Assembly (NCBI GenBank): GCA_028698535.1
Contig: JAQVDA010000001.1
Location: forward strand, 1 to 29,086
Source of the DNA: Bacilli bacterium
Lineage (GTDB): Bacteria; Bacillota_I; Bacilli_A; RF39; UBA660
Direction of reading: 5' to 3'
DNA: 29,086 nt
The translations under genes were made by a program, and so were the position numbers. Of this stretch, positions 1 to 29,086 are shown piece by piece; the stretch's first letter is position 1; every line of letters begins with the position of its first letter. The notes under the pieces are model-generated. The model was given only the letters and a program-made list of their open reading frames with translations. It was not told the DNA's origin and ran no database searches.

Positions 1-233
1 GATTTTTTAATCATTTCTACTATTTCACTTGGGGTTACAATCCTGCCCATACTAATAACTTTATCGTTAATGACTAAAGCAGGCATACTCATTACACCTG
101 ATGCCATTATTTCTTGTAAATCAGAAATATATTTTACTTCTATATTACCACCTTCCATAATTACTGCTTCTTTTACATTTTCATGTAGTCTCTTACAACT
201 TGGGCATCCAGGTCCCAACACTTTTATTATCAT
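1..233 (-). CDS. Thioredoxin-like small redox protein (partial, C-terminus cut by window edge)
   Basis: The minus strand reads from ATG at 233 with the upstream box GAGGAG; 77 codons are visible before the window edge. The N-terminus is MIIKVLGPGCPSCK, which places a CPSC redox motif directly after the first beta strand. A VMSMPALVINDKVIS stretch follows and supplies the cis-Pro (SMPAL) of a thioredoxin fold. This matches the 'redox-active disulfide protein 2'/thioredoxin_3 type (about 76-80 aa), so only the last residues are probably missing. It is the third gene after arsR and a YraQ/ArsP-type permease, about 17 bases from the permease stop. This linkage is common for that permease family and suggests thiol chemistry on the exported metal or metalloid. 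The precise substrate is not visible. Confidence 0.8.
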   Translation of the reverse strand, partial: MIIKVLGPGCPSCKRLHENVKEAVIMEGGNIEVKYISDLQEIMASGVMSMPALVINDKVISMGRIVTPSEIVEMIKK

Positions 234-250
234 AATATTTCTCCTCTCTT

Positions 251-1258
251 CTATATAAATAAATGACCGAAGTAATTAAATAAATATCCCATTATTATTA
301 TTCCCATTGTTACTATAGATACAAATATTACTAATAGCTTTGTTTTTACTACCCTCTTTAACATTATTATAGATGGTAGTGATAATGCTGTTACAGCCAT
401 CATAAATGATAATACTGTTCCTAATTGAACTCCTTTACCCACTAATGCCTCGGCTATTGGTAAAGTCCCAAATATATCCGCATAAATTGGTATTCCTACT
501 AATGTTGCTATTAAAACTGAAAAGATATTGTTCTTACCAATTACACTCGTTATTACACTCTCTGGTATCCAATTATGGATTAAGGCGCCAATACTAACTC
601 CAATAAGAATATATAACCATACCTTTTTAATTATTTCTAATACTTGTTCTCTTGAATACTTTAGCCGATCTTGTTTTGATAGTCTGCCACTTTCAATATT
701 TTGAGTATTAACTCTCTTTAATACAAATGGTTCAACATACTTTTCTAATTCTAGTTCTCCAATAATTGTCCCACCAATAACCGCAATAATTAGTCCCACT
801 ATTACATAAGCAATAGCAATAGTCCAATTAAATATACTTGCTAATAATATAAGAGAAGCTAGGTCAACAAGCGGTGATGATATTAAGAATGAAAATGTTG
901 CCCCTGATGGTAAACCTGCATTAGTGAATCCTATAAATAAAGGAATAGATGAGCATGAGCAAAATGGTGTTACTGTACCAATTAATGCTCCTATTATATT
1001 AGCCGTTATCCCTTTAAATCTTCCTAATATCTTTTTGGTTCTCTCAGACGGAAAATATGATTGTATATAAGATATCATAAATATCAATACCGACAATAGG
1101 ATAAATATCTTAATAGTATCATAAAGAAAGAATTGAAAACTCCCTCCTAACTGGCTATCTATATCTAATCTAAATACTTTTTCAATTAATAGTCTTATTA
1201 AATCACTTAGCCAATTCATTTTTAATAATTGTTCATTTAAAAATTTAAAAATAATCAT
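251..1258 (-). CDS. YraQ/ArsP-type permease (DUF318 family), probable metal or metalloid efflux
   Basis: A 335-aa integral membrane protein with about eight to ten hydrophobic segments split by a charged central loop (roughly residues 165-210). The motif TPFCSCSSIPLFIGF near residue 98 is the signature of the PF03773 permease family (YraQ, ArsP, SO_0444). The two nearby Cys are candidate metal(loid) ligands. A second conserved-looking half-motif, IPIYADIFGTLPIAEAL, lies in the C-terminal half, as expected for this two-repeat fold. Its ATG abuts the arsR stop (TAA 1259-1261, ATG 1256-1258), with an AGAGGCGAG box inside the arsR end, so translation is coupled. Control by a Cys-rich ArsR suggests As(III), organoarsenical or soft-metal export. 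Family members also carry Cu or Zn, so the substrate is unresolved. Confidence 0.85.
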   Translation of the reverse strand: MIIFKFLNEQLLKMNWLSDLIRLLIEKVFRLDIDSQLGGSFQFFLYDTIKIFILLSVLIFMISYIQSYFPSERTKKILGRFKGITANIIGALIGTVTPFCSCSSIPLFIGFTNAGLPSGATFSFLISSPLVDLASLILLASIFNWTIAIAYVIVGLIIAVIGGTIIGELELEKYVEPFVLKRVNTQNIESGRLSKQDRLKYSREQVLEIIKKVWLYILIGVSIGALIHNWIPESVITSVIGKNNIFSVLIATLVGIPIYADIFGTLPIAEALVGKGVQLGTVLSFMMAVTALSLPSIIMLKRVVKTKLLVIFVSIVTMGIIIMGYLFNYFGHLFI

Positions 1259-1564
1259 TTAATCTCGCCTCTTTTCACAAGTGCATTTTGCTTTTAGTAG
1301 TTGAGATAGAAACATTAATAATTCTTCCTTTGATTCTTCGTTAATGGAATAATTTACCCATGAACCATTTTTAACAGCATTTACAAGATTAGTATCAACC
1401 AACAGTTTCATGTGATAAGAAAGTGTTGGTTGAGTAATATTAAATGCTTCTAAAATCTTACAGGCACATAATTCTTTATCGGATAACATCGATACTATTT
1501 TTAATCTTGTTTCATCGCTTAATGCTTTAAAAATTAATGCATATTTTTCATAATCGCACTTCAT
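1259..1564 (-). CDS. arsR: ArsR/SmtB-family metal(loid)-sensing repressor
   Basis: A 101-aa winged-helix protein. FKALSDETRLKIVSML near residues 12-27 is the classic ArsR opening. The motif ELCACK puts Cys33 and Cys35 at the start of the alpha-3 helix, the position of the As(III)-binding CxC of E. coli ArsR. The recognition helix is TQPTLSYHMKLL and the wing includes NGSWVNYSI. The C-terminus adds a second CxC pair (KAKCTCEK, Cys94 and Cys96), and there is a Cys3 near the start, so more thiolate ligands are available than in a minimal ArsR. It is the first gene of the operon and is preceded by a strong promoter with a perfect palindrome at the expected start site. It is therefore almost certainly autoregulated and derepressed by a thiophilic ion. 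The symbol reflects the family; the inducer is inferred. Confidence 0.88.
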   Translation of the reverse strand: MKCDYEKYALIFKALSDETRLKIVSMLSDKELCACKILEAFNITQPTLSYHMKLLVDTNLVNAVKNGSWVNYSINEESKEELLMFLSQLLKAKCTCEKRRD

Positions 1565-1592
1565 AATATCTCTTCTTTCATTAAATGGAAAT

Positions 1593-1614
1593 CATATAGA
1601 CAACTGTCTATATG
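1593..1614 (-). promoter_or_regulatory. Palindromic ArsR operator
   Basis: Perfect inverted repeat CATATAGACA-ac-TGTCTATATG (10-base arms, 2-base centre). It begins two bases downstream of the -10 hexamer and covers the expected transcription start. This is a typical repressor site of an ArsR/SmtB dimer, which usually binds 12-2-12 palindromes. The binding assignment is inference from position and symmetry. Confidence 0.8.
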
Positions 1615-1616
1615 TC

Positions 1617-1645
1617 ATTATATGTATCATATATAGAAATGTCAA
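1617..1645 (-). promoter_or_regulatory. Sigma-A promoter of the arsR operon
   Basis: On the minus strand TTGACA (1640-1645) and TATAAT (1617-1622) are separated by exactly 17 bases. Both hexamers match consensus perfectly. The start is expected near 1610, inside the palindrome, so this should be a strong promoter held down by the repressor. Confidence 0.9.
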
Positions 1646-1878
1646 TATATTATTATGTAAACATTAAAAAAATTGCAATTCTTCACAAGTTCATATAGAA
1701 AAAATATTAAAATTATATTTCTTATTATCTTTAATTTATATTGAAATAAATTGCCTTTTTGTTCAATGCCTAATTTGCAAGTTTAAATATTATTTTTATC
1801 AAAAATACTTGTTTTAAAATTAAAATTGTCCTCAAATTATACCCTCAAAAATGGCAAATACGTTCCCATCTTTACAAC
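1646..1878. other. AT-rich intergenic stretch without a recognised feature
   Basis: Between the arsR promoter and the small-RNA terminator. It is dominated by A/T runs. No open frame with a ribosome site, hairpin terminator or repeat was found. Confidence 0.6.
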
Positions 1879-1901
1879 AAAAAATGGAGCCATAAGGCTC
1901 C
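1879..1901 (-). terminator. Rho-independent terminator of the candidate small RNA (and probably recG)
   Basis: The minus strand reads GGAGCC-TTAT-GGCTCC followed by A and six T. This is a compact 6-bp GC-rich stem with a tetraloop. It is the first terminator downstream of recG, so it may serve recG read-through as well. Confidence 0.85.
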
Positions 1902-1970
1902 TTCAGGGGGTTTTGGTTGAATGCACTCTCACCTTTTAGATCGTAAGAGTGCGCGTGAACCAATCACGCT
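1879..1970 (-). ncRNA. Candidate freestanding small RNA with possible pseudoknot and C-rich single strand
   Basis: Read on the minus strand, the predicted transcript starts near 1970 and folds as follows. Hairpin P1 is GCGTGA-TTGGT-TCACGC (1953-1969). It is directly stacked on P2, a 10-bp stem GCACTCTTAC/GTGAGAGTGC with one G-U pair and a 10-base loop (1923-1952). Then come a short linker, ACCAA (1913-1917) that can pair with the P1 loop TTGGT as a pseudoknot, a single-stranded AACCCCCTGAA (1902-1912), and a terminator. An alternative fold uses TTGGTT/AACCAA as an outer stem around P2. A promoter at 1977-2005 and a terminator at 1879-1901 bracket it exactly, giving about 92 nt. I do not recognise the family. 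The C-rich unpaired stretch could bind Shine-Dalgarno regions, which is inference. Confidence 0.6.
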
Positions 1971-1976
1971 ACACTA

Positions 1977-2005
1977 ATATTATTATTATTTATTATAAAA
2001 GTCAA
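1977..2005 (-). promoter_or_regulatory. Promoter of the candidate small RNA at 1879-1970
   Basis: Minus strand TTGACT (2000-2005), a 17-base spacer, then TAATAT (1977-1982). The -35 matches 5 of 6 and the -10 matches 4 of 6. The expected start (about 1970) is the first base before the P1 hairpin, which supports a transcript beginning there. Confidence 0.55.
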
Positions 2006-2045
2006 GTATATCATGACGTATATTTATTTTTCTTTACACTATTTA

Positions 2046-4052
2046 TTAATCTAAATTATTAAGTACCATAAGGCTTTCTCTAAGATTTTTATATTCGATA
2101 TTAGTGTCAAATTCTTTATTATTTAATAAGTTTAAAGCATCTTCTTTTGCCTGCATTAAAATTTTAAAGTCTTTCTTTAAGTCAGCTGCCTTAAAACCCA
2201 TGTCACCACTTTGTTTTAAACCAAATAATTCTCCTTGACCTCTTAAAATAAAATCCTGTTCACTAATCTTAAAACCATCATTAGTTTCCGTTAAAATTTT
2301 TAATCTTTCATTATCCGTATTACTAATTAAGATGGCGTATGATTGAATATCGCTACGACCTACTCTGCCCCTTAATTGATGTAAAGTAGATAAGCCAAAA
2401 CGATCAGCGTCAAATATAACAATCATATTAGCGTTAGTAACATCAATACCGACTTCAATAATCGTAGTACTAATTAGGATATTAATTTTATTTTGGATAA
2501 ATAAGTTCATAATCTGTTCTTTTTCTTTATTATCCATTTTGCCATGTAAAATATCAATAGTATATTTTTTCCCAAAAGCTAAAGTCATCTTTTCTTTTAA
2601 AAAGTTAATATTACTTAAATCTAATTTATCACTTTCCTCAATTAATGGGGCCACTACATAAATCTGATGATTTTTATTTAATTCTTGCCACATTAAACTA
2701 AGAACCGCTTTTATTTCTGACATCGATTTTAAATAAGTAATTATTTCTTTACGTCCGCTCGGTTTATTCTTAAGATTAGAAATGTCCATATCGCCATAAA
2801 TTGTTAAAGCATAGGTGCGAGGAATTGGCGTAGCGCTCATATATAATATATCTGGCATAACGCCTTTGTTTTTAAGGTTAGCCCTTTGGTTAACACCGAA
2901 ACGGTGTTGTTCATCCGTCACAACTAACCCTAGATTATAAAACTCTAACCCCTCTTGAATTAAAGCATGAGTACCGATAATAATATCAACTTGATTGTTT
3001 TTAATTTTTTCATAGATTTGTTTTTTCTCACGGGCTTTTAAACTACCAGTTAAAAGAACCGCGCGGATATTAATATTTTTAAATAAAGTTAAAAAACTTT
3101 GATAATGTTGAAGAGCTAAGATTTCCGTTGGTACCATCAAAGCACTTTGATAACCGCCTAAATAATTCGCGTACATAGCGATAAAGGCCACTACTGTCTT
3201 GCCACTTCCCACATCACCCTGTAATAAGCGATTCATACGCGACTTAGCGGCTAAGTCTTTTAAAATATCATTAATGGCGCGTTTTTGATCAAAAGTTAAT
3301 AAAAATGGCAAGTTGTTAATAAAACCCTCTACTTTTGCCAAGTTAATATCTCTAATTAAGCCACTAGGGGTTTGCCGGTTTGTTTGTTTTAAATAATTTA
3401 TTTTTAACATAAATAAAAATAATTCTTCATATTTTAAGAAAATCTTAGCCTTTTTTAAGACTTCAACATCAGACGGTTGATGAATATTTTTTACCGCTTC
3501 CTTTTTACTTAAAAAATTATATTTATTTTTGATATCAAGTGGAATATATTCCACTAATTCATCAAGATGGTTGTCTAAGGCTTTATTAATATAGTTAAAT
3601 AACACTTTATTACTTAGACCCTTTGTGGTATGGTACACTGGTTCAATCGTTAATGCATCTTCTAATTTGGTTAATCTAATCTCAGAAGCGATAATGGTAT
3701 TTTTTAATGGCTGATATTTGCCGATAACAGTTACTGCTTTACCAATTCGTAAATGGCTTTTCATAAAAGCCCGGTTAAAAATAACAACGTTAACAACTAA
3801 ATCATTAGTATTTAATCTAAATACCATTCGAGACATTTTCCCTTTAAAACGGTTAATAGTCGGGATGGTTTCAACAGTACCATCCGTCACAACAATCTCA
3901 TCATTAGTCGCTTTTTGAAGATTCGTTTTCGTTAAAAAAACATAGCGGAAAGGATAATGAGCAAGTAAATCTTCTATATTATTAATCGTTAATTTCTTTA
4001 ATAATGAAAGCCCTTTAATTCCAATACCCCTAACTTCTTTTAAGTTGCTCAT
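2046..4052 (-). CDS. recG: ATP-dependent DNA helicase RecG
   Basis: A 668-aa superfamily 2 helicase that remodels stalled forks and branched recombination intermediates. The N-terminal wedge/OB domain occupies about residues 1-220. The helicase core starts with FDQKRAI and Walker A GDVGSGKT (279-286), followed by a DEQH box in VTDEQHRFGVNQR and motif III YMSATPIPRTYAL. The C-terminal lobe has ISTTIIEVGIDVTNA and the arginine-finger motif QLRGRVGRS. The end carries the RecG-type stretch RGQGELFGLKQSG. Length is normal (about 670-690 aa). Start at ATG 4052 has AAGGTGG upstream. It is monocistronic, with an extended -10 promoter at 4077-4085. No terminator lies between its stop and the small-RNA unit, so it probably ends at 1879. 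Confidence 0.97.
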   Translation of the reverse strand: MSNLKEVRGIGIKGLSLLKKLTINNIEDLLAHYPFRYVFLTKTNLQKATNDEIVVTDGTVETIPTINRFKGKMSRMVFRLNTNDLVVNVVIFNRAFMKSHLRIGKAVTVIGKYQPLKNTIIASEIRLTKLEDALTIEPVYHTTKGLSNKVLFNYINKALDNHLDELVEYIPLDIKNKYNFLSKKEAVKNIHQPSDVEVLKKAKIFLKYEELFLFMLKINYLKQTNRQTPSGLIRDINLAKVEGFINNLPFLLTFDQKRAINDILKDLAAKSRMNRLLQGDVGSGKTVVAFIAMYANYLGGYQSALMVPTEILALQHYQSFLTLFKNINIRAVLLTGSLKAREKKQIYEKIKNNQVDIIIGTHALIQEGLEFYNLGLVVTDEQHRFGVNQRANLKNKGVMPDILYMSATPIPRTYALTIYGDMDISNLKNKPSGRKEIITYLKSMSEIKAVLSLMWQELNKNHQIYVVAPLIEESDKLDLSNINFLKEKMTLAFGKKYTIDILHGKMDNKEKEQIMNLFIQNKINILISTTIIEVGIDVTNANMIVIFDADRFGLSTLHQLRGRVGRSDIQSYAILISNTDNERLKILTETNDGFKISEQDFILRGQGELFGLKQSGDMGFKAADLKKDFKILMQAKEDALNLLNNKEFDTNIEYKNLRESLMVLNNLD

Positions 4053-4076
4053 TAAACCACCTTCTACCTAAGTTTA

Positions 4077-4085
4077 ATTATAACA
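4077..4085 (-). promoter_or_regulatory. Extended -10 promoter of recG
   Basis: Minus strand TGTTATAAT: a perfect -10 hexamer (4077-4082) with the TGn extension. No good -35 lies upstream. The start is expected near 4070, giving a short leader of about 18 bases to the recG ATG. Confidence 0.6.
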
Positions 4086-4142
4086 TATATATAATAAAAT
4101 ATTAGGCAGATATCGACAAACAATGGTATTTATTTTTATTAT

Positions 4143-4171
4143 TTGACATTACTAATTTATTTCGTTACCAT
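4143..4171 (+). promoter_or_regulatory. Putative promoter of the 4201-5145 gene
   Basis: A perfect -35 TTGACA (4143-4148) lies 17 bases before TACCAT (4166-4171, 4 of 6 matches). A start near 4178 would leave a leader of about 20 bases containing AGGAGG. It is divergent from the recG promoter. Confidence 0.5.
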
Positions 4172-4200
4172 ATAAAAAGATTGCTTAATAGGAGGTTTTT

Positions 4201-5145
4201 ATGGATTATGAACACATCAAAAGAAACCGGCAAGATATATTACTTATTAAAGAACTGGCGGAATTTATTCTAACAGAAAAAATAAAGCAAAAAAGACGGG
4301 ATAAAATTGATTTAAAATACAAACCAACATACAAAGACGAGGATTTTAAGGCATTAGTATTACAGATTACCCAACTTTTTAATCAGCATGATTTTGGGGT
4401 TAGAGATTCTTTTATTCATACCCAAGCATTAACTTTATTACATAATGAATTAGAAAACCAACCCGCTATGTTAGATGTTGATTTAATTGAAAAATATATT
4501 CAACTTCATAATCATCTAGAATATCAAATAGCCGACCCTCGTTTAATAGCCCTAAAATCTTTATGCTATAAGTTAATGGAACAACACTTCGATTTTATTA
4601 TAAATCGGGATTGTAAGGATAAAGCTTTTGACTATTATTTGTTAAAATTAAAGTTGACTTTGGAAAGTTTTAATCAAACCATTTACCGAGCAATCAATTA
4701 CGAAGAACTAGTTAATAATTTAAATATGTTTGGTGTTACAATAGCTGAGTGTCAGAAGGTTATCTACCAAGTAATATATGAAAGTATAGTTGAATATGGC
4801 TTTTATCGTAATTCAAAACTTGACTTACCAGCTTGCCGGTTACCCGCCGAGAAAGATTTTAACATTGGTTATCAATTAAATAAAACTGTTCCAGAGATAG
4901 CGTCTGATGAAACGATAACAATTAGTCTACAACCCCTCATAATTGAATTTAATGCATTAACACATTATGATCTTAGCATCCAGTTAGAATATGCTGAATA
5001 TATTTTAGAGTGTTTTGATTTAGCAGACAAACAATTATATAACGATTATTTAGTAATTTCTAATCTTATCGCTAATGTTAGAACAACTCTAGAAAGAAAT
5101 GAAGAAAAAGAAACCATCATAATTAAATATCTCCCCTTCAATTAA
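4201..5145 (+). CDS. Uncharacterised cytosolic helical protein
   Basis: A 314-aa protein starting at ATG 4201 behind AGGAGG. I do not recognise a family. It has no signal peptide or membrane segment. It is rich in Leu, Ile, Lys, Glu and Tyr, and predicted mostly helical by eye. The N-terminus is strongly basic (KIKQKRRDKIDLKYK near 28-42). The middle contains amphipathic helices, and the last third is more acidic. Two Cys (residues about 122 and 139) and others are scattered without a metal-site pattern. It stands alone, divergent from recG, with its own putative promoter; the first terminator downstream is that of the candidate RNA at 5260-5291. The clean start, ribosome site and codon use like its neighbours make it a real gene. 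No function can be assigned. Confidence 0.8.
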   Translation: MDYEHIKRNRQDILLIKELAEFILTEKIKQKRRDKIDLKYKPTYKDEDFKALVLQITQLFNQHDFGVRDSFIHTQALTLLHNELENQPAMLDVDLIEKYIQLHNHLEYQIADPRLIALKSLCYKLMEQHFDFIINRDCKDKAFDYYLLKLKLTLESFNQTIYRAINYEELVNNLNMFGVTIAECQKVIYQVIYESIVEYGFYRNSKLDLPACRLPAEKDFNIGYQLNKTVPEIASDETITISLQPLIIEFNALTHYDLSIQLEYAEYILECFDLADKQLYNDYLVISNLIANVRTTLERNEEKETIIIKYLPFN

Positions 5146-5159
5146 TTTAATTAAAACTC

Positions 5160-5188
5160 TTGACAAATAATATAATATCGGCTATTAT
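5160..5188 (+). promoter_or_regulatory. Promoter of the candidate small RNA at 5195-5291
   Basis: TTGACA (5160-5165), 17-base spacer, TATTAT (5183-5188). The -35 is perfect and the -10 matches 5 of 6. It begins 14 bases after the stop of the upstream gene and faces a terminator about 100 bases away with no open frame between. Confidence 0.75.
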
Positions 5189-5194
5189 AAGCAA

Positions 5195-5291
5195 CACCAA
5201 TTCCCAATTAGGCGAATTGGTAGCTAGTATCACACTAGCCGACCCCTTTTTATTCTTATGGTTATGTCTCAGGGGGGCATAACCTTTTTTT
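5195..5291 (+). ncRNA. Candidate freestanding small RNA with three hairpins
   Basis: The predicted transcript of about 97 nt starts near 5195. Hairpin 1 is ACCAATTC/GAATTGGT (8 bp, 5196-5221) with a 10-base loop. It is joined almost directly to hairpin 2, GCTAGT-ATCAC-ACTAGC (5223-5239). A C-rich single strand CGACCCC follows, then a U-rich linker and terminator hairpin GGTTATG/CATAACC (5260-5284), whose 11-base loop contains a G6 run. The CCCC stretch and the G6 loop are complementary and could form a long-range pseudoknot. The unit has its own consensus promoter and terminator. The ABC operon downstream has a separate promoter, so a freestanding RNA is more likely than a riboswitch. No known family was recognised. 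Confidence 0.55.
5260..5291 (+). terminator. Rho-independent terminator of the candidate small RNA and upstream gene
   Basis: GGTTATG, an 11-base loop (TCTCAGGGGGG), CATAACC, then seven T (5285-5291). The unusually large, G-rich loop suggests the loop itself may pair with something. Confidence 0.85.
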
Positions 5292-5319
5292 GTGTTAATA
5301 AAACTAATTATGTTATAAT
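5290..5319 (+). promoter_or_regulatory. Promoter of the ABC-transporter operon
   Basis: Perfect -10 TATAAT (5314-5319) preceded by TGT, an extended -10. A weak -35 TTGTGT (5290-5295) lies 18 bases upstream. It lies directly after the terminator of the upstream RNA, so the ABC operon is transcribed independently. Confidence 0.65.
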
Positions 5320-5358
5320 TTTAGATAGTAATGATTAATATTATTTAGAGGTGTAAAA

Positions 5359-6255
5359 ATGAACCATGATTCCGTTATTAAAATTTCTAATCTTACAAAA
5401 ACCTTTGGTAAGGTTACTGCCGTTGATAAAATTAATTTAGAGGTTAAACAAGGGGATTTCTTTGGTTTTGTCGGTCCGAATGGGGCGGGGAAATCAACCA
5501 CTATTAATTGCTTGTTAAATTTTCTTTTCCCAACGGAAGGAGACATGACAATCCTTGGATTAGATTGTATAAAGGACAGTGTTGAATTAAAAAAATATAT
5601 TGGTTTTGTACCCGCGGAAGTTTTTTATTATGAAAACATGACAGTTAAAGAGCTTTTAAATTATTCTAATTCTTTTTATAATGGTTTAGAAGTAAAATTA
5701 ATTAAAAAATATATTAAAATGTTTGCGATTCCGCTTGATAAAAAAATGGGGGAATTATCATCAGGCAATAAGAAAAAAGTCGCTATTATACAAAGTCTAT
5801 TACATAAGCCACAATTATTAATATTAGATGAACCAAGCAACGGTTTAGATCCCTTAATGCAAGCTAATTTATTTAACGTGTTAGAAGAAATTAGAAAAGA
5901 TGGGACTACTATATTTATGTCTTCCCATGTTTTAAAAGAGGTACAAAATCACTGTAATCGGGTGGCTTTTATTAAAGATGGTAAAATCATTAAAACGGGG
6001 CTTATCAATAGTATTATCAAAAAGAATATGAAATTAGTAAAAATTACTACTAATGACATAAATGATTTAAAGAAAAATTTAAAGGTAAAAGATTTAGAAA
6101 ATGTTATTATTCGTGGTAATACCATCAGTTTTATTTATCGAAACACGCCACGCCAACTATTAAAGGAATTAGCTGGTTATGATATTATTGATCTTTCAAT
6201 TGAAACGCCAGATTTAGAGGATATATTTATGGATTTCTATAAAGGAGGTAAATAA
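5359..6255 (+). CDS. ABC transporter ATP-binding protein (ABC-2 type exporter)
   Basis: A 298-aa nucleotide-binding subunit at the inner face of the membrane that should power the permease encoded 1 base downstream. Walker A GPNGAGKST is at 39-47, the signature variant LSSGNKKK at 133-140, Walker B LLILDEP at 153-159, and the switch His in MSSHVLKEV. The Q-loop position reads FVPAE instead of the usual Gln, as in several BcrA-like ATPases. The C-terminal tail (about 220-298) is the small mixed domain common in bacitracin/antibiotic-type exporters. ATG 5359 has GAGGTG upstream. Substrate unknown; candidates from the family are peptides, lipids or antibiotics. It forms an operon with the permease and, most likely, the two small membrane proteins. 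Confidence 0.9.
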   Translation: MNHDSVIKISNLTKTFGKVTAVDKINLEVKQGDFFGFVGPNGAGKSTTINCLLNFLFPTEGDMTILGLDCIKDSVELKKYIGFVPAEVFYYENMTVKELLNYSNSFYNGLEVKLIKKYIKMFAIPLDKKMGELSSGNKKKVAIIQSLLHKPQLLILDEPSNGLDPLMQANLFNVLEEIRKDGTTIFMSSHVLKEVQNHCNRVAFIKDGKIIKTGLINSIIKKNMKLVKITTNDINDLKKNLKVKDLENVIIRGNTISFIYRNTPRQLLKELAGYDIIDLSIETPDLEDIFMDFYKGGK

Positions 6256-6256
6256 A

Positions 6257-7054
6257 ATGAATTTACTTTTTAAAGATATGAAAGAGCATTTAAAAAGCGT
6301 TATAATCTGGATTCTTGTTCTAGCATTATTAATTATAATGATTATTACTCTTCATCCGATAGCAGTAGAAAAAATGGATATGATGGATGAAATGATGGAA
6401 CAATTTCCGCCGGAGATGATAAAGGCCCTTAATTTAACTAATTTATCTTTCCAAAATATCTTAGATTATTTCTTTTATGAATTTCAGTTTATATTATTAG
6501 CCAGTACCATTTTTGCCGGTATTTTAGGGGCTAGTTTAATCGGCAAAGAAGAGAGCGATAAAACTATTCAATTTTTGTATGCTAAACCAATATCAAGAAC
6601 TAATATTTTATTAACCAAAATGATTGTGGCGGGCATCTTACTTATTTTCTTTAATATAACATTATTTATTATTTCGGCTCTTGGTATGACTATTTTTAGT
6701 AATCAAAATATCGATTATTTATTGTTATTTAATATTTTCATGGGCCAATTACTTATTCAAATAACATTTACTCTAATCGGATTTATGTTGGCCGTTTTAA
6801 TACCAAAACCAAAAAGTGCCCCCACTATTATGGCGGGTATTACCATGGTTACTTTTATCTTAGGTATCATGTCAAAAATAGCTGATAAAGTAGCCAATTT
6901 AGCTTACATATCACCAATCCATTATTTACTAAGTGATGATTTTATTAGTATTGGTTATTTAAAATTTAAACACATTTTAATTATGGTTATTATTTGTATC
7001 ATATCAACTACCGTGGCCTTTTTAAATTACAAAAAGAAAAACTTTAATTTATAA
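6257..7054 (+). CDS. ABC-2 type permease
   Basis: A 265-aa membrane partner of the preceding ATPase, starting 1 base after its stop, with GGAGG inside the end of the ATPase gene. Six hydrophobic segments are visible: about 13-31, 74-92, 118-142, 155-180, 190-208 and 236-258. A Met-rich periplasmic-side loop (MDMMDEMMEQFPPEM, about 40-54) follows the first segment. The stretch GKEESDKTIQFLYAKPISR before the third segment is the cytosolic coupling region typical of ABC2_membrane_2/NosY-like permeases. The Met-rich loop could in principle touch metal, but this is speculative. No terminator separates it from the next gene. Confidence 0.87.
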   Translation: MNLLFKDMKEHLKSVIIWILVLALLIIMIITLHPIAVEKMDMMDEMMEQFPPEMIKALNLTNLSFQNILDYFFYEFQFILLASTIFAGILGASLIGKEESDKTIQFLYAKPISRTNILLTKMIVAGILLIFFNITLFIISALGMTIFSNQNIDYLLLFNIFMGQLLIQITFTLIGFMLAVLIPKPKSAPTIMAGITMVTFILGIMSKIADKVANLAYISPIHYLLSDDFISIGYLKFKHILIMVIICIISTTVAFLNYKKKNFNL

Positions 7055-7105
7055 AAATATTATTTTCTAAACTAATATTATATAATTAAAATAGGAGGAA
7101 AGGAT

Positions 7106-7435
7106 ATGAATTTATTTAAAAAAGAAAAAGACCTTATTTTTAAGATAGCTAATTTAATTTTGGTATTGTGGTTAGTAATTTCTTTATCACTCTTTTATGT
7201 TAGTGTGGTTAATTTAATAATAACCGAGCCGATAATGACTTTTGAAGAATATGCGGATATCAATTGTTATTATGAGGAAGATAAAAATAATGACTGTCAT
7301 AGAGCCTATGATCAATATAAGTTATATCAGCACCCAGATAATTATTTTTACCAACAAATGCTCTTTACCACCGCGGGTATTACCATAATAATATCAACGA
7401 CTTTGTATTTGTTAAACAAGAGAAAAGAGGTATAA
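7106..7435 (+). CDS. Small two-pass membrane protein, paralogue 1
   Basis: A 109-aa protein from ATG 7106 (AGGAGG upstream) that I cannot assign to a family. The N-terminal tail is basic (NLFKKEKD). A transmembrane helix spans about 15-38 and a second about 84-102, with a C-terminal NKRKEV. Positive charges at both ends put both termini in the cytosol and the 45-residue acidic loop outside. That loop carries two Cys (INCYY and DCHRAY) that could form a disulfide. The gene that follows 4 bases after the stop encodes a paralogue with the same plan. A TATAAT at 7081-7086 suggests an internal promoter, but there is no terminator after the ABC permease, so co-transcription is likely. A role as accessory subunits or immunity-type proteins of the exporter is inference. 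Confidence 0.75.
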   Translation: MNLFKKEKDLIFKIANLILVLWLVISLSLFYVSVVNLIITEPIMTFEEYADINCYYEEDKNNDCHRAYDQYKLYQHPDNYFYQQMLFTTAGITIIISTTLYLLNKRKEV

Positions 7436-7439
7436 GATA

Positions 7440-7802
7440 ATGAATTTATTTGATCGAAAAAAGGATTTAATCCACCGCTTAGCTAATTTATTATTATTAA
7501 TATGGTTTTTAGGAGCTAGCTTTCTATTATATAGTAATTTGGTTAATTTAGTTTTAAAAAAGCCACTTCTTAGTGCCGAAGAATATGAACTTAGATATTG
7601 TTTTAATCTAGAAAGAGAAAAGGATAATACTGATGATACCAAAGATAAACTTAATCGTGAATATTGTAACCGGCAATATAGGCAATACCTAATATCGGAA
7701 AAGAATAATATTTATTCAAAAAGAATGGTTTTTAGTGCCTTGGGTAATGTTATTATCGTTGGCAGTACTCTTTATCTGCTTAATCGAAAAAAGGCGACTT
7801 AA
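7440..7802 (+). CDS. Small two-pass membrane protein, paralogue 2
   Basis: A 120-aa paralogue of the preceding gene. Both share the opening MNLF-x-x-K-K/E-KDLI, the helix with Asn in (I/L)ANL, the motif VNL(I/V)(I/L)-x-x-P, the EEY in the loop, and the ending STLYLLN(K/R)(R/K)K. The external loop keeps the two Cys (RYCFN and EYCNRQY) but is longer and more charged (about 45-88). Start ATG 7440 follows AAAAGAGGTATAAG. The pair clearly arose by tandem duplication and has diverged well below simple identity, so both copies have been kept for some time. It ends just before a bidirectional terminator. Function unknown. Confidence 0.75.
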   Translation: MNLFDRKKDLIHRLANLLLLIWFLGASFLLYSNLVNLVLKKPLLSAEEYELRYCFNLEREKDNTDDTKDKLNREYCNRQYRQYLISEKNNIYSKRMVFSALGNVIIVGSTLYLLNRKKAT

Positions 7803-7815
7803 CAATATTCAAAAT

Positions 7816-7843
7816 AAAAGGGTTCTAATTGTTGAACCCTTTT
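7816..7843. terminator. Bidirectional rho-independent terminator between convergent operons
   Basis: AAAAGGGTTC, 8-base loop, GAACCCTTTT: a perfect 10-bp stem with A tract on one side and T tract on the other. It serves the ABC/small-protein operon on plus and the pyruvate:ferredoxin oxidoreductase gene on minus. Confidence 0.9.
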
Positions 7844-7865
7844 TAAGTTACTTATTTATTAAAGA

Positions 7866-10800
7866 TTAGATTTCCTCGGTACTTCTTCTTTGGTAATAAT
7901 TAAAGCGACGGATAGCTTCCTCTTTATTAGCTTGTAATAATTGATGAGCCTTATCAGGATTAACCACCTTTAACATTGAGTATCTAGTTTCATTATTTAA
8001 AAACTCTTCATATAAGTCAAAATTAGGTTGTGGTGAATCTAGATAAAGTTTTTGAGTTGTTGGATTAAATCTAAAAATAGGAAAATAACCACACGCGGTC
8101 GCTAATTTTTCTTGTTTAATACTATTTGTTAAACCGCCTTTAATCCCATGACCTATGCAAGGAGTATACGCAATAATAATAGCTGGCCCTTGGTAATTTT
8201 CTGCTTCTTGAACCGCCTTAATATATTGTTGCATATTATAACCAATAGAAACAGTGGCGACATAAACGTGTGGATAGCTTAACATCATACGCGCTAAATC
8301 TTTTTTAGCGGTAGTTTTACCCGTCCCGGCAAACTTGGAAATAGCCCCTTTGGCCGTTGCTTTTGATGTTTGACCACCGGTATTAGAGTATATTTGCGAA
8401 TCTAAAACTAAAACATTAATATTATCATTGGTTGATAAAACATGATCCAAGCCACCAAAGCCAATGTCATAGGCCCAACCATCGCCACCAATAATCCAAA
8501 TGGCACGAGCCGGTATATAAGTTTTTAGTTTTATTAATTCTTTAGGAATCCGTTCATCTTTTAGTTGATGATATACTTTATTAGTAATATTATAATCACG
8601 CGGATGAGCTAACCACTCTTCATAGAGATCTTTAGTTTCTAAATCAACCACATTAATACTTTCTAACATCACCTTTTTAATTCGTTCTCTAATTAAATGA
8701 TGAGCCACAATCATTCCATAGCCATATTCAGCGTTATCCTCAAATAAGGAGCTGGCCCAAGGAATAGTATAAGAAAGATTAGGCAGACTAGCACCATAGA
8801 TTGATGAGCAACCAGTCGCGTTGACTATAATACATTTATCACCATATAACTGCGTTATTAATTTAATATAAGCAGGTTGTCCACAACCACCACAAGCCCC
8901 ATTAAATTGAAAATAAGGTGGTAAAAACTGACTACCTTTGACCGTATTGGTATTTATAATATTTTTATAGGTAACCTGATCTACTAAATAATCAAAAGCT
9001 TCTTGGACCCCTTGGGCTTTTTGTTCGGAAAACGGTTTCATCATTAAAGCCTTGGTTTTTCCCCTTCCCGGACAAGTATTAACACAAACCCCGCAACCAG
9101 TACAATTAAAAATAGACGGCATAACAATAAACCTTAGTTGTTTAAAGTTAGAATCAAGTAATTCTTTAGCATTCTCTTTGATATATTTAGGGGCCTTAGC
9201 TAATTCTTCCTCATTAAGAAGAAAGGGTCTAATAACAGCGTGAGGACAAACAAAAGAGCATTGATTACATTCAATACAATTATCTTTAATAAATTCAGGG
9301 ACAAAATCACTAATCGCTCTTTTTTCATTTTTAGTGGTACCGCCCGTAAAAGAGCCATCGGCCGAATCAATAAAGGCTGAGGTAGGTAACTTATTACCTT
9401 CCATTTGCTCTATTGCCGTAATAAAATTAGAGTCTAATTCTTCTTCGTTAGTAGTAATGAGAGACCAGTTATCATCAACTTTTATTTCTTTTATATATTG
9501 ATCAGCGGCCATGATCGCTTCCTCATTAGCGTGAATGATATCTTCTCCTTTTAAACGGAAACGCTGCTTAATGTTATTAACCATGATAAGACGGACTTTT
9601 TCATTATCCATAATATTAGTTATCCGAAAAATAACACTTTCTAAAATGGTACTTATTTTATTACCCAAACCTAATTTGCGCGCTAATTCATTAGCGTTAA
9701 TAACATAGAATTTTATTTTTTTAGTCCCTAATACCTTCTTTATTTTGGGGGATAATTTTGACTTAATAGCTTCTTCATCACTCATCGTATTTAATAGAAA
9801 AATACCCTGTTCTCTAATTCCAGATAACATATCATATTTATCTAAGTATGAATCCTTGGTACAAACCACCATGTGTGGAGTAGTAATGCCATAGGCGGTT
9901 CTAATCGGGTCCTTAGAAAAGCGAAGATGACTTCTGGTAACACCACCACTTTTACGCGAATCATATTGAAAATAACCTTGGACATAATGATTAGTATTAT
10001 CCCCCACTATTTTGAGTATATCTTCAGAGGTACTAACCATGCCATCAGAACCATAACCATAAATAAATATCTCATAAACATTATGATTGATATAATTACT
10101 AGGTACAATTGGTAAACTTAGGCGCGTAACATCATCACTAATACCAACCGTAAAACCATGCCAGTAATTATCTTGGTCTAAGAAATCAAAAACGGCTTTA
10201 ATATCATCTAAATTAGTATCCTTGCTAGATAAACCATAACGCCCACCAATAATAACCGGGCGCTCTGGTAATTCTTGAAAAACCCCTACTACATCTAAAT
10301 ATAAGGGTTCACCGATACTACCCGGTTCTTTAGTCCGATCTAAAACAGCTATCTTTTTAACTGACTTTGGCAAAACTGACAAGAAATAGTCTTTACTAAA
10401 GGGACGATATAAATGAACTATTATAACGCCGACTTGATATCCTTCTTTATTTAAATAATCAACGGTTTCTTTAATGGTTTCAGTGACGCTCCCCATAGCT
10501 ATAATTACTTTCTCAGCATTAAAAACCCCATAATAAACAAAAGGAGCATAGTTTTTATTAGTTAATTTGTTTAACTGTTGCATATAAAAATTAACGGTAG
10601 CGGGCAATTCTAGATAATACTTATTCCTCGCTTCCATATTTTGAAAATAAGCATCCTCATTTTGGGCTACGCCTCGCGAAACATTATTTTGGGAAGCTAA
10701 ACTTCTCTTGCGAAAACGATTAATATCCGTCATATCAACCAGACCCTTAATCTTTTCTTCTGGTAGTAAGGTTACTTTTTGTAGTTCATGGCTGGTGCGA

Positions 10801-11318
10801 AAACCATCAAAAAAATGAAGAAAAGGAAGGCGACCCTTCATGGACGCTAAATGGGCAACCACCGCCAAGTGATAAGCTTCTTCAACACTAGAAGAAGCTA
10901 AAATGGCAATACCACTCATCCGGGTCGCATATATATCTTGATGATCGCCAAAAATGCTTAACGCATGAGTTGATAATGAGCGCGCTGCGACATGGATAAC
11001 ACCAGGCAACAACTCTCCAGCCATCTTATATATATTAGGAATCATTAATAATAAACCCTGACTAGAAGTAAAAGTAGTAGTCAAACAACCCATTTGTAAC
11101 GAGCCATGCATTAACCCAGCGGCCCCGGCCTCTGACTGCATTTCCACTACTTTAACAACATCATTAAAAATGTTCTTTTGCCCCTTACTGCTTAGTTCAT
11201 CCATCATTTCAGCCATTGCTGATGATGGTGTAATAGGATAAATACTAGCTACTTCGGTAAAAGGATAAGCGCCTAAACTACATGCTTCATTACCATTTAT
11301 TACTCTTGTTTTTCCCAT
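7866..11318 (-). CDS. nifJ: Pyruvate:ferredoxin (flavodoxin) oxidoreductase, single-chain
   Basis: An oxygen-sensitive enzyme that converts pyruvate and CoA to acetyl-CoA and CO2, passing electrons to ferredoxin or flavodoxin. All domains are fused in one chain of about 1150 aa, the usual length. N-terminal domain: GNEACSLGAYPFTEVASIYP and SSAMAEMMDE. Two [4Fe-4S] ferredoxin motifs: CIECNQCSFVCPHAVIRP and CTGCGVCVNTCPGRGK. The proximal-cluster and TPP region: NGACGGCGQPAY, NATGCSSIYG and GGDGWAYDIGFGGLDH. The start at 11318 (MGKTRVINGNEA, with GGTGG upstream) is preferred over the ATG at 11378, which lies inside the -35 box and would add 20 residues foreign to the family. It has its own promoter and a shared terminator. 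It points to anaerobic fermentative metabolism. Confidence 0.97.
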   Translation of the reverse strand: MGKTRVINGNEACSLGAYPFTEVASIYPITPSSAMAEMMDELSSKGQKNIFNDVVKVVEMQSEAGAAGLMHGSLQMGCLTTTFTSSQGLLLMIPNIYKMAGELLPGVIHVAARSLSTHALSIFGDHQDIYATRMSGIAILASSSVEEAYHLAVVAHLASMKGRLPFLHFFDGFRTSHELQKVTLLPEEKIKGLVDMTDINRFRKRSLASQNNVSRGVAQNEDAYFQNMEARNKYYLELPATVNFYMQQLNKLTNKNYAPFVYYGVFNAEKVIIAMGSVTETIKETVDYLNKEGYQVGVIIVHLYRPFSKDYFLSVLPKSVKKIAVLDRTKEPGSIGEPLYLDVVGVFQELPERPVIIGGRYGLSSKDTNLDDIKAVFDFLDQDNYWHGFTVGISDDVTRLSLPIVPSNYINHNVYEIFIYGYGSDGMVSTSEDILKIVGDNTNHYVQGYFQYDSRKSGGVTRSHLRFSKDPIRTAYGITTPHMVVCTKDSYLDKYDMLSGIREQGIFLLNTMSDEEAIKSKLSPKIKKVLGTKKIKFYVINANELARKLGLGNKISTILESVIFRITNIMDNEKVRLIMVNNIKQRFRLKGEDIIHANEEAIMAADQYIKEIKVDDNWSLITTNEEELDSNFITAIEQMEGNKLPTSAFIDSADGSFTGGTTKNEKRAISDFVPEFIKDNCIECNQCSFVCPHAVIRPFLLNEEELAKAPKYIKENAKELLDSNFKQLRFIVMPSIFNCTGCGVCVNTCPGRGKTKALMMKPFSEQKAQGVQEAFDYLVDQVTYKNIINTNTVKGSQFLPPYFQFNGACGGCGQPAYIKLITQLYGDKCIIVNATGCSSIYGASLPNLSYTIPWASSLFEDNAEYGYGMIVAHHLIRERIKKVMLESINVVDLETKDLYEEWLAHPRDYNITNKVYHQLKDERIPKELIKLKTYIPARAIWIIGGDGWAYDIGFGGLDHVLSTNDNINVLVLDSQIYSNTGGQTSKATAKGAISKFAGTGKTTAKKDLARMMLSYPHVYVATVSIGYNMQQYIKAVQEAENYQGPAIIIAYTPCIGHGIKGGLTNSIKQEKLATACGYFPIFRFNPTTQKLYLDSPQPNFDLYEEFLNNETRYSMLKVVNPDKAHQLLQANKEEAIRRFNYYQRRSTEEI

Positions 11319-11349
11319 TTTCCACCTACCATGATTATATTCTATTTCA

Positions 11350-11378
11350 ATTATATTATAATTACTAACAGATAACAA
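11350..11378 (-). promoter_or_regulatory. Promoter of the pyruvate:ferredoxin oxidoreductase gene
   Basis: Minus strand TTGTTA (11373-11378), 17-base spacer, TATAAT (11350-11355). A second overlapping TATAAT at 11355-11360 is too close to that -35. The promoter sits directly after the stop of the upstream deacetylase-like gene. Confidence 0.65.
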
Positions 11379-11379
11379 A

Positions 11380-12459
11380 TTAATTACGATAAATAGTATC
11401 TGAAGCTTTTAATAAAAGCGGTAAACTTTGGCGACGAATACGATTTATAATTTGACTAGCTTCTGATTTTATTGAAGAGGATGATATTATAATTTCTTCT
11501 TTAATGGGGCGGCGCCAATTTCCTAATACTGATAAAGTCGTAGTCACTGCTTCAGCTTGACCTTGAAGATGATAACCACCTTCTAAAAAGAGAACTATTT
11601 TACCTTGGCAATGTTGATTAGCTATTTTTTTGACGAATGAGGTCATTGTCGCCAAACCATGATATGTTACTTGCATATGACCTAAAGGGTCTTGGTGATA
11701 AATATCATATCCCGCTGATACCATAATTAACTCCGGGCGATAAATATCAGCCGCGGGCATAATGATATTAGTAAAGGCCTTTTGATATTCCTTATCTCCA
11801 CATCTTGGTGGTAAGGGAATATTAATATTATAACCTTTTCCCAACCCAGCACCCGTCTCTTCAATCGCACCAGTTCCAGGGAAAGCGGGATTTTCGTGAA
11901 GCGATATATATAATACCCGCGGGTCATGGTAAAAGGCTTGTTGGATACCATTACCGTGATGAACATCCCAATCAATATACAAAAGACGTTTAATATTAAA
12001 CTCAGTCAGCGCTAATTTAGCCGCAATAGCGCCATTATTAAATAGACAGAACCCCATACCGCGATTAGCGGAAGCATGATGACCAGGCGGGCGATTAATA
12101 ACATATGCAACCTTTAATGTTTCCTTCATAACCATTCTCATTGCCGTAATAGCGCCCCCAACCGAAAGTAACGCCACTTGATATGAGTAAGGCGTTAAAT
12201 AAGTATCCGCATCAAGATAAGCCTTTCCCTGCTTAACCATGTTACGAAGACTCTTAATGTAGTTTGCCGTATGAATTGTTCTAACTTCTTTTACCTTGGC
12301 TACTTTCGGCGTAATTAATTGTAATTTAGTTAATAATTTTTCATGATGCAATAAATTAATAATTGCCTCCAACCGTTCCTTTTTTTCCGGATGATAATTT
12401 TGATTATGTAATAAAAAGTCTGGATGGTAAATAAGACCAATAACTTTTTTCTTGACCAT
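11380..12459 (-). CDS. Histone deacetylase-fold amidohydrolase (AcuC/acetylpolyamine amidohydrolase type)
   Basis: About 359 aa, a zinc-dependent deacetylase of the arginase/HDAC fold acting on acetyl-lysine or acetylpolyamines. Motifs in order: GLIYHPDFLLHN near the start, RPPGHHA (active-site His pair), GFCLFNNGAIAA, YIDWDVHHGNG (Asp and His zinc ligands), YISLHENPAFPGTG, ENGAG-like ETGAGLGKGYNINIPL, VSAGYD (second zinc Asp) and FLEGGYH. All catalytic positions look intact. Start ATG 12459 is preferred because AGAGGG lies 9 bases before it but directly abuts the alternative ATG at 12468. It lies about 28 bases after the YqeG gene and is probably co-transcribed. Bacterial members include AcuC, which deacetylates acetyl-CoA synthetase; the true substrate is not visible here. 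Confidence 0.9.
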   Translation of the reverse strand: MVKKKVIGLIYHPDFLLHNQNYHPEKKERLEAIINLLHHEKLLTKLQLITPKVAKVKEVRTIHTANYIKSLRNMVKQGKAYLDADTYLTPYSYQVALLSVGGAITAMRMVMKETLKVAYVINRPPGHHASANRGMGFCLFNNGAIAAKLALTEFNIKRLLYIDWDVHHGNGIQQAFYHDPRVLYISLHENPAFPGTGAIEETGAGLGKGYNINIPLPPRCGDKEYQKAFTNIIMPAADIYRPELIMVSAGYDIYHQDPLGHMQVTYHGLATMTSFVKKIANQHCQGKIVLFLEGGYHLQGQAEAVTTTLSVLGNWRRPIKEEIIISSSSIKSEASQIINRIRRQSLPLLLKASDTIYRN

Positions 12460-12487
12460 AATGTTCATCCCTCTAAATGTTATAAAT

Positions 12488-13006
12488 TTATGAATCGTCT
12501 TTAGTAGTTATAACATTATAATTGGTTTTATACTTTTTAATAAGTGGTTTTTCAAAAACCCTTTTTAGGTTAACGAGGAAACCTTCATTGCCTAAAGCAA
12601 TGGGGGTTACATAAATAGTATACATCCCCATCCGTTTACCACCTAATACATCAGTAAAAAGCTGATCACCGATAACCGCTACTTCTTTAGGGGACAAAGC
12701 TAGCTTTTTTAAACCCCATTTAAAACCGCGTCGGCTAGGCTTAAGAGCTTTAATAATAACATCAGTTTGTAAACTTTGTTCTAGTTTTTGTTTTTTATGG
12801 TAACTAAAAGTATTTGAGACAAAACAAATCCCAATGTTATGTTCCTTAAGATCATTAATCCAAGTTAATAAATCATCGACTAAGTGATATTTATCGTCCA
12901 TAACGGTATTATCAATGTCAATGATTAAACCTTTAATATTATTAGTCCTTAAGAACTTAGGAGTAATATTAGTTATTTTATTTACAAAGATATCAGGACG
13001 AAACAT
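12488..13006 (-). CDS. yqeG: YqeG-family HAD phosphatase
   Basis: A 172-aa HAD superfamily IIIA-type phosphatase. Motif I is LIIDIDNTVMDD (about 26-37), motif II CFVSNTFS (about 61-68), the motif III Lys in ALKPSRRGF, and motif IV GDQLFTDVLGG. The ending and length agree with the YqeG family of Firmicutes, related to mitochondrial/cyanobacterial phosphatidylglycerophosphate phosphatase Gep4. A role in phosphatidylglycerol synthesis is therefore possible but not proven for YqeG itself. ATG 13006 has AAGGAGG upstream, and an extended -10 promoter lies at 13055-13063. The deacetylase-fold gene follows closely downstream. Confidence 0.92.
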   Translation of the reverse strand: MFRPDIFVNKITNITPKFLRTNNIKGLIIDIDNTVMDDKYHLVDDLLTWINDLKEHNIGICFVSNTFSYHKKQKLEQSLQTDVIIKALKPSRRGFKWGLKKLALSPKEVAVIGDQLFTDVLGGKRMGMYTIYVTPIALGNEGFLVNLKRVFEKPLIKKYKTNYNVITTKDDS

Positions 13007-13054
13007 AAAAAACCTCCTTTATTATAGTTACTATTATATTAGTTTCTATTAACC

Positions 13055-13063
13055 ATTATAACA
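13055..13063 (-). promoter_or_regulatory. Extended -10 promoter of yqeG
   Basis: Minus strand TGTTATAAT, identical to the elements before recG, the ABC operon and the glucosaminidase gene. The -35 region is only T-rich. Confidence 0.5.
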
Positions 13064-13113
13064 TTATAAATAATAAAGAAAAAGTTAGAAATAAAACCTT
13101 TTTAAATCAATAG

Positions 13114-13605
13114 TTATTTATTAATCTTTAGATTGTGGTCAATATAATTAGTTAATATTTTTATTAATCGTTGCTTACGGCTTTTATACTTGGCTGGTTT
13201 AAATCTTCTTACTCTTAATAGTAATTGATCAAGTTCATCAGCGTTATCAAGTGGCAAAATAAAGCCCTTCTTCGCTAAAACATTTACTAGTAATCGTTCA
13301 TTATTATTTAAGGTTTCTTCGTAATTCTTTAAACGTGGTATCACAATTATTTTTTTCCTTTGCCGTAGCCCACTCCTTATAATATCGGCGCCAACATAGG
13401 TAATAATTAAATGAGCCTGGGTAATTAATTGTTCCCTCTTTTCTTTAGTGAGAGAATCAACTACTTTAACCTGCCGCGATAGGCAATCACGACTGGTTTC
13501 TAAAATAACTTCATCTATAATTTTCCCTACATCAACCTGTTTTAAGACACTCTTCATTAACCGCGGGAAGGGTTGATTAGTATCCCCCAAGATTACTAAT
13601 ATCAT
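13114..13605 (-). CDS. Alg13-like glycosyltransferase subunit (PssE/EpsF type)
   Basis: About 163 aa corresponding to the C-terminal half of a GT28-type glycosyltransferase. The start is MILVILGDTNQPFPRL, the first beta strand and loop of the nucleotide-sugar binding domain. ITQAHLIITYVGADIIRSGL and the RKKIIVIPRLKNYEETLNNNE segment correspond to the donor-binding HxGxGT...P motifs of Alg13/MurG, in a diverged form. ATG 13605 overlaps the upstream stop as TAATG and is preferred over a TTG start 12 bases upstream. Family knowledge: Alg13 and Alg14 halves act as one enzyme, with Alg14 bringing the catalytic half to the membrane lipid acceptor. A sugar transfer to a lipid-linked intermediate is likely; the sugars are unknown. 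Confidence 0.75.
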   Translation of the reverse strand: MILVILGDTNQPFPRLMKSVLKQVDVGKIIDEVILETSRDCLSRQVKVVDSLTKEKREQLITQAHLIITYVGADIIRSGLRQRKKIIVIPRLKNYEETLNNNERLLVNVLAKKGFILPLDNADELDQLLLRVRRFKPAKYKSRKQRLIKILTNYIDHNLKINK

Positions 13606-14069
13606 TAATAAAGCCAACCGCCATAAATTGCTTTGGGATACTTTTTAAGTATTTTACGCCACTGAACAATAAATAAATCAGCGATTGGATACACTAAGCG
13701 GCCAACTAAAGATAAGGTTTTAATATTGGAAAAACTAGTAATAAAAATAACTTTGCGACGCCATAATTTAGCCGTATAACAAATTAAAACAACCAAAGGC
13801 GATTCAGTCATTATTATGATATGTGGTCTTATTGTTACTAAAAAATAACAACTTTTAAGATAGTTATATAGAAACGAAAAAATACCTTTTTCAGTAGTTA
13901 AATCATTCAAAAAGCGGAGCCTTTTTCCATAATATTGTTTCATAAAAACAGTATCATCATTCTTACTCGTAACAATATAAAAATCATATTTATTAAATGA
14001 ATCCTTAAGTTGCAGTAAAGTAAACAATGATCCGCTTGATGTCGCCATTAATAATATTCTTTTAGCCAT
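13605..14069 (-). CDS. Alg14-like membrane-associated glycosyltransferase subunit (PssD type)
   Basis: A 154-aa acceptor-binding half of a split glycosyltransferase. The opening RILLMATSSGSLFTLLQL contains the SSG(G/S)H-like loop of Alg14 (here SSGSL). It continues with YDFYIVTSKNDDT, the hydrophobic IRPHIIIMTESPLVVLICYTAK (membrane-associating) and the ending FIVQWRKILKKYPKAIYGGWLY, which resembles the family-typical QW...YPxAxYxG end. ATG 14069 has AAGGTG upstream. The stop overlaps the start of the Alg13-like partner (TAATG at 13603-13607), consistent with obligate pairing. A TATAAT lies upstream near 14090-14095, though without a good -35. The pair is isolated from any other polysaccharide gene in this window. 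Confidence 0.8.
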   Translation of the reverse strand: MAKRILLMATSSGSLFTLLQLKDSFNKYDFYIVTSKNDDTVFMKQYYGKRLRFLNDLTTEKGIFSFLYNYLKSCYFLVTIRPHIIIMTESPLVVLICYTAKLWRRKVIFITSFSNIKTLSLVGRLVYPIADLFIVQWRKILKKYPKAIYGGWLY

Positions 14070-14145
14070 TTTTTCACCTTCTTAAAGAGTCTTAATTATA
14101 TTATTGGCGAAAAAACACGAACTATGCTTAGACTATTCGCATAAT

Positions 14146-14178
14146 AAAAAAACAACCTTTTTTTTAAAAGTTGTTTTT
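14146..14178 (-). terminator. Rho-independent terminator of the cohesin/dockerin operon
   Basis: Minus strand AAAAACAAC and GTTGTTTTT arms (14170-14178 and 14148-14156) around an A-rich loop, ending in seven T. It lies a few bases after the stop of the cohesin protein. Confidence 0.8.
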
Positions 14179-14183
14179 ATTAA

Positions 14184-15530
14184 TTATAATTGAGCCATGG
14201 GTGGTATCTTTTTCGCTTTTATTGACGATCGGCGTAGTTTTTTTATTTTTATCCCTTGAATAATAATTATTACTATTAAACTAAATAGAACAAACAAAAT
14301 AATAATTACAGGGATAAAATATTCCTGGATGATATCTTGGTAAGATTTTTGTTGCTTATTAATAAAACGCTGAAATGTTTCCTCCACTTTATCATAACGA
14401 TAAAAATTATATTGACCAGTATTAACATTCATGCCATAAATAAGATAGAAATCCCGAGCATTACCTTCACCTGATTGCCAAGCTTTTAACTTTACATCGT
14501 TAATAGTAATAGATGTTGGGCGGTAATTTCTTGGTATTGTAATACCTTTTGGGTTTTCAACAATATATAATCTTAATATGCCCGTTGAAAACTCATGATA
14601 CGGAATATATGTCTCTTTATTCGCATTATAAATAAACAGACTAATCTTTCCTTGTTCATCTTTTAAGGGCACCAAACATAACTTTGTTATTTCGTTGGTA
14701 TAAGCCACTACATCAAGCGCATGAATTGGAATAATGGTTTCTCGATAATTTTCTGGAATATCGATAACAGAACCCTTTTTAATCACGGTATATTTTTTAG
14801 GGCCAATAGTAACATTAATAGGATTATTATCAAAAACATCAATATTAATAGTATAAATTTGCGTTTTACCATCTTCGGCCGTTACTTTTACTTCAAAAGT
14901 GTTTTTGCCTTCACTAAGCACTACCTCGCCATCACCAAGGATACTAGCTTTACTATCTTCAGGAGTAGCTTTAATAGTTAATTTATCAATCAATTCATCA
15001 ATACTAACATTATATTCCGTTGTTTTCTTATTAAATATCGGGTCTAATGTACCGGCTGTAACAGTCAATTCTGATAGATAAGCATTAGAAGATTTCACCG
15101 TAATGGTTGGTTTAACAATGTTAATATTCGCCGGAGAGGTACTAAGGGCTAGTTTAGCCTCAGTATTAAAGTCTAACACTAAGGCGTTTTTCACACTTAC
15201 CGATGTGCTACCTGCTGTAAGAGTCTTAAAAGTATAAGTATAAGACGCCGTTTTTTTAACGCCGTCCCCATAACCAACTATATATGTAGCTGGGGTCGAA
15301 CTAACTAACCTTAATTTAGAACTATCATAGTTAAGAACAAATTCCCAGGCCCCAATAGGAGCAGAGCTAGAAACAGTCACTGTTACATTAACATTATTAC
15401 CTACTACCACATTAGTTAATGATGCCCTGGTATTAATTACGCCTGATAGAGCGTTTATATTAATAGTATTTAAAATACTAAAAAATATAAAACAGGTACC
15501 CAGAAAAATAAGTTTTTTTATTTCCTTCAT
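14184..15530 (-). CDS. Membrane-anchored cohesin-domain protein
   Basis: A 448-aa surface protein. Signal peptide about 1-27 (cleavage near NINA-LSG). Residues 31-138 form a cohesin-like beta sandwich: tandem beta strands with VVVGNNVNVTVTV, APIGAWEFVLNYDSSKLRLV and the TFKTLTAGSTSVSV stretch typical of type I/II cohesins. Residues 150-232 are a cadherin-like beta-sandwich repeat (LSELTVTAGTLDP, TTEYNVSI, GKTQIYTINI). Residues 236-385 are an unassigned beta-rich domain. A transmembrane helix spans about 405-425, followed by a basic tail (KIKKLRRSSIKAKK), so the cohesin faces outside. The gene starts 12 bases after the dockerin-bearing glucosaminidase, with GGAGG upstream, and ends the operon. 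I infer that it docks that hydrolase at the membrane. Confidence 0.85.
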   Translation of the reverse strand: MKEIKKLIFLGTCFIFFSILNTININALSGVINTRASLTNVVVGNNVNVTVTVSSSAPIGAWEFVLNYDSSKLRLVSSTPATYIVGYGDGVKKTASYTYTFKTLTAGSTSVSVKNALVLDFNTEAKLALSTSPANINIVKPTITVKSSNAYLSELTVTAGTLDPIFNKKTTEYNVSIDELIDKLTIKATPEDSKASILGDGEVVLSEGKNTFEVKVTAEDGKTQIYTINIDVFDNNPINVTIGPKKYTVIKKGSVIDIPENYRETIIPIHALDVVAYTNEITKLCLVPLKDEQGKISLFIYNANKETYIPYHEFSTGILRLYIVENPKGITIPRNYRPTSITINDVKLKAWQSGEGNARDFYLIYGMNVNTGQYNFYRYDKVEETFQRFINKQQKSYQDIIQEYFIPVIIILFVLFSLIVIIIIQGIKIKKLRRSSIKAKKIPPMAQL

Positions 15531-15542
15531 AAAAACCTCCGT

Positions 15543-17558
15543 TTAATAGATAAGTGATACACCTAATATATGTTTTTGAACCTTTAATAAGTCGCGAATG
15601 GTAACGGTCCCAGCTTTATTTATGTCCCCTGCTTTAACAAAAGCTCCTTTTAGATTATTTAAACCTAATAAATGCTTTTGAATTATTAATAAATCGTGAA
15701 TAGTTATCTCACCATCACCATTAACATCCCCTGGCATTATAACGGTATAAGTGGTTTCTTCCTTACTGTTATTAATAGTAATAGTATCGCCTGTCGCAAT
15801 TTTCCCGGATACTTTACTATTACCATTATAATCTTTAACCGCAGCTGACACAACGATATTAGTTCCCTCTATTTTGGCTTTAAGCTGTTGTGGACTAGTA
15901 TGTAGATTAATGCCACTTATAAAATTATCGTTAATGTTTAATTTTAAATTATAAAGAATTTCCTCAGAAGTAATCGGAATACTATCATCTTTAGTTATAT
16001 TTAAGGTATAAGTTCTCATATTTCCATTTTGAGCTTTAACTTTAATCTCAACCCGATTATTAGTATCCGGCATATTTATTAAGCCCGTTCCAGAAACTGT
16101 GGCTACTGAACTTATCGGGGGCGCTGCGATGGTGACGCTACTAGCGGGCGGAATACTAATATTATATGTTTGGGTGGTACGATTGAATGACGCAATACTT
16201 TTGTTATTTATTTTTATTTCCTTTAAATAGTTATTAGGATTACCTAATTTAGTTGGTAAAGTAGTTTCTACTGGCATATTGTCATAAACAGGAATAAGAA
16301 AAGTTAGTGGCTGCTCTAAAATGTCATAATCCTTATATGAAGAGTAAGCTGTTGCACCTTCTGATTTTGGGGCTTCAATATTAGTCATATATTGATGAGT
16401 ATGCACATCATAAAAGGCTTGAGGAGAAACATTAAATTTTTGTAAATACATAGTATTTTGGCCTTTATTAATATAACTGCTAGCCAAAAACTCTGACCCC
16501 CCCATTAACGATTTATAAATGTTGTTCCAAGGTCGACCGAAAATACCTTCCCTAAAGGCATAGGCAAGTCCATTACATATTACCTCATCTAGATTCTTGC
16601 CATAAGCATTGACATTAAAGAAATTATAAGTATTAATATAAGAAGCACAGGCGGGATAGGGATTACCACTTACCAAAGGTCCCGCTTTGGTTCCCTGTTC
16701 TTGCCTAACTCTCGACGCTAAATGAATCGGACTGGCTTTGGTCTTTTCCGCAGCCTCAATAAAAGTTGATGCATATGATTTTGATTTACCTTCATGAACA
16801 TAAGTATTAGCCATAAAAGTGCCATCCAATATTTTCTGTACCACAGCGGTAGTATGATAATTATTGTTATAACTTAGCTCTTCATACATTAAAATATTAT
16901 AAGGATTTAAAAAGTTTCTAGGATCAAGATAATAAGCCACAACTTCTTTATTAGCAGCCCGCCAATCTCCATTATCAAATTTTTTCCAACTATCATTATC
17001 CCAATCATAAGCACCTGGCTCGGTAGAAAAATAAGCAACATCACGCGAGGAAGAGATAAGGCTTTTACCAGTTGCGCTTTGCGCATTAACCGTGCTTTGC
17101 CAATCTAAATTTGTCATTAAAGGTTCAAACTGCCAATTGGGGTATAAAGCGTGTAAAAACCGTAAGCCTGGTAAATAGCTATCAGGAAAGCCCTTTGATT
17201 TTGAAGTAGCCACAAACTCATCATCATTATCAAGACTGTATTTATATATAGTAATTAAATCGCTCCGCATATATCCCTGATAAGAGACACCAGCGTAGAT
17301 AAATTGAATATGGTACCAGTTATAACCATCAGTCCCCGCTTTGGTGTCGAGAATAGTTACTTTGTGCCCAGCAGAAAGTTGAACTCCCCTGGCACCCGCC
17401 ATAACATTAGGATGGGTTGTTCCTGGTCCGGTCCTAACATTAGCCGTAACATTAACGAGTGGTTGAGAAATAGTTTCAGCATATATATTAGTAGGAATAA
17501 GGAAAATATTAATTAAAAAAGCAATAATTAATAATCTATTTACTAATCTTATCTTCAT
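15543..17558 (-). CDS. Secreted SH3b-glucosaminidase-dockerin protein
   Basis: About 671 aa. Signal peptide 1-29 ends NIYA-ET. A bacterial SH3 domain covers about 30-105 (VTANVRTGPG, WYHIQF, GYMRSDLI). An endo-beta-N-acetylglucosaminidase domain covers about 115-400 with FPDSYLPGLRFLHALYPNW, YYLDPRNFLN and HLASRVRQEQGT; Glu287 in RQEQG is the likely catalytic acid. Next come a cadherin-like repeat (about 443-523) and a further beta domain. The C-terminus (about 611-671) is a type I dockerin with two Ca-loop/helix repeats: DVNGDGEITIHD and DINKAGTVTIRD, each followed by LL-x-x-QKH-x-LG. The second repeat has Ala649 in place of a calcium ligand. Start ATG 17558 (GGGAG upstream) is chosen because the ATG at 17609 lies at the predicted transcription start. 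It is first in the operon with the cohesin gene. Confidence 0.92.
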   Translation of the reverse strand: MKIRLVNRLLIIAFLINIFLIPTNIYAETISQPLVNVTANVRTGPGTTHPNVMAGARGVQLSAGHKVTILDTKAGTDGYNWYHIQFIYAGVSYQGYMRSDLITIYKYSLDNDDEFVATSKSKGFPDSYLPGLRFLHALYPNWQFEPLMTNLDWQSTVNAQSATGKSLISSSRDVAYFSTEPGAYDWDNDSWKKFDNGDWRAANKEVVAYYLDPRNFLNPYNILMYEELSYNNNYHTTAVVQKILDGTFMANTYVHEGKSKSYASTFIEAAEKTKASPIHLASRVRQEQGTKAGPLVSGNPYPACASYINTYNFFNVNAYGKNLDEVICNGLAYAFREGIFGRPWNNIYKSLMGGSEFLASSYINKGQNTMYLQKFNVSPQAFYDVHTHQYMTNIEAPKSEGATAYSSYKDYDILEQPLTFLIPVYDNMPVETTLPTKLGNPNNYLKEIKINNKSIASFNRTTQTYNISIPPASSVTIAAPPISSVATVSGTGLINMPDTNNRVEIKVKAQNGNMRTYTLNITKDDSIPITSEEILYNLKLNINDNFISGINLHTSPQQLKAKIEGTNIVVSAAVKDYNGNSKVSGKIATGDTITINNSKEETTYTVIMPGDVNGDGEITIHDLLIIQKHLLGLNNLKGAFVKAGDINKAGTVTIRDLLKVQKHILGVSLIY

Positions 17559-17613
17559 GGCAATCTCCCTTTCTTGTCCTAATTTATGTTTGAGATAACA
17601 GTTTCTCATTTAA

Positions 17614-17622
17614 ATTATAACA
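17614..17622 (-). promoter_or_regulatory. Extended -10 promoter of the glucosaminidase-cohesin operon
   Basis: Minus strand TGTTATAAT preceded by a run of about ten T. The start is expected near 17607, leaving about 50 bases of leader to the ATG at 17558 and excluding the upstream ATG as a usable start. Confidence 0.55.
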
Positions 17623-17661
17623 AAAAAAAAAGGAAGAGCCAATCCTTCGGTCTAAAAACCG
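17621..17661 (-). terminator. Probable terminator upstream of the glucosaminidase gene
   Basis: On the minus strand CGGT/ACCG forms a small hairpin. It is followed by AAGGA-TTGGCTCT-TCCTT and about ten T (17621-17631). The stems are short, so this is a weak terminator call. It would end transcripts coming from helD and the tandem RNA elements. Confidence 0.4.
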
Positions 17662-17696
17662 CCCTAAAATAAGTAAACTATGTCAAGTAATAAAAG

Positions 17697-17759
17697 TGGG
17701 TATATTCACCTTGCGGTGAATATACCCATTGTCACAGCAATAACCTATTGCTGTGACAT
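17697..17759 (-). ncRNA. Two-hairpin RNA element, copy 1
   Basis: Minus-strand order: stem A TGTCACAGCAATA-GGT-TATTGCTGTGACA (13 bp, 17730-17758), then stem B, 14 bp (17697-17728) closed by the tetraloop GCAA. C(GCAA)G is a classical GNRA tetraloop only in the minus-strand sense. A TATAAT at 17764-17769 would start transcription at about 17757-17759, exactly at stem A. After stem B comes CTTTTATTA, a weak U tract. Compared with copy 2, four base pairs of stem B differ and all are compensated. Family not recognised. Confidence 0.6.
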
Positions 17760-17763
17760 TAAT

Positions 17764-17769
17764 ATTATA
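17764..17769 (-). promoter_or_regulatory. -10 box upstream of RNA element copy 1
   Basis: Minus strand TATAAT within the conserved string GAATATAATATTA. It is shared with copy 2, together with an upstream TGTATA at about the -35 distance (18-base spacing). The -35 is poor. Confidence 0.4.
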
Positions 17770-17896
17770 TTCAACATTATAAAAAAATATACATTTTTTA
17801 TAATTTTTTTTATTACTCAAAAGACATTGGTATTAAAAATAAATTCGGTGATTTTATTTTAATTAATAATATAAGTAAGTATTAGAATAATATGTA

Positions 17897-17963
17897 ATAA
17901 TGGGAACATCCACTTTGCAGTGGATGTTCCCATTATCACAGCAATAGATTATTGCTGTGACAC
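17897..17963 (-). ncRNA. Two-hairpin RNA element, copy 2
   Basis: Minus-strand order: stem A (17936-17960, 11 strict base pairs, extending through a G-U pair and one more pair at 17934-17962) with loop ATC. Stem B follows: 18 perfect base pairs (17897-17914 with 17919-17936) closed by GCAA. The G-C pair of copy 1 stem A is a G-U wobble here in minus sense but would be an A-C mismatch in plus sense, which favours the minus strand. TATAAT at 17968-17973 precedes it. No clear U tract follows stem B, so the two copies may also be co-transcribed from helD. Function unknown. Confidence 0.6.
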
Positions 17964-17967
17964 TAAT

Positions 17968-17973
17968 ATTATA
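17968..17973 (-). promoter_or_regulatory. -10 box upstream of RNA element copy 2
   Basis: Minus strand TATAAT in the same conserved context as in copy 1, with TGCATA 17 bases upstream as a poor -35. Its conservation in an otherwise diverged flank argues that it is used. Confidence 0.4.
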
Positions 17974-18087
17974 TTCGACTTGCTTAAAAATATGCATAAT
18001 TTTAAATTTTAATAGTAAATTAATACCAAATTTCATAATTTTCTAGAAAATCGGGTTAGATTTTATTTTAAAAGACCCTTACTTTGC

Positions 18088-20199
18088 TTATTTTTTTATT
18101 CTGTTTTCGCTTAAAACATATAACTTATGAAGAGCCCTACTACATGCTACATAAAATAATTTTTTATTGTCCTCCAAAAAACCATCTTCTTTTACATCAT
18201 AAACAATAACCGCATCAAACTCTAACCCCTTAGCCAAATAAATTGGTAACACCATTATTTTATGATTAATATTATCTTCGTTAGTCAGATGCTCATAATA
18301 TTCAATACCTAGAGCTTTTAAACGCTTTTTTACTTCTCTCATCTGATGTTTATTTTTAGTAATAACAGCAGTAGTGTTGTAATCTTTGCTAAAGCTATCA
18401 TTTATAGCTTGAAGGAAAAAATCACTATTACATAAATTGGGGATGGTATCTATTACCACGGGGTCTTCTGTATGCCGATTAATTAAATTAACTTTTTTTA
18501 AATCTAATATATTATTACAAAAGCGAGTAATCTCATAACTATTACGATAGCTATACAATAATTTTAAACATTCTGTTTCCTTATCTAGAAAAATAGCCTC
18601 TATTTCTTTTAAAGTCTGATACTCAAACAATGGATTAAGACCTTGATTAGGGTCCCCTAAAATAGTAAAATGAGCCTTGGGAAATATATTTCTCATTATT
18701 ATAAATTGTAAATGGTTATAATCTTGAGCCTCATCTATAACTACCTGCTTAATTGTTTTATCTATCACAAAACCTTGCAGTTTCCCTTTTAAATATAAAA
18801 GTATAATCGCATCTTCATAATTAATTTTAGTGTTTAATAAACCATCTATAGAAATATCGCAAAACGTTTGGATATTTATTGTGGGGTATTTTTGGCCTAT
18901 TAATTTTTTTATTGTCGGGCTTTCATACATTTTTATTAATAAATCTTTAATATCATTATTATATATAATTTGGCTCCTAATAATTAACCGTATTTCTTCT
19001 CTTCTTAGTGGGCGTTCTAGCATATGACTATATTTCATGGCCCCATAATCAATTAATTTTTCTAAACGCATATATGGTGGTAACATCTTATAATTTATAC
19101 TATATAGTTTTTTACATTGTTCCTTCTTTAAAACAACAATATCTTTAATAATAATATCTGAGAATTCTAGTTTGTTACTAATTTCTTCAATGTACGCATC
19201 AATAATAGATTTAAAGTTATTAGACATTTTAACCATAATTGTGTCCTTCGTATCTTGATCAACATTAATATAAATACGTTCGATAAAATTAGAATAAGAT
19301 TCCATCTTTTTATACTCTGTTATAAAACTATGTATATAATCAGCAAACAGGGTATTAATGACATTTTCTTCGCCTAGACTAGGTAAAACATCCCCAATAT
19401 AATCACTAAATATATTACTAGGCGAGAATATTAGTATTTGATTTGAGGTTAATTTGTTGTTTTCATTTCTATGTTTATATAATAGATAAGCGATGCGATG
19501 AAGGGAAATAGAAGTTTTACCCGACCCAGCCGGCCCTTCAACAATTAAAATCTTCGTAGTGGTATTTCTTATAATTTTATTTTGTTCCTTTTGAATCGTT
19601 GTTACTATATGCCTCATTTTATTGGAAGTACTTTTACCTAACATATCTTGTAACATTTCATCATTTATATTTAGTGAACTGTCAAATGCATATTTTAATA
19701 TTCCTTTTTCTATTTTATATTGTCTTTTTAGTTTAATTTCACCGGAAATTATGCCGCTTGGTGTCTGGTAACTCACCTTACCTAATTCATAATCATAATA
19801 TAAACCCGCTATTGGACTGCGCCAATCATATATATAGTTTGTGAATTTGTCACTTAAACCAGTTAAACCAATATAAATTTTTTCCGGTTCTGTAAAATTT
19901 TTATCTTGAAAATCAATCCTACCAAAATAAGGCTTATCTAACATTTGTTTCAAAAGGATAACCTTTGCTTGAAACAAATCACCAACGCCAATATTTACTT
20001 CAACAATATTTTTATTAACCGCAATGTTTATCGTATCTATCCTTGATATGCTTTCCCACATATATTTTTTATGTTTAGTAACCATTTTATGGAGACTATT
20101 TATTTTGTACTCGCGAAGCTTAATCTGTTGTTTTAATAATACTAAAACTCTTTCTAAATATTTTTTCTCGGCATATAATTCGTTTGGGGATAGTGACAT
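18088..20199 (-). CDS. helD: HelD-like RNA polymerase recycling helicase
   Basis: About 703 aa, a superfamily 1 (UvrD/Rep-like) ATPase of the HelD family, which releases stalled or post-termination RNA polymerase. The N-terminal coiled arm is about 1-60 (LYAEKKYLERVLVLLKQQIK). Family hallmarks are PYFGRIDF, YDWRSPIAGLYYDYELG, GEIKLKRQYKIEKG and KMRHIVTTIQKEQNKIIRN. Walker A is EGPAGSGKTSISLHRIAYLL, followed by ILIFSPSNIFSDYIGDVLPSLGE, the DEAQDYNHLQF Walker B and the C-terminal AKGLEFDAVIVYDV and FYVACSRALHKL. Start ATG 20199 is chosen because GGAGGCGG lies just upstream; the ATG at 20250 adds 17 residues foreign to the family and has no ribosome site. No terminator lies before the tandem RNA elements. 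Confidence 0.93.
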   Translation of the reverse strand: MSLSPNELYAEKKYLERVLVLLKQQIKLREYKINSLHKMVTKHKKYMWESISRIDTINIAVNKNIVEVNIGVGDLFQAKVILLKQMLDKPYFGRIDFQDKNFTEPEKIYIGLTGLSDKFTNYIYDWRSPIAGLYYDYELGKVSYQTPSGIISGEIKLKRQYKIEKGILKYAFDSSLNINDEMLQDMLGKSTSNKMRHIVTTIQKEQNKIIRNTTTKILIVEGPAGSGKTSISLHRIAYLLYKHRNENNKLTSNQILIFSPSNIFSDYIGDVLPSLGEENVINTLFADYIHSFITEYKKMESYSNFIERIYINVDQDTKDTIMVKMSNNFKSIIDAYIEEISNKLEFSDIIIKDIVVLKKEQCKKLYSINYKMLPPYMRLEKLIDYGAMKYSHMLERPLRREEIRLIIRSQIIYNNDIKDLLIKMYESPTIKKLIGQKYPTINIQTFCDISIDGLLNTKINYEDAIILLYLKGKLQGFVIDKTIKQVVIDEAQDYNHLQFIIMRNIFPKAHFTILGDPNQGLNPLFEYQTLKEIEAIFLDKETECLKLLYSYRNSYEITRFCNNILDLKKVNLINRHTEDPVVIDTIPNLCNSDFFLQAINDSFSKDYNTTAVITKNKHQMREVKKRLKALGIEYYEHLTNEDNINHKIMVLPIYLAKGLEFDAVIVYDVKEDGFLEDNKKLFYVACSRALHKLYVLSENRIKK

Positions 20200-20201
20200 T
20201 T

Positions 20202-20430
20202 TCCGCCTCCTAAAAAAGCCGTGGTAAAATTTCCATCTTCGCTTTATCATTTATAGATAATATAGTAATAATTTGTTTTAACATAGCCGTTGCAAAAATA
20301 TAACGACACAAAATACATAGTCTATTATAATTTTATCATATTAAACTAAGTATATTAAGTTTTTTGCCGTTATTCTGTTACTGGTGTTTACACTCTGACA
20401 TTTATGACTAACAAAATATCAGCATTACTA
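20202..20430. other. Divergent intergenic region between helD and the LCP gene
   Basis: AT-rich spacer with several TATAAT-like strings on the minus strand but no hexamer pair good enough to name as the helD promoter. No hairpin, repeat or small open frame with a ribosome site was seen. Confidence 0.5.
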
Positions 20431-20459
20431 TTGTTTTCGTTATTAATTTACTTTATAAT
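20431..20459 (+). promoter_or_regulatory. Promoter of the LCP gene
   Basis: TTGTTT (20431-20436), 17-base spacer, TATAAT (20454-20459). The -10 is perfect and the -35 moderate. The ATG follows 35 bases later behind GGCGGTG. Confidence 0.6.
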
Positions 20460-20493
20460 GTTATAGTATATTGAATAATGTGGCGGTGATAAA

Positions 20494-22689
20494 ATGAGAT
20501 TATTTACAAGGAATTATAAAACCCTTAAAAGGTATATTAATAATATGCCGAATAAACCTTGCTTCTATATATTAACTTTTCTTTTTGCCTCTTTAGTAAT
20601 CATAACCGGATATTTTATTTTTTTATTAGTAAAATTAGCCGGGATTGAAACCTTTTGGCGATATCTTATTATAACCCTATCAATCTTGGGTTTAATTGTT
20701 TTCTTTTTCTTTTATAAAAAGGTGGTTACTGGAAATAAAAAAAGTAAAATGGTTATTTTTATTATAACTTTGTTACTAATTATTCCGGTTGAAGGTTTTA
20801 TTATTTTTAATATTAATAAAATGTTTTCTTCTTTGGCAAGGATAAATAGAGAAATGGTAACCTATTCAACTAGTTTAGTAACTTTAGTGAATAGCGATTT
20901 AAATACCATTAATGATGTTAGTGGTTTAAAACTGGGTATTATTAAAGATAAGGATAGTATTGAAGGCTATATCATAAGCCAAGAAATTATTAAGGCAAAT
21001 AAATTAAAAGATAATAATGAGATTATTGAATATGATAACTTTATTTTGATGGTTAGTGATTTATACGCTAAAGAAGTAGATGCTATTTTTTTGCCTACTA
21101 ATTATGCTTTTATGTTTGCGTCCATTGACGAATTTAATAATATTAAGCACGAAACAAAAGTTATTATCAAAAAAGATAAGAAAATGCCTAGAGACATAAT
21201 TACTACTGATAGCAGTGATAAAAAGTTAACCGAGCCTTTTACCCTTTTATTACTGGGCGTGGATTCAGAACATGAAGGATTAAATAAAAATGCCGCTTTT
21301 AATGGTGATGCGTTAATGTTAATTACTTTTAATCCAAATACATTAAGTGCGACCATGTTAAGTATCCCAAGAGATAGTTACGTACCGATTATGTGTTTTA
21401 AAGACCAGATAGAAAATAAAATAACTCATGCGGCTTGGTATGGTGAATCTTGTATGATTAAGACCATTGAAAATTTTACCGGTATTGATATTGATTATTA
21501 TATTAAAATGAATTTTAAAGGGGTGGTCGCTTTAGTTGATGCCCTTGATGGAATATATGTTGATGTCCCGATTACTTTTTGTTCGCAAAATAGTGACCGG
21601 AAAACTGGTAAACACAGCGTTTGTTTACAAAAAGGATATCGTAAATTAAATGGCGAACAAGCTTTAGCGTTAAGTAGAAACCGTAATGTCTTAGGAGATG
21701 ATATCACCCGCGGATTATACCAACAATTAGTGGTTGCGGGGATGTTAAATAAAGCTAAAGATATTAGAAACTTAAATCAAATTTATAGTATCTTGGATAC
21801 AATTAGTAATAATTTAGATACTAATATTAATACCAAACAAATATTATCTTTTTATGAAGTCGGGAAAGATATTATCGCGAAAGACAAAAGTTATTACAAT
21901 GATGATTTAGTCTATATTGAAAAATTATATTTAGATGGTTACAATAAATACATTTGGGATGAAGGCATGAGGCTAGCGTTATCAAATTATGTATATAATC
22001 GTGCTAGTTTAAAAGATGTCGTTAGAGCGATGGAAATTAATTTAGATTTAGAAAAACCAAATATTATTAAGACTTTTAGTTTTTCCATTAATGAGCCTTA
22101 TAAAGTAACCGTTATTGGGAAAGGTCCTTATAGAACTGATTATGTAATTAAAACGGTCCCTAATTTTACTCAGCAAAGTAAAGAATGGGCCCTTAATTGG
22201 GGAGTGCAAAATAACATTAAAATATCTTTTACTACTATTGATAATACTCATCAGGAATATAAAGACACATATGTAAATGGCCAAATAATAGGCCAAAGTA
22301 TTCCCGAACATTTTCGACTAGATAAAATGAATAAAGCCAAAGGTATTACCTTAAAGGTAATTAAAAAAGAAGAAAATATATTAGATGGTGAAATAATTAA
22401 TTGTAATTTAGAAGAGAATAGCCACCTATCTAATTGTTTAGTACCTAACATGCAAGGATGGACTCTTAACCAATTTGATAATTGGTATCATAGTATTAAA
22501 ATTAATATTATCGTTGAGAAAAAACCGATTGATATTGATAGTGTTACCCCTCTTTATGATCCGTCCAAAGCCGGTACTATTAATAGTCAAAGTAAGGACG
22601 CCGGCACTAAATTAATTGATATTGCGGAAATAATTGTTTATTACTTTGTAAAACCCGCCGATGTTAAAGATGAGGCCCCTGCTGATTAA
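20494..22689 (+). CDS. LytR-CpsA-Psr (LCP) family protein with SBP-like insert and PASTA-like tail
   Basis: A 731-aa envelope protein. Three transmembrane helices (about 23-46, 54-74, 86-108) replace the usual single one. Residues about 125-232 resemble one lobe of a type 3 solute-binding domain (LNTINDVSGLKLGIIKD, YAKEVDAIFLPTNYA). The LCP core (about 248-425) begins FTLLLLGVDSE and contains Asp272, SIPRDSY (Arg293, Asp294) and the ALALSRNRN arginines, so the pyrophosphate-lipid pocket looks intact. The C-terminal part (about 560-725) has two PASTA-like repeats: VPNFTQQSKEWAL with GQIIGQSIP, then VPNMQGWTLNQF. Family role: transfer of lipid-linked glycopolymers to peptidoglycan. It is monocistronic, with its own promoter and terminator. 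Confidence 0.87.
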   Translation: MRLFTRNYKTLKRYINNMPNKPCFYILTFLFASLVIITGYFIFLLVKLAGIETFWRYLIITLSILGLIVFFFFYKKVVTGNKKSKMVIFIITLLLIIPVEGFIIFNINKMFSSLARINREMVTYSTSLVTLVNSDLNTINDVSGLKLGIIKDKDSIEGYIISQEIIKANKLKDNNEIIEYDNFILMVSDLYAKEVDAIFLPTNYAFMFASIDEFNNIKHETKVIIKKDKKMPRDIITTDSSDKKLTEPFTLLLLGVDSEHEGLNKNAAFNGDALMLITFNPNTLSATMLSIPRDSYVPIMCFKDQIENKITHAAWYGESCMIKTIENFTGIDIDYYIKMNFKGVVALVDALDGIYVDVPITFCSQNSDRKTGKHSVCLQKGYRKLNGEQALALSRNRNVLGDDITRGLYQQLVVAGMLNKAKDIRNLNQIYSILDTISNNLDTNINTKQILSFYEVGKDIIAKDKSYYNDDLVYIEKLYLDGYNKYIWDEGMRLALSNYVYNRASLKDVVRAMEINLDLEKPNIIKTFSFSINEPYKVTVIGKGPYRTDYVIKTVPNFTQQSKEWALNWGVQNNIKISFTTIDNTHQEYKDTYVNGQIIGQSIPEHFRLDKMNKAKGITLKVIKKEENILDGEIINCNLEENSHLSNCLVPNMQGWTLNQFDNWYHSIKINIIVEKKPIDIDSVTPLYDPSKAGTINSQSKDAGTKLIDIAEIIVYYFVKPADVKDEAPAD

Positions 22690-22710
22690 TTAATAGAATA
22701 GCATAAAAAA

Positions 22711-22727
22711 ACCCGATTTTATCGGGT
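22711..22727. terminator. Bidirectional terminator between the LCP gene and the convergent envelope operon
   Basis: ACCCGAT-TTT-ATCGGGT, with seven A on the left and CTTTATT on the right. It is strongest on the minus strand, where seven T follow. The minus-strand gene stop (22730-22732) lies 3 bases away. Confidence 0.85.
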
Positions 22728-22729
22728 CT

Positions 22730-23356
22730 TTATTCTAAGCTCTCCATAGCCACAATAAATAGTTTGTTTTGGTTGTGAACAATTATTATTTCAGCCTTAG
22801 TATCATATCCTAGGTCTTGATTATAAGTCCAATTTAAATTTATGTAATAGGCATCAGGGTCTTCTTTTTCTAGGTATTTAAACGAGGCTTGTTTTATATC
22901 ACTTACTTCGATAGTCTTCACAACTGGTAACTTTTGTTTGCGGTCCCCGTATATGTTGCTTTTAACATACTTATAAATGGTATCGCGAGCATGAAGAATA
23001 AAATTATCTTGATGCTCTGAATGAATGAAGTCAACACCACCAATATCATTTTTGGTTATTTTGTTATTTAGGGTATAAAAATCAACCACAAATAGTTGGG
23101 CGATTAATTTAGCGTATGCTTCTTCGTTTATGGGTTTATGTTCCAATGTATCTTTTAATTTAATAAACAATTCCTTATATAGAGCTGATTTATTTTCAGC
23201 TAAAAGGTAATCATAACCTTCAATCCGGTCTATTACTTGTGGTTGTTCAACGCCTGGTTCTTTTGGGGATAATATTTTAACACCAAACAAAGAAATAATA
23301 GTTACTACTATCACCACTATTAATAAAATAACAATGTTTTTAACTTTTAACCGCAT
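22730..23356 (-). CDS. Membrane-anchored extracytoplasmic protein of unknown function
   Basis: About 208 aa. Basic N-terminus MRLKVKN, a single transmembrane helix (about 8-28), then a soluble extracytoplasmic domain rich in Tyr, Asp and Lys. No family was recognised. The alternating helix/strand pattern with a C-terminal AEIIIVHNQNKLFIVAMESLE could be an NTF2-like fold, but that is a guess. Start ATG 23356 (GGAG 8-10 bases upstream) is preferred over a GTG at 23365 that overlaps the upstream stop. It directly follows the LTA-synthase-like gene and shares its transcript, so an accessory envelope role is likely. Confidence 0.75.
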   Translation of the reverse strand: MRLKVKNIVILLIVVIVVTIISLFGVKILSPKEPGVEQPQVIDRIEGYDYLLAENKSALYKELFIKLKDTLEHKPINEEAYAKLIAQLFVVDFYTLNNKITKNDIGGVDFIHSEHQDNFILHARDTIYKYVKSNIYGDRKQKLPVVKTIEVSDIKQASFKYLEKEDPDAYYINLNWTYNQDLGYDTKAEIIIVHNQNKLFIVAMESLE

Positions 23357-23361
23357 ATTAA

Positions 23362-25437
23362 TCACTCTCCACTTTGTATACTTTTTAATAATTCAGTTGT
23401 TTCTCTTTCTCTTTTAATTAAATCATATATTATTAGCGAATTAGAAACACCCAAAATGGTATCGGCATATTCATTATTACGATTGATATAATCTTCCTCA
23501 ATTGGTTCGTCCTTTAATAATAAGTATTCACCCTTTTGGCTATTATAATATACTTTATCAGTTAACCAATTACCATTTAGAAAAACAACAATATTCTCTT
23601 TAATACTAAAAATATCCTTACCTATTTGATAATTACTTCTAAAACCAAACATATTACCTAAAGTGGGTAATACATCATACATTCCCATCACCGTATCAAC
23701 CTTTTGACTAAGTCTTTTCTCTTTCGCCCAAATTATGAAAGGTACTTTCCGGTCTAATTCGTATTGATAATAGTCTACCCTTTTAAAATTAGGATCCTCT
23801 TCATCTAGAAGGGTGTCTGTTTCTGGATTATAATTATATAGACGGTTAAAATCACGTCTTGGTAACCGAGCGTCATGGTCACCATAAATAACAATAACCG
23901 TATTTTCTAACAACCCAGCCTCATCTAAATTATTAATAAATTGCCCAATAGCGCGATCAGCATAATTAATGGCTTTAAGGTAATTACCCATTCGGGTTCC
24001 TTCCATATAAGGTTGAATAACTTCTTCTTCTTCATTATCCTCATTAATGATGGTGGTTTTATAATCAACCGGAAAATCACCATATTTTTCGATTTCATCA
24101 AACGGGGTATGACAGGTCAACATAATCATGGTGCCATAAAAAGGTTCTTTTCCTTTTTCTTTTAATTTGGCAATCATTGGCACTGATTGGCTAAAGAAAG
24201 AGGCATCTGATAACCCTAGTCCGATTTTTTCGTCAATGGTGTAATTAGGTTTATGAAAAAACTTATCATAACCCATAACTTCATGCATAATTAAGCGATT
24301 CCAAAAGGTGCCGTTATTCGCGTGCATACTAAAACTATAATAACCTTTCTCTTTTAATAAACTGGGAATAGTAACATACTCCCTATTCCAATAACTAACA
24401 AAGACAGTACCATTACTAACAGGCAAAAGAGAGGTGTTAAGAGTAAATTCGGTGTCACTACTAGTCCCAACGCCTACCTGAGTATAAAAGTTAGTAAAAT
24501 TAAGTCCTTGACTCGCTAAGCGGTTTAAATTAGGCGTTACTTCTTCGCCATTAAATTGTAAGTTCATCGCAAAAGATTGAATACTTTCAGCATGGATAGT
24601 TATGAGGTTTTTGCCTTGAAAAATATTAGTATATTTATTTTTAATGGGTTCGATGGTATTTAATTCTTGATAGAATTCGCGAAATTGTTTAGCCGCCGTA
24701 TCATAACCAAATAAAGTATTTATCTGTGGCTCAATACTTTTAATTAAATCATTAAGATGGTAGATATATAATCCAAATCTAGCTACCAAAAACTCGCGGT
24801 TCCATTGTTTATTGATACGGCTAAAATCAAGTGGGGTTAAAGTAGAAATAAAAATAAGCCCCGTTATTACCGATAAGATAAATATATTAAAAGCTCTTTG
24901 TTTGCTTTTTTTTAAATGAATTGGACGTTGTCTACGACGATGGTTTATTTGTCGGTTAGCTAAATAAAGCATTATCGGAAACCAAAAATAGATGATATCT
25001 TTTGGTTCTAAAACATTTTGAACCACCGCATCGCCAACATCAACTAAAAAGAGAGAGGTTGATAATAGGGAAAAAGAAACAAAAGAATTATAGAAAGTAT
25101 AATAAACTGAATTGATAAAAATAATAATGGTAATAATAAAAGACCAAATTAGAAAGTAAGCAAACCGGCCCTTTGGTTTAATAAAATAACTAAACAAGCT
25201 AATTAGTAGAATACATGTTATATCGGCTAATATTGGTCTAATATCAAAGTAATTCTTAACGGTTAAATAACGAACTAAAGTAGAATTTATTAATGCTCCG
25301 ACAAAAAAATAAAGTAATAATAAATCGGCGGTAATATATTTTTTAATTTCCTTTATTTTAATATTACTTATTTTATTTTTTAGAAATACATACCGTTTTT
25401 GTGAGTTAGAAATTATTCGCATAATAATATTTTTCAT
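23362..25437 (-). CDS. ltaS: LTA synthase-like membrane sulfatase-fold phosphotransferase
   Basis: A 691-aa protein with five transmembrane helices (about 37-60, 68-87, 93-113, 148-163, 183-203) and an extracellular alkaline-phosphatase/sulfatase domain. It would polymerise glycerol phosphate from phosphatidylglycerol. Catalytic residues line up with S. aureus LtaS: Glu284 (HAESIQSF), nucleophile Thr325 (VGTSSDTEF), and Asp520-His521 (YGDHDARL). MHANNGTFWNR and TCHTPFDE give the other metal and substrate positions. The chain lacks obvious truncation. ATG 25437 has AGAGGTG upstream and a good promoter at 25478-25506. The stop is TGA, showing that TGA is not Trp here. A paralogue with another phosphoglycerol acceptor is possible, so the symbol is tentative. 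Confidence 0.88.
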   Translation of the reverse strand: MKNIIMRIISNSQKRYVFLKNKISNIKIKEIKKYITADLLLLYFFVGALINSTLVRYLTVKNYFDIRPILADITCILLISLFSYFIKPKGRFAYFLIWSFIITIIIFINSVYYTFYNSFVSFSLLSTSLFLVDVGDAVVQNVLEPKDIIYFWFPIMLYLANRQINHRRRQRPIHLKKSKQRAFNIFILSVITGLIFISTLTPLDFSRINKQWNREFLVARFGLYIYHLNDLIKSIEPQINTLFGYDTAAKQFREFYQELNTIEPIKNKYTNIFQGKNLITIHAESIQSFAMNLQFNGEEVTPNLNRLASQGLNFTNFYTQVGVGTSSDTEFTLNTSLLPVSNGTVFVSYWNREYVTIPSLLKEKGYYSFSMHANNGTFWNRLIMHEVMGYDKFFHKPNYTIDEKIGLGLSDASFFSQSVPMIAKLKEKGKEPFYGTMIMLTCHTPFDEIEKYGDFPVDYKTTIINEDNEEEEVIQPYMEGTRMGNYLKAINYADRAIGQFINNLDEAGLLENTVIVIYGDHDARLPRRDFNRLYNYNPETDTLLDEEDPNFKRVDYYQYELDRKVPFIIWAKEKRLSQKVDTVMGMYDVLPTLGNMFGFRSNYQIGKDIFSIKENIVVFLNGNWLTDKVYYNSQKGEYLLLKDEPIEEDYINRNNEYADTILGVSNSLIIYDLIKRERETTELLKSIQSGE

Positions 25438-25477
25438 AGTTCACCTCTTAATCTTTTTTAGTCACGGTATGATAATA

Positions 25478-25506
25478 ATTTTAACATATTTTTAACTTTT
25501 TGACAA
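25478..25506 (-). promoter_or_regulatory. Promoter of the LTA-synthase-like operon
   Basis: Minus strand TTGTCA (25501-25506), 17 bases, TAAAAT (25478-25483) with a TGT extension. It sits right after the terminator hairpin at 25515-25533, so the operon starts afresh here. Confidence 0.7.
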
Positions 25507-25508
25507 AG

Positions 25509-25533
25509 AAAAAAGTGGTTTTTTAAAAACCAC
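25509..25533 (-). terminator. Rho-independent terminator after the YihY operon/structured region
   Basis: Minus strand GTGGTTTTT/AAAAACCAC arms (25515-25533) followed by six T. It closes either the YihY transcript or the structured RNA that precedes it. Confidence 0.8.
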
Positions 25534-25593
25534 CTTGTCAATAATACGACCTGTAAAATTAAGGAGACTTAATAATATGTAGTCCGTATTATT
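25534..25593 (-). ncRNA. Candidate structured RNA with three-way junction
   Basis: In minus sense, outer stem AATAATACG/CGTATTATT (9 bp; 25540-25548 with 25585-25593) encloses a GACT/AGTC hairpin (25566-25584) and a short CCT/AGG hairpin (25550-25564). The terminator follows directly. A possible promoter TTCACA (25622-25627) and AATTAT (25599-25604), 17 bases apart, would start the RNA at the outer stem. It lacks purine- or preQ1-riboswitch core sequences. Evidence is structural only. Confidence 0.4.
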
Positions 25594-25594
25594 C

Positions 25595-25611
25595 GCGCAT
25601 AATTTATGCGC
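25595..25611. promoter_or_regulatory. Palindrome overlapping a possible -10 box
   Basis: GCGCATAA-T-TTATGCGC, a perfect 8-base inverted repeat centred on the candidate -10 at 25599-25604. GC-rich ends stand out from the AT-rich context. It may be a DNA operator or an RNA hairpin in the 3' region of the YihY gene. Confidence 0.4.
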
Positions 25612-25641
25612 TTATTAATATTGTGAACTTTTTTTTATATT

Positions 25642-26478
25642 TTATGATAATTTCTTATTAAATTTAACTTCTAATTCCTTTTTATTGGCATTTAAAGCCA
25701 TCCCTAAAACAAAAACATAACATAATAAATAAATCCAAAACATAATCGCAATTATATTAGATAGACTGCCATAAAAAACATCATACTTAGCAAAGTGAAC
25801 CACATAATATGAAAAAACGCTAGTAGTAGTTATCCACATAACTGCGGTAAAAACAGCCCCATAAGTTACATCCTTACTCTTAATTCGTTTATCGGGGGCG
25901 AAAGTATAAATTAATTTTATATTAAAATAAATAACAAAAAAGGTTAGAGGCCATCTTAATATTCGATATAAATAATAAAGGTTATTAATTGTTGTTCTAG
26001 ATACATTGATATCCCGTAGCATTTGCAAAATATAACCGCCAAAAGCAAAAGCAATTAAAACAAAAATAATAAGGAAAATAAGCATTAAAGTCAAAAAAAT
26101 AGCTTTTATTCTTAATTTTACTTCATATTGGCTAGGAATATTATATAAGATATTGGAAGTAATAATAATAGAACGAGCGCCATTAGACGCGATTAAGAAG
26201 GTACCTAACAAAAAGAATCCCAATTGTAAATCAAAGCCTCGGCCCAAGAAAAAAGTCGTCATACTATCGCTGATATTAACCGCAAAAGAGGTATTAAGAA
26301 AATCGATAACCGAAGCGACTGATATAGAAAAAAAGGACCCAACAATACCGATTAAAGATATAATAGGAACCATTGATAAAACAAAGAAAAAGGCTAATTG
26401 CCCCGGAAGAATAGCCATCTCTGGTTGCCGAATAGTATAGATTATTTTTTTCATAAAGTGTCGGGTTTTCTTTTTCAT
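25642..26478 (-). CDS. YihY/BrkB-family inner membrane protein
   Basis: A 278-aa polytopic membrane protein with six hydrophobic segments (about 24-52, 80-98, 126-155, 168-190, 203-230, 237-263). Family hallmarks are an N-terminal LPGQLAFFFVLSMVPIISLI, IASNGARSIIITSNILYNI in the middle, and YGSLSNIIAIMFWIYL near the end. Members were once named ribonuclease BN in error and are now described only as membrane proteins of unknown function, sometimes linked to envelope integrity. ATG 26478 follows the GGDEF gene by 22 bases, with GGTGAG upstream, so it is the last gene of that operon. The tail is basic and cytosolic. Confidence 0.9.
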   Translation of the reverse strand: MKKKTRHFMKKIIYTIRQPEMAILPGQLAFFFVLSMVPIISLIGIVGSFFSISVASVIDFLNTSFAVNISDSMTTFFLGRGFDLQLGFFLLGTFLIASNGARSIIITSNILYNIPSQYEVKLRIKAIFLTLMLIFLIIFVLIAFAFGGYILQMLRDINVSRTTINNLYYLYRILRWPLTFFVIYFNIKLIYTFAPDKRIKSKDVTYGAVFTAVMWITTTSVFSYYVVHFAKYDVFYGSLSNIIAIMFWIYLLCYVFVLGMALNANKKELEVKFNKKLS

Positions 26479-26500
26479 TAGTTATTCTCACCTTTAATTA

Positions 26501-28558
26501 TTAATCCTTTTGTTCTTCTTTATTCGTTCTCATATCTAAGGTTGCTTCATTAATCGCATCATCAATCGTTTTAATTTCATCTTCAATCATACTAAAACCA
26601 AGGGCTGCCCCAAATTCATACGGTAAATTTTTTAATTCCTTATATAACTTACGACAGTAAGATAACGTTTGTGATTCTGTATAACCAACTAAATATATTA
26701 AAAACTCATTACCATCAGTTCTAATTATTTCACTGTTTTCTAACTGGCTATTGATTAAAATCGCCGCCGCTTTTGTGATAAGATTATCGCCTTCTTCATG
26801 CCCATAATTATCATTGACATACTTAATATTATTTAAATCCACTATTATAATCGATTGCGGATAAATATTTCCCTCTTCCCATTGATTAATATGATCATTT
26901 AAATAGGCGCGGTTCTTTAAATTAGTAATAGGATCCGTATACCTTAGTTTATCCTCTTTTTTTAACTTTCTAGTTACCTTACTTCTTTTATATAAAACAA
27001 TAACAGTTCTCATTAATAACAACACACCGAGAATAGTTACTAGTAAATAGCGGGAAATATTTTTTAAATAATACTCTTTAACTGGGTCCTCCAATAGTTC
27101 TAATAGAGCTTCCTGTTCAACTTGTTGATAATTAGTAGTGGCGATAAAACGATCAAAGGTACTGGCTAAAACTTTGTTTTCATTACGATTGTTTATTACA
27201 AAGGTGTAATCCTTAGGTAAATTATGGTTATATAAAACACGATAATCAAGTAGAACCGAATTTTTATAATATTCATAATTACCTCGATCAATTAGGACTA
27301 CATGCTTTTTATTTAAGTTATGTAATAACTGTTCAAAGTTATTAAAAGTCTTTATCTTTATCTTTTTATTACCACTTATTTCTTTAGCTAAAAAGGTATC
27401 CTTGACCACCAAGACCGTGACATTATTTAAAGCGGCCAAAGAATTAACCGCAATACCACTACTATTATGACCTAATAAGACATATTCTTCGTTAAAAGGA
27501 GACATAGTTTTGATATAATTATCAGTCTGCATATCATAATAATTAAATGCCATATCTATTTTACCGGCGGCAAAATCCCGCTTTAAATCATTAATATTTT
27601 TATAATTAATATAAACAAATTCTAACCCAGCAAATTTCTTGAATTTATTAATATATTGACCATTGATACCAATGAGATGATCATCAACCAACATTTCATA
27701 AGGTAAGGTTTTTAATACTCCGTAAGTATAAGTGCGACCAGTAAAAGCATTTTTAGTTTTTGAGTTAATATTCATTTTATCTAAATATAAATTAAATAAA
27801 TAATGATGATAAGTTAGCTCTTGTTGTTGTGATTGCCACTCGTACCAATACTTCTTGATAATAGAATTTAGGGCTTTGTTATTTTTACTTAATTCTAAAA
27901 CATATTTTTTATTAATTTCTCTTAGTTGGAAAACAATATGATAATTATTATGAGATAATATCTCATCAATAAATATATTATAAGGTACTATACATAGTTC
28001 AATCTCATTATTATTAAAAGCCGTCAAAAGGGTTTCTTTATTTTCATAAGACGTATATTTAATGTTGGTAGCAATTGATAAATAATCAGTAATAAGATTC
28101 TCATCACCGCTTAAAAAACCAATAGTCTTATTACTTAGTTCATCTATAGCATTTAGCTTATTTTTATTAGATCCTATTACAACGTATTCATCTTGATAAA
28201 TAAGTAATTGATTTTTATGGGGATTAATATTAGTCTTCAAAACTTTGAAAACATACTCGCCTAATGAAGGCTTGGTTTGAAATTGATATGGTACTAGATT
28301 AAACTCTAATGGTGTTGCGGTTTGTAATTCTTTAATAAACTCAAAAAAAACACCCTCGCCTTCATAACCAAATATCGGTAAATCGTTAATAACGGCAATA
28401 TCAATTACTTTGTTTTTATTATTTTCAATCCATCTTAGTTCGGAAATGGTTAATGTTGACGTTTCTCCCTGCCTGTTTTTTATCATTATAGCTAATATAC
28501 AAACGCCTATAATAACAATCATAATTAGGCTCAGAAGAATCTTGCTTTTTGTTTTCAT
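26501..28558 (-). CDS. Membrane receptor with two SBP-like domains and a degenerate GGDEF domain
   Basis: A 685-aa protein. N-terminal transmembrane helix about 7-27. Two tandem type 3 solute-binding-like domains lie outside (about 35-265 and 270-495): ELRWIENNKNKVIDIAVIND, LSNKTIGFLSGDENLI, then YGVLKTLPYEMLVDDHLIGI and LAALNNVTVLVVKDTFLAKE. A second helix at about 507-528 leads to a cytosolic GGDEF domain (about 540-680) with DPITNLKNRAYLN, IIIVDLNNIKYVNDNYGHEEGD and LGFSMIE. The signature is DGNEF (615-619) instead of GGDEF: the first Gly is Asp and the central Asp/Glu is Asn, and there is no RxxD inhibitory site. Diguanylate cyclase activity is therefore uncertain. It is the middle gene of an operon; ATG 28558 has AAGGTGG upstream. 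Confidence 0.88.
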   Translation of the reverse strand: MKTKSKILLSLIMIVIIGVCILAIMIKNRQGETSTLTISELRWIENNKNKVIDIAVINDLPIFGYEGEGVFFEFIKELQTATPLEFNLVPYQFQTKPSLGEYVFKVLKTNINPHKNQLLIYQDEYVVIGSNKNKLNAIDELSNKTIGFLSGDENLITDYLSIATNIKYTSYENKETLLTAFNNNEIELCIVPYNIFIDEILSHNNYHIVFQLREINKKYVLELSKNNKALNSIIKKYWYEWQSQQQELTYHHYLFNLYLDKMNINSKTKNAFTGRTYTYGVLKTLPYEMLVDDHLIGINGQYINKFKKFAGLEFVYINYKNINDLKRDFAAGKIDMAFNYYDMQTDNYIKTMSPFNEEYVLLGHNSSGIAVNSLAALNNVTVLVVKDTFLAKEISGNKKIKIKTFNNFEQLLHNLNKKHVVLIDRGNYEYYKNSVLLDYRVLYNHNLPKDYTFVINNRNENKVLASTFDRFIATTNYQQVEQEALLELLEDPVKEYYLKNISRYLLVTILGVLLLMRTVIVLYKRSKVTRKLKKEDKLRYTDPITNLKNRAYLNDHINQWEEGNIYPQSIIIVDLNNIKYVNDNYGHEEGDNLITKAAAILINSQLENSEIIRTDGNEFLIYLVGYTESQTLSYCRKLYKELKNLPYEFGAALGFSMIEDEIKTIDDAINEATLDMRTNKEEQKD

Positions 28559-28568
28559 AAAACCACCT

Positions 28569-29030
28569 TTATTTAATATTATTCCATACGAGGGATGGAC
28601 TTAACTTATTTTTATAACCAATTAGCGGATACTGTGTTTCTTCAGTCTCAATACTTTGAGTTATAAATACTTGTATATCGTAAAAATTCTGTTCGGCTGA
28701 TGAAAAAAGAGTAACCGCCTTAGTACCAACTGTCTTAGCCGTAACAACATCAATATCAACCTTAACATCAATGATGATATTAATTAAAGTCCCTTTAATA
28801 TTAAGGATGGCATTATTTACTTCTTTCTGATTGATAATGGTGTTTTTTATATCGGCTAGCCGATTAACATCCAAAGTTACTTCTTCAATACCGTCAAGTC
28901 TATTACCATAAACAGGATCACCAAACTTAGGAAAGAATAATTTAGTAAGTAATATCAAGGAAGTTGATAATACTACGACAATAATAATTACTATTATTTT
29001 AGATACTAATCCTTTTTTAAAAATCTTCAT
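28569..29030 (-). CDS. Small membrane-anchored extracytoplasmic protein of unknown function
   Basis: About 153 aa from ATG 29030 (GGGGTGAGA upstream); an upstream frame to 29084 would run through the promoter and is rejected. The N-terminus is basic (MKIFKKG), with a transmembrane helix at about 8-30, and the rest lies outside. A repeated beta pattern (ILNIKGTLINIIIDVKVDID, FYDIQVFITQSIE) suggests a compact alpha/beta domain. The ending (YPLIGYKNKLSPSLVW) is distinct. No family recognised. It is the first gene of the operon with the SBP-GGDEF receptor (10-base gap) and YihY. Confidence 0.7.
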   Translation of the reverse strand: MKIFKKGLVSKIIVIIIVVVLSTSLILLTKLFFPKFGDPVYGNRLDGIEEVTLDVNRLADIKNTIINQKEVNNAILNIKGTLINIIIDVKVDIDVVTAKTVGTKAVTLFSSAEQNFYDIQVFITQSIETEETQYPLIGYKNKLSPSLVWNNIK

Positions 29031-29055
29031 TAGGTTCTCACCCCGTATAATAATT

Positions 29056-29084
29056 ATTATACTACAATGTTTATTTGATAACAA
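29056..29084 (-). promoter_or_regulatory. Promoter of the anchored protein-GGDEF-YihY operon
   Basis: Minus strand TTGTTA (29079-29084), 17-base spacer, TATAAT (29056-29061). The ribosome site and ATG follow within about 30 bases. Confidence 0.7.
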
Positions 29085-29086
29085 CT

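Follow-up and report, generated by a model that had tools for sequence, protein, structure and literature searches.

The window, a 29,086-nucleotide stretch of contig JAQVDA010000001.1 from a Bacilli bacterium, contains at 14184..17558 a two-gene minus-strand operon in which a gene for a secreted glucosaminidase with a C-terminal type I dockerin is followed by one for a cohesin protein with a transmembrane (TM) segment. The operon probably encodes a two-component surface anchor, in which the dockerin-tagged glucosaminidase would dock on the membrane cohesin and clip glycan strands near the membrane. The pairing of the two domains, proposed in a preliminary description of this DNA, is supported at the sequence level by covariation between the recognition face of the dockerin and the neighbouring cohesin across 163 operons.

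Architecture of the operon

The features of the operon, all on the minus strand, are as follows.

17614..17642, minus: promoter-like TTGGCT-17-TATAAT (pattern scan only)
15543..17558, minus: gene 1, secreted glucosaminidase with C-terminal dockerin, 671 aa (open reading frame, ribosome-binding site and signal peptide in the sequence; family profile against the PDB)
17478..17558, minus: signal peptide, residues about 1-27 (sequence)
17256..17462, minus: SH3b domain, residues about 33-101 (Pfam SH3_3, 21.2 bits, under the cut-off in the window protein)
16269..17216, minus: glucosaminidase (GH73-like) catalytic region, residues about 115-430 (phmmer to autolysins; profile to 6u0o, 6fxp and 6fxo)
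16698..16700, minus: codon of the catalytic Glu287 (aligned with the autolysin E glutamate, Ala in the variant chain 4pi8)
15990..16220, minus: cadherin-like beta-sandwich, residues 447-523 (Pfam PF12733, 17.1 bits, under the cut-off here)
15738..15914, minus: X-module-like domain before the dockerin (our own label), residues about 549-607 (AlphaFold pLDDT 94-98 by blocks)
15564..15734, minus: type I dockerin, residues 609-665 (Pfam PF00404, 53.0 bits in a six-frame search)
15531..15542, minus: intergenic gap of 12 nt with a GGAGG ribosome site at 15536-15540 (sequence)
14184..15530, minus: gene 2, cohesin-cadherin-like-C domain-TM anchor protein, 448 aa (sequence, Pfam, model)
15114..15446, minus: cohesin domain, residues 29-139
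14841..15077, minus: cadherin-like domain, residues 152-230 (Pfam PF12733, 41.1 bits)
14361..14837, minus: conserved unnamed all-beta C domain, residues 232-390 (conserved columns; beta strands in the model)
14268..14333, minus: transmembrane helix (about 400-421), then a short basic tail (helix 397-440 in the model)

The two-gene operon with a 12-base gap that had been described is borne out by the sequence, ribosome site included, and the TAA stop between the genes is in frame with both. Both open reading frames are intact and conserved among relatives, which rules out an assembly artefact. The number of matches to the promoter pattern in the region was not above that in shuffled sequences.

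Comparison of the catalytic-region profile with the PDB gave 1.9e-29 to 6u0o and 1.1e-27 to the autolysin 6fxo, and the residue aligned with Glu287 is glutamate in 163/163 hydrolases; relation to solved glucosaminidases and the catalytic glutamate both point to a GH73-like glucosaminidase. The Pfam Glucosaminidase model PF01832 gave no match up to E = 1 in the window protein, nor at 0.01 in any of 31 family members. The best PDB matches, 6u0o and 6fxp, are entries that we take to be SagB structures. SagB acts on the producer's own wall. An N-terminal hydrophobic segment was found in 157 of 165 related hydrolases by a simple hydropathy threshold, and at 0.01 SH3_3 and PF12733 matched 21/31 and 19/31 family members, respectively. 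The protein had been proposed to be a secreted SH3b-glucosaminidase ending in a type I dockerin; signal peptide, PDB profile and PF00404 agree with this, the SH3_3 match being below the cut-off here.

The dockerin contains two F-hand repeats and matches Pfam over model positions 1-57 of 57 (48.6 bits against a cut-off of 22.9). Calcium loop 1, DVNGDGEITIHD, has its full set of ligands; in loop 2, DINKAGTVTIRD, position 5 is Ala, as found in 2/164 dockerins. Across the family, repeats 1 and 2 agree at positions 10, 11, 13, 14, 17, 18 and 21 in 78-98% of cases against 20-50% expected, so that the recognition face is present in both helices family-wide, while the window's own repeats differ at face position 11 (H/R). 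Published type I recognition positions include 10, 11, 17 and 18, and the spacing of Ile39, Ser40, Val43, Met46, Gln47 and Ala50 in RfDoc1a equals positions 10, 11, 14, 17, 18 and 21. Positions 2, 3, 7, 9, 15, 19, 22 and 23 are also matched above expectation, less completely (29-71%). At positions 4, 8 and 16, and also at the near-invariant 5 and 6, matching does not exceed expectation, and for this reason gene conversion was rejected as the sole source of the repeat symmetry.

The cohesin-like domain that had been placed at residues 31-138 of the second protein scored 29.6 bits against a Pfam cut-off of 24.1, over profile positions 11-94 of 139 only, and matches solved cohesin folds, in line with a cohesin jelly-roll. 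At 0.01, Pfam Cohesin matched only 7/31 anchor proteins, and the domain is shortened in 38 of 163. No Pfam name over the cut-off was obtained for residues 232-390 of the window protein. The C-terminal membrane anchor first reported from the sequence is upheld by the predicted helix and by a TM segment in 161/165 relatives, the remaining four being open reading frames that run off a contig end.

The window's assembly comprises 670 kb and is 80% complete. Exactly one dockerin and one cohesin were matched in it, both in the adjacent genes of the operon; the search for further dockerins that had been suggested, run in six frames, returned none, and neither a further cohesin nor a multi-cohesin scaffoldin was found in this 80%-complete assembly. 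With one cohesin and one dockerin matched, the assembly shows no cellulosome, which would have a scaffoldin of several cohesins loaded with plant-polysaccharide enzymes. Three FtsW/RodA and four transpeptidase matches were obtained, indicating that this genome makes its own peptidoglycan.

Covariation of the dockerin face with the adjoining cohesin

The pair set was reduced from 179 to 165 by removal of duplicates and to 163 by exclusion of one gapped dockerin and one pair without a cadherin-like match; three of 120 fetched family loci (L122, L187 and L206) were left out, and a hydrolase from the scan of 80 named loci entered only if it had a dockerin and a neighbouring cohesin. The face set (10, 11, 13, 14, 17, 18 and 21 of both repeats) was fixed from the repeat match before cohesin data were considered. 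The results showed that face distance correlated with distance in the neighbouring cohesin domain at a partial r of 0.738 in the 163 operons, versus -0.03 with the anchor protein's cadherin-like and C domains. By position, correlations of 0.21-0.64 were confined to the face and did not exceed 0.17 elsewhere in the dockerin. Position 20, left out of the face set, is as well matched between repeats as position 11 (84%, 47% expected), and its own correlation with the cohesin was 0.14-0.15. Because face positions covary with the neighbouring cohesin and other positions hardly do so, we infer that the dockerin and cohesin of one operon bind each other.

The covarying cohesin columns are W62, G60, Y68, Y97, T94, L75 and A27, and 38 different dockerin combinations occur at three face positions among the 163 operons. 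The face classes include DLL..QK, DY[VI]..KN, DYL..LR, DCL..LR, DML..KK and DRV..RN. Gln17 is found in none of the 38 dockerins partnered with short cohesins versus 96 of the 125 partnered with full-length ones; a tree-based test of this association was underpowered, with only five supported pairs (3.3 same, 0 opposite). The dockerin, linker and cohesin were also folded by AlphaFold as one read-through chain in which Gly replaced the TAA stop. The chain had a pLDDT of 93.1 and a pTM of 0.53, the domains being confident and their relative placement not; given this pTM, the model gives no confident docking, which the helix of the signal peptide, lying within the linker, may have obstructed.

The dockerin and cohesin domains adjoin in the DNA, and covariation without physical pairing would arise if the gene junction (the 3′ end of gene 1 and the 5′ end of gene 2) were exchanged as one block. 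Several values are of the kind expected from this: non-face dockerin positions gave 0.66 with the cohesin in 81 disjoint sister pairs, these positions and the X-module each keep 0.28 there once the face is taken out, and the respective values in the 40 close pairs were 0.53 and 0.34. Even over all pairs, the 0.105 of the seven other dockerin positions tops all 500 permutations. However, an exchanged block would carry the X-module and the non-face positions along, and all pairs show only 0.05 for the X-module besides that 0.105; in the 41 deep, phylogenetically disjoint pairs the values were 0.08 and -0.06 against 0.71 for the face. Linked exchange thus contributes to the covariation, mainly among close relatives and not measurably among deep pairs, and as the sole cause, which the confinement of covariation to the face contradicts, it is very improbable. 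Shared phylogeny or linkage as the sole source was likewise rejected from catalytic-domain, cadherin-like, C-domain, X-module and non-face controls together with the 81 disjoint pairs.

It is also very improbable that the cohesin-TM protein mainly takes other ligands, with the hydrolase dockerin free or on another scaffoldin and the operon reflecting co-regulation. Some relatives have up to 18 dockerin matches per genome and other large cohesin open reading frames, and most dockerin-less hydrolases keep the neighbour (see below), as this explanation would have it; against it stand the lone cohesin and dockerin of the window's 80%-complete assembly and the fact that face-specific coevolution is with the adjoining cohesin. 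Secreted wall hydrolases can act on neighbours, so that the complex might serve to kill rivals or scavenge other cells' walls. This is very unlikely, since a short membrane stalk would hold the enzyme beneath the wall of the producer itself, the best PDB match, taken to be SagB, is an own-wall enzyme, and the window's genome makes its own peptidoglycan.

In the surface anchor that we favour, both proteins would be exported, one a glucosaminidase ending in the X-module-like domain and type I dockerin, the other a single cohesin on a stalk of cadherin-like and C domains with one TM helix. The dockerin face, formed by helices 1 and 3, would dock on the cohesin, with two symmetric orientations usually usable in the family, and the docked enzyme would be held close to the membrane and cut what are most likely nascent glycan strands, in the manner of Staphylococcus SagB-SpdC. 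The TM helix, together with the family of the enzyme and the range of cargoes, suggests membrane tethering and wall remodelling by the tethered enzyme; a SagB-SpdC-like action, the substrate and the physiological role are proposed by analogy.

Distribution and cargo among relatives

The pair is kept in 117 of 120 loci of the same family, fetched from 149 listed matches besides the window (202 genomes with matches) and mostly the higher-scoring ones; a contig end truncates two of the three exceptions. Gene spacing in the fetched loci ranges from -28 to +17 nt. Among the best 80 of 583 confirmed stretches, named loci from Bacilli and Clostridia, a dockerin and a cohesin neighbour occur together for 61 of 81 hydrolases. 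Fifteen hydrolases in these 80 loci, mostly from Lachnospiraceae, have no dockerin, yet a cohesin-family gene lies downstream of 13 of them; 10 of the 15 genomes gave no Pfam dockerin match, implying that the gene pair can exist without a dockerin. Three to five SH3 repeats occur in 13/15 dockerin-less hydrolases, and zero to two in 66/66 dockerin-bearing ones. The dockerin-bearing hydrolases L235, L261 and L288 have no adjoining cohesin-family gene. In the draft sequence of Roseburia inulinivorans, the dockerin end of the hydrolase is encoded in a shifted frame.

Elsewhere in the class, the same type of anchor follows a second glucosaminidase family in 12/13 loci, and in 5 of the 13 the cohesin model built here gave no match. 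A further set of 20 loci was hand-picked from a larger table. A D-Ala-D-Ala carboxypeptidase with a dockerin sits within one operon. The preliminary description is therefore corrected in two respects: the pair is widespread in Bacillota and not peculiar to the window's genome, its cargo coming from at least two glucosaminidase families, and it is not universal, a mostly Lachnospiraceae subset having the partner gene and a hydrolase without a dockerin. Tentatively, the pair may belong to a general Bacillota docking platform for peptidoglycan enzymes, in which one-cohesin receptors would take swappable dockerin-tagged enzymes in lineage-matched pairs and do the job of SagB-SpdC. Its cargo would comprise the two glucosaminidase families and possibly the D,D-carboxypeptidase and a GH25 muramidase, and docking might be signalled to the cell by the cytoplasmic tail, which is charged and variable.

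Relation to known cohesin-dockerin systems

Cohesin-dockerin pairs are known above all for assembling polysaccharide-degrading complexes. Here, such a pair apparently places a peptidoglycan hydrolase at the membrane, one enzyme per receptor, in hosts that include bacteria with very small genomes and Clostridia such as the cultured Roseburia inulinivorans. No description of a cohesin-dockerin anchor for a wall hydrolase was found in the open-licence literature searched. The system would allow a test, in a cultivable organism, of how dangerous wall hydrolases are kept where they belong in Gram-positive bacteria, through loss or replacement of a single small domain. Because the matched pairs diverge from one another, they might also serve as orthogonal protein connectors, and a docking platform, if real, would offer a large natural library of cohesin-dockerin specificities.

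The two-F-hand dockerin, recognition positions and cohesin fold resemble those of cellulosome type I pairs (Clostridium thermocellum, Acetivibrio, Ruminococcus flavefaciens), and the internal two-fold symmetry is shared with the C. thermocellum dockerin. Unlike in cellulosomes, a peptidoglycan hydrolase is the cargo here, the receptor carries a single cohesin on a stalk with a TM anchor, and the assembly contains one pair. In Clostridium perfringens (2vo8, 2jh2 and 2w1n, from PDB titles), a non-cellulosomal cohesin is a module of a glycoside hydrolase, whereas here it is on a dedicated membrane anchor.

The available text of PMC3573020 describes R. flavefaciens RflaF_05439, with two NlpC/P60 modules and an X-dockerin, as bound by the cell-surface cohesin of ScaE. 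This is likewise a peptidase, from a family that includes wall peptidases, held at the surface by cohesin-dockerin, and its function is termed speculative there; however, it is part of a large cellulosome, and ScaE also serves other proteins and relies on a sortase-like signal for its attachment. The SagB-SpdC peptidoglycan-release complex of Staphylococcus aureus also joins a glucosaminidase to a membrane partner, but SpdC belongs to the CAAX protease family and is integral to the membrane, and the available text describes no cohesin-dockerin pair (PMC12272431). The Limousia mucinolysome, as presented in the available text of PMC12997984, is a further case of cohesin-dockerin in gut bacteria outside cellulose degradation; it is a multi-enzyme mucin-degrading complex, whereas the operon studied here would provide a one-to-one wall-hydrolase anchor.

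The gene pair and its genome

Reading of the sequence showed that the two genes match the preliminary description, with a secreted glucosaminidase gene followed by the gene of a cohesin-bearing membrane anchor after a gap of 12 nt, which contains a GGAGG ribosome site.

14184-15530, minus strand: cohesin gene (anchor), 448 aa
15543-17609, minus strand: hydrolase ORF; preferred start 17558, giving 671 aa

Pfam searches bore out both domains proposed earlier, Dockerin_1 in the hydrolase (48.6 bits) and Cohesin in the anchor (29.6 bits), and placed a Cadherin-like domain in the anchor (41.1 bits), all above cut-off. Calcium position 5 of dockerin loop 2 is Ala in the window's own protein, a point against the pairing. 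The catalytic domain of the hydrolase received no Pfam name; a sequence search matched it to autolysin E and to the bifunctional autolysin 6fxo. With a 31-member family profile, the PDB entries 6u0o_B and 6fxp_A (about 2e-29) scored narrowly better than 6fxo; they are labelled LYZ2-domain protein and uncharacterised protein, and we take both for Staphylococcus aureus SagB. All of the 163 relatives have the catalytic Glu.

Between a HelD-like gene and the hydrolase promoter region lie three long near-perfect hairpins (17697-17940; 14, 13 and 20 pairs). Immediately downstream of the operon is a PssD/PssE-like polysaccharide glycosyltransferase gene pair (13114-14069; PssE match under cut-off).

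The window's assembly comprises 670 kb in 85 contigs and is 80% complete. The search for further dockerins and cohesins, proposed as a check on the pairing, found in it a single dockerin and a single cohesin, namely this pair. Three FtsW/RodA and four transpeptidase matches were found, indicating that this genome makes a wall; a sortase was looked for in the same 80%-complete assembly and not found. The top FtsW/RodA match (G000:C46:1602-2663, in the window's genome) contains one in-frame TAG, for which assembly error, decay and recoding are candidates.

Conservation of the pair and variation in its cargo

All 288 genomes surveyed in the order are labelled as one family, that of the window. 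Pfam cohesin was found in 163, Pfam dockerin in 236 and the window-type catalytic domain in 202; 134 of the 236 dockerin-bearing genomes have exactly one dockerin match by our count from the table. From 149 listed catalytic matches (window excluded), 120 loci were fetched, all in the window's family. The hydrolase carries a dockerin in 118 of these, and in 116 the next same-strand gene, at a spacing of -28 to +17 nt, encodes a protein homologous to the window's anchor. As to the others, the homologue is also present at L209, masked by an upstream start; L187 and L206 are broken off by contig ends; and at L122 the hydrolase stops before the dockerin, with a truncated cohesin-like ORF 309 nt further on. 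In the alignment, the anchors differ in the length of their cytoplasmic tails, between about 10 and roughly 150 residues, most of them charged (L131, L160, L208), which may point to a link inside the cell in some lineages. Many cohesin matches listed across the order fall in ORFs of about 2,300-4,000 aa (for example G057:C5:27408-27773), far outside the size class of the window's anchor.

The same hydrolase was sought in GTDB species genomes, and the best 80 loci among the matches listed were used, some of which belong to the window's own family. They are titled Bacilli, Erysipelotrichaceae, Lachnospiraceae, Oscillospiraceae and others, and include Roseburia inulinivorans DSM 16841 and Pseudoflavonifractor sp. 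An44. A dockerin is present on 66 of the 81 hydrolases. Within the next 400 nt downstream, 61 of these 66 have an anchor-type gene, defined by a match at E < 0.1 to either of our own models, for the cohesin or for the C domain. Among the remaining five, the hydrolase and cohesin genes at L282 are separated by the gene of a D-Ala-D-Ala carboxypeptidase that also bears a dockerin (6913-8295), the L251 locus stops near the gene, and at L235, L261 and L288 our models found no anchor-type gene within 400 nt downstream. A 476-aa protein adjoining the L251 hydrolase (3539-4969) combines cohesin-like (own model) and dockerin domains in an adaptor-like layout, in a genome with 11 dockerin matches. In one Bacilli MAG the entire operon is tandemly duplicated (L260:4374-11543), the cohesin domains of the copies being 0.70 apart and the dockerin faces 0.36. 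The draft genome of Roseburia inulinivorans has the dockerin end (L275:7030-7239) out of frame with the hydrolase, probably through a sequencing frameshift.

A profile match was obtained in 45 of 392 genomes sampled across the phylum, and 20 loci were hand-picked from the resulting table, 18 of which belong to the window's class and to families other than its own. At 13 of the 20, a dockerin protein that has no catalytic domain of the window's kind is followed, at a spacing of -1 to 16 nt, by an anchor of this type; all 13 of these anchors match the C-domain model and 8 match the cohesin model. Twelve of the 13 cargo proteins carry a PF01832 glucosaminidase domain, counting L336, where the PF01832 and dockerin matches are each slightly under cut-off; the PDB matches of the L325 cargo are putative endo-beta-N-acetylglucosaminidases. 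The remaining cargo is a metallo-beta-lactamase-fold protein with a dockerin (L338:636-1856) and falls outside the known wall hydrolases. Cargo of the window's type occurs at L329, L342 and L343, and no such anchor neighbour was found at L332, L340, L334 and L337, the last two at contig ends. A GH25 muramidase with a dockerin is encoded at L339 and L340, the anchor not being adjacent.

Dockerin symmetry and covariation with the cohesin

Comparison of the two repeats in 164 dockerins showed identity in 78-98% of cases (20-50% expected) at positions 10, 11, 13, 14, 17, 18 and 21, a level that 0/2000 shuffles reached at any one of them, although these residues differ among species. Position 20 is also matched (84% vs 47% expected), the match is less complete at 2, 3, 7, 9, 15, 19, 22 and 23, and positions 4, 8 and 16 are at expectation. 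In the literature, recognition positions are given as 10, 11, 17, 18 and 22 (PMC3413522), and the RfDoc1a contacts Ile39, Ser40, Val43, Met46, Gln47 and Ala50 (PMC5429695) are spaced like positions 10, 11, 14, 17, 18 and 21. Because the symmetry concentrates on the contact face, it points to selection to bind one partner via either repeat, the dual-binding mode.

The face was defined from the repeat comparison, in which cohesin data played no part. Over 163 operons, face distance correlated with cohesin-domain distance (r 0.75), and still did so at 0.738 with catalytic, cadherin-like and C-domain distance removed (0/500 permutations reach this value). Against the anchor's own cadherin-like or C domain the face gave -0.03, the X-module gave 0.048 with the cohesin over all pairs, and seven non-face dockerin positions gave 0.105, small yet exceeding all 500 permutations. 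With near-invariant columns excluded and positions scored singly, the seven of the face gave 0.21-0.64 in both repeats, and all the rest fell between -0.18 and 0.17.

Face and non-face gave 0.79 and 0.66 in 81 disjoint sister pairs before separation, and 0.67 and 0.28 (X-module 0.28) when each was given the others. Among the 41 deeper of these pairs, the values were 0.71 for the face, -0.06 for non-face positions, 0.08 for the X-module, and -0.02 and -0.13 for the other domains. The 40 close pairs gave the same value for face and non-face (0.53) and 0.34 for the X-module, implying that linked exchange contributes there. Full-length cohesins alone (n=125) gave an all-pairs partial value of 0.56. 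The cohesin domain is shortened in 38/163 anchors, and Gln at dockerin position 17 occurs in 0/38 operons with the shortened vs 96/125 with the full domain (Fisher 4e-19, kinship ignored). A quick tree of the catalytic domain implies nine or more changes of the shortened state; an independent-pairs test on supported branches gave five pairs (mean 3.3 same, 0 opposite), too few for significance.

Proposed tethering and known systems

Among the points set against pairing, folding of dockerin and cohesin as one chain, with Gly in place of the natural stop, gave confident domains (pLDDT 93.1) and no confident docking (pTM 0.53). In addition, 15 of the best 80 loci have a hydrolase without a detectable dockerin (13 titled Lachnospiraceae or Frisingicoccus); 13 of the 15 retain an anchor-type neighbour, and a Pfam dockerin search of the 15 genomes found none in 10. 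Thirteen of these hydrolases have 3-5 SH3 repeats vs 0-2 in 66/66 dockerin-bearing ones; L266 has two, and L267 one plus a weak choline-binding-repeat match. We read this as direct wall binding having replaced the dockerin.

In the mechanism with the most support, both proteins would be exported, the dockerin would dock on the cohesin, which we consider highly probable, and the docked enzyme would be kept near the membrane, tethering there being likely. PMC12272431 describes SagB-SpdC as trimming glycan strands and releasing nascent peptidoglycan from the membrane anchor. A similar role of the hydrolase, in glycan strand-length control or release, is a tentative suggestion by analogy. Non-cellulosomal cohesins as such are already known. 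In the open-licence literature searched, including the available portions of PMC5814915, PMC3573020, PMC5817068 and PMC4217186, no description of a cohesin-dockerin system with a wall hydrolase was found; the nearest precedent there is an NlpC/P60 X-dockerin protein of R. flavefaciens, bound by ScaE (PMC3573020).
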